From Amylostereum areolatum (taxonomy: Eukaryota > Basidiomycota > Agaricomycetes > Russulales > Stereaceae), in contig SAXG01000047.1 of NCBI GenBank assembly GCA_012932865.1, positions 1 through 64,000 of the forward strand: a stretch of DNA of 64,000 nt, written 5' to 3'. Both the position numbers and the translations under genes were made by a program. The notes below the pieces were generated by a model. The model was not told the origin of the DNA. It saw nothing but the letters and a program-made list of their open reading frames with translations, and ran no database searches. Of the stretch, positions 1 to 64,000 are shown piece by piece (within the stretch, counting starts at the first letter, position 1; each line of letters opens with the position of its first letter).

Positions 1-1993
1 TGCGCGCGCTGACGGTTCCGCGATAGCATTGCGGGAACAAAACAACGAACCCATTCTCTTTCCACTCCGCAAGCGCATATGCGATTCGTGTGCCCCGACA
101 AAGTACGTTTACCAGCCCATATCTACGCGCACGCTTTCCTTATATAATCCAATGCCTCCAGGCTGGTGGGTTGGAGCTATCTTAAGGACAAACTTCCGAA
201 AATGTATGGACGCGCGGGCGATGTACTCGGGGTCGAAAATGTCGTCCCATTTGTACCTCGTAAGCATCCTCGGTGATTGTCAAGCCGTGTGCCCGCAACT
301 AACACATCGCATGATGCAGACAACCAACAGGCAGTTATACCATGGATTGGTATACGAGAAGGACGCAGCCGACGAATTCTTCGAGCTGTGGATGGCGGCG
401 CTGAAGAGTGTCAAAAAGGAAGATGGACTTAACGGCTGGCAGAACGCAACCCGAACGTTGGTCCGGGAAAAGAAGACGATGCTAGAAGGACGCTAGGCGG
501 TGTGTATCTTCTTTCGTCAGATCATGATATTGCATCACTCAACTACGCAATACAGCACTTGAAGGTGTGCAGCGACTGGCAGGCGAGGGATACACGAAGA
601 CGCGAGCAGGCCATTGCAAGGGAGCGAATGGAGACGTACGTTTGGAGACTCTGTTTGCGGCTTGCATAGGCTCACCATCGTCTCACAGTATCAAGGAGCG
701 CTTGTTCGACTTGGGGTACACCGAGGCCGACTGGCATGACAGTCAGCTATCCACCCATTGGGGTGTCAATGTGCGCGAGCCACTCGACGAAAAGAGTACG
801 CTGCTTCGTTTGCCCCGTCATTTTCCTGCCACTGACGCGCGCCGCTCCCATATCCAGAATGGAAGGACATCCTTCCTGACCTCCAGTGCGAGATTCAAAG
901 GACGAAGGACAAGCAACTCGCCAGGAAGGCCGAACGTCGGGACTTCGTCTTGCGCGCCTACGCCGACACCGTCCGCCCCGCTGACTTCCCGTTCCTTGCG
1001 CGTGTCGAGGACAGCATCGACTCCGTGCCAATTGTTCAGAATATGATCGACCAAGACGTACCGGAGATGGACGATGAATGGCGCGCAGCCGTGAAAGCAG
1101 CAGTCCCAGAGGTCGTGCAGTCCGCGTTGAAGACATTCCAACGGGAGAAGGAACGCCTGGCGATTGAAGTTCGAAAGTCGATATCCTCTGAAGGTGTGCC
1201 GTCCAGGTCGGACTTGGTTGCTTTCGGGATGGCGCTGGCCGTGTTCCAGCTTCAAGGCGCGGACAGATCCCTCTCACCAACCATCTATTTCGGCGCAGAC
1301 GTCCTTCCAGTGTGGCATGCCGCCTCGACCACTCCAGTGATTAGCCCTGGTGCCCAGGCGATCCTGCGTTCCTTCATAGCTGCTTTGGGCCTTCCGGAGA
1401 CCACGACGGCCGAGGAGCTGGACACCATTCCCTCTGCGCGCGTCGCCTGCACCAAGTGTCCCCCTAAAAAGACGCTCCGTCCTAACGGGAAAGTAAAATT
1501 TGTCCCTACGACCCTCGCCTTGACATGGAGGGCATCGGTGCGTTTTTCCTTTCCCCCGTCCACACCAGGCGTTGACGCATCGTTCTCCCGCAGGTTGACC
1601 ACACCCTCGAACGACACCCCGCGGAGGCGGTGTCTTTCCGCGCACTCACCCAAGACGAGCTGGCCGACGCATGGGAGCGGGAGAAGGTACAGTGGCAGGG
1701 ACCCTCGACCCGCGATGACCGTGCGGTGTGGGCTTGCTGCCGCTGCCCGCCGCGCGATGCGACCGGCGATCTGGTGTGGATGCTCAAGAGCACGGCAGAG
1801 CTGCACGCGAGGCAAAAGTCAGCCGTCTTTCCCAACCATGCTCTGGATAGCGCTGACCACGAGCTTCTCCCCTCTCAACAGGCACCGGGTCGCAGTGCCC
1901 GCCGAGAACGTCGATTTCTTTTGGAACCCGCGGGTGCGCAAGCCGGAGAGGCCTTGTGTAAACTTTACTGTTCAGTCGGGTTTGGACGTGTGA
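1..1993 (+). CDS. F-box-type basidiomycete protein, 5' part outside the window
   Basis: The reading frame is already open at base 1, so the N-terminus (where an F-box would lie) is missing. Several exons can be joined. The first carries RKRICDSC. A later one carries IKERLFDLGY. An intron at about 796-857 then gives DEKKWKDILPDLQCEI, followed by a long exon with VLRAYADTVRPADFPFLARVED, and a last part with a Cys pair (ACTKC), WACCRC and VDFFWNP before the stop. This order (Cys-rich start, charged helix, KxWxxILPDL block, C-terminal CxxC/WxCxxC region) is what I know from large basidiomycete F-box families. Molecular role is unknown; such proteins are often substrate adaptors of SCF ubiquitin ligases. 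The F-box itself is not visible. The exact donor after about 492 is unclear because a TAG stop follows it in frame. Confidence 0.6.
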
Positions 1994-2255
1994 TTCGCCT
2001 CTCGTTGTCGACCCTTCATTGTACTTGGGCTGTTGTATGGCAGCCTCTCCGTGCACATGTACGCCTATCGTTATAGCCTTACAAATGCCAACCTGTATTT
2101 CTACCATCATATCAATAACTTGTATCTTCATCTCGTGGGTGCAAATGGATCATCATAAAATTAGAAATGCATTTGGTTCAGAGTAGTGTATACAGCACGA
2201 ACAGGAACATGTTTCAAACCAGTATTGACGGACGAAGCGGTTCCTTTTACCATCT
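1994..2255. other. Short intergenic stretch between convergent genes
   Basis: This stretch lies between the stop codons of the F-box-type gene and formate dehydrogenase. It is moderately AT-rich and should hold both 3' UTRs. No other element is seen. Confidence 0.5.
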
Positions 2256-3897
2256 TCAGCGTTGGCCATCTACGAATGCACATCAGCCCACCGTCCCCAG
2301 ACGAGCTTGACCAACAAAGCGGGACTCACAAGCCTTCGTCTCGTACTTGCCCACCCCGACGATCACGTTCCCGGGCTCTTGCTCCCTCCCCTCAAAGAAG
2401 TTCTGCAATATCTGCTTCGTCCCGGCCGCGTACCGCGCCTGCGCGTCGAGCGTCGTGCCCGAATAATGCGGCACCATCCCGTTGCCCCCGCCGAGCGCGT
2501 TCGTCATCGTGCGCCAGGGATGCTCTTTGGGCGCCGGCTGCACGTTCCACACGTCGCCCGCGTACCCGTTCAGCTGGCCCGACTTGAGCGCGGCGGCGAC
2601 GTCGTTCGCGTTGCATATCGCGCCGCGGGCGGTGTTGACGAGCCAGGCGCCCTGTGCGGATGTGGTTCATTAAGCGACGCGAACGAGGACGGGAGACGTG
2701 GAGGGGGAACCATACCTTCTTGAAGTGGGGGAGGAGGTCCTTGTTGATGAGTCCCTTCGTGCCCTCGTGCAGGGGCGCGTTGACGGTGACGACGTCGCAC
2801 TGGGAGACAAAGTCCTGTGGCGAGCTCGTCAGCGCATACATCGCGTGGCAGACGACCAAAACAATCGAACCTTGAGATCTTCCACCCGACGGGCGTTGAC
2901 GGCCTTCTCAGCAGCTAAAGTTTGTAAGCCTGTAAGTTACGTGTCCTTATCCAGGGAAAAAAACGAACCAGGCGGGAGCGGGTTGTAGTCGTAGTAGAGC
3001 AGCTCCTTGGGATTGAAAGGCACGAGCCGCTGAAGCACGCGGTGCCCAATCCGCCCAGCGCCCAGCGTGCCGATGACCTTGCCCTCGAGATCGAACGCGT
3101 TCCGTGCGACGTCCGACACGTTCCAGTCGCCGCGGGCGATCATCTCGTGGGCGGGAACAAAGTTGCGGACCAGCAGGAGCATGGACATCACCGCGTGCTC
3201 GGCGACCGACGTCACGTTCGAGCCGGAGACCTAGAGCGAGGTGAGGTGAGGAAAGGTGGCGAAGGAATGAGGCAAGAGTGAAGGGACGGTAGATGCGCAC
3301 CTCGAGGACTTGGATCTGCTTCTCGACGGCCGTGTTCAGGTCGACATGGTCCGAGCCGACGCCGGCCGTGACGCAAAGCTTGAGGTTCTTCGCCTGTCCA
3401 AAAGTCATATGAGCGGCAGCGTCTACAGGAAACGCATATGTTCAACCTTCTGCATAAGCTCGCGGGTGAGATAGCCGGGGTGGAAGGGTGTGGTTATGAG
3501 GATATCCGCCTGGATAGCCGTCAGCCTCTACAAAGCGATTGGGTGGATGAAAGTGCGCATACATCGGCGATGTGCTTCTGGAAGTCGCTATTGGGACCCT
3601 CCTTGTCGCTCGAGACCTGAAAACGCGTTGGCACAAGCACCGTGGAGACGAAAGTGGGAGAACATACAATGAATTCGTGGCCTTGGGACTCGAGGTATGC
3701 GCGGAGACCGAGCTAGAGAGATGTCAGTTATGTTAGGTGATGCAAACGGAATGTCTACGTACTTCGTTTTCAACGGTACCCAACAGACGAGGTTCTGCCT
3801 TGGCAGCCTTGAAGCCGTTGTAGAGAATGGCAAGGACCTGAGTAGACACGACGTCAGCGTCTCGACCACGGATGAGAGCAAGATTTCTCGCCTTCAT
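2256..3897 (-). CDS. FDH1: NAD-dependent formate dehydrogenase
   Basis: Oxidises formate to CO2 with reduction of NAD+; in wood-decay fungi it removes formate arising from oxalate breakdown. Exons join to a full D-2-hydroxyacid dehydrogenase fold. The N-terminal block has [20 protein letters not shown]. Then come [26 protein letters not shown], the NAD-binding loop [36 protein letters not shown], and [12 protein letters not shown] (catalytic Gln), followed by [19 protein letters not shown] (catalytic His). The last exon supplies YGQR-stop after an intron. Orthologs begin MKVLA; that start is obtained here only if a six-base first exon (ATGAAG, 3892-3897) is spliced by a GC-AG intron (3838-3891). 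Reading through is also open and would insert 18 residues. The gene diverges from the MYND gene. Confidence 0.95.
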
Positions 3898-4631
3898 TAT
3901 ATTCTAGAGGGACTGAAGTAGGATTGGGAGTGGTTCTGGGGGTTGGGTGCGTTGGGTGGATGTGATGATGAACGTCCCGTTCACGAACGAGCTTTTATAT
4001 GCAACCAGAGAAACGTCTGGAAATAACGCGGAGTGGTCGTTCTTCAGCCTTCCGAAGTCACTTCGAATACCAGAGCACGCACCTCATCCTCCCGATGCAC
4101 GACACTCACTGGCACCCATTCCGACCCGACGTTGAAAGACTCCCGTGCTCCATGCCCGACTTCGTCCTGCAGCGCGATGATTGATGAATGCGAGAGGCCC
4201 GATCCTTAGCCTGCGGAGCCTACGCCGAACGGAAGACTTGTGGGGAGAATCGGGAGCTTTGTTCATTGTAGGGAAGACGCGACACAAGTGGGGAGAAGCG
4301 CGACCAGTCGGGTGCGGACGCAACAACGGTACGAAATTCGGCTTCGCGCCCGGCTTCGTCCGGGTCGGTCTCCCGTCATTCGTCTCACCTTCAGGCTTCC
4401 GACGGTGAATGGCACAAGATTTCTTCAGAAGCAAAACCTGTAGGTGACCGACGGTACACGCTCACAGAGATGCACAAAGGCAGTCCTTGAAACAAGTCAA
4501 ACAACCTTGAAGCTTGAAAGTTACTTGGGATTAGACCGGCATTGCCCGCGTTGGCACCACGTGATACTACCCAGCCGCGAAGGGGCGAAGTTGACAACAC
4601 TGTTCGTCTTCATATCTACGCCAGCTTAACC
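3898..4631. other. Divergent promoter region between FDH1 and the MYND gene
   Basis: 734 bases between two divergent start codons. Holds the FDH1 TATA box and an E-box-like CACGTG near 4559-4564. Small open frames inside have no recognisable product. Confidence 0.45.
3993..3999 (-). promoter_or_regulatory. TATA box of formate dehydrogenase
   Basis: TATAAAA on the minus strand, about 96 bases upstream of the chosen ATG, which is a normal spacing for a fungal TATA promoter. Confidence 0.5.
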
Positions 4632-5996
4632 ATGGATATTCCCTTCACCGGCGCAGATGATGTAGATAAGTCTCTCAGTCTCGTTAAACTTGCCATTAGT
4701 CCTCCTGAGGAAGGCAAGAAGAGCTCAGAGAAATCACGCACGTTCGTTCTTTCATTAGCCCTTGCTGCAAGCTCACTGAGATCCGTCGATCGAGTAACGT
4801 TGTCGTCCTCACAATTTTTTGCTCTGCAGAGCGTTCAACAAGAAGCTCAAGGAATTTGTGGAGCAAGCCAAAGCGACTATCGATCAGCTCCCGCCGGTTA
4901 CGCCAGAGGCCCGCGAGACCGCCAAACTCACCAATGGGTGCGTGCGTTGCGATAAGGAGGGGAAGAAATTGTCTTTGTGCTCGAAAGTCGTCAGTTCTCG
5001 TTCACATCGTGACTCAATCCTAAACCTATGATTATAGTGCAAACACGCCGCTTACTGCAGTCGCGAGGCACGTCCTTCGTCCGAGTTATATGTGCCAACC
5101 ACTGCCGATGCTGACGCAGTCGGTCTCTACGTTTATTAGTGCCAAAAGGCGGACTGGTGCGCACATTCACGGGTCGCACCCTGAGTTCATTCGACCTGAT
5201 ACATATATACGCACGACTCCCAGGCCGAAACACAAACGTTACTGTAAAGCGCCCGACCCGGAGGCAGAGGTGTTCGAAAGCAAAACCCTCACGCTCTCCA
5301 CGCGCGCCATGGCCGTTGACGTCATCTGCAGCCACATTCTCTACCTCGCCCACCGCATGCTCTCGCTTTCCACCCACCCCCACAACTCCCACACCTTCGT
5401 CATCTTCTTCACCTGGGACCTCGTCCCCCTCCAAACGCCCAAGGAGTGGTTCAACGCCACGCCCGCCAAGCCCGGCACCCAGCGCTACATGCTCAAGCTC
5501 GAGAGCGTCGAGATCAAGCCGCGCGTCGAGATCGAGCGCGGGATGCTCGAGATGCTCAAGAGTCGGCGCCACCCGCTCCGCGTCGCGGGCGTCATCAGCG
5601 AGCCTGAACACCTCTTCGTCGACGTCGTGTTCGCGTGCGAGCGCAGCAAGGACATGTACAAGGTCGCGGGGTATTCGCGGACGTTCTGGCCGGACGTGCG
5701 AAAGCACCACAAGCGCTTGGACGCGATATTGCCGCAGCAGATGGCGGGGATCATGGAGAGCACGGGGATGTCGTTCGAGCATTGCTTGATCAAGTGCGTC
5801 GCCAATCGTGGTCGGTTGCGGCCTGCTGACGGGGAACTCACCGTATGGACCATTCGCAGGCATATCAACCAGACGATTGTGCTCGACACCCAGAACGTGT
5901 GGAAGCTACGCACGGTGAGTTGCCCTTTCATTTTGAGAGCGCCGTCCCGTTTGTACGAATTCTACCCCTGCGCAGCGCTTGCAACACGACGACTAA
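4632..5996 (+). CDS. MYND zinc-finger protein (319 aa model)
   Basis: Seven exons join in one frame to 960 bases: 4632-4741, 4830-4986, 5038-5067, 5140-5156, 5224-5793, 5860-5914, 5976-5996. The start has a good context (AACCATGG). Residues about 74-115 form a MYND finger: GCVRCDKEGKKLSLCSK, then CKHAAYCSRE, then CQKADWPKHKRYCKAP. The Cys/His spacing (CxxC, CxxC, YCSxxCQxxDWxxHxxxC) is complete. The finger is spread over four exons, two of them only 30 and 17 bases. It becomes complete only if intron 3 (5068-5139) is a GC-AG intron and exon 4 ends at 5156. The rest is a C-terminal domain with AVDVICSHILYLAHRML and HTFVIFFTWDLVP that I cannot name; MYND fingers usually bind proline-rich peptides. 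Function of the whole protein is unknown. Confidence 0.85.
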
Positions 5997-6732
5997 ACCC
6001 AAGGCCGGGTCTTACTGTGGGAGGAGAATCTTGTGAATGGCTCCCGCGACTCTGTATCAAGTCATGTCTTTATCAAACACATTTATGAAAGAAGAAATTG
6101 TGCCGTCCATTTGAACCTCTACCCGCACCCACGGGTGCGCGTCCAGGACGGAAAGACGATAACGATAGCATGTACCACGTAGTAAGCAAGACCGCCAACG
6201 CTGCATCTACTTGTACGTCTACTCCATGCGTGCGTAATTGGACACTCGCTAGCACAGCTGGAACTGATGCCACAATGTTCAGTCCGACCAGGTCATCTTC
6301 ATTCGACAAGGGGTTTTTTTTCCCACTCTCGAAGGAGATTCGATCTCTGCCAACTTCGACAGGCGATGATCGATGATCGAAGTCCCTTCGCGTCGATGTC
6401 CTTATCCAGCTGCGTTACAGCCTATCATACACCTTCATTCACACCATGGTCATATACATAATTCGACGACGACAGGTATCTCAATCCAACACCTTGGAAC
6501 AGGACACGCCTAGAGGACTTGCACCGCGCCGCCCATACGAACTTAGCACAGACCATCGACGGCACGTCTCCTTCAAGGGATCGAAAACCATGGTCACCCG
6601 TGGACACCGTCTTTCGTGATAATCAGGAATGTAGAGATGCGGCATCGCCTTCCCTTCGCCTTTTAGTACTGTGCCCGCGCTCCCATCCATGCCCGCGCTC
6701 TGGCGTACTTTCCTTCAGGCTGTCTTCCACGC
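5997..6732. other. Intergenic region, nothing recognised
   Basis: About 735 bases between the MYND gene and the first membrane-protein paralog. Only short open frames with no family resemblance; no TATA box close to the 6733 start was seen. Confidence 0.4.
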
Positions 6733-8228
6733 ATGGGCATCTCGATTCAGAAAGCAGAGCTCCTGGGCCTGTTCTTGGAGACAATGCTTTTCGGCGAGTC
6801 TTTTTTCTCTCTTCGTTCCATGTCCCGCAATTGGATGCTCACGGCGACGCTGATACTGTTCAGGTTTATCCGCTGCTTTGTATCTTGTTGCGGCCATTCT
6901 GTTGGTGAAGGCCCGGGGAGGAGACGCATGCCTCCGACAGCCACGCAAAACTTTGATCGTGGCGTCGACTTCTGTGCTCTGCATTTCTGTAATCGTAAGT
7001 TCATCTCGCCGTCACCTCCAGGAGTGAGAGCCCTGATGCACCGTCAGCATCTCCTCGTCGACCTCTCCCGCGCGATGACGGCCTTTTTGGGCACGCGAGA
7101 TGCGCCGGACGAGTACTATGACGACCTGTCTCGGCCAATCAACCTGGTGAAAGTCGCTTTCTACGTTCTGCAGAGCCTGGTGTGCGACGGATTCATGGTT
7201 TGTCGTTCAGAAACGTGCCGAAAGGACGAGTTAATGATGCTAGGATCAAGGTATGGAGATGCTACGTTGTGTACGGCAAGAGCAAACGTATCGTCGCGCT
7301 AGCTGGAGTGATGTTGGTCCTCATGGCGGGTACGCACGCGAGGTTTCGTCTTCGCGTTCATGCCTGATGACAATGGATTGCAGTCGCTGGAATCGGGTTT
7401 GTTGTCGAGCTTTTGCGTGGAGGCTCCAAATTCGACATCTTCGACACCAGCCACCTGTGGATCGCCATCTGGTTCACGGTCCTCGCCGCCCTCAACATCA
7501 GTATCACCGGCACGTACTCTTTTGGCGTCGTCGATGCAGGCTTCCCAACCCTGATCATCATATTCCCAGTCGCTGTTGCCCATCGGTTGGTGAAGACGTC
7601 GAACGTATCTCAACTTCACCGCCGCGGCTCTGCCGTCGCCAGTGTCCTAATCCAGTCCGGTGCTCTCAACACCGCCGGCGCCCTCGTCCTCTTCATCACT
7701 TATATGTCCAGAAGCAAAGCTCTATTTGTCCTTCTGGACACGTCGCCTGCGCTCGTGGTACGCATCGCACTATCAACACATCAATCTCGTGTGCTAACTT
7801 CAGCAAATTCTAAGGGTGTTGTCGTCGCCCTCATTATCTTTCAAATCCGCTTCCGGTTCGGCGTTCTTTCCCCCACCTCGTCCAGGGCGGCGCTCCCTCC
7901 AACCATCATCACGCGCAGCGCCTCACGCTCACGCACGGTGAACTGGGATCGTCTGGCCAGGTCCCCCTCGCGCGTGTTCAGCCCTATATTGAAGGGCAAG
8001 GAGCCCGCGGACATTCACGTAGGGAAAGGATACGAGTACGACGACAGAGGCGACTACCCGCTGCGTGTGACTGTCACGGAGGCCGTCGAATCGTTTGGGG
8101 ACGAGGAGACGGGGAGAGGACGCGAGGAGAAGGATGGTAACTTGGACGGCTGTACGGTATCCGCTGGGAGTGGCGGTAGGGACGACGAGAGCATGGAGAC
8201 GGGAGCGGGGTACGGGATCGCTAAGTGA
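6733..8228 (+). CDS. Multi-pass (about seven-helix) membrane protein, tandem paralog 1
   Basis: First of three tandem paralogs of an Agaricomycete family of unknown function. Helix 1 is split by intron 1: LFLETMLFG then LSAALYLVAAILLVKA. Intron 1 (6794-6863, 70 nt) starts with GCGAGT, a GC donor, and is phase 1 inside a Gly codon. Later exons give DLSRPINLVKVAFYVLQSL, the family signature VWRCYVVYGKSKRIVALAG, LWIAIWFTVLAALNISITG, and a helix with SVLIQSGALNTAGALVLF. The C-terminal tail of about 130 residues is polar and acidic and likely cytosolic. The frame from about 7413 to the stop reads through, so small in-frame introns near 7757-7801 are possible but not required. The domain order resembles receptor-like fungal membrane proteins, but no ligand or pathway can be stated. 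Confidence 0.7.
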
Positions 8229-9499
8229 AGTCCCCAAGCTCACTCGAATTCTAGAATGGATACGGACATCGAGATTCGTGCGGTGTCATAGAACGCGGAC
8301 TACTAGAAAACACCATAGGTTTTCATTTTTGCTTTACTTATGCCGTGACTGTCAGATCGTGATGCGTGATGTGTGATGGACTGTGATGAGTGACCGTAAC
8401 TACTTATCGCACGGTGCTCCAGCTCCGCGCTCCCTCCTGGGCGCCTGGGCGCTCGTCAACGTCAAATACAATGGTCGTGTCAAACGCTCGACGTTACACT
8501 GACAGCGGGGTTTCCACTTCCACCCGCGACGACGCCTAACAGCGTGCACCGCGGTCTCTTTCTACCGCTCCCACACCGATACTGGGACCAACACTATCAA
8601 TGTCCAAATTAAAATTGGTGGAGACTCGGAGCTGGGGACCTCGCTAAGAGCGGCCACTGCCATAAGTACGCGCGAGCCTGGGTTTGGGTCTACTTAGGTG
8701 CGTGTTCGATGTCAATATCTGATTGTGCTTGCCTGACGTTCATGTAGTCTGTTTACTGGCCCATGCATCGGGTTCCGAAGCGATGGATGGACTCTATAAT
8801 TGGGCACCTCCGCCGGATCCTAACGACAGCCTGTGGCCAGCTACGCTCAGGATTCCGACCAGGTGCAACCGTTACTCCAATATCTGTCATCCATTGCGCC
8901 GTGGGACATCTTGTGAGGAGGAGGAGCGTTCATTTCGTTTACTGTTCTGATGAATCGAGAAAGGTGCGTAGTGACTCGATCTCACGTCAGTACGCCTTTT
9001 CATTTTCTTCCGACTCAAAAGGTCTTTTCCACCTGGAAAACTGTACACCGGGAAACCGCCGTTAGACAAGCCTCAGTTTTACTGTCTCCCTGGCATGTTT
9101 TCATCTGTTCCGAGGTCAGTGACACATGTGCAATTCCAGCCGGGCAGTCTGATAGCATCGGTGTGTACACTCGACTTTGTGTACAGCACAGGCTGATCGC
9201 AGCACGAGTAGCGATTGAGGACAACGAGGTCTTAAAGGTCTATAAGAATGCATTTATTGGGAAGCCAATACGGTGTTGCCATGAGTTGTTCATAGCTACC
9301 GTCATTACCGACCCTGAAGAAACGGAAGAACGCACTCAAACCTTACTGCCTCGGTTTCCTTTCACATCGTCCATGCTCGAGCGCGGCTCATGAGATGTAC
9401 TCTACCATGGCGATCTCCAACGACGGGGCAGCTTCATCTGAAGAAGTGAGTCTTTCCCCATCGCCGCTGATTTGATCACGCACGGGTCCCTCTCCTACA
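8229..9499. other. Intergenic region between membrane-protein paralogs 1 and 2
   Basis: About 1.3 kb. It has short open frames only (the longest near 8950-9393) without family resemblance, and no second relic of the paralog family was recognised. Treated as non-coding. Confidence 0.4.
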
Positions 9500-9505
9500 T
9501 ATAAG
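9500..9505 (+). promoter_or_regulatory. TATA box of membrane-protein paralog 2
   Basis: TATAAG about 51 bases before the ATG at 9556. Confidence 0.4.
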
Positions 9506-9555
9506 CCTGTTCAAATCAGGTGCACGCTCGAACTTAGACCTTGTCCGCCTTCACG

Positions 9556-11051
9556 ATGACATCTCCTCAGTCCGCGTCCGGCACGCAACAGCTTGAAGCG
9601 CTGATAAACCTGGTGGTTGAGTTCCAATTATTTCCTGGGATCCCGGAGACCCTCCTGTACGGCGAGTCACTCATAGCTCTTCTGCGGAAATATCCTAACG
9701 CGTACCGTCCATCGCTTACAGGAATGTACACACTCCTCATCTGCTTATCCTCGGCCATACTCATGTGCGATCCGATCCCGCCGAAGCGTCCGACGATATC
9801 TGACTTCGTATTCCTAGACGCAGGGGCTTTGCGAGTCGCCCTATTCGACTTATGTTTGCGGCCACGGTCGTCATGTACACCATGTCGGCAACCCATTGGG
9901 CGCTAGGTGTGCAGTCCGTCCGGAATGAATATAACAACGGGCATCCCCTCCTGCTGTTTCTAGACCGGAAACGTGAACGACACCGACCAAGGGGTGAATT
10001 CCATGCTACTACCACCATCTTGTTCGTGCAGCTTTTGGTTGCAATCGTCAATGTACGTGCCTTCCACCCCGTTGTATTTCATGGATATCTCCAACGTGTG
10101 CTTGTAGATCATTTTGAGCGATATTATCGTTCTCTGGAGGGCGTCGGTTATATGGTCCCGTAACGTCTTCGTCGTTGCGATATCCATAGCTTTTGTCATT
10201 ACAATTCCCGGTTCGTTTCCTTGTTGTTCAAGGTCCTTCTTTCACTGACCTATGCCCCATACCACGCAGTCTTTTACATCATCTCCATCACCGTGGGAGT
10301 GCTGGCCTACTTGAACGAGATCCAGCACGTTGTCGTTGTCGTATTCTTCGCTGTAGCGTTCGTCTTGTCGCTCGTGTCGAACATATGCGCGACGATGCTG
10401 ATCACATACAAGGCCTGGTCAGTCTCCTTCTCGCTCTCTCCACATTCTTCATCCTTCTGAACTCGACGCGCGTGTAGGCTTTTGCGCCGTCGCATCGGGA
10501 AATATCTTCAGAATGCAGGAAGGGGGTCCGCCGTCGAGGGCGTCATGGCGCTTCTGGTTGAATCAGGCGCGCTCTATTGCGCCATATGGGTGAGTTGGTC
10601 CCGGCTCGGCTTTCCGCGCGATCGCCCTGCTCACATATTCCCGACGTCTGTGCTCAGCTGATCGGAATCGTGTCGGGATTTGCATCTGGATCGAGGGAAT
10701 TCTTCATATGCTTTGTTGCGAGTATCGCGCAGATTACGGTGCGCCCTTGGGCTTCCTTCCTTGTCCGAGCCCTACATCGTCTGACATCCGATGTTCTTTC
10801 TTGCGATGCATCCGTGTGTATGGCGCCAGGGGATGTATCCGACCCTTATCATTGTCATAGTCGCACTGGAGAAGTCGCCTTGCGAGCACCAGTTCACCTA
10901 CAGCGCCTCCTCCGCCCCGCCCCGGACTGAAGTTGCGGACGTCCCTGTTCCCGCGATTGCTGTCAGGGTTCTCGGGATTCAGTCAGACTCAGTAGAAGCG
11001 GGAGACTCCCAGCTTTGCGATAGGGAGAAGACTGAGGGGTGCCTAGTGTGA
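9556..11051 (+). CDS. Multi-pass membrane protein, tandem paralog 2
   Basis: Same architecture as its neighbours. Exon 1 ends PETLLYG. Intron 1 (9662-9721, 60 nt, branch-like CTAAC) again starts GCGAGT and ends CAG, phase 1 in the Gly codon. Exon 2 continues MYTLLICLSSAILM. After another intron comes GFASRPIRLMFAATVV, then MYTMSATHWALGV. Further helices include a run rich in VVVVVFFAVAFVLSLVSN and MLITYKAW, then GVMALLVESGALYCAIW and MYPTLIIVIVALEKS near the end. The C-terminal tail is short and polar. The open frame before 9556 starts only at TTG, so the ATG at 9556, 51 bases after a TATA box, is the better start. Intron borders in the middle are tentative. Confidence 0.7.
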
Positions 11052-12086
11052 TGCGTTGGCGGAAAGGCGGAATCCGCACTTTTGGGAGCAATCGCGGGAC
11101 ATTTGTCGAGAGTAGAAGCACTGTCGGAGATGACACATTTCTTCCTGTCAGATTCACCGCACGGTCGAGAGGGCGCTGCTCGCCCATCTATCTAATTCAA
11201 CTCAATCAATTGAATGAAGGTGAGAGTAGCTCGGGTTCGAAGCATCCCCGGTCGATGCTGAGTATAACCCACTAGGCATGCATGTGCATCGCTATTCGTA
11301 GATGACTACGAAGAGTTGCCAGTGGGGTCTGGATCGCGATATGTAAGTCTCAGTTTCTCTGCCTCTTCGTCAACGTTTCCGTGGTATTCATGAAAGAAAT
11401 ATAGTCGACAGGACCTTATAGAGGCTTCGCAAACACCCGATGTCGTAAAGGCATCGAACTTCCATTCGTCCGACGAAGTGATCATCCATTTCTCCTTCGT
11501 TCCGTCGCCATTCCGTTGATAATTGAAGTAACCGCTAATAGACTTCAGGTCCTTCTTCATTCTTGAAGTGCCGCTCATGATCTGAGGAGCATGGCCATGA
11601 CGCGCAATCTGGATAACAATTGGATAGCGGACGATGTACGTGCACCGATCGATACATCGCATGTCGGACGCACTGGACACTGCTTCTCCCGCGCTGAGGC
11701 TCGCAGTTTAGCTCTTCCTTGCACATTGCAACTTCATCGCAACTCATCGTTCGCATTGTGAGGCTACAGGCATCGCTACTCGCCATCGTGTTTCATTTCC
11801 CTTGACGGTTATTAGTGGTCTGACCATCTAATATCCAGTGCTGCTGGCGAAATATACTAAATTATAGCAGGTATCTTTACGTCAACTTCTTCGGAATTGG
11901 CCTCCATACGGCCACGTTCTATCCGACATTGCCATCGAAAGGCGGTGCGGTCTTCCCAGGTCCCTCCTATGTACGCTTCGACCAGCTGAGGAAGCGCCGT
12001 GTTTGAATCGAATCCTATGTCGTCTGCGTTGTGCCTGACCCGTGCGTGTATGTGAGCTCAATTTAGTGCTCTGCCAGTGGGGCGCG
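11052..12086. other. Intergenic region with one unassigned minus-strand open frame
   Basis: About 1 kb. The region 11306-11786 on the minus strand has two overlapping open frames of 83-124 codons (for example with ISGYFNYQRNGDGTKEKW). The composition looks partly protein-like, but there is no recognised family, no clear splice pattern and no TATA box. It could be a decayed gene; nothing else is seen. Confidence 0.3.
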
Positions 12087-12093
12087 TATAAAG
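12087..12093 (+). promoter_or_regulatory. TATA box of membrane-protein paralog 3
   Basis: TATAAAG about 72 bases before the ATG at 12165. Confidence 0.45.
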
Positions 12094-12164
12094 TGGCGTC
12101 CATCGTTTGCTGCTCATCATCGTTCTCGTCTAATCATCTACCCCAGACTCAGCATCCCAAGTAC

Positions 12165-13763
12165 CATGTCCTCGTCATCTTCCCCTTTCAATTCCACGGC
12201 TGCAGTCCGAATCGAGGAAACACTCGCAACTCTGGACGACACGACACTTACCTTCGTGCTTCCTGTGATCGTAGCGGCCATCGTTTTTGGTACGCCGGCA
12301 CTTAGAGGGTCGCGATGCGTTCTCGATAAATAACTAATCAATGGCTCGGACCCGTTTAGGCATGTTCACACTTCTCATCATCTTTTCGACATACATTATG
12401 ATGTGCGTATACCGTATACACCGCGCATAATGCCCTTTTTGACGCCCCAGTAGACGTCGAGGCCTCACCACACCTGAAAGGAAGTTCCTTCTTGTTGTCA
12501 CACTGGCGATGTACATCGTCTCCGCCATGCAGCTAGGCCTCGATATCGAATCTGTGTGGAACGACCTCGTCGTGCAGGTCCGCAGTGTTGCTCTAACAGG
12601 CGCACAGACGCCTACGAACCCGGCAATACACTCTATGGATAGCGCATTGGTTTCTATAAACGTGGGTCTCCCTCGAGTCTTAATACAACTCAAATTTAGG
12701 ATAATAACGGCGGATTGCATTAGATCGTATTGAGCGACGCTGTGGTGCTTTGGCGCGCGTGCATCGTGTGGGAGAAGAATAGGGCGGTCGTCATCTCTTC
12801 GGTAGTGCTCGCCTTTGTGATTTTAGGTGAGCCCTATGCGCAGCGACGCTATCGGACGGATGCTGAGGATATGATAAACAGCATTTAACGTTTTTGTCAT
12901 TATTCAAGACGAGATCGCGAGCCTCAAAACCGTTCGAGGCGATATACCCGTGGTCCCCTTGGTGTCTCTTTGCGTTTCGCTCTTGTCTAACGTATGGTCA
13001 ACGGTGCTTATCGCCTACCGCGCACTGTACGCATCGTTTATCGGCATCTTGCGCCTTCCTTCTCACCGAGCTCTTATCGATTCAGGGAATCCCGTCGCGA
13101 ATTCAAGGAGGACGGGCAGGGAAACAAATCAACCGTGGAGAGCGTGCTCTTGCTGCTTGTCGAGTCAAGCTTTTTGTACTGCTGTATCTGGGTACGTTCT
13201 CGTTCCTCTTACAGCACTGTGGTCTCATTATCAGAAAATGTGGAAACAGATCCTCAACATCATTGCTAACATTACGCCCCTGTTGGGAAGTTTCGGTCCG
13301 TACCTCGTCCACATAGTCACCCAGCTCACGGTACGCGTGATTTTTTGCCATCCCTGACCGTCTACTCATCCTTATGTGCATGGTGATGTAGGCGATGTAC
13401 CCCACACTCATCATACTCATCGTGTTCCTCCGGAAGTCGCATGGTTATGACAATTCTGAACTCCCTCCCGACGCTACCATGGCATTCGCACGCCCCGGGC
13501 AAGTACGCCCCTCGCAACAAGCCCAACGCTCTCAAGCAACGAGCCGATGGTACACCAGTACCTTTGATCTCCGCTCTTTTGCGATCTCCAACTTCCGAGG
13601 CCAAGGCCGCGAGAGTTCATATACACGGAACGAAGATGTGGAGAGCTATGGCGGAGACAATGATAGTCGAAAGGAAGGCTCGCATACGCCGAGGGTGGCA
13701 GACGAGTTATCCGAAGGGCGAGGTGAGAGGGAAACTGTCGACTCAGCGACAGTCGCAGTGTAG
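12165..13763 (+). CDS. Multi-pass membrane protein, tandem paralog 3
   Basis: Third paralog. Exon 1 (12165-12289) encodes a polar N-terminus then FVLPVIVAAIVFG. Intron 1 (12290-12359, 70 nt) is at the same phase-1 Gly position as in paralogs 1 and 2 but has a normal GT donor. Exon 2 starts MFTLLIIFSTYIM. Later exons give RRGLTTPERKFLLVVTLAMY, the signature DAVVLWRACIVWEKNRAVV (compare VWRCYVVYGKSKRIV in paralog 1), VVPLVSLCVSLLSNVWSTVL, VLLLLVESSFLYCCIW, and MYPTLIILIVFLRKS. The tail of about 100 residues is charged. The shared intron, signature and order show an origin by tandem duplication; function unknown. Confidence 0.7.
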
Positions 13764-14013
13764 TGTTATCGAGTATGTCGAACGAATAGAGCTGCGTGCA
13801 TGCACTGTCCACAGCCTGGACTGACGAGCATGTTCGTGAAAATGAGTCAACGCATCGCATTCGTGTACAGGGATGTTACAACATGAAAGCCGATCCTGAA
13901 AGTACTACTACGGAACCACTGCTAGACTCAAGGGCACGCGCTGCCTGCAACGCGCACCCATGAGTCGAAGCCCTATCCCAGAGCCGCGACAAAGCGAACT
14001 CATTGTCAAATTA

Positions 14014-14617
14014 TCATGCAAAGTTATCACTTGCGCTGCAGGGAGTGCGTTCCTTCAGTAACATATTTAAAATCGAGGTCAGACGGACGCACGTCTCACG
14101 ACCAAACAGGTTGTCGAGGAAGTTCTGGATATCCGGGGGGTACCGAGCTTGAAGAGGTTGAATAAATGGAGGTGTCCGCGCCTGTACAGGCTCAACAGCG
14201 AGGTCACGCGTGAATAAGCTGTTCAAGAAGTTCTGGATATCCGGGGGATACCGTGCGGTGACGACCTCGGTGCGACTGAACAGGTTATTGAAGAGCCTCT
14301 CGATGTCGGGAGGGTAGCGCGCGGTCACGGCGACGTTGCGGCTGAACAGGTCGTTGAGGAAGCGTTCGACGTCCGGGGGATAACGCTCTGTGACAACCTC
14401 GTCGCGGTTGAACAGATCGTTGAGGAAGTTTTCGACATCAGGCGGGTAGCGCGCCTTCAACTCGACGGCATACCTATTAAACGCCCAAAGCGTCATCAGT
14501 AAGAGTACACACAAGGTAAGGGCACCATGGGACGCACGAAGGGGTAGGCGCCGCGATGACAGGTGTGACTAGCGCGATAGCGGCGGCGAGGAAGGCGGTA
14601 ACGGATGAAACACGCAT
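14014..14617 (-). CDS. Secreted RYPPD-repeat protein (164 aa model)
   Basis: Three exons (14526-14617, 14093-14473, 14014-14035) join in frame. The start gives a signal peptide, MRVSSVTAFLAAAIALV then TPVIA, with likely cleavage before APTPS. Exon 2 then encodes five repeats of about 22-36 residues built on RYPPD[VI]-x2-[FL][LF]-[ND]x-LF-x-R, for example RYPPDVERFLNDLFSR and RYPPDIQNFLDNLFGRE. One divergent RTPPF unit lies before the last copy. Each copy follows Ala-Arg or Glu-Arg, so a monobasic processing site is possible; there is no KR pair. No family is recognised. The protein resembles fungal secreted repeat-peptide precursors. The exon 1 donor is uncertain: a 52-nt intron (14474-14525) was preferred over a 37-nt one. 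Intron 2 (14036-14092) can be read through in frame. Confidence 0.65.
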
Positions 14618-14764
14618 GATAATAAGGATCGTTGAAGTGAACGTAGGATGATGGGTCGTGAAGTGCAAAAAGAGTACTTGGAAGAGGATGAAAGGCTACC
14701 AGCGCCTGTACACGAACGAGTGGATGAGCAGCGAAGACTGGAGAACTCCGACGACGAGCGCGGC

Positions 14765-14772
14765 TTATATAT
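14765..14772 (-). promoter_or_regulatory. TATA box of the RYPPD-repeat gene
   Basis: ATATATAA on the minus strand about 150 bases upstream of the signal-peptide ATG. Confidence 0.45.
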
Positions 14773-17073
14773 GAACGAAAAATGCAGCATCAGTAGGCTA
14801 ATTGCGGTGGGAGTAATTAATCAGCTGCAGTGCTTCATGGTGATTCACGTCAGCCGTCAAGGGTGTGTGAAGGTGAAACGTGGTACTTATCTTCTAACTC
14901 ATATTTTCACGAAACGTCTGCGTCAGGGCGCGGCGTCATGTACGGCTGACAGAAACGAAGATTAAAAGTGGGGGCATCGGAAGGAACTCCATCGCTGGAG
15001 AGGGGGGGGGGGTACGCACCAGAGAGTATTTACAACCGGGTTTTCGCCCGACGGCGTGGAGCTCTGGAGTAGCGATGATGGAGCTTAGGGACATCGGTGG
15101 TGGGGCCGCTGGCAGCGCGCCTAGTCTAGGCGCAATCAGCACCTCATCATAGGAGCACCCGTTTTCAATCCTGAACGGTCACGTGTGAAGGCTATCACCG
15201 AAAACGCGTATCGCGTTCGGCGCCTATGACCAGCGCTTTGGGCGTGAGAAGTTTGAGAGCTCGAACTTTCGAGCCTTCGAGGACGAGATGTTTGCGAGAT
15301 GTCCTCGACTCCTCGCACTCTGCTGCCATTCTTTCATGACCCTCGGTCCTCAGATACGTATAAAGTATCCAACTGGAGTGGAACAACACACTGCCCACGG
15401 TTATCTCCATAATTATGTCCCCTAGTATACTAACAATCGTACCGCGGTCTCGCTATTAGCCTCTCCGAGCGGCAACGTCTTAGCACAGGGAGCCGACTCA
15501 ACTGTTTTGCTTACCTTTCTGGCGGATAGCGAACACATCTCCCTCACTACACTTGAGTGTCTTTCAGCTGCCGATAGTGTACCAATGATAGTTATAATTC
15601 ACCTCATTTTCCACCATCCAACATGAAGAAGCATGATCTGTGTGTCTCTACGGTCAATTACATGCTTTGTTCACATTGAGGATGCGCATCTGAGTACAAG
15701 TATATGGCACTGGCAGGCATGCACAATGCCCTCACGTGCTTGAATTCGGCGTCTAGTGACGGATTTGACATCGTCACATGCTCGGAACCTGCTCAGAATT
15801 GCCCTTAAGTCCTAAACACCGACGTTCTAAATAGAAATCGGGTGCTCCTATGACAGGAGCGTGTTTGCGCGCAGACCCTACACATCATCACCGCCGCCCC
15901 AATTCCCAAAAGGTGAATATGATGTTTTAGGGTTTGCAAAGGAGACTACAGCGCGCCGGGCCCATCGCTGTGACAGATATGTCACGTTGAACGTGTTCAG
16001 ATCGTTCAGATCAGGCTGGCACGGCACTCGCAATTTGCCGGGACGTAACAGTCGGTGACCCCCCAGTCACGGTTGGCCGACTGAGATCCGAAATGAGATT
16101 GTAGGTGATGGAGCGTTGGGGTAACCGCCGTGGAGCGTTGGTGTAACTGCCGTGGGGCGGTTGTAAATACTCTCTACCTTTCATGAATTGACCCCTGTCA
16201 TATACTGACCGAAATGTCGTTATAATATCGATCCAATATTGTAATTTTGATGGGGAGATTGTGCGTGGAGGCTGCTGCCAGCGAGCGCAGTCATGAAGGC
16301 GCGGAGCGAAGAGTTGGACGTCTTCACTTGGATTACCGCCATCCGATCGAGGCAAGCCGTGTAACATCGGCCCAGAGGTCCTACGAACATCCGGGCTATC
16401 ATTCATATCTGGAAACTGGTTTCGAAAACGAGGAACTGGGGGCCAGCCCCAAGGTTTTCCACTCGGACACCAGTGAAGACGCCCAAAGAGTTGCCCGCCA
16501 AAAGTCGGCCTCCGTCCATCGATTTGTACAAGTCAAGATGCATCACAGCCGAGCCAGTTATAGAGGGGAGAGCTCAAGGAGATTTCGTGGTGTGAATGGA
16601 GGGATGTCTGGCAGCACGCTGGTCAACGTGAAATTAGCAAGCCGCGATGGTTCGTACGAAGGCCCGGTCAGCGGTTTGGAGAGCTTGCTCCGCTTGAATT
16701 ATGTCCGAAGTCCGTCTACAATGTTGGCTCCCGGGGGACGGGTCTTCACAAATCTTGTCCGTCGCTTGACGAGCGCAAAGCGGCGAAACTGAAAGTGAGC
16801 GTGGGACGAGCGAGTCGGAGCGCCGATCACCACCAAGTTAGCGTCGACGTGAAAAATCACAACTCGGACAGATATTAGAATGGCTCGGCGCGTCATTCGA
16901 TTGTCGTTAGGAAGGTTACAAAGTCCTACTAGTACGGTACGTATCCAAACATATTACCCTCTATTATACACCATGATCATGAAACTTCACCACGAACTGG
17001 AGAACCGCCGGCGGCGCGTCCAGTTCGAGTACATCGTATATCGTTGTCGTCCGCCGTTATGTCGTTCAAATAT
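14773..17073. other. Long intergenic region between the two secreted-repeat genes
   Basis: About 2.3 kb, mostly without coding character; it is AT-richer around 15400-15850. An open frame of 181 codons at 16247-16792 (+) has no family resemblance. Contains a run of G near 15001 and a 22-bp direct repeat at 16109-16152. Confidence 0.4.
16109..16152. repeat. Two-copy 22-bp direct repeat
   Basis: Units 16109-16130 and 16131-16152, TGGAGCGTTGG-[GT]-GTAAC-[CT]-GCCG, differ at two positions. A third partial unit (TGGGGCGG) follows. Confidence 0.6.
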
Positions 17074-18581
17074 TTACTCAATGTCGTTGATGGCGCGGGC
17101 GCTGAGGGCGTCGACGAGAGCGCTAATAATGAACCATGATCAGAACGCGAGCAGTGTGAAAAGGAGCATAGAACATACTCTCTGTTGAAGATGCGGTTGA
17201 GACCGCCCGAAGTGAGACCGCTCGCAGCACCGTCGATGAGACCGGCGACGACGGCTCCAATACGCTTTTCATACTCGCTGCAACGGATGTCAGTGGCAGC
17301 CATCTCCCAAGAACGAGGTCACGTACTCTCTGCCGAAGATGCGGTTGAGACCGCCCGAGGTCAGACCGCTCGCGGCACCGTCGATGAGACCCGAGACAAC
17401 AGCCCCGATGCGCTTCTCATGCTCCCTACAAACAATGTCAGTGGGAACCATACCCGATGAAAAAAAGTACTTACTCCCTGTTAAATACGTGGGAGAGACC
17501 GCCCGAGGTGAGACCACTTGCGGCGCCTTCGATAAGACCCTCGACGACAGCCCCGATGCGCTTCTCATGCTCCCTGCAGAAGATGTCAGTAAAAGCCATA
17601 CCCGATATAAAGCACACTTACTCCCTGTTGAAGACGTGGGAGAGACCTCCCGAGGCGATACCACTCGCGGCGCCTTCGATAAGACCCTCGACGACAGCTC
17701 CGATGCGCTTCTCTGGTTGCTCCTCGCGTCCGAAAATGCGCGAGAGCCCGCCAGATGTCAGGCCGCTAGCGGCGCCATCGATCAGGCCCTCAACGACAGC
17801 TCCGATGCGCTTCTCTGGCTGCTCGTCACGTCCGAAGATGCGGCTGAGACCGCCGGAGGCGAGACCGCTCGCGGCGCCGTCGATGAGACCCTCGACGACA
17901 GCCCCGATGCGCTTCTCATGCTCCCTGAACAACGTGTCAGTAAAAGCCATGCTCGGCGAAAAAGTCACTTACTCCCTGTTGAAGACGTGGGAGAGACCAC
18001 CTGACGTGAGGCCGCTGGCGGCGCCTTCGATAAGGCCCTCGACGACAGCCCCGATGCGTTTGTCGTGTTCCCTACGCGTACTTTCAGCACCAACACAAGA
18101 TCCACGGGGACAAGCAGCTCACTCTCGACCGAAAATGCGTGAGAGACCACCCGACGTCAGGCCACTGGCAGCGCCCTCGACAAGACCCTGAACGACCGCC
18201 TGGATGCGCTTTTCAGGCATTTCATCACGGCCGTAGACATTGAATGAGACCCCAGCTGGGACAACGTTGCTGGTGGTTCCTTCGGTCAGACCCGCGGTGA
18301 TGGAGTTAAGGCGTTTCACGGGCCTGTAGGACGAGGGGCGGATGAGCGGGGAAAGAAAACGGACCACAGCATACGCACTGTGCGCTGGGGATGCCCTGCG
18401 GAGTGTACTGCTGGGGAATAGTGGAGGCGGCCCTACGCTCGAAAGTAAGCACCGATGTCATCGAAAGTAACAGGAACACGCACGGTACATTGCCAGGAAT
18501 AATGAAAGGAGCTGCGAAGGTGGGGCCGACCTGGGCGGCGACGACGACAAGGGCGAGGATGTTGGCGGTGTTGGCGTACAT
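17074..18581 (-). CDS. Kex2-type secreted repeat-peptide precursor (366 aa model)
   Basis: Nine exons join in one frame to 1101 bases: 18489-18581, 18379-18437, 18123-18323, 17973-18071, 17622-17924, 17475-17573, 17327-17425, 17179-17277, 17074-17122. Exon 1 is a signal peptide (MYANTANILALVVVAAQVGP, TFAAP). From exon 3 on there are one divergent and eight near-identical repeats. Each begins with Lys-Arg: KRIGAVVEGLI[DE]GAASGL, then [TA]SGGLS[RH][IV]F[GN]R[ED]. Linkers are EEHE, EEHD, SEYE or EQPE before the next KR. Nine KR sites suggest Golgi Kex2 cleavage into peptides of about 31-32 residues; the tail is ALVDALSARAINDIE. Exons 4, 6, 7 and 8 are exactly 99 nt and each is one repeat; exon 5 holds three. 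All introns after the first are phase 2. No UstY-like or other modifying enzyme is nearby. The role of the peptide (signal, antimicrobial, surface) is unknown. Confidence 0.85.
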
Positions 18582-18766
18582 GTTGAACGACGAAGTTTGG
18601 ATTAAGGGAATGTATAGGTGACGGATAAGGATATTCGTGAAGACGAAGTGAAGCAAAAGGCGAAGAGAGGGGAAGAGAAAGAGAAGAGGCGAACCAGCAC
18701 CTAACGACGAAGAAAATACGAATGTGAGCGACCGAAGCTGGAGAAAAGGAGACATTTGGATCCACC

Positions 18767-18774
18767 TTTATATA
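18767..18774 (-). promoter_or_regulatory. TATA box of the Kex2-type precursor gene
   Basis: TATATAAA on the minus strand about 186 bases before the ATG at 18581. An upstream in-frame ATG at 18755 lies only about 12 bases from this box and would be upstream of transcription start, which supports the 18581 start. Confidence 0.55.
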
Positions 18775-20098
18775 GAGCGGAGGCTGACCGGGTGACCGAC
18801 CGCGAGGACAAATTCCGCCCTGCAAAACCGTCTGGAAAGGAGGGGCGACTCTGGGCGGTTTGAACCAGCTACATGGCGCAGGTTTAGTGACGGAATAATC
18901 AAAACGCAACATGGCAACTACTTGGCATCGTCGATCTTTCGTGATGGGCCTATGGGTTGGCGCGTAGCGGCGTAAGAGTAACGTTCAGAGGACGAGCAGT
19001 GATGGAATGGCTCTGGATGAGCCCGACACAAGCCGACACACCTTACAACGATCAATGGACAGACAACTTGGCCGTCAATTTGCAGTGGGTTGACAGGCCC
19101 AGCCGTTCTGGGCTCGGATCTGCACGGATCGCGCGAAGGGAGCAAGAGAGACGGCGTGGACGCAGGACAGCCTCCCATGCCGAACGACGACGGAGTCCTT
19201 GGGTCCGACCTCGCTGCGGGAATTTCACACGAGCTCAGATCAGTTCTCGAGCCTTGCATGACTCCGACTCGTGAGCTTGTTAGCCTTGTCTTGATCTTTG
19301 CTTTACTGGGCAGGTTCGGGGGTGTGATCAGCTGCAAGTATCGAGAATGAAGGGGGATGTGGACGTAACTACAAGACTGGGCAGCCGTGCACCGCACGCG
19401 ATCTTCTTTTTTGAGCAGTCTGGGTTTATGCTGCAATCGATGCAACATCTTGAAGGTGGAAGTTCGACGGGCAAACATTGTCTGAAAAGCCGACCCGGAG
19501 AGCTGGCGAGTGTAATTTGTCGTTGACAATGATCCCGGTTACCGAGGAACGGCTCGGCGAGAACCGTCGCGCCGCGCTCCGGATACCGCACCGGTGGCCT
19601 CGAGTAAACCATTCCATACCGTGGTAGTGAAAAAAGGAACTTTCGGTCGATGCAGAGTAGGAAAATCAACAGCGTATCGACGTATTACAGCTACATCCCT
19701 GGCTACGCGGGCGAAGCCAGGCGTGCGGCCTTGCACGGCGTTCTTCAGAGTTCAAACATGAACTTCAAAAACCCTCAGGGTCGTTATAAAAAATACAAAT
19801 CCCCAATCCCCACGAGGGATCGGGACATCTGTACAGCATACATTATGTGATTGGCGCGATGCAATTTACAAATTTGTTGCCCCGTCGACGACACGACATG
19901 TCATGTCAATGTCAAAGTGTCGGTGAATTACAGGCGACCAGATCTAGGTCCTTGTCTGCACAGGTCTGCACTTTGTAAATCTGAGTCCTGGCTGAGTCCT
20001 GGCATTCACAGAGAGCGTCGTATGATAAAACGATATGTAACCTACTTTACAAGCTCTTACAACTACTTACTTATGCCTCCGACACGACGTGGTCTAGT
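18775..20098. other. Intergenic region upstream of the peptide precursor and downstream of galactokinase
   Basis: About 1.3 kb, short open frames only. A small 11-bp tandem (TGAGTCCTGGC twice) lies at about 19981-20002. Nothing else recognised. Confidence 0.4.
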
Positions 20099-22157
20099 CT
20101 AATCTTCAAATTTAAACACTGCCCATGCCCCCGTCAGCAAGCTGCATCGAGCAGACGAAATCGCAGAAAACGCACCACAGGCGCCGCTGCTCGGCTTGGT
20201 CGCAAACACTACTTCAGTGAGCGCCTCGCCTTCGAGACCCTTGTACGCGGGGTACGTCGTCCGCAGCGTCTCGATGAACGCCTCGACGTTATCGTCCGCG
20301 ACGAGCGACACCGTGCAGCCGCCCCATCCCGCTCCTATGTCATTATCAGTATTGTACCCCATTGAGGAAACGGATCGAAGATGACTGACCGGTCAACCTA
20401 CTTCCATATGCCCCCGCCGCCCGCGCGATCCGCGTCAGCTCGTCCAGCTCCGGACACGCGCACTCGAATACCGCGCTGCAGCTCTCCATTGACGCATCCA
20501 TGATCGCGCCCAGCTGCCGAAGCACGCCCTCCCCCTCGTCCCCGTCCCTCTCTGCCCGCACGCACACGTCCCGGAACGCGAGCACCCGCAGGGCCTCCTC
20601 GAACACGTGCTTCGCACGTTTGTACAGCTGGAAGTGGGTTGCCTCGACTGGAGGACACGTCAGACGCCACGCAAACTAAGGGAAAGGGTGGAAGGAGAAC
20701 GTACCGTCGATCCAGGAGAGGTAGACTTCGCGGAACTCCTCCGGGTCCATCCCACTCCAGGCGACCATCTCGGGCATGGTCACGCCCAGCTGTCCGTCCT
20801 CGCCCGCACCCTCAGGCCTGAGCACCTCCACCTTCTCCCTGGCCTTCTCCAGCGCCGCTTTCAACGCCGCATCGCCCTCTTCCCCCGTCCAGCCCTCCGC
20901 CGGCTCGCCCCCGAGCCTCCCGACGACCTCGCGCAGCGTCGGACGCTCCTTGGCGTCCTTGAGGGGCAGCCCGAGCTTGTGCGCGAGCACCCGCGCGCCG
21001 ACGAGCGTCTCGACGACGCGCAGGTTGTACCGCGTGCGCGCGTGCACAGCCTTCTCGGACGTGACGAGCGAGTTGGCGAGGATGAAGGTGGCGCGCGGGC
21101 CTGCGGAGGAGGAGCCGGGGAGGCGGATGGGTGTCGCGGCAAGGTGGGGGAAAAAGGAGACATAGAGTGCGGACGCGGTCGTCGAGATAACGGACGCGGC
21201 CTGGTCCATCCTGGTGGTGACGTCAGCGTGCAGAACGAAGGACGGGTGGTAGAACGTCGTACCCTCCCGAGTTGACCCCGACGCGCTTCTCGTTTGCGAC
21301 GGCCATTTGGACGAGGGCACCCTTGGACACGCCCTCGAGCTTCTGGTTGGCAGCTAAAAAGGCGAGAGTAGAGGCGACGACCATGGCGGCGGACGAGGAG
21401 AGGCCGGATCCCGCGGGTACGGTGCCGGTCACAAGGAGGTCGACAGGGACAGGGTGGTCGTCGGTGGACGAGGAAAAGAAGGTGTTCAGGACACCCTAGA
21501 AAGCAGATTATTTGATGCATGGATAAGTCAAGAGCGCCCCACTTCCAACGAAAACGAGATCGCCAGAAAGACTGCGGACTCACGTAGTATCCCGCCTTGA
21601 CATAACTCTCCCACCGAAGCTCCTTCTTGTCGATGTCAAGGTGCCACTCTTCGACGTGGACATCTGCCACCCCTGGATCCTCCGTGATCGAGTTCTTGCG
21701 AAGGCGCATGGGGGAGAACGTCTGGGCGGTGTACTTGGGGAGGAGGTTCTGCGCGTTGACGGCGCCGTACGCTTTGGCGACGGGCTCGCGCGGAGCACAC
21801 GCGATCAGAATATCGCGCTCGACGGCGGCGGGGAGTACTCCAAAGAGTGCGTAGTCGATGTGCTCTCCGATAAGACTAAGAAAAACATAAATTTGGGCGA
21901 GTGATGCGGATGAGAAGAACGTACTTGACACGGCCTGGTGCGCGTGCGATGTAGGCAGGTTTCCGCCCAAACCTTCGCTCAAAGTCTTCCGCGAGGGCAT
22001 TCCATCGTACGCTGTACCGTTCGTTGAGGTCGTGGGAGCGGAGAAAAAAAAAGGAGGAGAGAAAGTGGATTGCGTACGCATGATCCGTTGCCGTCCCCAA
22101 ATCCGAATAGAGCTGGTCTAGAGAGGTGTAGACAGGAATAGGGAGTTGAGCCGCCAT
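20099..22157 (-). CDS. GAL1: Galactokinase
   Basis: Phosphorylates galactose to galactose-1-phosphate, the first step of the Leloir pathway, in the cytosol. All three GHMP-kinase motifs are present. The galactokinase signature is split by an intron: RAPGRVN then LIGEHIDYALFGVLPAAVE. The ATP loop is TGTVPAGSGLSSSAAMVVAS. VGVNSGG then MDQAASV follows, and near the end comes TGAGWGGCTVSLVADD. Five or more introns are needed. The start at 22157 (MAAQLPIPVYTSL) is preferred; an in-frame ATG at 22232 would add 25 proline/serine-rich residues. The gene ends FKFED-stop. Length (about 500 aa) is normal for fungal enzymes. No other GAL genes are in the window, which is common in basidiomycetes. Confidence 0.95.
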
Positions 22158-22232
22158 CGGTGTGCTTGATGAGTGTGAAGGAGATCGAGGAGGAGGAGGG
22201 ACATAAGTATTGTTGTTGGAGAGGGTGGGCAC

Positions 22233-23058
22233 ATGCCTAGCTTCCGATGTTTGCCTCGGTCAGCCTCGGTCCCCCCGCTGGAACGGCTTGACGGTCCGAT
22301 ATCACGGCCCGATAGGTTGCCGGTCGTACTCAGTCTAGAGAAAGCTTGCAAAGGCATGAGAAGCGTCCGACGGTCAGGACAAGTGTGTGCACGGATTTGC
22401 GAGGTCATATCACTCGCCGTCGGAAGGTGGAAATGATAAGAGATCTAGCACGGTCCGGATTAAGGGACATGATTGGAGTGCTGAAGCCACAGTGTGTTCG
22501 AATTCGGCGCTCTCAGCAAGCATCGAATGATTCAAATCACGACCGCGCCTAGTCCCCCGTTGTAGACCGCGCCGTATCAGGCCTATTGATAAGGTCTTGA
22601 GGCTTGAGGCCTTGAGGTCTCGCGCGACATAAGTTATAAACAACGAATCAATATAGCGGGTATTGACGCAGTAGACTTCAAGTTCGATGTCCGAAACATA
22701 CGGGTAGCGCAAACGGGGGCTGAGCGCTGAATGCGCTGTCTCCAACGAGATGTCCTACTGTTTATTCCTCGGCGCTCAGCTCTTCATTCTCGGAGCTGAC
22801 GCCCTCAACCGCTGGGGCACCCGAGTCTCTCGACGAGATGATCTCGTGCGACATACCCCATCTAACTCTCTTCACCCCAAGTGGCTCAGTTTCAGTTGAA
22901 GAAAACAAGGTCGATTCGGACCCACGGAGCTCCTCTGACTGCCCATAATCTTCTGGATAACGATCCGGGGGGGGAAGTCAGGGATTCTGTCATGTGAGGC
23001 TGGATATACGGTGTAGGTGTTAGTAGGCCGAAGCTACAGCAAAACTAAAACTAAAACC
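22233..23058. other. Intergenic region, nothing recognised
   Basis: About 0.8 kb between the galactokinase promoter and the 3' end of the next minus-strand gene. Short open frames only. Confidence 0.4.
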
Positions 23059-24629
23059 TTACGCGCTATAACCAATTCCAGATGAGGAGTCCAACGTATT
23101 GCGGCCAACGGAATCTTCAGTCAAGCTGTGGGAATATCTCGACCCGCTAGATAGTTTCGGGTAGTATTCGTCGTCTTCCTGGAACTGTATGCGCCCGGTA
23201 GATATCCCAGAAGCTTCAGGGCCACTGTAGGCAACTACGGGATTTTGAGTAGACAAAATATGCGAGAGGCTCGATGCGTCTTCGAGGTCCTTTCGCGTGT
23301 TACAGATCAGAGCATGAACCCGGTGGTAGCAAACGCAACTCACTCGGATAATGGGAATTAAACCGTCGTCATGAGCAATCGCAAGATCGGCGTCCGATTT
23401 TTAGGGAGGTGAAGCTGTGTGCTGAAAGGCGCCGTGAAGCCTACCTTCAAGACGTAGTCCAATAGAATTTCGAGTGGGTCACAACACTGCGCGTCAGAGT
23501 AAGAAGCTAGCGCCATGGAGAAATCGAAACACACGCACAGGCTCAAGCTCAGAGTCGACAAGGACTTCATTTCTGACACGGAACTAGTCATATCCTCGCC
23601 CTCGCCTCGGTCCTCTGAGTCGTCCTCGTTCGGATTACGGGGCTCCGCATTGGCGAAGAGCTTCTTCCCCAGGAACCACCGATGTTTGACTCGGTATCGA
23701 CGCATGAATATACACTGATCAGGGGGTATAACACGTCCATGGTAAGCACTAGCGTAGATTAATGGTGAAAAGGTGTTGCTAGAGGAAGGCGCAACATCTG
23801 TAGACGGAGATGTTTCACGTTCAGGGTCTGCGCCCGGGCCGGCAGAAGCTTGGGTTGGAACATCGACCAACTCGTCTTGTTGGGGACCCCACCCGTAATC
23901 TGCGCCGTCAATGTTGCTGAATCTGACATTGACGGCAAGCTTGATTCCTGATACCATCGCGATGTCAGCCTCAAGGGACACGCTAGCCTCAAATTCTGTA
24001 TTGCAGAACACCGCATTTGCCCACGATTTGACAAGGTCGCGGCCTGAGACGAGCATGATCTGCTCCATCTTTAAGCCCAGGCCGTTCCTCACCGTAAAGG
24101 CGTGCCACCTTTCAATGTTCTTGATGATGTAGTTTTTGTAGTCTTGCATACAGAGGATGTTTTCCACGTCAACTTTTCCTGCGACGGCAAGAATAGCACC
24201 CTGGTGTCGTGTGGCCGTGAACGAAGCTGTCGCTCCCGCAAGCATGGGTCTGCAGGCATAAGTATATTCAATAACCCAGCCGATACGATAACGGGACATG
24301 CACGCACCCCTCAGCCCCGAAGACGACACCGACGGACTGGACACCCCCAGACTTGTAGACATTCTGCGCACGATATAGCTTCGAGATCTTACGGCTTCGA
24401 TCGATGGGGAGGGGTTCGAAGTATTCTGGTAGGTCCGTCGCCTGTTCTGGGTCATTCTCCGTAAGGTGTATGTTTGAAACATGCCCATGTGCATGTAACC
24501 GACGTCTCCTACGCGCACAGCCCGCTTGCGTCTGTTCGTAACCGCATCGATGCCTGGGGTTGGCTCCCAAAGTGCGTATCCGCGGGCAAGCGCACAGAGC
24601 TTGGCAGGATATACCTCGTGAGCCGCCAT
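23059..24629 (-). CDS. Unnamed basidiomycete family protein, paralog A (3' end probably damaged)
   Basis: Paralog of the gene at 25991-27478. It starts MAAHEVYPAKLCALARGYAL, then KRAVRVGDVGYMHMGMFQ. After introns come MLAGATASFTATRHQGAI, WHAFTVRNGLGLKMEQIML, ASVSLEADIAMVSGIKLAVN, FSNIDGADYGWGP, and RRYRVKHRWFLGKKLFANAE, ending near DPLEILLDYVLK. I know this family as widespread and uncharacterised in Agaricomycetes, with no named domain. In paralog B the next exon starts after a CAG acceptor and encodes SDANFAIAHDDD. Here the matching exon (SDADLAIAHDDG) is present, but the acceptor position reads TAA instead of CAG and a stop precedes it in frame. Without splicing the frame ends at 23358. 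The further exon to 23059 (for example YYPKLSSGSRYSHS) may or may not be used. Confidence 0.6.
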
Positions 24630-25233
24630 GCTTGCATTGGCAAAGAGGTCAAGGCAGGGTATGAACGCCACAAGTGGGCCACAAAGCGTGAGAAAGCTTC
24701 TTCGCACTGCCACGGGGTCACGTTCCGAAGCGCAACGATCAGCCTGAGGGTGAGAGTGACTGAGAGCCTCGTATCAGCTCCCTGATAAACGTTTTCGCAC
24801 GGTACCTGCACTGTACACAGTATTTTTAGTATGTGTATAGGCGCGAAGAACCCAGAAGGAGAACGAAGGTCGATCAAGGACGGTCCAGGAGTCTGAAGTC
24901 GAGGACGATGCTCACTGATCAGATCAAAGCTGTGAAGGTTGGTGCAATCCTATATCAGAACCTTGGAAAATGCTGAGGGTATGACGGTATTAAACACTGG
25001 CGACTTGAGGGCGGTGAGCAATCCTAAACAATGTCAGCGTTTATCCCGGACGAGGTTACGAGCTGCATGAGCCCTCGAGGCTGCTGAATGTCTCGTATAT
25101 CGTGCAGTACGATGGGTTGGAAATGGATATCTGCATACAACGGAGGACGATCTGTGTACGGAGAGGATATAGTAGTCCAATGACCGGAAGAAGTTATTCA
25201 GATAGCGCCCGTGGACGCTCACTAGCACGATGG
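24630..25233. other. Intergenic region, nothing recognised
   Basis: About 600 bases upstream of paralog A and downstream of the DUF6535 gene. No clear element. Confidence 0.4.
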
Positions 25234-25802
25234 TCACTGACGGGCGGGCTCGCGACGTCCAGAACGTTGCGTAGAATGCCGCGGAATAGAAAAACGGCCA
25301 TTCTGGCCAGGCGACCTGATACTACCCCCCGCTACAGTGGGACGTCCACCCTCCTCCCGGGTGAACGGAAGGGGAACGACGACGACGTAGATTCCACCGA
25401 CGACGCAGACAAGGGCGACCGCGACGTCGAAATGGAAGGCCCGGAGCGGCATGATCCAACCTGCAAAGAATAGAAGAACCGCGATGAGGAGGACGAAGTC
25501 CATAACGTAGATGGCCGCCGGTATGCCGGTGGAGAGGAGGAAGGATTTTCGTCTGTCGCGGTCGCGGTCGACAGGCCTTTCCTGCTTATATGTTCTCGTC
25601 CACTGCAGGATGAACATCGACCCCAACGCGCAGGCCATACCGAGGGCAAGGCTTGAAGTGGACAGAAAGTCCATGGAGCTCCTCTGGTATGGTAACTGAC
25701 GCATTTTCTCGACAGTATCGACGGCCTCGGAGTCCTTCTGGGTGGTACTTCTCACCACCAGAAATGCGGTAATTGACACACTGAAAAGACCAGCCTAAAC
25801 GC
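25234..25802 (-). CDS. DUF6535-like membrane protein, probably partial
   Basis: The visible exon encodes AGLFSVSITAFLVVRSTTQK after a TTTAG acceptor, then a polar loop, LSTSSLALGMACALGSMFIL, WTRTYKQER, IYVMDFVLLIAVLLFFAGW and VAVALVCVVGGIYVVVV: four hydrophobic segments. This matches the pattern I know for DUF6535, a basidiomycete family of unknown function (GLFSAVxTAF start, QWxRxY in the middle). The usual upstream exon (W..YxxEAxxxD.....W) was not found between 25803 and 25990, so the gene may be truncated at its 5' end. After the last helix the frame continues as low-complexity sequence to a stop. It sits between two paralogs of another family. Confidence 0.55.
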
Positions 25803-25990
25803 GACGATGAGCTCGTCGCAAATTGTTAAGATGGTTTTGAAACGCGCGCACGATGAGAAGGATTTTCCGCGCTTCGAGATTCCACCTTCGAGCGAGGGTG
25901 ACGTTTGTTCTCGCCGTGGGCGGTAGGTCTTGATCGTCCGTCTGCTCCGGTATTTTCACACCAGAGGAGCGAGCGACTTCGGAGTGTTCG

Positions 25991-27478
25991 TCATTCGGGA
26001 GGATGCTTCCTGGGACCTCCTACGTTAGCGGGTATGATACAAGGCACTAGTGATAACCGGCGCACCAGCAGGGCCTTTACGAACGATCGCAGGTCGTTTG
26101 TGAGCCAATACTTGAGCCATGCCCCAAGCGTCGTCGATTTCCTATCAAGGGGCATGAGCGGCTGAAACACCGAGACATGAACGCGACTTACCTTCAGAAA
26201 CGACACCAAATCGTCGTCGTGGGCAATGGCAAAGTTGGCATCAGAATTCTGGAGTAGACAAGGATTAGACATATTCACATAGAAATCGGAATGCATGCCT
26301 CCAGTATGTAGTCCAAAACAGCCTCGAGCGGATCATGGTACTGGACAAAAAGTGAGGAAAACTGGCATCGGAGAAAGCTGAGATATACCCACAGGATCGG
26401 GCTCGCAGTCGACGAGGACTTCTCTTCCCAGCTCGCCCTCGCCCTCTCCGTCCTCGCCGTCCTCCATGTTCCTCGCCTCCGCGTTGGCCATAAGCTTCTT
26501 TCCAAAGAACCGCCGGTCCTTCACCCGATATCGCCGCAGAAAGACACACTGGTCGGGCGGCATATCTGAGCGGTAAACATCGGAGAAGCTTGAGGGGGAT
26601 CGCGTGACGCCGGAGGGGATCACTGCATTCGTCTGTGGAAACGCGTCGTTGTCAGAATTGGTGCTGATGGCTGGAGTCGCAGTGGGAGTGCGGGTGGGGT
26701 ATTCGACGAGTTCGTCGGGGTCCGGGCCCCACCCGTAGTCAGCCCCGTCGATGTTACTGAAGCGGACGTTTACGGCAAGCTTGATCTCGGCGATAGTCAT
26801 GATCTCAGCCTCGAGCGACACGCTCGCTTCGAAGTCGGTGCTGCAGAACGCGGCGTTCGCCCAGGATCGGACGAGGTCGCGGCCGGTGACGAGGATGATT
26901 TCCTCCATTTTCAGTCCCATGCCGTGCTGGACGGTGAGAGCGTGCCAGCGATCGATGTTCTTCAGCATGTAGTCTTCATAGTTTTGCTTGTGGAGCACGT
27001 TCTCGACGTTGATTTTGCCTGCGACGGCGAGAACTGCGCCCTGATGTCGCGCGGTAGAAAACGAGGCGCTGGCGCCCGCGAGCATTGGACTATTCGTATG
27101 CGCTCAGCTTGCCTAACGCACGAAAATTAGAGCGAAATAGACCCACCCTTGAGCTCCCACTACGACGCCCACGGACCGCACACTCGAGGATTTGTAAACG
27201 TTCTGGGAACGAGAGTGTTTGGACACGGCCAGACGGCGGTCGAGCGGGAGGGGCTCGAAGTACTCCGGGAGAGTCGTCGACTGCTCGGGGTCGTCGTGCT
27301 CAAGGTGGATGTTGAACAGGATCTGGAACATGCCCATGTACATGTACCCGACGTCGCCGACGCGTACCGCGCGTTTGCGCTTGTCCGTCACCGCATCGAT
27401 GCCCGGAGTCGGCTCCCAAATTGCGTATCCTCTGGCGAGGGTAGAGAGTCGTGCGGGATAAACCTCATGAGCTGCCAT
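25991..27478 (-). CDS. Unnamed basidiomycete family protein, paralog B
   Basis: Close paralog of the gene at 23059-24629. It starts MAAHEVYPARLSTLARGYAI and WEPTPGIDAVTDKRKRAVR, VGDVGYMYMGMFQILFNIHL, then LPEYFEPLPLDRRL. After an intron come MLAGASASFSTARHQGAVLA, WHALTVQHGMGLKMEEIIL, VTGRDLVRSWANAAFCSTDF, FSNIDGADYGWGPDPDEL, and RRYRVKDRRFFGKKLMANAE. The end is EAVLDYILE joined to NSDANFAIAHDDDLVSFLK by a 50-nt intron (26249-26298) whose donor is GC (GAG|GCATGC) and acceptor CAG. The final few codons and stop are uncertain; the open frame ends at 25991. No domain is named. The conserved core suggests a folded soluble protein. Confidence 0.65.
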
Positions 27479-27964
27479 CGCTCACGGATGCAGGAAGAAG
27501 GAGGGAAAGAACGTGCTGATGAAGCGAACACTTGCTAGACGCTTGGCCGCGGATATTTTGATCCCTTGGGGTAGAGTCAAAGCGGAAGATCAGAAGCAGC
27601 TTCACCGCACTGCATGAGTTGTGGGTGAATTTACTGGTAGTTGTAGGCTTGGATGACTTGAGACTAAGACTTGGTGGTAACAGAAATACAGTCGAAAATA
27701 CTGATGCCAATTGCGCGGTGGAGCCTGGTGGGGAATGCTGACGTCAGCCATTCACACGGTCGCTTTGTCCAAGCTTCAAAGAGGTCCAAAATCTGATCTG
27801 ACCGCCATAACATTACTTAGTAGTCTCTTCCACATCACTTCCACACCCTATCCAACTACTCTTCTCCATTATCTCTCTTCTGCTTTGTATGTCAAATTGT
27901 CGAAGAAAGTGCCCCCATTTCTGTTCTAACTTGCGCAAACAGGTGAACCCGCCGACGCGACGCG
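27479..27964. other. Divergent intergenic region
   Basis: About 490 bases between paralog B (-) and the first Clr2-like gene (+), presumably holding both promoters. CT-rich stretch just upstream of 27965. No clear TATA box. Confidence 0.4.
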
Positions 27965-29057
27965 ATGTCGGAGCTTTTCGAGATCCCGTTTTATCAACGC
28001 AACGCATACACTCCGACTCCGTCGCCTCAAGCTAGCCCCGTCGCGTGGAACTCGAATACAGACGACGAATCCGGTGCGCCTGCCATCCTGATAATCTCCG
28101 TGGATCCAAAGACTGACAATGCGCATCGCAGAACGCGTCCGCGACGCGTCCACGGCCGCGACCCGAGCACCTTCAGTCACATCATCCCTGCCACTTGTAG
28201 CATCCTTTCACCACACACAAAATCTAGTTTCATCAGCGCCCCCTTCTCCGCCACCCCCGCCGATACCGTCCTCCATCGGCCCGCGCGTCCTCACTCGCAA
28301 CCCCGCCGGCGGCTTCGACGCCCAAACCCCCCACTTTCGCGTCGTTGGCAACGTTATCACCATCATCGCCTCAGACGGGGACCCCGATCGCATACCAACG
28401 CTGCTCAAGGCAGGACACCACCGTATCCAGCATCCGTCCTCTGACCCGGACTTCGAGCACGCGTGGATGTTCTGGACAAGGAAGGTCGGAAAGTACGTCG
28501 CGGCGGTGATGTTTGGCCAGCGCGATGTTTGTATGTGTTCCTACACTCTTTTCCCGGTCTGATGCTCACCATCTCTCCGATCTCCACACTACACAGACCG
28601 TCAACCGAAGTGGAAGATGGGTGGGTGGCCGGCGGATTACACCTTCTGGGCGAAAGAGCGTGAAAAACCAAACAGAGGAAAGGACGGACAGCCTCTCAAA
28701 CTGAGACACGACTACTACCTCTACGGTACGCCCCCCCTCTTGTGCTTTCTTTATACGTCTTCATACTTCTGATCTCGACGTTTACCATCGTGCTTAGGGA
28801 GCCCCGTATCCTCGTTCGACTCGACGCTCCAATTCGTCTACCACGCGACGTGGCTCATGACCGGGAAGCCCCTCAAACGGAACGGCAAACCCGAGTGCGA
28901 ATGCACGTACTGCAGCCAACGTAGCCAGAAGGACGTCGTCGCCCCGCAGCTGCAGCGCGTGATGCATGGGCTTGCGCTCCTCGAGGATGTACGCGCCGTT
29001 GAAGAGGACTCGGAGACGGACGAACTAGACGACATCGACGAGCTCGTGTCCGATTGA
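27965..29057 (+). CDS. Clr2-like (transcription-silencing type) protein, paralog 1
   Basis: Four exons. Exon 1 starts MSELFEIPFYQRNAYTPTP. A 53-nt intron near 28074-28126 joins to ERVRDASTAATRAPSVTSS. Exon 2 runs to GGFDAQTPHFRVVGNVITII, ASDGDPDR and the block VGKYVAAVMFGQRD. Exon 3 has WPADYTFWAKE and LRHDYYLYG. The last exon begins SPVSSFDSTLQFVYHATWLM and has ECECTYC before an acidic C-terminus. The combination [DH]YYLYG + S..F.S..EF..H..WLM + C.CxYC resembles the Clr2 domain of fission-yeast cryptic loci regulator 2, part of the SHREC silencing complex. The assignment is by pattern only and the in vivo role is an inference. Four paralogs lie within 11 kb. Confidence 0.65.
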
Positions 29058-29698
29058 AAGGACATACATGAAGGTACGCCGCGCGGTCGGCACTTTGGGA
29101 GCGTGCACTGCTTAGCCGTTGCATGCCCCCCCCCTCCTTGCTACCTCTTCGTTGATTGTCATGCCCATATTCCATCATACACACCCTATCCTGATTCCCC
29201 GGACTCGGAGCTGCTTGTACAACATCTGTATCCCGCTTTCGTATGCTTTATCTGTTCTGCTCACCAGTCTGTGTACACCTTTCCCTTGCCCTATCCTCGT
29301 ATTGTGTCTTTATCGTGTATTTACTTGTACAATTGTTTCGCGTTCATTGTTCTACGTATCAGATTCCAGAGCGAAGGCTCCAGCCCGGAACCTTCTCGAA
29401 GGTCCTAGAACTTGAACAAAAGCAACTTAGTAACTCTGAGTCAGCAACGATCATGACGAGTCATTGTCGGCTGCGCATGGGATCCTGAGTATAAATATCG
29501 TAAAAAGAACCCATGAAAAAGTCATAACCTCATTTGTAAGGATGAAAAATGATGGAAACATACTATATATAAGTAGAGGTACTCACTCCCGGATATCCAT
29601 CCAGACTGATTTCGCGCGCAAAAAAATCGGTTGTCATTTGGTTATACCACAATAAAAAGTAGAAGACTCATTATGTAAACAAAGACAAATAACGCGGG
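29058..29698. other. Intergenic region between Clr2-like paralogs 1 and 2
   Basis: About 640 bases. The first part is CT-rich and then AT-rich towards 29700, consistent with a 3' UTR and a promoter. No gene seen. Confidence 0.4.
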
Positions 29699-29706
29699 TA
29701 TATAAG
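29699..29706 (+). promoter_or_regulatory. TATA box of Clr2-like paralog 2
   Basis: TATATAAG about 150 bases upstream of the ATG at 29857. Confidence 0.4.
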
Positions 29707-29856
29707 GATGATCCGGCCGATTGATCGTCGATCATCAACTTTGCTCCCGCGCTCATCTTAGCTGAACCACCCAACCACCCACGCTCGAATACATTGTTCG
29801 TACTTTACATACTTTTTGAAACTGAATCGTGGAGTAAACGTACGCATCCAAGCACG

Positions 29857-30993
29857 ATGTCACAATTCCCACTGCCGATGTCGCCCACAATCACACCCTT
29901 GACTGTTCCTCAAGACCCCGCCGGGGACTCGATGGCGGTCGAAGTGCCCCCGGGCACGTCAAACCCAACCAACCCAACCAACCCAACCACTTACCGGAAT
30001 CGTTACGCTGGCATGAAGTTCAAGAAACGCGTTCGGCGCCCGTCCGATTCCCCACCCCCGTCCCCGGCTCCGCCGCCCCACCCCCGTCCCCGCCTGCCAT
30101 CCCCCACCCCGCCTCTCTCCCCGTCTCTCCCTCCCTATCTTACTCGTCTTCTCCCCTTCTCCCCCCGCGCACTCACTCTCTCCCCCGACCCCACAAACGG
30201 CTTCTCTGGCCGCACCCCGCACTTCTGCGTGACCCGCAACCAGATCACATTCACCACCACGGACGCCTCTACGTCCGACGCGCGGGTGCCGCGTCCGGGC
30301 GCACATATCGACAAGAACGGGAACGAGTTCTTCTACGAGAAGATGGACCCCCGCGCGCCCGACACGTACGAGGTCGAGGTCAAGGACAAGGCCGGACACA
30401 CGGCGAAGCGGCTGAAACGGAACGCGCAGTCGGCGTGGCGGAGGAAGGTCGGGCGCTGCGTCGCCGCGATCATGTTCGGGCGACGAAACAGACGTAGGTC
30501 CCCGCCACACCCTCAGCACCACCGCTCGCGAGGGCTGACCGCGCGCACAGAGAAACAACCCGTGTGGGAGATCGCGGCCTGGCCCGCGGGCTACACGTTC
30601 TGGGTCACGCCCAAGGTCAAGATCGAGAAGGACGGCACGCTCGGCGAGCGCAAGGACCATTACCTCTACGGCAGCCCCGCGGCGACCTTCGAGTCCCCGC
30701 ACGAGTTCGCGTACCACGCCGTGTGGCTCATGCGCGGCATGCCCGTCACCCCGTACGGCAGGCCCGACTGCAGGTGCCAGTACTGCGCCGGCGGCAAGCA
30801 GAAGCCCATTACGGCGGAGCTCAAGGCGATCGTGAGCGCGTGCGACGGGGAGGGCAGGATCGGGAACGGCCCGCAAGACCCCGCGTACGACGTCGTGGAC
30901 GACGACGACGACGACGACGAAGGCGAAGAGGACGAGGACGCGTCCGATGCGGAGGATGGCACGAACGACGACGCGATGAGTCTCGAGGACTGA
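29857..30993 (+). CDS. Clr2-like protein, paralog 2
   Basis: Starts MSQFPLPMSPTI; the frame is open before this but has no ATG nearer the TATA box. A proline-rich linker leads to FKKRVRRPSDSPPP and NGFSGRTPHFCVTRNQITF, then WRRKVGRCVAAIMFGRRN. An intron from about 30494 (GTAGGT...CACAG) is a multiple of three, so it can be read through. After it come WEIAAWPAGYTFWVTPK, RKDHYLYGSPAATFESPHEF, YHAVWLMRG, CRCQYC and ITAELKAIVSACDGEG. The protein ends in a long Asp/Glu tract (codons near 30897-30960). The same block order as its three paralogs gives the assignment. The Asp/Glu tail is also present in paralog 4. Confidence 0.7.
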   Translation: MSQFPLPMSPTITPLTVPQDPAGDSMAVEVPPGTSNPTNPTNPTTYRNRYAGMKFKKRVRRPSDSPPPSPAPPPHPRPRLPSPTPPLSPSLPPYLTRLLPFSPRALTLSPDPTNGFSGRTPHFCVTRNQITFTTTDASTSDARVPRPGAHIDKNGNEFFYEKMDPRAPDTYEVEVKDKAGHTAKRLKRNAQSAWRRKVGRCVAAIMFGRRNRRRSPPHPQHHRSRGLTARTEKQPVWEIAAWPAGYTFWVTPKVKIEKDGTLGERKDHYLYGSPAATFESPHEFAYHAVWLMRGMPVTPYGRPDCRCQYCAGGKQKPITAELKAIVSACDGEGRIGNGPQDPAYDVVDDDDDDDEGEEDEDASDAEDGTNDDAMSLED

Positions 30994-31228
30994 GGTGCGC
31001 ACGTCGGCTTCCTATCCCCTCGCAGACGATAGTTCAAGTGGATCGCGCGAGGGCTTTCCCCTCACCCTCGAAGGGGCCCTCCGTCGTGTTTTCAGATGTC
31101 AGCCATATGCAAACCGTACGACTCCCGACAAGACTCCAGGCTCGATCGACAGGCTTCTCCATGCAAACCCTCTCGCAACGGCGGCGACGCCGCGGACCTT
31201 TCGCTCCCTCAACTCGGGAAGAAGCTGG

Positions 31229-31270
31229 TCTTTCTTTTCTTTCTTTTCTTTCTTTCTTTCTTTCTTTCTC
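31229..31270. repeat. TTTC/TTTTC microsatellite
   Basis: Pyrimidine-only run of TCTTT and TTTC units, about 40 bases, with TTTC repeated several times at the end. Confidence 0.85.
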
Positions 31271-31308
31271 TCGACTCTGTTTCAATGGTTGTAAACTTTA
31301 TGGAGCAT

Positions 31309-31337
31309 GCGCCTTCAAGCTTCAAGCTTGAAGGCGC
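31309..31337. repeat. 14-bp perfect inverted repeat, 1-base loop
   Basis: Arm GCGCCTTCAAGCTT (31309-31322), spacer C, arm AAGCTTGAAGGCGC (31324-31337). It lies about 316 bases after the stop of paralog 2 and 357 bases beyond the stop of paralog 3, so it could form a hairpin in either 3' UTR. Confidence 0.8.
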
Positions 31338-31693
31338 TTGGACTTTGGACTGACGAACGGATGTACTGTATAATATCAATATGCTATGGAATGGAATGCC
31401 CCCTGCTTTCCAACCAACATCTGCCGACTGAGAGCACTCAAAAGGTTCAGATAAGTGATATCATAGTATAACGGAAAGGGGGTCGAAGGCTGTCGTTGAA
31501 CGTTGAACTCTTGAGCGACGTCTGTACGAGGGTTACTCCGGATAGAGTGCTAAGTAGACCACAGGATCAAACACGCAGCGGCATCGGGCGAGACTGGCAT
31601 CCACCGATCGTCAGTACTCTGAACGTACCTAATCTCCTAAGTAAACGACAAACCCACACACAGACCCTCCGCACAAAACCCCTTCGCACACTC

Positions 31694-33627
31694 CTACTCC
31701 CCCTGGCCATACACCGTCCCATCCCCGCACTCCTCCAATATCCTCTCCAAGCGATCCGTGATCGGCTGCTGATCCTCCCTGCTGCAGTACTTGCACTCGC
31801 ACGCGCCTGCGCGACCGGACATGAGCCAGATTGCGTGCGAGACGAACTCCATGGGCGAGGCAAACGCCGAGGTGGGGCCGCCTGCGGGGGAGCCGGCGTC
31901 AGCGGGCGCGAGGAAAGAGAGCGAGAGAAGAGGAGGACGGACGGACCGTAGAGGTAGTAGTCTTTGCGGGGCGCGCGCGGCTTGCCGTCCTTGCCGTCCG
32001 TCTTGGGCTTGATCGCGACCCAGAACGTGTACCCCTCCGGCCAGCGCTCGATGATCCACGGCGGATCGTTGGCTGCCGCACCCGTCAGCGTCCTCGCCCG
32101 CAGCAATCCGAACGCGAAAAACAAAACAAAAGACACGCACCGGTCTGCTTCCGCCCGAACATGACCGCGGCGACGTACCGCCCGATGGTCTTCTGCCAGT
32201 GCGCCAGCCCGCGCCGGAAGCTCGCGTCGGCGGACGTCGGCAGCACGCGCTCGAAGTGGAACGGCTTGCCGTGGGTGTCGTGGTGCGTGCCCGGGGCGGG
32301 GACGCGCGCGGGGTCGCCGTCGGAGGCGAGGACGGACATGCGGTTGAGGGTGACGGAGAAGGAGGGCGTCGTGCCGGAAAAGCCGCGGGTGGTGGGGGAG
32401 GAGGACCGGGTGAGGGTGGTGGGGGCGATGGGAAGGCGCCGACGGCCCCGGGAGCGAGCGGCGCCTGAAGAGGAGGGAGCGGGGGCCGGTGCTGCAACAG
32501 ACGTGGGGGATGCACCAGACGAAGCGGGTTGAGAGCGTGGGCGAGAAGGCCCGGGTTTGGGAGGTGCACGAGACGAAGACGGCGCAGGACGAGCGGTAGG
32601 AGATCGGGGAGGTGGCTGGTGGGAGGAGGACGAAGATGCCGGTGGTGGTTGGCCTCGAGGGGAGCGTGGTCGTCCTTGGCTCTCTTGCAACGACAGCGAG
32701 GAAACGTCGAGGGTGGGCGATCCTGGAACGCGTCGAGAGGCGGAGGACGAGCCGTACGTCTTGATCGCGAGGACAGGTTTGGACGCAGGTGTGGACTTGG
32801 GCGCAGACGAAGGCGGAGGCACCTTGGACGACGCCTTGGGCCCGATGTTCCTATCTGGACCGGTGTTGGATGGACCGGCATGTGCGTTCGGGGTCGCGTG
32901 CGGCGGGTAGGGCTGATACCTCCCCGTCAACGCGGTCGGGCGTGCGGGCGCGGCGGGATAGACGGGCTGCGGCATTGGGAGGCCTGCGCCTTGGGCGGGG
33001 GTGGCCGACGCCTTGTAGAGCGGCGCATTGAGCGCGTCGCTACGCAGCTCTTCGGCCGTCCGTCTGCGCGGCCGAGGCGCCGGGTGGGGACGCGTAACCG
33101 AGTGTCCGGCGGCGCTGGTGGGGCGCGGAGGAGGGGGTTTGACGAGCGCGGATTTGAGGGGAACCTGGGTTCGGTGGGGGAGAAGAGCGGGGGGAGACGG
33201 GGCGTTCCGGGACGGCGGCGGGAGTGGGGCAGAGGTGGATGAGGACATGGATGTGGGAGAGGTGACGAGGGGCTGGCGGGGTTGGACCGGCGTCGGGGCG
33301 TGTTGGTCGCGCTCGTTCGATTGACACGGCATCCTCTCCTCCGTCTTCGTGGAATCGGGCCCTGCGACGGCCGCCTCGGCCATTTCTGCACACATACCCG
33401 AAATCCATAGTCAGACCTTTGCGCGCGCTGCATAGAAAGAAGAATAAAAACGCACCGACGTCCTCAGGAGAGTCGGGATACTCCAGATCGAGAGACGCGT
33501 CGTCGTCCAGGAGGTTTGGGGATGCGGCGGGCGATGTAACGCGATTTGAGCCATTCTGTTTGGACTCCAGGATATGTTTGTAGAAGGCGTGCGCGAGTCG
33601 TGGGTCGCGAGAGGGGGAAGAGGTCAT
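31694..33627 (-). CDS. Clr2-like protein, paralog 3 (long form)
   Basis: The longest member. Exon 1 starts MTSSPSRDPRLAHAFYKHIL and ends LEYPDSPEDV. Exon 2 starts EMAEAAVAGP and encodes a proline/serine-rich, probably disordered region of about 300 residues, with short blocks such as EELRSDALNAPLYKAS. The conserved part follows: GFSGTTPSFSVTLNRMSVLA, SDGDPARVPAPGTHHD, HWQKTIGRYVAAVMFGRKQ. The next exon has WPEGYTFWVAIKPKTDGK and RKDYYLYG. The last has AFASPMEFVSHAIWLMSG, CECKYC and ITDRLERILEECGDG before the stop. Compared with paralogs 1, 2 and 4 it adds the N-terminal exon and the linker. Assignment to the Clr2 type rests on the same conserved blocks. Confidence 0.7.
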
Positions 33628-33952
33628 GGTCGTCTGCGCCGACGTTGAGCGGGGCCGCCCATGGTGATGGCCAGAAACAAAAGCGCGCTCGACAAAGCCA
33701 AACACCCCGCAAATCTCCGAGATTGCCTCGATGACGGCATTGGCGCTTATCTAATCTACATACTCCGTCGAGGAGTCGCCTCCGAACCCCTAAGTGGCGA
33801 TTTTACCTCTGGCGTTCAACGTTCATCGTAGTACGTCGGTATCCTCGAAACTCGCACTACCAGCACGCCATCTACCTAAAACCTTCCTCTTGAATCCTGG
33901 CTTCCCTCCCAGTAACCTCAAAGTAACCTACTTAGTAGTACTCAAGATCTCC

Positions 33953-34637
33953 ATGTCCGAACTCGGTGCGTTCGTCACGCTTTTCTGGACGTATTATGAT
34001 CTGACACGGCAATCAGTGGGAAACCTCGCTGCTGGGCTTGCACCGGTGATGCAGGCGTTGGATAACCTACTGGTTATCCACAACAACCTCTATGATGAGA
34101 TTCAGGCCGTCCGCCATGATATTCATGCCATCCGTGATGATATTCAGGGCGTTCGCGAGGATATTCAGGGTGTCCGTGACGAGGTCCTTGAGTCCGTCGA
34201 TGAGCTCCGGGTGGAGATGAGGAAGTATGCCACCCACGGCATCAAGGTGTGTTTGAAAATTAATTGCCATCTCTCCGCAGGATTGACATGACTTGCAGGC
34301 ATACAATGGCCCAAGAGGTGATGAGGATCAACCTTTCGAGATCGTCCCTTTCCCCAGCGGGCAGTTGCCCGAGGATCTGGGTGTACGTATTCAATTCCTG
34401 TCTCATATAACCCACGGTCGATATTCATGACCCCTTCGACTCCAGGCGGCAGAACACTACAACTACATACCACTGGTCACCTTCGCCGCCATCGATACAC
34501 TGAATATGGCCCAAGCCCGGCGCTATCTCCAACGCTACGGTGCTGAGGATATCCCACCCACATTACCAGCACGGAAGCAGCTACTCGCCAACCTCATTGG
34601 CTCCCAAGGGTATCGGGTGGTGCTACACTCTCTTTGA
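33953..34637 (+). CDS. Mug135-like C-terminal domain protein with heptad repeats
   Basis: Three exons. Starts MSELGAFVTLFWTYYDLTRQ. A helix with exact seven-residue periodicity then follows (residues about 45-85): AVRHDIHAIRDDIQGVREDI then QGVRDEV, clearly a coiled coil. After an intron comes AYNGPRGDEDQPFEIVPFPS with GQLPEDLG. The last exon gives AEHYNYIPLVTFAAIDTLNM, AQARRYLQRYG, LPARKQLLANLIG and ends VVLHSL. The N..G....PFEIVPFP and RYLxxYG..........R...L...IG pattern is what I know for the Mug135 C-terminal domain common in basidiomycetes (named after a fission-yeast meiotic gene). Function unknown. It lies head to head with Clr2-like paralog 3 and tail to tail with ATM1. Confidence 0.75.
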
Positions 34638-34833
34638 ACTCCTGCATTCTGGGTCATCTGTCCTCCACATGACTAGCACATTATCGTTTTGCATCCACCC
34701 ATTACTTTATTCCTTATTTAACACCTCTGTGTGTAGTGGCCATCTTTCTAGTCTGGGACGTGTACGTGTGCGGTTGTGGTATCCTTATACATACATTGTC
34801 ACAGTCCAACCAGCAGCACAAACAGGCACCCGT

Positions 34834-37467
34834 TCACGCGGAGAGTGCGGACGACTCCTCCATGAACACGTCCGCGGCCTGCTCGATCCACATCGCGTGG
34901 TAGAGCCCGCGCCTGGCGAGAAGTTCCTCGTGCGTGCCCTGCTCGACCACCGCGCCGTCCTTGAGCACAATAATGAGGTCTGGACTCGCCGTCAGCGACC
35001 CGGCACAACAGGAGAAGAAGAAAAGAAAGACCGACCAGCTTCGACCACGGTCCTGAGCCGGTGCGCGATGAAGATGCTCGTGCGCGCGCTGCCGAGGAGC
35101 AGCGAGTTGATGTTCCGCATCAACTCCGTCTCCGTCCTCGAGTCCAGCGCCGACGTCTGCGCTCCACACCGGTCAGCGCCCGCCCTCCCCACGGAAAAAA
35201 CGGAAAAAAACGCCTCACCGCCTCATCGAAGAACAGGATCGGCGCGTCCTTGAGGATCACCCGCGCCACCGCCAACCGCTGCTTCTCCCCCCCGGAAATC
35301 ATCAGCCCGCGCTCGCCGACGGTCGTCGCGTACCCCTCCGGCAGGCCCTGCACGGTCTCGTGCACATGTGCCTTCTTCGCGGCCTCCACGACCTCCTCGT
35401 CCGTCGCGTCCAGCCGGCCGTACCGCACGTTGTGCATGATGTCCGCGTGGAAGAGCGGCGTGTCCTGCGGCACGACGCCGATCGCCTTGCGGAGGGACGC
35501 GAGCTGGATCTGGTGCACGTCCTGCCCGTCCACGAGGATGCGCCCCGAGGAAGGGTCGTAGAACCGGTAGAGCAGCCGGAGCACGGTCGACTTGCCACAG
35601 CCCGAGGGCCCGACGAGCGCCACCTTCTTGCCGGCCGGGATCGTGAACGAGAGCGAGCGGAAGAGCGGGCGCGAGGGGTGGTACGCGAACGAGACGTTCT
35701 CGAACGTGATCGCACCGCCCTTAAGCGCGAGCGGGGGCGCGTTGGGCGGGTCCTGGTGCACGGCGTCAGCGTCGAGGACAAGCTGAAGAGGACACTGGAC
35801 GGAGGGTCACCTGGGGAGGCGTGTATTTGGCCATGATGTTGAACAGGACCTCCATGTCGAGCAGGCTCTGACGGACCTCGCGGTAGATCGTGCCGAGGAA
35901 GTTGAGCGGCATCGAGAGCTGGAAGACAAGCTGGTTGACCATGACAAGATCGCCGACGGTCATGCTCCCTGGATTGGATCACGCTGTCAGCTTTGAGCAT
36001 ATCCACACGGTTGGAAACGGAGACGCACCGTTGATGACGCCCTGCGCGGCGAGGAACATGATGCCCGTGAGCGCAGTGGAGAAGATGATGTTCTGGCCCG
36101 AGTTGAGGAAGGCGAGCGAGGTCGCGATCTTGACCGAGGCCTTCTCATACGCGCTAAGGTGCTTGTCGTACTGGCTGATCTCGTGCTGCTCATTGTTGAA
36201 GTGCTGCACATCCCATGAGTCGGCGCGTTTACGGGCGGAGGGCCGCAGGCGGAAAAACGAACCTTGACAGCCTCGTAGTTGATCAGCGAGTCGACGGCGA
36301 CGGTCGCGGCTTTGTTGTCTGCGACGTTGGCTTCACGTCGGAATTGCGTCCTGTTACGCACTGCGTTAGGAAGATGAAACGGTTGGATATATGCGCCAGA
36401 AAACCCACCTCCACGCGGTCGTTCGAACCGTGAACCAGGTATATGCGCCCATGGTCGCAAGCGTGATCGCCGCGTAGTCCCAGCCAAACTTGTAGGTCTA
36501 CGCAAAAAATCTACAATGAGATCAGATGCGAAGGACGGCGACGGATTACGACGCACCAGGATACCGCAAACAAGGGAGATTTCCAGCGCGGTCGGGACGA
36601 CACGGAACAGGATGGCCTGGAGAATAAAAGTGATTCCTCTGGGAGGGCACTGTCAGAGTCCGGGGACGAGATGATGCGGAGAAACGACATACTTGGTACC
36701 GCGGTCGATGGCCCGCGTCAAGCCGCCGGTCTGCCGTGATAGGTGGAACTTGAGGTCAAGGTGAAGGAGATGGTCGAACGTCTCCCGCGCGACCTTGCGA
36801 ATCGCGCGCTGGCCGACTTTGGCAAAAACGGCGTTGAGGAGCTCGCTGAAGAGCGTGGCGCCGATGCGAGCCGTGCCATCTGATGACGAAAAATGTGAAT
36901 GGGTGCGTTTGGAGGGTTTGTGATGGGCACGCACAGGCGAGCACGACCGATCCGCAGACGATCCAGACCGTCGAGTCCGCCGTGACGGGTAGTTGGAGCG
37001 CATCGATGATTTCCTTGAAGAAGAGCGGGACTTGGACGTTCAAAAGCTGTCGTTTCCAACGTCAGTCGCCTCATCCTCTGCACTGCGCGGAAACAACGCA
37101 CCTTTCCTGCGAGGAGCAGTCCGATGCCAGTCACGACGCGCGCGCGCACGCCCCAATCGTCCTTCGGCCAAAGGTTCACCGCGAGTCGGCGTATGATAAC
37201 CCGGTCCCTTCTCCGTTGTTCGGACTGCGACACTTTTTCGTCCGGGACGAGGTCCTGTGCGGTCTTAGTGGACATCTTCACGGCATCTTTGGGCGAGGAC
37301 TTGGGGGCCGTGTCTGCATAATGTTTGGCAAGATGTTTGAATGTGCGTGGGGGATGGAAGGAGGAAGATGGGAGAGGAAGGCGATGACGGCAGTGGGTGA
37401 AGAAGGGGCGAGGAGGAGGCGCCCGGATGACGCAGAGGGCGCGCGCCGATGCGCGGAACGCCTGCAT
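34834..37467 (-). CDS. ATM1: Mitochondrial ABC transporter of the Atm1 type
   Basis: Half-size ABC exporter of the inner mitochondrial membrane that supplies the cytosolic iron-sulfur assembly machinery. The N-terminus ([20 protein letters not shown]) is Arg-rich without acids, a mitochondrial presequence. Transmembrane part: [112 protein letters not shown] domain: [20 protein letters not shown], Walker [11 protein letters not shown]-loop VVPQDTPLF, signature ISGGEKQR, Walker [27 protein letters not shown]. Ends SALSA-stop. About ten introns; every essential ABC motif is intact. The residues [16 protein letters not shown] are typical of Atm1/ABCB7. Confidence 0.95.
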
Positions 37468-38197
37468 GGGTTGAGATGACGGGCCCTGTGCTGTTTCAAA
37501 CGGCGTGGACGGCCATAAAAATGTGGGGGCACGTCGTGGAGGACGATGAGGAGGTGATGAAAGCGGGTGAAGGTCCTGAGTGTCTGAGCGTAGTAAAGTA
37601 GCCGGCGCACGCGCGTTTGACCGGTTATGACGAGCTTGTCATCTAATCTGATAACGCCGGTCGGACATCGGAAATTCGGAGTCGGACTCGAGTGCAGGGA
37701 AACATGAGTGTAAGCACGATGCACTTGAGGAAACAGATTCGTGTTGTGTTCGTATAAATACATATAGCTATGGGATACATGCGTGAAGGATCGGTGTGAC
37801 TCGGGGGTCGGAGTAAGTACTAGTACAGTAAGGCTGAGCGGTTGACACCGCAGGGTATCCCACGGGCCCGTCTTCCTCGGGTCGTAGCGGCCATTCCCAT
37901 GTTTTATATAATCAGCGGACGGACGCTAGTAGGCCATGTCGAACGTGAAATGTGGTTAAACGAGGCAGGGAAAGGATAGCAAGGCTGGGACATGCATAGG
38001 CTGGCTGGCGTTGGGCTGGCGTGTGGGTACTAGTAAGTGGTGTCCGACTCCGACTCCGGACTCATCTGCGATGGTGGAAAATGTCGAAAGATCGCGCCAG
38101 AGGATCTGCGCACGACCTGCTCTTTATCATGAATCAGAAGCAAAATAGATCAGAAATGCCCAGCTCACCGCGATGACGGCCGAGACTTCCTACCCTT
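37468..38197. other. Intergenic region, nothing recognised
   Basis: About 730 bases upstream of ATM1 and downstream of Clr2-like paralog 4. It is presumably the ATM1 promoter (no clear TATA box) and a 3' UTR. Confidence 0.4.
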
Positions 38198-39074
38198 TTA
38201 CTCTTCCTCCTCGTCCAAGCCCTGCGCTTCATGTTCCTCCGAACCGTAATTGCCGAATCCCCCCTCCCCATCGCACTCGTTCACAATAGTCTTCAGTTCC
38301 GTCGTGATTGACGTCTGTCTTCTCTGGGGATCCCCGCAATATTTGCATCTGCAGTGCCCGTCGTCCAGCTCCGTCGCCTTCCCACGCATGAGCCAGATAA
38401 TGTGCCATGCAAACTCGTGCGGAGACGCGAAGACGCCGGCGGGGCTACCTGCAGCGGAACGCGTGTAAGAACCTATCCTAAGAGAATATATTGACGCACT
38501 TTGTGACGGCATGTATAACACATACCATGCAGATAGCTTCTTTTCATATCATTTCCCTTGTCCTGGTCAGTCACCCAGAACGTATATCTCTTCGGCCACG
38601 ATGCCAGCTCCCACGCGGGCTGCCCCTCTGATAGTATGCCAACCGTTAGCATGCATCGGCATCGGCATCCACACGCAAACCTGCGAACGAACTAGAGGGA
38701 CACTCACCTTGGTTCTTCCGCCCAAACATCACCGCCGCTATGTATTCTCCAAGCTCCTCCCTCAAATGAAGGAACGAGGGATGGTTTACGTTGGCCGAGG
38801 ACACCCGCTCGAAGTAAAAAGGGCCATTGTTGCCACGATGACGGCCGGGTTGCATCACCCGATCTGCCTCGCCATCGGATGCATGAATGGAGATGCGGTT
38901 GTGGCGGACGGTGAAATGTGTGGTGACGGCACTGAACCCAAGAGCAGGATGGTCCGGGTCGTAGTGTAGCGCGTTGGGGGCAATGGGGAGCAGCATTCTG
39001 ACAGACAAGAGCAATCGGCGACCGCGAGATGGGAACAAGATCAGGCCATTGTCCGATCTCCCACGCAGAAGCAT
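38198..39074 (-). CDS. Clr2-like protein, paralog 4 (short form)
   Basis: Start taken at MLLRGRSDNGLILFPSRGRR; an alternative ATG at 38996 (MLLPIAPNALHYDPDHPA) is possible. RRLLLSVRMLLPIAPNAL aligns with RRRLPIAPTTL of paralog 3. Then GFSAVTTHFTVRHNRISIHA, SDGEADRVMQPGRHRG and LGEYIAAVMFGRKNQG. The middle exon has WELASWPKRYTFWVTDQD and RSYLHG. The last exon begins GSPAGVFASPHEFAWHIIWL, with CRCKYC, ITTELKTIVNECDGEGGFG, and ends in EEEE. The second exon keeps LHG where the others have LYG. It lies apart from the other three, beyond ATM1. Confidence 0.65.
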
Positions 39075-39384
39075 CTTCGGTCTCGTGTTGCGAATACCTC
39101 GGATATACCTAGGATCTGCCCAGATATCTGTCGATATATGTTCAGTGAGATAGATAGTGGCTGGTCTGTCATTACAAGTCGTGAAGGATATGTACATATG
39201 CATCTCGAGGCCTTGAAACCTGAAGAAATGCAACACTACTACTATTGAATACAGACGTGTATGCATGTGTGTGCGTCAAGCACAGGCTAAAATGAGAGGG
39301 TTAGGCTACAGGCCGCGAGCAAGCGAGCTCCGGAATATCGGGAAGTAAGAGAGGATTGAGAGGATTGGGTAACGAGTTAAAAGT

Positions 39385-40861
39385 TTACTCGTACACCTTC
39401 ATCCACATGATCAGAAAGTAGGCCCACGTGAACTGGCCGGGGTTATTCCGCACAAAGCCTGAGCAAGCCAAACCCGTAAGTAAACGTCTCGAGGCGCGAA
39501 AAGGCCTGCGGTAAGCTCACTATTGCACGTCCCCGGGCATCCAGAGCTGGCGTAAGTGTTCCCCGCGAGGTCGCCGCCTGACACATCCCCGTGAATACTA
39601 CGACCTCATAAAAGGACGGAAATGACGCACAGAAAGTTAAATTGATCACGATGTTGTTGTCGTGGAAGTGCGAGCCGATGTTGCAGTTCGTGTTCGGGAA
39701 GTACGCCCCGGGCGTCCCCTGCACCCTGTCAGCTCGTCATCCCGCAAAACCCAAGGGAGATGCTCACCCATTTACTCGTGTTGATCGTCCCGGCGCCATT
39801 CTTGACGTCACTCGGGATATTGCTCGCGCCGCGCGGCCAGAACCAGACCTTGACGAACGAGCTCGTGCGTTCCATTGCGTAGAACCCGCCCTGCTCGACG
39901 TTGAACTCATGCCCATAGCTGTCGTCCGACGGGAACGCGACACCGCACCCCGTGTTGCTGCTCCCGGAGCTGTCGCAGTTGCTGCTTATGGCGGTCCTGT
40001 TCGCGCCAAGTGGTGTCAGGACGGAGAACCGGAGAATGGAGAGCAGGAGCGGGGAAGCGTGTACCCGGTCATAGAGCGCGAGGAGGGCATCGTGCATCCT
40101 GTTTGCGAGATACACGATCGTACAGGGGTCTCTAAGAATGGAGGAGGGCAGAACGACGTACCCGAGCTTGTGTGCAACGTCGACTGGTTCGGAGGCACGT
40201 CATTGGCCCCTATCACCCGCCCCGTGAGCGCCATTGACGCAGAAGACGGAAAGGCGCGCGCAACCCACCTTCGATGATGTCCACTTCACCATTGTTCGGC
40301 CAGTTCGGCCCTTTCTCCCAGATCGCAGGCCACGTTCTGCATACAAAGCGCGCATATATCAGCGCCGTATGCGAACGGAAGCGACAGCTACGCACCCACA
40401 GCCTTTGGGCATGTGCGCGATGTTGATTCTAGATATAACCCAAGTTGAGAGATCAAACACATGAAGGTTGGAAACATGCGCGAGATACGTACACCGTGAC
40501 GTGCGTGTTATACGACTTTTGCGACTGGATCCGTACGGAATCGCGTCCGCTTGCGCTCGAGCTCGGCACGCTCGTGTCGTCCGCTCGCAGCGTGAAGTTG
40601 GACCCGGAGACAGACACGAGGCCCTTGCTCTGCGCCGTCGACTTGCTCACATAGTTACTAGCGCGCGTTTGCTGAGCATGCGCGGCGAGATCGAGAAAGT
40701 GGGAAAACATACACATATCCGTGCGTCGGATCGGCGATCGCCTCGAAGTCCCATTCATTGAGGAAGGAGCTGCCTTGGTAATTGTCGGAGAGGGTGTACT
40801 TCGCTGCGATGACCTGGCCGACGAGGAACAAGAGAGAGAGGAGCGCCACTGGATACTTCAT
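39385..40861 (-). CDS. Secreted GH16 beta-glucanase (laminarinase type)
   Basis: Hydrolyses beta-1,3(4)-glucan outside the cell. The first ATG gives a signal peptide ([19 protein letters not shown]) before [11 protein letters not shown], the known start of basidiomycete laminarinases of the Lam16A type. The catalytic motif is [12 protein letters not shown]: the E-x-D-x-x-E box with nucleophile and acid/base Glu intact. Then [85 protein letters not shown] and the end [17 protein letters not shown]. About eight introns. GTG at 40867 would add two residues; ATG at 40861 is used. No carbohydrate-binding module. Confidence 0.93.
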
Positions 40862-40950
40862 CGCCACGAGGAGGAGGAGACGCCGACGCGGGTTGGGGTT
40901 GGGCTAGGTAGACGTGGAGGGCCGAGCGAATGTTCAGACACGCATGCTTG

Positions 40951-40957
40951 CTTTATA
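40951..40957 (-). promoter_or_regulatory. TATA box of the GH16 gene
   Basis: TATAAAG on the minus strand about 90 bases before the ATG. Confidence 0.5.
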
Positions 40958-42561
40958 TGAGAGCCGGTGGCGAATCATGTCTCCGAGCGCGGACGCTGAA
41001 CAAGAGAGAATAAGGAAGAAAAGGGTAAATGAGGAATGAGACAAGGAAGTGAATGGGAAACCACGCACGCCACGCCACGCGGGCTATACATTATCAGACG
41101 GCCAGTGTCCATGGGGACGGGCGACGAAAAGAGGGTGGAAGACGAACGCGGACGAGGATGGAAACATCCACAACACCCAAAAAAGTCGCAGGAAATTGAA
41201 AACAAGCATGCCAGCACAAGTAGGTACACCAGACCGGAGGAGAGCATCACGTTGGACGGTTGAAATCGGATCAAGGAACCGCAGAGAGGGAATGGGGATG
41301 AAAGAAAAGCGTGTATATGTTCCCCTTCATGTGCCGTGGGATTGTCGATGTTCAATTGGCAAGGAGGTCCTTTACTTTATTGCCAGCGAGAGTTTGGTCG
41401 ATGCTCCATCCGGGCAGGCGCTGAGCTGGCGTCCAGTGGCGTCGTCAACTGTCGTGCTGTGGCGATTCAGAAGCACAGTGTACGAAAAGCTTGTTGTCGT
41501 GAGGAGGTAAGTGGGATTACTCCTGGAGACGCTTTGAGAGAGCTCGGTCTGGCCCCTTCACGCGGGGCACCGCAACAGAGAAATGACCGAGCATGGCATG
41601 AGGCCGCGCTCCATTGGCATCGGGTACCAGCACCAAGCTAGTGAAGAAAGGAGAGAATGAGAAAGGGGCCGAAACAAAAGTTAGACGATAAACTACTTCT
41701 GGAAGGTCGGGTCCATATCTAGGCGTCAGATCCACAGCTTGCGACCGGATATCATCGAGACGTGATGGTCGAAAGGGGAATAGTCGTGTATCTTCCTTAG
41801 ATGTTGTGCGGGGTGAATACCGGGCATCCGACGTGGTTTGTCTCATCCAACAAAATCCGAGTCGCCTCGCGTCTGTGACGCTGTAGCGCTCGCTAGATCC
41901 GACGATGGAGCGGGGAGATAAGGAGCAGCATCGAGCGGTAGCACCGTTTTAATTCTGCACTCGCACGGATGGGCTCTCATGCATCCTGCATCATTGCCTC
42001 GGACGAAACGGACAACGTCTGGGAGGGCCGTAGCGGGAGGATCCACAGAGTGCACCCGATATGGAGGAACGGCTGTATGTTTCGAGGGTCCATGTTAGTT
42101 TGGGGGAAAACATGAGAGAACGTGTCCCCAAGTCACGATGTGAACATCTCGTGGTTCGAGCGTCCTTCCATTGCGCTCACGGGGCCCACGAACGCGGTGC
42201 GCGGCCCACCTCATCGCTATCGGCGAGAGACGATATGGAAAACTTCAGCGAGTGCTCCGGTATATGACCATGCGGACGAACGACGTGACCATAGCCGACA
42301 CGTCGACCTTCGGAGGGGGGGCCGGCCTTGGCAGACGCTAGTAACGAGGATATTGTGCTTGGGGAAATTGAGGGGAAAGGGTGCAGACCGGCCGTCAAAC
42401 ATACACACAGTGTAAAGTGAAGGGACGAGCACACGCCTTTCAACAAGGTCAGCGAAGAGCGTCGCTAGACAGGATTGGGACTCACATCAGACGCAATCCT
42501 AACCTGCTTAGCACCTGTCCATGTCCATGAAACTCAAGCTCATGCCAGTTAAGTACTTCGG
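40958..42561. other. Intergenic region upstream of the GH16 gene
   Basis: About 1.6 kb up to the outer end of the left transposon copy. Short open frames only. A minus-strand frame crossing the transposon end continues as EVLNWHELEFHGHGQVLSRL outside the element and stops at 42482; no family recognised. Confidence 0.4.
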
Positions 42562-43034
42562 CATCAGCAAAGTCGGCTGAACATGGGCGCTTATTCTCAG
42601 CACCAGTCAAACCTGCCATGCCAGACCATGCATCGGGAGGCACGGCCACGCCGTCGCTGCGAGCACAATGCAACTCGCTTGCGCCGCGTCCCTCCTCTGG
42701 AGATGGCGTCGGGGGGCTCATGTACAGTACGCAGCGGAGATACAATGGTTCTATAATACATGTACATGCTGTTCACCTTCGCTAATATACCCTCATGAAC
42801 CAGCAGCCGCTTGGGGGCTTCAATTTGACCGTGGGGTGCCAGTGTAGTTGGTAGAAAGGCTGAAAGAGTGCACGCGTCCGCCGCGCCAGTGCCTGGGCGA
42901 GACTCATCCGCAGGCTTCAACGCGCACCAGAGGATGGGGAAGGGAGGGACAGAGGGAGAGCCGGGTTGAGGCATAGTCCTGTATGGGGGGTGAGTACTGA
43001 GAGGAACATATGAGACACAGAGAGCACACCTCTG

Positions 43035-46000
43035 TTAATAAGTAAAGCCCTCCCTTGCGAGGATGCTCTCGTCTGTCTCTGCCCCCGCCTCGTTGCCCTC
43101 GTAAAAATCGTCGTCCTCGTCGTCCTCGTTGTCGTCCTCGTCCTCGTCCTCGTCTTCGTCGTTGTCCTCGTTGTCTTCGTCGTTGTCCTCGTTGTCTTCG
43201 TCGTCTTCGTCACCGAGCTCCTCGTCGTAGCCCCCGCCCCCTTTGTCCTGACCCTGCGCTCCCTCTGTCGCGTCGCCCATGCCTTCGTTGTGAGGACGGA
43301 GGCTGTTCAAAAAATCGAACATGGCCTCATCGTCTTCGTCAGCCTGGTCGTCGAATGTCAGTGGTTCATCGAGGGCACTCCCAGTCTGTGGCACGCGCAG
43401 GGCGTCGGGGTTCCGGTGGTGCTCTTGCTCTAGATCCAGGTTGAGGTGTCGAGTGCCCAGGTGACCGACGCCGCCCCCGCGGAACCTCATGAAGGCGTCG
43501 CATTCAACGAAGCTATAGGGTGCGTCAGTTGGAGCCCTTGAACGGAACACTGGCTTGATTTACTCACATGCACACACGGAACATTTCCCAGTCCAGGTCC
43601 TTCTCCTTTGGCGCACGGGCAATTGATGGTCCAAGGCGCCGATTGGTCTGTCCGTGTGCAAAGGCGGGTATAAGCTGCACGGCGCGAATGACCTGGTCTG
43701 GATTGAGGAATCCGAAGGGCGCATGGTCGTGTTCAGGGATGAAACTGACGCCGTGCAGTCGCTTTTCCCCCCAGCCGCCTTTCACCGCCTTTTCTGTATT
43801 CAAGCCGAGCCACCGAACCCAGAGAACGTCAAGACGCTGAGGATTCTCTGACTTCGAGAGAGGTCCGCGGTGGATGACATCAAGATGGAAGATATCCAGG
43901 ACACGTGCAAACCAGTAAGGGACGTGGGTTCCGTCGTCCTCCGGTGACAGAACCATCACATCGGCGTGTGTGCGTGGGTTGACAGTGTCTTGCTTACGCC
44001 GGAGGTCGTATGTTGTATAGTTGATGCGGAGGACGCGGTGTTGGTAGAGCGTATCGTTGATGAAGATGATTGTTTCTCGCTGTTCGTCGGTAAAAGGGTG
44101 CTCGTCGCCGTCGTACTCCTGCCCCAAGAGCCGCGCAAGGACGTGGTCCCGAAGGAGGTCGAGGAAATCCTGATCAAGTTCCCAATCAGTCGTGGCCAAC
44201 TCGTTGTGGTTAGGAAGCATACCTTCAGCGCGGGGTCCCCTTGGTGTTTCCTAAGCCAAGGAGCAATGCTCAGGTGATCTGTCGCCTTCTCAGATATGTG
44301 GTAGTGCGTAGCGGGGTCGGTGGGCGGAAGGTGCTCGAAGATCTGCTTGCGCTTGCGCTTTTTGGGGGTCTTCGTACTTTCTCGCTCCGTCACATGGCGG
44401 TCCAGCCGCTTTCCAACAATGAGGAGCAACCGCTCCCGTGCGTCCTGCTTCGCAATCTGAGCCGGAATGTTTTGTTTGTTGGTGCGAACAAAATGCCGTG
44501 TCGCTTTGCGATGTTCGAGCTCGCTCTGCGGTGCCCGTTACTGACTGGTATGTGGTATAACGAAAGCAAGTCAAACTTACTGTCTGTGTTGATCCGTTGT
44601 CGGTTGTACCAAACATGGGTATCGAGTCGGGGTAGTCGGCAAGTGAATGCCACTTGTACGTCTCGAGATTGAAGGGCTTGTACGCGCGCGATGGGTTGAG
44701 GACGGCACCTGAGGAAGGATTGATCTTGACAAGAGCGGCGTGGCGGCCTCCGCGTGCGGCGGTCTCATGAGGGAGTTCTCGTGTAATGAAGACGGAGCAT
44801 GTTTCCTTTTTAAACTTCCGTACCGCATCTCCGAGGGCTGCTGTCACTTCACGGAAGAAAGTGAGCGTTGTTTCGGTGTGGAGTCGTAGCTTTGCGTAGG
44901 CATGCCAGGTAGCAAGGTGGAACAGCATGTCGGAGATGATTTTGTCGTGGGGAGCGTCCATAAGGCCCTCAAAGACGGGAATGATGCACTACGTGTTTAT
45001 CGTTATCTCCAGCGGATACGAGATAGCGAACTGTGGCTTACCTGCAATATGTCTGCAAAGTCACGGGCAGCAAGCTTCTTGAGTCCCGAGACGTTGTGGT
45101 GAAAACGACGGATGATATCGCGTTGGAATGTTGGGACGAGACGGAATCTGTTATCCGTTTAGCTTTGATGAGGCAATCAAAGATAATACGTACCGCATAT
45201 TGAATGTTTGCATGCGATCTCCCCCTGCCGCGTCCAGCAAGCGGATGAGATGAATCAGAATGGACTTCCAAACGCCGAGCTCAAACTCGTGAAGGAGATC
45301 GATCGAGAACATCTTGTGGTAGTCAAAGCCGTGCGGTGCTAGCGCTGTCGAGAATGCATTCTAACCTTTGCATCAATAACTGGTAAGGACGTGCACAAAA
45401 AGCAACGCACCCGAGTGGGTACAATGGAGTTTGGTGCCAGCCAATCTTGCACGCGCTTGGAGTTGATCGCAAGGCCGGATTCAAACATCATGCCGCGCGC
45501 AAGGCGAACAGCAGTTTGGCGTGCATGGTCGTCGGCTCGAGGTTTGTCATGGCGGACACGCATGTCTGACTTCATGCCCATTCGGACAACTTGGTACTTC
45601 TCCACAAGACAGCGTGGGCATAGACGGTTACCGAGCATCTTGATGCTCACAAGGAGTACCCTGCAGAGATCAAATTAGATAGTTTCCGTTTGCAAGCCGA
45701 GGCACACTCACTTCTCTGGGTAGTCAGCTGAGTATATAAGAAACCGGGGGTAAATCTGGCGCACGACACCATCTCCGCAGCGAATGACGATCCCATTGCG
45801 GTATGCGTCCATGAATCGCTCGTTGAGAAGCAATTCCCATATGGCGTGTACCATCTCTCGTTTGCAATGTGCGAGCATCGCGGCCGTCGCAGGCTTGCCG
45901 AAATGTTTGATGAATGTCTCCTGTATGTCGTCGGGGAGCTGTCGTCTCGAGATAAGTCCAGGTGGGCAAAACATAGCCCGAGTTCCCATACCGAAGTAAT

Positions 46001-47431
46001 ATGTGCTAGGTGTTTGCACGCGTTGCAAGTAGGTTTGCAGCGTGTATACTTTGATTGGTTGCCGTACCACTTGTAGATTGGCCAGAGGGCGGCGGAGCCA
46101 AAACTCGCTAGGTGCGTAGAGTCTGATGCGCAGAGCATCCCAGCTACTACACGTTCCAGGTCGTCTCCAGGTGCATGAGGGAGGGCTTGTACCTCTGCGT
46201 ATGCGTCCAGCATCGCGGTTGCGCTGTAGACCTCAGAATAAACACGACGTGCGGGCTCGTCTGGTGAGGGCTGCCAGAACTCCTCGAAAGGGGTCATGTG
46301 GAACGTGCGCGCCGTGTCGCTCTCAAACGTTGTGCGGATGATGTCAATGATGTCGCGGTGGTATACATTGTCGATTACAAGCTCAGGGGCGTCTTGTTCT
46401 TTCTGCTTCACCCCGTCGCATGGCAGGCGAATCTTGATAGTTGAACATGTCCACCCATCGCGTTCCTCTAGACATGTCTTGGGGTCGGAGAGATAACGAT
46501 CCATGCGTAGTTGCTCCGCAGGGACGCTCAATCCCGCCAAATTGTGTGCCAACGCGGCTGGATCTTCTTCACATTGACCCAGCATCCGTGCGAGTCGCTG
46601 GACCTGAGCGGCGGACTTGTTGGAGGACTCGGTGCCTCCCCAGACCATCATGGTTGCCGCTGTGGGATTGCTGAAAGGGGCATAGAATGTTGTATCGTCT
46701 TTGGGATCGGGCTTGGGGACAGGTACCGGGGCGGGAGAGAGGTTGGCGGTGCGAAGGTTGGTAGAGTCGCAGACATCACTGAGGGACTGAGATTCGAAGG
46801 GGTCGAGCGTCGGAGCCTGGGGGTAAATGCGAAAGATGCCGAAACCGTCTGGCACCGTTTGGACAGGAATCGGCGCAGTAGGTGGTGTTTCCGCACGCGA
46901 CAGCTCAGATTCTGGTGATTCTTCTTGCTCGGGGGTTCGATGACGATGGCTCGCTGGAATTATCTTCGGAATATGTTGAAGTGGAGTCCTTGAACTTGGC
47001 AAGAAGTCCTGGAAGCGTGCAGGAAAGGCCACTGCGCGTCCTGATCGCACGGAGACGAAAGTAGCAACAGCTGGAGGGGGGATAAAAGGTGGTGATTGGG
47101 GAGGTACAGAAGTATCAGGCTCTTGTATAGTAGCAGAATTCTAGTCAGGAAGTAGTCAATATATACCGTTGTTCACGAGACAGCTATACGAACGTACCTC
47201 GAGCGTGTCCATCTCCTCTGCCTCCCTGTATCCCACTCCTTCTTCTACCCTCGTACGTTTTGAGATGCTACCATTTGCATCATCCTCCTGAGCCCGCTTT
47301 TGCATGTTCGCCGTTGTATCCGTCATTGAGAGATATTGAGTACACCGCTTTTTGTGGTTGTTGAGGCTGCGCGTGCTATTGAAGTCGGATTTGTTGCATC
47401 CTACACACTGGAGGTCATTGTAGCTGTCCAT
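43035..47431 (-). CDS. Plavaka-type transposase, left copy
   Basis: Multi-exon gene. Starts MDSYNDLQCVGCNKSDF with a single zinc finger (C-x2-C...H-x4-C). Next is a proline-rich linker, then TTFYAPFSNPTAATMMVWGG, FHMTPFEEFWQPSPDEPARR, and PRFLIYSADYPEKVLLVSIK. Then CPRCLVEKYQ (zinc knuckle), FSIDLLHEFELGVWKSILIH, RFRLVPTFQRDIIRRFHHN, GLKKLAARDFADILQCIIPV, HLATWHAYAKLRLHTETTL, SELEHRKAKRHF, and a C-terminal part ending in an Asp/Glu tract and GFTY. The order (finger, YSADYPEK, CPRCL, DLLHEFELGVWK, VPTF...IRRF, HWH..KLRxHT) is that of Plavaka/CACTA-like DDE transposases of Agaricomycetes. Frame appears intact. The Asp/Glu tract contains two copies of a 21-base unit, one more than in the right copy. 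Confidence 0.85.
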
Positions 47432-47542
47432 TATAGAGCACAGTGATAGATAAGAGAAATAGTTGAGGGGATGTGGTGATGAGAAGTGCAAGGAAAAGAG
47501 AAGAGTTGAATGTTGAACTTGCGGTAACGACTTTGGGACACG
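47432..47542. promoter_or_regulatory. Bidirectional promoter of the left transposon copy
   Basis: About 110 bases separate the two divergent start codons. A 9-bp inverted repeat, TTTGGGACA-CGA-TGTCCCAAA (47532-47552), overlaps the putative ATG of the DUF6698-like gene. An E-box (CACGTG) lies just beyond, near 47560. Confidence 0.5.
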
Positions 47543-49603
47543 ATGTCCCAAACTCGATCACGTGACTCACGGTGCCATTTGACGCGTCGTCCATTGGTGG
47601 ACTCCGAAATATCTCTTTGTCTTCACCACATCCTGCACTCAATGCCTACCTCTCCTCCCACTTTTCCTGTGGAGGTTTCCCCCCAAAAAAGCACAGAGCA
47701 AGTTTTATTGGGTTCTCTCTTGAGAACAGGCAACACTTACCGCATTTTATCAGGTCCACTTTAGAGGATGCTGTTGACATCGTCCGTGCGCGTTGGATTC
47801 CCCGAGGTGCAACACTATACGATGACATTGGAGAGATCATCCGAGTCGGCTCTCGTCTCGAAGCCTCTGATCATAGTCTACAACCAGATGGTCTCAATAT
47901 GTGCGTTCCTCTTCTCCCCGCACCAGACGACCCTTGCTTATCTTTTTTTCGACAGGTCCACAGCGCGCAAAAATCGGTTCCGCTGCGTCTATCCACGCAT
48001 CCTCGAGTGTGTTCCAGGTCTGCGTGAATTTATCGTCAGCATGCCGTCCTCGACGTCGTTGGACCGGGTAATCACAAAGGTATGCATATATGCGCATGTA
48101 CTCCTCCTGAACTTGCTGAACTGTTCCCAGATCACAAAGAGAGCTCAGAATGCCCGCGGTGAAGACACGGCAAATCTTCGGGCCGTATTGGATTTATTCC
48201 CCTGCGCAAACGGGGTCGACTCACTGTTAGATCCACCATTGACGCACTCCAAGAAAACCCGAGGCACCAACCATCCCGATCTCGCGCGTTGGCTTTGCCC
48301 CGCAGAAGATATAAGTCTGTACGACGAAGACCCAATAATGTATGCTTCACCTTCTCCTCTCATCCTATGCATCCTCACCCATCATTAGTGGCCGGAAAAT
48401 GCTTCGCGACAGGCGGATTCCTGTCGAGGGTGACCGATACCCGCTCGGCCTGTACAAGGACGGCGTTTTTAACCCCAAAAACCCTGAGGCGGGACTGTTC
48501 CAGTCTGCTTCCATTCTCAAGGTAGTAAATGCTGTTCGCCCTCGGCTCTAGTTCGCTCACTCAACCCTGTTACAGGCTGGCCGTCTCATTTTCACTGGAA
48601 AAGCGACGATACGGGAAGGCTTCAATCCCCAGGGTCTGCGTGGCAACCTGAAGGCTAACAACGTACGCAAAATCGACGGGTATCATATCGCGTCCGTCAT
48701 AGTCCAGGTATGTTCCGTTGTACACAAAACCGAGCACATATACTGACCGTTGAATTCTAGACTCGCTTTGCCGCATCCTCCTTCGAAACGTGGACCCCCA
48801 TCGAAGCAACTGGAAGCAAGAAAATCGGATCGAACACAGATGTGGAGCCGTACTCGTATGTGACGCTGTACAACTGCATCGTGTCCAGCCTCGAAGACGA
48901 CCCCGATGACGAGTTCGCCTGCCATGTCAAAGCGGTGTGGAACTTGTAAGTAACAGTGTCAGTTGTACTTACCGTTGGACCACTCACGCGCTCATACAGG
49001 CACATCCTCGGGACCGCGGACGGAATCGAGGATGAAGAAGAGCGTGTCCAGGTTGTTGCGCAACAGGCGGAACCCACCTGCTGGGAAATAATGGTCGGAC
49101 TCCGAGCTGCACGTTCCAACGCACGTAAAGAAAAAGAAGGTACGTGTTTTTCTCTTTTCTCTGCTTCCAACACATCCATAATGTTGCCACCGCCGTCGAT
49201 AGCCCCACCTCCTGCACTGGACGCAATGGCTCCAGGATCCACCGACATACTATCTGCGCCGGCTACGCTGGTGGCCGTCCCAACTGGTTCCATTCAAGTC
49301 TTCCCTCCAGACATACTGCCGGCGCGTCGTCCTCCACCACCTGCGGGTAATAGCTCCGGGATGCTTGCTCTGCGCGGCAACTACCCAGCGGCTCGGTCGT
49401 CTTCGCCGCAACCGACCCCCGACGTTTCGCTCGAGGTTTTCGCACCCCAAGACTTACCAAGTCCACTCACGGAACATACACCATCTCCCCCTCCGGCGAC
49501 TCGGACAACGAGGTCTACCAATGGGCCTGCAAACAAGCGTCCGGGCAAGGTCGCGAAGGATGCCCCCCTCCCCAAGAAAGCGAAGACCACGAAGAAGCGG
49601 TGA
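47543..49603 (+). CDS. DUF6698-like protein, transposon accessory gene, left copy
   Basis: Multi-exon. The start is uncertain (ATG at 47543, or a later one). Recognisable blocks in order: EDAVDIVRARWIPRGATLYD, RCVYPRILECVPGLREFIV, RAVLDLFPCANGVDSLLDPP, NHPDLARWLCPAEDISLYDE, GLYKDGVFNPKNPEAGLFQS, ASILKAGRLIFTG, GYHIASVIVQTRFAASSFET, and YNCIVSSLEDDPDDEF. The last exon is proline-rich and ends KAKTTKKR, a likely nuclear signal. The NPxxxxGLxxSxxLxxAxxxIFTG and TRFAxSS...Y..I...LED pattern resembles DUF6698, a basidiomycete family of unknown function. Its fixed place inside both transposon copies makes it a cargo or helper gene of the element. Confidence 0.65.
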
Positions 49604-49860
49604 GTATTTATGATGAACACGGACTTTGCTCTCCTCGGGTTCTCTCATTTCTGTCTCGCTGTCATGTTGCTCTCGTCGCTGTATTGCCGGTTCTCAAGCT
49701 CTCATCTCGCCTCATCGCATTCTGTATTCTCCTCTCGCTAGATTTGTATTACATAAACCAGTAGCAATTCAATAACCTGTATTTTTGTGAAATAAACTGC
49801 ATTGTGAACTATTCTATCCCGACCGATCCCCACCAACCTTGCCATGCATCAAACAGCCGT

Positions 49861-50009
49861 ACCATACTGGCCAGATTCCACCAGTATGGTAGGATATAGC
49901 GGATATGGTGGAACCGGCAGGTGCACCAGTGGTGCATGGTGGCATCATCGGCGCGTGGTGGCATGGTGGGTCTCGCGATGCATCGTGAGGCCCTGGCCAT
50001 GCATCGCGA
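49861..50009. repeat. Subterminal hairpins of the left copy
   Basis: Inverted pairs near the inner terminus: CCATACTGG/CCAGTATGG (about 49861-49889) and TCGCGATGCAT (49973-49983)/ATGCATCGCGA (49999-50009). The same pairs are in the right copy near 50453-50600. Confidence 0.75.
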
Positions 50010-50011
50010 AG

Positions 50012-50113
50012 TACGGTGGTACGTCTTGGGTACGTCCTACGTAGTACGGTACCGTACTTACTTATATGTAATATGAGTCAATTAATAAATTTTCCCTTGA
50101 AGGTTCAAAAAGA
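50012..50113. other. Spacer next to the truncated end, with 16-bp palindrome
   Basis: AT-rich sequence after repeated TACG motifs. A perfect palindrome AGTACGGTACCGTACT lies at 50043-50058. No gene. Confidence 0.5.
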
Positions 50114-50201
50114 TGCCAGGACCGTGGATTGAACACGGGACCTCCAGAATGCGAAATGATCTGACTTCAGTCTGTTGCTCTCCCAGCTGAGCTATCCCGG
50201 C
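50114..50201 (-). tRNA. tRNA-Phe (GAA) with a short intron
   Basis: 88 bases on the minus strand. Acceptor GCCGGGA (5') pairs with TCCTGGC (3', one G-T pair), discriminator A. D arm GCTCAGCTGGGAGAGC. T arm CCGTG-TTCAATC-CACGG. Anticodon region CAGACTGAAG ... TCTGG, as in yeast tRNA-Phe, with anticodon GAA and about 15 extra bases after position 37, the usual place of a nuclear tRNA intron. The variable region AGGTC also matches tRNA-Phe. It lies in the 419-base spacer between the two inverted transposon copies. Confidence 0.92.
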
Positions 50202-50430
50202 TGTTGACGTGATGGCCTAACGTGCAACCATGGCCTTTGGCCTGCTCATGCAAACGACGATTGTCGTTGACTACCGAAGACGCATCTCCCATCTTTCCCT
50301 CCCCACCCTGTTGGGTACCTCATGATGGTATTGTATCTCGGCTCGACGATAGTGCTGTCGTAACCTGGGAAATGACTCGGGACTGGCTGTCCTGGCCCCG
50401 AATCCGCCGATGTCGACGTAGTGAACACCC
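50202..50430. other. Spacer between tRNA-Phe and the right transposon copy
   Basis: About 230 bases upstream of the tRNA gene. No gene or repeat recognised; ends at the terminal repeat of the right copy. Confidence 0.45.
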
Positions 50431-50858
50431 CATCAGCAAAGTCGGCTGAGCTTCGCGATGCATGGCCAGGGCCTCACGATGCATCGCGAGACCCACCATG
50501 CCACCACGCGCCGATGATGCCACCATGCACCACTGGTGCACCTGCCGGTTCCACCATATCCGCTATATCCTACCATACTGGTGGAATCTGGCCAGTATGG
50601 TACGGCTGTTTGATGCATGGCAAGGTTGGTGGGGATCGGTCGGGATAGAATAGTTCACAATGCAGTTTATTTCACAAAAATACAGGTTATTGAATTGCTA
50701 CTGGTTTATGTAATACAAATCTAGCGAGAGGAGAATACAGAATGCGATGAGGCGAGATGAGAGCTTGAGAACCGGCAATACAGCGACGAGAGCAACATGA
50801 CAGCGAGACAGAAATGAGAGAACCCGAGGAGAGCAAAGTCCGTGTTCATCATAAATAC

Positions 50859-52919
50859 TCACCGCTTCTTCGTGGTCTTCGCTTTCTTGGGGAGGGGGGC
50901 ATCCTTCGCGACCTTGCCCGGACGCTTGTTTGCAGGCCCATTGGTAGACCTCGTTGTCCGAGTCGCCGGAGGGGGAGATGGTGTATGTTCCGTGAGTGGA
51001 CTTGGTAAGTCTTGGGGTGCGAAAACCTCGAGCGAAACGTCGGGGGTCGGTTGCGGCGAAGACGACCGAGCCGCTGGGTAGTTGCCGCGCAGAGCAAGCA
51101 TCCCGGAGCTATTACCCGCAGGTGGTGGAGGACGACGCGCCGGCAGTATGTCTGGAGGGAAGACTTGAATGGAACCAGTTGGGACGGCCACCAGCGTAGC
51201 CGGCGCAGATAGTATGTCGGTGGATCCTGGAGCCATTGCGTCCAGTGCAGGAGGTGGGGCTATCGACGGCGGTGGCAACGTTATGGATGTGTTGGAAGCA
51301 GAGAAAAGAGAAAAACACGTACCTTCTTTTTCTTTACGTGCGTTGGAACGTGCAGCTCGGAGTCCGACCATTATTTCCCAGCAGGTGGGTTCCGCCTGTT
51401 GCGCAACAACCTGGACACGCTCTTCTTCATCCTCGATTCCGTCCGCGGTCCCGAGGATGTGCCTGTATGAGCGCGTGAGTGGTCCAACGGTAAGTACAAC
51501 TGACACTGTTACTTACAAGTTCCACACCGCTTTGACATGGCAGGCGAACTCGTCATCGGGGTCGTCTTCGAGGCTGGACACGATGCAGTTGTACAGCGTC
51601 ACATACGAGTACGGCTCCACATCTGTGTTCGATCCGATTTTCTTGCTTCCAGTTGCTTCGATGGGGGTCCACGTTTCGAAGGAGGATGCGGCAAAGCGAG
51701 TCTAGAATTCAACGGTCAGTATATGTGCTCGGTTTTGTGTACAACGGAACATACCTGGACTATGACGGACGCGATATGATACCCGTCGATTTTGCGTACG
51801 TTGTTAGCCTTCAGGTTGCCACGCAGACCCTGGGGATTGAAGCCTTCCCGTATCGTCGCTTTTCCAGTGAAAATGAGACGGCCAGCCTGTAACAGGGTTG
51901 AGTGAGCGAACTAGAGCCGAGGGCGAACAGCATTTACTACCTTGAGAATGGAAGCAGACTGGAACAGTCCCGCCTCAGGGTTTTTGGGGTTAAAAACGCC
52001 GTCCTTGTACAGGCCGAGCGGGTATCGGTCACCCTCGACAGGAATCCGCCTGTCGCGAAGCATTTTCCGGCCACTAATGATGGGTGAGGATGCATAGGAT
52101 GAGAGGAGAAGGTGAAGCATACATTATTGGGTCTTCGTCGTACAGACTTATATCTTCTGCGGGGCAAAGCCAACGCGCGAGATCGGGATGGTTGGTGCCT
52201 CGGGTTTTCTTGGAGTGCGTCAATGGTGGATCTAACAGTGAGTCGACCCCGTTTGCGCAGGGGAATAAATCCAATACGGCCCGAAGATTTGCCGTGTCTT
52301 CACCGCGGGCATTCTGAGCTCTCTTTGTGATCTGGGAACAGTTCAGCAAGTTCAGGAGGAGTACATGCGCATATATGCATACCTTTGTGATTACCCGGTC
52401 CAACGACGTCGAGGACGGCATGCTGACGATAAATTCACGCAGACCTGGAACACACTCGAGGATGCGTGGATAGACGCAGCGGAACCGATTTTTGCGCGCT
52501 GTGGACCTGTCGAAAAAAAGATAAGCAAGGGTCGTCTGGTGCGGGGAGAAGAGGAACGCACATATTGAGACCATCTGGTTGTAGACTATGATCAGAGGCT
52601 TCGAGACGAGAGCCGACTCGGATGATCTCTCCAATGTCATCGTATAGTGTTGCACCTCGGGGAATCCAACGCGCACGGACGATGTCAACAGCATCCTCTA
52701 AAGTGGACCTGATAAAATGCGGTAAGTGTTGCCTGTTCTCAAGAGAGAACCCAATAAAACTTGCTCTGTGCTTTTTTGGGGGGAAACCTCCACAGGAAAA
52801 GTGGGAGGAGAGGTAGGCATTGAGTGCAGGATGTGGTGAAGACAAAGAGATATTTCGGAGTCCACCAATGGACGACGCGTCAAATGGCACCGTGAGTCAC
52901 GTGATCGAGTTTGGGACAT
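50859..52919 (-). CDS. DUF6698-like protein, transposon accessory gene, right copy
   Basis: Mirror copy of the gene at 47543-49603. The only protein difference seen is Thr for Met in the proline-rich region (SITLPP against SIMLPP; C/T change). Exon order, the YHIASVIVQTRFAASSFET block and the C-terminal KAKTTKKR are identical. Same uncertainty about the start codon, which again overlaps the 9-bp palindrome (52910-52930). Confidence 0.65.
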
Positions 52920-53030
52920 CGTGTCCCAAAGTCGTTACCGCAAGTTCAACATTCAACTCTTCTCTTTTCCTTGCACTTCTCATCACCACATCCCCTCAAC
53001 TATTTCTCTTATCTATCACTGTGCTCTATA
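52920..53030. promoter_or_regulatory. Bidirectional promoter of the right transposon copy
   Basis: Same 110-base divergent promoter as in the left copy, with the TTTGGGACA/TGTCCCAAA palindrome at 52910-52930. Confidence 0.5.
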
Positions 53031-56000
53031 ATGGACAGCTACAATGACCTCCAGTGTGTAGGATGCAACAAATCCGACTTCAATAGCACGCGCAGCCTCA
53101 ACAACCACAAAAAGCGGTGTACTCAATATCTCTCAATGACGGATACAACGGCGAACATGCAAAAGCGGGCTCAGGAGGATGATGCAAATGGTAGCATCTC
53201 AAAACGTACGAGGGTAGAAGAAGGAGTGGGATACAGGGAGGCAGAGGAGATGGACACGCTCGAGGTACGTTCGTATAGCTGTCTCGTGAACAACGGTATA
53301 TATTGACTACTTCCTGACTAGAATTCTGCTACTATACAAGAGCCTGATACTTCTGTACCTCCCCAATCACCACCTTTTATCCCCCCTCCAGCTGTTGCTA
53401 CTTTCATCTCCGTGCGATCAGGACGCGCAGTGGCCTTTCCTGCACGCTTCCAGGACTTCTTGCCAAGTTCAAGGACTCCACTTCAACATATTCCGAAGAT
53501 AATTCCAGCGAGCCATCGTCATCGAACCCCCGAGCAAGAAGAATCACCAGAATCTGAGCTGTCGCGTGCGGAAACACCACCTACTGCGCCGATTCCTGTC
53601 CAAACGGTGCCAGACGGTTTCGGCATCTTTCGCATTTACCCCCAGGCTCCGACGCTCGACCCCTTCGAATCTCAGTCCCTCAGTGATGTCTGCGACTCTA
53701 CCAACCTTCGCACCGCCAACCTCTCTCCCGCCCCGGTACCTGTCCCCAAGCCCGATCCCAAAGACGATACAACATTCTATGCCCCTTTCAGCAATCCCAC
53801 AGCGGCAACCATGATGGTCTGGGGAGGCACCGAGTCCTCCAACAAGTCCGCCGCTCAGGTCCAGCGACTCGCACGGATGCTGGGTCAATGTGAAGAAGAT
53901 CCAGCCGCGTTGGCACACAATTTGGCGGGATTGAGCGTCCCTGCGGAGCAACTACGCATGGATCGTTATCTCTCCGACCCCAAGACATGTCTAGAGGAAC
54001 GCGATGGGTGGACATGTTCAACTATCAAGATTCGCCTGCCATGCGACGGGGTGAAGCAGAAAGAACAAGACGCCCCTGAGCTTGTAATCGACAATGTATA
54101 CCACCGCGACATCATTGACATCATCCGCACAACGTTTGAGAGCGACACGGCGCGCACGTTCCACATGACCCCTTTCGAGGAGTTCTGGCAGCCCTCACCA
54201 GACGAGCCCGCACGTCGTGTTTATTCTGAGGTCTACAGCGCAACCGCGATGCTGGACGCATACGCAGAGGTACAAGCCCTCCCTCATGCACCTGGAGACG
54301 ACCTGGAACGTGTAGTAGCTGGGATGCTCTGCGCATCAGACTCTACGCACCTAGCGAGTTTTGGCTCCGCCGCCCTCTGGCCAATCTACAAGTGGTACGG
54401 CAACCAATCAAAGTATACACGCTGCAAACCTACTTGCAACGCGTGCAAACACCTAGCACATATTACTTCGGTATGGGAACTCGGGCTATGTTTTGCCCAC
54501 CTGGACTTATCTCGAGACGACAGCTCCCCGACGACATACAGGAGACATTCATCAAACATTTCGGCAAGCCTGCGACGGCCGCGATGCTCGCACATTGCAA
54601 ACGAGAGATGGTACACGCCATATGGGAATTGCTTCTCAACGAGCGATTCATGGACGCATACCGCAATGGGATCGTCATTCGCTGCGGAGATGGTGTCGTG
54701 CGCCAGATTTACCCCCGGTTTCTTATATACTCAGCTGACTACCCAGAGAAGTGAGTGTGCCTCGGCTTGCAAACGGAAACTATCTAATTTGATCTCTGCA
54801 GGGTACTCCTTGTGAGCATCAAGATGCTCGGTAACCGTCTATGCCCACGCTGTCTTGTGGAGAAGTACCAAGTTGTCCGAATGGGCATGAAGTCAGACAT
54901 GCGTGTCCGCCATGACAAACCTCGAGCCGACGACCATGCACGCCAAACTGCTGTTCGCCTTGCGCGCGGCATGATGTTTGAATCCGGCCTTGCGATCAAC
55001 TCCAAGCGCGTGCAAGATTGGCTGGCACCAAACTCCATTGTACCCACTCGGGTGCGTTGCTTTTTGTGCACGTCCTTACCAGTTATTGATGCAAAGGTTA
55101 GAATGCATTCTCGACAGCGCTAGCACCGCACGGCTTTGACTACCACAAGATGTTCTCGATCGATCTCCTTCACGAGTTTGAGCTCGGCGTTTGGAAGTCC
55201 ATTCTGATTCATCTCATCCGCTTGCTGGACGCGGCAGGGGGAGATCGCATGCAAACATTCAATATGCGGTACGTATTATCTTTGATTGCCTCATCAAAGC
55301 TAAACGGATAACAGATTCCGTCTCGTCCCAACATTCCAACGCGATATCATCCGTCGTTTTCACCACAACGTCTCGGGACTCAAGAAGCTTGCTGCCCGTG
55401 ACTTTGCAGACATATTGCAGGTAAGCCACAGTTCGCTATCTCGTATCCGCTGGAGATAACGATAAACACGTAGTGCATCATTCCCGTCTTTGAGGGCCTT
55501 ATGGACGCTCCCCACGACAAAATCATCTCCGACATGCTGTTCCACCTTGCTACCTGGCATGCCTACGCAAAGCTACGACTCCACACCGAAACAACGCTCA
55601 CTTTCTTCCGTGAAGTGACAGCAGCCCTCGGAGATGCGGTACGGAAGTTTAAAAAGGAAACATGCTCCGTCTTCATTACACGAGAACTCCCTCATGAGAC
55701 CGCCGCACGCGGAGGCCGCCACGCCGCTCTTGTCAAGATCAATCCTTCCTCAGGTGCCGTCCTCAACCCATCGCGCGCGTACAAGCCCTTCAATCTCGAG
55801 ACGTACAAGTGGCATTCACTTGCCGACTACCCCGACTCGATACCCATGTTTGGTACAACCGACAACGGATCAACACAGACAGTAAGTTTGACTTGCTTTC
55901 GTTATACCACATACCAGTCAGTAACGGGCACCGCAGAGCGAGCTCGAACATCGCAAAGCGACACGGCATTTTGTTCGCACCAACAAACAAAACATTCCGG

Positions 56001-57406
56001 CTCAGATTGCGAAGCAGGACGCACGGGAGCGGTTGCTCCTCATTGTTGGAAAGCGGCTGGACCGCCATGTGACGGAGCGAGAAAGTACGAAGACCCCCAA
56101 AAAGCGCAAGCGCAAGCAGATCTTCGAGCACCTTCCGCCCACCGACCCCGCTACGCACTACCACATATCTGAGAAGGCGACAGATCACCTGAGCATTGCT
56201 CCTTGGCTTAGGAAACACCAAGGGGACCCCGCGCTGAAGGTATGCTTCCTAACCACAACGAGTTGGCCACGACTGATTGGGAACTTGATCAGGATTTCCT
56301 CGACCTCCTTCGGGACCACGTCCTTGCGCGGCTCTTGGGGCAGGAGTACGACGGCGACGAGCACCCTTTTACCGACGAACAGCGAGAAACAATCATCTTC
56401 ATCAACGATACGCTCTACCAACACCGCGTCCTCCGCATCAACTATACAACATACGACCTCCGGCGTAAGCAAGACACTGTCAACCCACGCACACACGCCG
56501 ATGTGATGGTTCTGTCACCGGAGGACGACGGAACCCACGTCCCTTACTGGTTTGCACGTGTCCTGGATATCTTCCATCTTGATGTCATCCACCGCGGACC
56601 TCTCTCGAAGTCAGAGAATCCTCAGCGTCTTGACGTTCTCTGGGTTCGGTGGCTCGGCTTGAATACAGAAAAGGCGGTGAAAGGCGGCTGGGGGGAAAAG
56701 CGACTGCACGGCGTCAGTTTCATCCCTGAACACGACCATGCGCCCTTCGGATTCCTCAATCCAGACCAGGTCATTCGCGCCGTGCAGCTTATACCCGCCT
56801 TTGCACACGGACAGACCAATCGGCGCCTTGGACCATCAATTGCCCGTGCGCCAAAGGAGAAGGACCTGGACTGGGAAATGTTCCGTGTGTGCATGTGAGT
56901 AAATCAAGCCAGTGTTCCGTTCAAGGGCTCCAACTGACGCACCCTATAGCTTCGTTGAATGCGACGCCTTCATGAGGTTCCGCGGGGGCGGCGTCGGTCA
57001 CCTGGGCACTCGACACCTCAACCTGGATCTAGAGCAAGAGCACCACCGGAACCCCGACGCCCTGCGCGTGCCACAGACTGGGAGTGCCCTCGATGAACCA
57101 CTGACATTCGACGACCAGGCTGACGAAGACGATGAGGCCATGTTCGATTTTTTGAACAGCCTCCGTCCTCACAACGAAGGCATGGGCGACGCGACAGAGG
57201 GAGCGCAGGGTCAGGACAAAGGGGGCGGGGGCTACGACGAGGAGCTCGGTGACGAAGACGACGAAGACAACGAGGACAACGACGAAGACGAGGACGAGGA
57301 CGAGGACGACAACGAGGACGACGAGGACGACGATTTTTACGAGGGCAACGAGGCGGGGGCAGAGACAGACGAGAGCATCCTCGCAAGGGAGGGCTTTACT
57401 TATTAA
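53031..57406 (+). CDS. Plavaka-type transposase, right copy
   Basis: Mirror copy of 43035-47431, with the same start (MDSYNDLQCVGC), the same exons and the same motifs (YSADYPEK, CPRCLVEKYQ, DLLHEFELGVWK, KLAARDFADILQC). It differs by loss of one 21-base unit (seven residues of the Asp/Glu/Asn tract near 57262-57310). Both copies keep open frames, so either could supply transposase. Catalytic acidic residues cannot be assigned with certainty without an alignment; the Asp of DLLHEFELGVW is a candidate. Confidence 0.85.
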
Positions 57407-57879
57407 CAGAGGTGTGCTCTCTGTGTCTCATATGTTCCTCTCAGTACTCACCCCCCATACAGGACTATGCCTCAACCCGGCTCTCCCTCTGTCCCTCCCT
57501 TCCCCATCCTCTGGTGCGCGTTGAAGCCTGCGGATGAGTCTCGCCCAGGCACTGGCGCGGCGGACGCGTGCACTCTTTCAGCCTTTCTACCAACTACACT
57601 GGCACCCCACGGTCAAATTGAAGCCCCCAAGCGGCTGCTGGTTCATGAGGGTATATTAGCGAAGGTGAACAGCATGTACATGTATTATAGAACCATTGTA
57701 TCTCCGCTGCGTACTGTACATGAGCCCCCCGACGCCATCTCCAGCGGAGGGACGCGGCGCAAGCGAGTTGCATTGTGCTCGCAGCGACGGCGTGGCCGTG
57801 CCTCCCGATGCATGGTCTGGCATGGCAGGTTTGACTGGTGCTGAGAATAAGCGCCCATGTTCAGCCGACTTTGCTGATG

Positions 57880-58260
57880 TGGTGACGCTCATTTGACCTC
57901 TGGATTGATTACTCTAGAACGCCTCATGTCGTATTGCTTCCTCCACCGGCTGCGCACCTAACCCGAATGGAGCCCTTCGGGTAAGTTGTGTACTTTTGAA
58001 CGTGAAGCCGATCAGCAGAATCATCTCCGTGAGAAGGGCCATCCACATTACATATGCCGAACAGGCGGGGGCGAGGGTGCGTGTTCGACCCATCGACAGG
58101 ATACCCGTTCTCACCTTCATACTCACTGATAGTTGTTGCAGTATAAAACCACCTATTAGGAATCGTGTACGTCCGACAGTGGTGCTGGACGGTCGGACGT
58201 TCTCGTGCAAGTACTCTACTACACACCGACGTAAGTACCAAGGTGCCAGTTGCCACGATC
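57880..58260 (-). pseudogene. Remnant of a membrane-protein gene beside the transposon
   Basis: Minus-strand sequence immediately outside the right copy encodes a hydrophobic piece (SAYVMWMALLTEMILLIGFTF) followed by a short polar tail and a stop at 57914. This looks like one or two helices of a fungal multi-pass membrane protein (DUF6533-like by impression). No complete gene can be built, and the region abuts the transposon end at 57879. It may be a gene broken by the insertion or an older relic. Confidence 0.35.
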
Positions 58261-58735
58261 CTCGCTCGGAAGTCTACTTACGCTGACGGCTTCGCACATT
58301 GCACTGCACTGCGCAGCTTTCATCCCGACCCGTAAGAAGACCTTTCCGCATTGGCACAGAAAACTCCCACCAAAAACGCGGACGGCATAACCACCCCGAC
58401 CGCCACCGCGTCCCACGCCCGGAGCGCATCTCCCTCGTGCGCCCACCGTCTTCGTCTTTCTGCATATCCCCCTAAGCATCGTTCGCCGTCCAAAACTGGC
58501 CCACGCGTCGACGCACAAGCCGCCTCGACCATCAGACAACCCGTTGTTCCTGTGCTGCCCGACATCGACACCGTCGTCCAGCCCACCGCCGAAGCGCTCA
58601 CGAAGTCCAATGACGTCCTGGGCTTGACGTACGTGCGTATCTTCGCCTCCCCCTCCCCTGGGCATACGCTGATCGCGATGCGGTGCAGCGCGCGCCCAGC
58701 CCACAGTGGTATGCACATATCGCAACTGCAAGACT
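58261..58735. other. Intergenic region upstream of the cytochrome b561 gene
   Basis: About 475 bases; the long minus-strand open frame across it is a GC-bias shadow. No gene accepted. Confidence 0.4.
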
Positions 58736-58741
58736 TATATA
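58736..58741 (+). promoter_or_regulatory. TATA box of the cytochrome b561 gene
   Basis: TATATA about 86 bases before the ATG at 58827. Confidence 0.45.
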
Positions 58742-58826
58742 CAGGCCGTTCTGGCGCAGCATATTCCCGTCTCTCACCCCACCTCGAGCCTTCCCTTCGT
58801 CGAAGGTACCCCCCGAAGCACACACC

Positions 58827-59687
58827 ATGTCGACGCCGTCCTTCCCCGGCTTCAGCCCCGGCCCCCTCACCGCCCCCGAAAGATTGGTCCGAGACCACGC
58901 CCTGCTCGCCTCCATCGCCTGGCTCGTCCTCATCCCCCTCGGCACCCTCACCGCGCGCTGGTTGCGCACGTTCACGAAACAGTCCGTCCTCCTCCCTTTC
59001 CTCTCCTCTTTTCCTGCCGCATAACCGAGCCCCCGACCGCCACAGCTGGTTCCTGCCCCACGCCGTGCTCAACTTCCTCGTTGCCGCCCCCGTTTTCTGG
59101 GCGGGTTGGGCGAAGGGGTACCGGTTCACGGACGCGGGCTTCACGGGTGGACACTGGGCCGACACACATAAGGTACTTACCGTCCTCGCGCCGTCGCCGT
59201 TTCCCGAACCCCCTTCCTGACCCCTTCGCGCCGCACGCAGAAAGTCGGCTTGGCGATGCTCGTGCTCTACTGCGTCCAGCTCGTCCTCGGCGTCTTCATC
59301 CACGCCGTCAAGCTCCCACTCCCGCTCCGCCTCTTCGGACGCGCGCCGGGCAACTACGTCCACATCGCGCTCGGCATCGCGCTCCTCGCGCTCGGCACCT
59401 TCCAGGTCCACTACGGCCTCTACACCGAGTGGGCGCAGAGCACCGGGAACCTGCACCCCGTGCCCGACGCGGCGAAGCGGGCGTGGCTGGCGCTCATCGT
59501 CGTGCGTGCCTGCGCCGGTCCTGTCTCGTTTCTCGAGGGCGAAACTGACGGGGAAACGGGGGGGTTTCTGTAGATCTTTTGGGCCCTGTACGGGCTCGGC
59601 TTTGGCTTGCTCCCGAGGCAGGTCAAGCAGGAGAGCGCGGCGCGGAAGATGGCGGAAAAGGGGGTCGTCGACGGCGGCAGTGCGTGA
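58827..59687 (+). CDS. Cytochrome b561 domain membrane protein
   Basis: Di-heme transmembrane electron-transfer protein of the b561/FRRS1 type. Four exons. Exon 1 starts MSTPSFPGFSPG and contains ALLASIAWLVLIPLGTLTAR. The next has WFLPHAVLNFLVAAPVFWAG and GHWADTHK. Exon 3 has KVGLAMLVLYCVQLVLGVFI, NYVHIALGIALLALGTFQV and HYGLYTEWAQ. The last has FWALYGLGFGLLPRQVKQES and ends DGGSA. Four or five helices and the spaced His residues (LPHAVLNF, DTHKKVG, NYVHIALG, plus HYG) fit heme ligation. There is no signal peptide and no N-terminal DOMON domain, so it is a stand-alone b561. Likely reduces ferric iron or quinones at a membrane; the substrate cannot be told. Confidence 0.85.
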
Positions 59688-60988
59688 GAAGCGCGCGGGC
59701 GACGAAACACTGCGTCGTTCAAGGCGTCGGTGGGCAGTGATGGGCACGCGGCCAGGCCGTCAGCGAATATGGCGTAGACGTGATGGGGTTTGGGAATCCG
59801 TTCGGAGGCGCGGACATTGGTCGCATTGATTCGCATAGATGGTGGCATACCCTGTCGCACGGTCGTCGTTTGTGCTTACAGGAACTGAGGGTGGCTTGCG
59901 ATGGGGTCATTCTTCAATAAATGCGCGTGCTGCTAGTGTTGCAAGCAACAATGTTCAAGTTCAAGTCGGATCTGGTCCTGTCTCGCATGTGATCCAAGTA
60001 ATTGACTCACAAATACCACTGACCTCAACAACCGGTCGCTTTCGACGCCCTTCCATATTTTCCCAGACTAGACAAGGCGAGGTCGCGCGTCCTGCTCACA
60101 CGACCGAACCAACCAAGCAAAAAAAAACGCAACTTAGGGCTAACTTAGGGACGTACAGTAAGTACACGGACGGGCGACGGGCGGAGGGGGGGGGGGCCGC
60201 GGGCAAAAAAGAAAGGCGGACGCGGGGAACGGGTGAAGCGAAGAGAGAGGAAGGGAAGAGCAAACGAGGGCGGACGGACGGACGATGCAGGGCCACTTGC
60301 GACCAGAGCCGATGGGGGGAATGCAAATGCAAGATGCGGACGGAGAGGAGGAGGAGGAGCGGCGGCGTGTGTGCGATGTGTGTGGATGCGGATGCGGATG
60401 CGGACGAACGAGGAGACGGGCGGATTATATACGATAGGATCGAGGGGGGCACTTAGGTATAGAAGTACAAACGTGGTACACGCCGAGCGGGAGCGGCCGA
60501 TGCAAGGAGAGAGAGAGAGAGGATGGAGGATGGAGGATGGGGAGATGAGGAGATGCGAGTCGAGAAGGGATGAGGAGACGGAAACGGAGAAGGATCGATG
60601 GATGCGGGTGCGGGGACGGCGCGCAGCGGGGTGCGACAGAGCAAAGCATATATGGACAGGTTGGAAGGTGGAACCGAGGCGGAGGAGGGAGAGGGCACAA
60701 GAGAAGAGACGCGCGAAAGTAAGATGAGTATGCTATCCTAGTACAACCAACAAGGCCCGCGTAAACGTAATAAACAAAAAAAGGTGAGGGGTAGAGCGTG
60801 GGGGGTGGTGTGGTGTGGTGTGGTGTGAAGCAATATGAGGAGGGCGGGGAGTGTCAAATGCGTAGAGGGGTTCAGACCGGGAGGGAAAAGAAGAAGAAAA
60901 AGACACAAGCAGGCAAGCGACGAACAACAACACCTACAGCGGGCGGCAAGCGAACAACAACAATAACAACGAGAAGTCGGAGAACGCA
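59688..60988. other. Intergenic region with purine-rich simple sequence
   Basis: About 1.3 kb between convergent gene ends. From 60180 to 60900 the plus strand is very purine-rich, with GGA/GAGA runs and a GGTGT microsatellite at about 60813-60835. This is probably the long 3' UTR and downstream region of the minus-strand regulator gene. No gene seen. Confidence 0.45.
60813..60835. repeat. GGTGT microsatellite
   Basis: Four to five tandem GGTGT units. Confidence 0.7.
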
Positions 60989-63617
60989 CTACCACCCCGC
61001 GTAGTGATAGTCGTCCGCCCAGCTCCGATTCCTCGCCAGCACCTGTCTTTTCCTCTCCGCCCGCGCCGGGTCCTCCTCGTCCCCACTCCGGCTATTCTCC
61101 CCCCTCTGACTCTGACCCGGCCTCTCCCGTCTCCTCCGCGCTCCCATGCGCATGCACCGTCGTCGTCGTCGTCGACGTCAGCGGCCTCAACCCCCCACCC
61201 AACACCCCCCCTCTCCTCCCCCCGTTCCCCAGCAAATTCGTCTTGCTCACCTGCCGCTCCCACAGCAGATTCCGCCGCAGGCTCTCGCTCAGCTCCGTCG
61301 ACAGCATCTGCCGGCGCGTCGTCCGCGGCGTCATCGGCGGCGCCGGCGCGGGCAGGTTCCACGGATGGTTGAGCGGGATCGGCGCCGTCGCCACGCTCGG
61401 CAGCACAGGACGCACCTGCAGCCTCCGACCCGCCCGCGCGGTCCGAATGGCGGCGCCGCGTCGGGTCCACGAGCGCGGCGAGTTTCTGCTGAGCGAGGCT
61501 GCGCGAGACCTGGATGCTGTCGTCCGGATTCTCGTCCTCGGTGTCCGTCTCCTCCTCCATCTCCTGGCCCTGCGGCCGTCCTTTCGGTCGGTATCCCCCG
61601 TTCGCCTGCGGTGGTGGGGGTTGGGGCTGTGGCTGTGACGGCGGCAACGAGGGCGCTCGCGCGGTGATGTTCGACACTTGGGGCAGCGCGGTCGAGGACG
61701 GGCTGGAGGTGAGCGCGGCGGGGATCGGCGGGCGCACGGGTTGGAACCCTCGCGTGACGTCCGGCGAGGAGGCGTTGCGGAGGGGATGGCCGGACGGAAG
61801 GACGTTGGGGTCCGGGTTGAGCAACGCGGAAAGCAGGCCGGACTGCGTCCGGTTCAGGTTCGAGTACGATCGCTTGGGCTGCTTGACGAACAGCTCCCGC
61901 TGCCGCTGCGCCTCGAGCGCGGCCTCGCGCAGGCGGATCTCCTCCTTGCTCGGCTCCGGCTCGTCCTCGTCGTCCGACGCCCACGAGTCGTCCTCCGTGT
62001 CCGTCGTCGTTTCGTATTCGGACGAGCTGTGCGATGGGGCAGGGCGCGCCGGGGGCGGAGCGGGCGCGATGGGAGCGGTGGTGGACGGGGCGGACGGGCG
62101 GACGGGAGACGGGAACGCGACCCGCTCGGGCGGGGCTTTTCCGCCTGGACCGCCTGCGCGCGCGTCAAGCTGCTGTCGCCCGTGGCCTTGGACCCGTCCG
62201 AGGTGACGGAACCGACGTCAAACATGGGGCGAGAGCCCTTGAGCTGCTGCTCGGTGCCTGCGGCCTTGCGCTGCACGAGCGGGTGCGAACGCTGGGCCTG
62301 GAAGCGATGCGCGGGACGGGCGGTGGTCGTCGGGTGTGCCTTGCGGTGGGCCCGTGCTGCCCGCCCGGGGCGGGAGGACGATGCTGGCCTTGGTGTGGTT
62401 GGACGCGAGGGAGCTCGGGAGGAGATCTCCGGCGTCCGAGGGGGATTTGCCGGTGCTGACGGAGCCCTGGGAGCCGTCGCGAGCCTCACGGGGCGATCGC
62501 GCGTCGCTAGAGTCGCGCTCGGGAGAAGGCGACTGGTCCTGCTGAAGGAAGAAGCGACGATCGGAGGGCTTGAGCGTTTCGTCGTTGCGTTTCGCGGGAA
62601 TGGACGGTGCGGGGGCCGCGGGCAGGAGCGCGGGAGGGGGTCCAGCGGACCTAGACGACGCGGCGGCAGCGGCAGGCGGAGGCGCGGGACAGGTTGGCAG
62701 GCGAGCGGGAGGGTGGTACGAGATGCATCTGACCCGTGGCCAGGGTCAACGAAGGCGGGGCTGCGGGGACGGGTGTTGCGGGAGGGGTAGGGATGGGGAG
62801 TGGGATTGACGACGACGACGCGAGGGAACATGGTAGACAAGGCGGCGGGATGGGGCGGGGTGGAGGGGACGATGACGGTGGGAAAGGGGGCGAGGATGAC
62901 ATCCGGCTCGGGGGTGGGGAGCGATGAGCGCTCGGGGGCGTCGACAGGCACGGATTTGAGGGGAGGCGGGAGCGGGATCGAGCCTTGGAGGGGCGACAGT
63001 CGAGGGCGGAGTGGGTCATATCGAGGATGATCTGACCGACGGAGGAGGTCGACTTTGTGCGGAGGCTGAGGGGGCGGGAATGGGAGGAGGCGGAGGAGAA
63101 GGAGAGGCGGTCGGATCGGGATGGAGAGTGGAGGGGCGGGTCTGGAGAAGATAGGGAGCGATATGAACATTGGAGCGAGGAGGAAGCACGGGCGAGCGCA
63201 CCGTCGGGGCGGGAACGGCCAGAGTCGGAAGTGGGGGATAAAGGGGCGGGGTCGGAGAGGGAGTCGGGGGAGGCGGGGTAGGAATGCGGGGAGAGCGGGG
63301 GCGATGAATGGTGCGCGGCTAGTTCCCGATACCACAACCGCCAGGAGATGTTCTCCAGCCGGCGGCCGTCTTTGAGCGACTCTTTGCATTTTGTGAACAC
63401 TGCGCGAGAAGAAAGAAGAGGCGGGGGGGAAAGGAGGAGAAAGGAAAAGGGGAAAGGGGGAAAAGGGGGTCAGCGAGCGAGAAGAGGATGAAAGGGGACG
63501 GGGGGAAGGTGTAGGATACGCACGGGTCCAAAGGCCGCTCAGGGCGTCTCCGCCGTCGAGGTCTTTGACGACGTCGACGGCGACGGAGAGAACGGGGGAG
63601 GGAAAGTGGGTGACCAT
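60989..63617 (-). CDS. GATA-like (DUF1752) and DUF3295 nutrient-regulator protein, frame interrupted
   Basis: Exon 1 starts MVTHFPSPVLSVAVDVVKDL and ends SGLW. After an intron comes TLFTKCKESLKDGRRLENIS, WRLWYREL: the fungal GATA-like/DUF1752 motif. A long proline/serine-rich region follows (with SVGQIILDM, MFDVGSVTSDGSKATG, SSEYETTTDTEDDSWASDDE, SKEEIRLREAALEAQRQREL, TQSGLLSALLNPDPNVLPSG). The C-terminal DUF3295 block is TPRTTRRQMLSTELSESLRR, NLLWERQ, and finally RNRSWADDYHYAGW-stop. At least two places change frame without a convincing intron: about 61420-61450, and a run of six G at about 61106 that creates a stop just before the conserved end. Proteins of this type are linked to nitrogen/carbon regulation in fungi; the role here is inferred. 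The end at 60989 assumes the frame is restored. Confidence 0.7.
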
Positions 63618-64000
63618 CGAGTGAGTTCTCACAGAGAGCGCGGACGAGGTTGAATGGTCAACACGGCCACGACACGGCCAGTCGCCAGTGGAGAGCCTTG
63701 ACCCGAGGGGAAGGGGAGGGGAGGGGGGTCAGAAAGGGGTCAGAAAGGGTGAAAAGCAGCGTGGTCGCCGTGGAGGACGACGAGGAAGGGTGCTTCGTCG
63801 GCCGCGGAGAGGGTTGGGTGGGCGACGACGACGAACGGGTTGGTGGTCGAGAGCAAGTTGGGAAACGGGCGTCCAAGGCGGCAGAGCGAGAAGAAGGCCC
63901 GAGTCCGTTGGGCGTGGGCCCGGCCCGATCCCCGCCGCCCCCTATAGCCGGTCCCTCCTTCGAAAATCAACCGGTCCACTTGCGGTCCACGCTCGGGTCC
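63618..64000. other. Promoter side of the GATA-like gene, window end
   Basis: About 380 bases, GC-rich and purine-rich on the plus strand. A minus-strand open frame (63740-63979) has no family resemblance. Nothing supported. Confidence 0.4.

Follow-up and report, generated by a model that had tools for sequence, protein, structure and literature searches.

A putative KEX2-processed repeat protein of Amylostereum areolatum with single-repeat exons, and a family of related genes in which its dibasic borders are an exception

KEX2-processed repeat proteins (KEPs) of fungi are defined by an N-terminal signal peptide and at least three similar repeats with dibasic KR, RR or KK sites between them, according to the sections of Le Marquer 2019 (PMC6339444), Umemura 2020 (PMC7329392) and Vogt 2022 (PMC9769878) drawn on here. 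Published repeats of 25-50 residues form a recognised size class. The consulted part of Umemura 2020 (PMC7329392) lists 7878 KEPs in 1345 of 1461 strains, with 5.30 per basidiomycete strain, and sorts them into 838 KEP types and 2560 stand-alone KEPs without homologs. Since thousands of KEPs are known and many have no homologs, a new repeat alone is ordinary. Two known cases are Rep1 and Ece1. Rep1 of the basidiomycete Ustilago maydis yields linear hydrophobic peptides of 37 residues, which assemble into amyloid-like fibrils and govern the properties of the hyphal wall. Ece1 of Candida albicans is the precursor of candidalysin, a linear, membrane-active and cytolytic product. Both are likened to the gene reported here by description, not by sequence, and fibril formation by its peptides would be a guess.

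The stretch of DNA analysed (the window) comprises the first 64 kb (positions 1-64,000) of contig SAXG01000047.1, here called C125, from the Amylostereum areolatum assembly GCA_012932865.1 (57.1 Mb, 182 contigs). On its minus strand, positions 18581-17074, lies a putative repeat-peptide precursor gene (the window gene). The gene model consists of nine exons of 98, 54, 201, 99, 303, 99, 99, 99 and 49 nt and encodes 366 residues with nine Lys-Arg (KR) sites and nine repeats. One repeat is divergent, the other eight are regular and near-identical. A KR precedes each of the nine repeats in both alleles (see below). The protein starts with a hydrophobic stretch ending in AAP, ends with a tail of 16 residues and contains no Trp and no Cys. 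It shares the predicted signal peptide, the near-identical repeats, the KR between them and the repeat size with fungal KEPs as described in the cited sections (PMC6339444, PMC7329392, PMC9769878). In addition, the genome encodes at least one Kex2-type P domain (one match, on C161). The coordinates, protein length, KR sites and repeats agree with a sequence-only reading of the same DNA, whose proposal of a Kex2-type precursor is well supported by this anatomy and by the KEP definition in the consulted sections of PMC9769878 and PMC7329392.

Exon 1 (18484..18581, 98 nt) contains the start codon and a predicted signal peptide (MYANTANILALVVVAAQVGPTFAAP), recognised by visual inspection and by similarity to those of relatives. 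A candidate TATA-like stretch (CTCTATATAAAG, 18766..18777, minus strand) is read from the sequence ~190 bp upstream of the start codon. Exon 2 (18379..18432, 54 nt) encodes a non-repeated propeptide stretch. Exon 3 (18123..18323, 201 nt) harbours the first KR, the divergent repeat, the second KR and the first regular repeat. Exons 4 (17973..18071), 6 (17475..17573), 7 (17327..17425) and 8 (17179..17277) each consist of 99 nt and one repeat with phase-2 borders, and exon 5 (17622..17924, 303 nt) carries three fused repeats, just as read before. Exon 9 (17074..17122, 49 nt) encodes the short acidic tail and the stop codon. This tail had been called short and unrelated; it is short indeed, but "unrelated" may be wrong, as the proteins of relatives, inspected by eye, appear to have similarly short and acidic C-terminal ends.

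All eight introns are of the GT-AG type, 48-56 nt long and in phase 2. Four repeats each forming one phase-2 exon set the window gene apart from the KEPs described; neither "intron" nor "exon" appears as a word in the main text of Le Marquer 2019 (PMC6339444) or Umemura 2020 (PMC7329392). The donors of introns 6, 5, 4 and 3 (17474, 17621, 17972 and 18122) read GA|GTAAGT or GA|GTGAGC in phase 2. Owing to this sequence and phase, retention of any one of introns 3 to 6 would place a stop codon directly after a complete repeat. Conceivably, retention leads to shortened yet usable precursors.

A second, syntenic copy of the window gene is found on C127 (40850-42358). Window positions 3488-29477 align with C127 in five blocks with 97.3-99.8% identity and two gaps on the C127 side, and C127 is hence taken as the other haplotype. 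The model is reproduced there: splice sites, frame, repeat number and the nine KR are identical, and all eight introns are again GT-AG and in phase 2. The two alleles differ by four silent and five amino-acid changes, the latter located in the tail (three), the divergent repeat (one) and one regular repeat (one). Taken alone, this ratio shows little sign of constraint.

Among the eight regular repeats (28 pairs, which are not independent as the copies are related by descent) the mean dN is 0.139 and the mean dS 0.973, and dN is smaller than dS without exception. The peptide was kept while silent sites turned over, i.e. the repeats of the window gene are under purifying selection. Every one of the nine lysines in the protein belongs to a KR. 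Shuffling the protein 100,000 times gives 0.59 KR on average and five at most, compared to the nine observed. The codons of these sites vary synonymously among the copies (AAA/AAG, CGC/CGT).

The introns carry a trace of how the repeats multiplied. Introns 4 (17925..17972, 48 nt), 5 (17574..17621, 48 nt), 6 (17426..17474, 49 nt) and 7 (17278..17326, 49 nt) resemble each other in all six pairs, with scores reached by 0 to 4 of 1000 shuffles, whereas the remaining 22 intron pairs of the gene all stay below a z of 3. Therefore, repeat and intron were duplicated together as one unit of ~147-150 bp. The introns mark the copying of the repeats and may help it.

Between the two border arginines each of the eight regular repeats has a core of exactly 26 residues (IGAVVEGLIDGAASGLTSGGLSRIFG type), though the spacer varies. 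Gly occupies core positions 7, 11, 15 and 19 in all eight. The GxxxGxxxG count of the core is reached by 3.1% of shuffles, and that under a wider definition of the glycine zipper by 8.0%. Modelled as a helix, the first 16 residues are amphipathic (0.15% of shuffles), but the full 26-mer is not (moment reached by 81%). A low-confidence structure model of exon 5 (single sequence, pLDDT 56.5) predicts one helix for each repeat, interrupted at the linkers. The regular cores are free of Tyr and Cys, and their charge is about neutral to slightly negative.

The window gene protein was compared to known domains and structures. Eleven Pfam families appear as weak candidates, all below their own cut-offs, and were rejected. 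PDB sequences give no match to the protein and three weak ones (E 0.17-0.64) to a composite of its paralogs. The profile of garvicinKS_B (NF038165), a bacterial and leaderless but likewise short and glycine-rich peptide, matches residues 10-26 weakly in three of the eight peptides scanned (E 0.0096 to 0.035). The whole protein scores 28.3 bits and single peptides 14.1-15.9 (less than half), compared to a curated cut-off of 35 bits; this resemblance is a lead, not membership. No viral relative was confirmed in a viral contig collection with the window gene as query, and no prokaryotic one in a genome contig collection queried with the relatives.

The genome was then searched with the window gene protein and subsequently with the repeats of the matches; the best candidates were scored, such that locus counts are lower bounds. 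Relatives were found at no fewer than six further loci. Their repeats are of the RFPP...GAAVAGGVASG type and follow the form RFPPAVKAVGAAVAGGVASGVAGSVASNLLSREELDA or an abbreviated version of it. These are C147 with C100:57k, C175 with C156, C166 with C100:413k, C8 with C169, C117, and C2, which is shorter and more distant. The paired contigs match by 97.5-99.2% in their best blocks and are treated as alleles for this reason. The score of the window repeat against the repeat consensus of C147, C175, C117, C8 and C166 is reached by 0, 0, 3, 0 and 6 of 5000 shuffles, respectively; a second repeat type of C147 fails this test (389 of 5000). The signal peptide of exon 1 resembles those of C117, C166, C156 and C8 (0, 0, 0 and 1 of 5000 shuffles; C147, C2 and C13 were left out of this comparison).

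The RFPP genes share the predicted signal peptide, the glycine-rich core and the Arg-spacer-Arg border with the window gene. They differ in that their repeats open with (A/T/E/S)R-FPP and have no Lys before the Arg, whereas RFPP is absent from the repeat start of the window gene and KR-I is found instead. By its other features the window gene is, as judged from sequence comparison, a divergent member of the RFPP-repeat family. In C147, C117, C8 and C2 the repeats lie within one open frame. C166, a relative with exon structure, has a phase-2 intron within the codon directly preceding EYEAR, and the phase-2 intron of the window gene interrupts the codon directly preceding EYEKR, EHEKR or EHDKR. 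We take these inter-repeat introns to be the same intron position.

Additional candidates were some Pfam families on the paralogs: Phage_AlpA on C100:57k (29.5 bits versus a curated 21) as well as OTCace_N (33.3 versus 29.9) and DUF1547 (27.5 versus 25) on C13. In each case no single stretch passes, so we attribute these values to the summation of weak scores across repeats, and do the same for SMK1_alpha_su on C100:57k (26.8 of 27 bits).

Genes with a similar layout but RYPPD repeats were found as well. One of them is a neighbour at a distance of 2.5 kb from the window gene (14095..14617, minus strand; start codon ~14617, repeats 14460-14095) with the predicted signal peptide MRVSSVTAFLAAAIALVTPVIAAP and single Arg borders. 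Its repeat region is identical on C127 and C136. The other one, C13 with C170, also has RYPPD repeats and the layout of the window gene. Homology to the window gene is not significant for the repeats (C13 565, neighbour 331 of 5000 shuffles), and neither is that of the neighbour's signal peptide (338 of 5000). Because they failed the shuffle test, the RYPPD genes are called look-alikes.

In relatives and look-alikes Arg precedes FPP, FAP or YPP in all 107 repeats scored over 13 stretches, a count that includes alleles and the C136 duplicate, excludes C2 as well as the neighbour's copy on C127, and missed at least one repeat of C175 (a DNA pattern gives nine, the count eight). Lys before this Arg was not found in any of the 107; the residues are Ala (86), Glu (10), Thr (8), Ser (2) and Val (1). 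Dibasic processing is therefore not a property of the family. A second Arg is found further upstream, separated by a short spacer that is mostly acidic, in 69 of 70 units from ten stretches (excluding C166, C100:413k, C136 and C2); in the sole exception the spacer was longer than the pattern allowed. Some spacers are non-acidic, for example those of the neighbour. For the window gene, it is the Arg opening each repeat, at the outer end of the spacer, that is part of a KR (nine of nine cases). In C13 and in C170 it is the other Arg, at the inner end, that is part of a KR (6 of 7 units). Cleavage after a single Arg has been suggested for KEPs expressed in Pichia in the consulted part of Vogt 2022 (PMC9769878). 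Both border arginines may be processing sites with the spacer being discarded.

Our favoured reading, held with somewhat more confidence than doubt, is that the window gene encodes a secreted KEX2-processed repeat protein giving rise to self-associating, surface- or membrane-seeking peptides, and that its family has expanded in this genome. The precursor would enter the secretory pathway, be cut in the Golgi after Lys-Arg and then be trimmed, releasing eight near-identical glycine-rich peptides and a divergent one. A cut at the KR alone would yield products of 31-32 residues with an acidic tail, the size proposed before. Additional cleavage at the inner Arg would remove the acidic spacer and free the 26-mer. 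The earlier size is hence one of two reasonable predictions. Outside the cell the peptides might act as self-associating helices that seek surfaces or membranes. We infer secretion, cleavage and product from gene anatomy, and for the surface- or membrane-seeking action suggested by the core the chances appear about even.

The main rivals to this action are antagonism and signalling. Instead of being surface material, the freed peptides could be membrane-permeabilising antagonists of bacteria, other fungi or small animals, comparable to leaderless bacteriocins or candidalysin. They are short, cysteine-free, glycine-rich and prone to form helices, residues 10-26 show a weak resemblance to the terminal part of the garvicinKS_B profile in three of the eight peptides, and candidalysin demonstrates that a KEP product can be cytolytic. 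However, that profile scores far under its cut-off with five of the eight peptides showing no match, the about neutral to slightly negative core speaks against such a role, and synthetic peptides from other Agaricomycete KEPs had no antibacterial activity. We regard antagonism as unlikely. A signalling role, be it between hyphae or towards a plant or another partner, as known from alpha-pheromones and MiSSP8, appears less likely again. Near-identical copies would raise the dose of one sequence, and mating factors and mutualism modulators are among the known KEP products. Yet no STE13-type XA/XP dipeptide follows any of the nine KR (IG, IQ or LN do), described pheromone-like KEPs are unlike this protein with its lack of Trp and Cys, and several core positions are permissive in sequence.

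That the secreted repeat protein is used uncut with incidental KR sites would be in line with the complete lack of Lys at the borders of the 107 repeats of relatives and look-alikes. It is difficult to reconcile with nine of nine lysines being placed in a KR at repeat borders while the codons change synonymously between copies, and we consider it improbable. A dikaritin-type RiPP precursor, giving rise to a modified cyclic peptide, would have the same layout, and the genome does contain UstYa-type (DUF3328) genes. None of their 31 genome-wide matches is located on C125 or C127 though, and the regular cores offer neither Tyr nor Cys, which renders this explanation very improbable. Given the missing STE13 signature and no UstYa match on C125 or C127, the protein belongs to neither of the two subtypes, pheromone-like or dikaritin.

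The KEP reading with peptides directed to surfaces or membranes remains the one we prefer. As a KEP the window gene is unsurprising; less ordinary is the surrounding family, in which its dibasic borders are the exception. It illustrates how a dibasic precursor can arise inside a family mostly without dibasic sites. A broader scenario, which we offer tentatively and consider rather doubtful, is a genome-wide repertoire of precursors for secreted peptides, glycine-rich or amphipathic, that follow a common plan (Arg, core, Arg, mostly acidic spacer, Arg). Most members would be cut after a single Arg, and Kex2 dibasic sites would have arisen separately at opposite spacer ends in two branches, namely at the outer Arg in the window gene and at the inner Arg in C13. 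If true, KEP screens based on dibasic sites would see one or two of nine such genes. Should the relatives be processed as well, surveys demanding KR, RR or KK undercount the secreted repeat peptides of fungi.

Repeats were also counted by their start [FY][PA]P in both copies of each relative or look-alike locus. C147 has 16 and C100:57k 11 repeats, C175 8 or 9 and C156 2, and C166 10 compared to at least 11 in C100:413k, where the frame breaks in runs of C. Equal numbers were found for C8 and C169 (5 each) as well as for C13 and C170 (8 each). Overall, the repeat number differs between haplotypes at three of the seven loci compared; the window gene is not among them. Assembly errors in tandem repeats are a possible cause of these differences. 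In the broader scenario, with repeat numbers differing between the haplotypes of one individual, the dose of each peptide would be variable. The sequence-only reading had suggested that copies can be gained or lost as whole exons and that repeat numbers be compared. Between the alleles of the window gene (9 and 9) there is no such change; the suggestion is supported by the relative with exon structure, as C166 and C100:413k differ in repeat number.

Some further observations concern the same contigs. The presumed alleles C147:163.4-168.1k and C100:55.8-59.7k have open frames of 646 and 446, i.e. 200 residues apart. Compared to C156, C175:65.4-69.8k carries ~1.2 kb of inserted DNA in the exon for the signal peptide, and its repeats contain extra sequence as well. 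Within the window, ~1.15 kb (15020-16176) are absent from C127, and C136 matches the window by 99.96% up to position 15043, where matching stops within the stretch compared. Two similar tandem genes are located on the minus strand at 23358-24713 and 26333-27478, with ~70% DNA identity between the copies according to the C127 comparison. Finally, a large inverted repeat spans ~42.6-57.8 kb of the window: the frames of 42.6-49.6 kb recur nearly unchanged, in reversed order, at 50.9-57.8 kb. It may be real or may represent an assembly join of two haplotypes.
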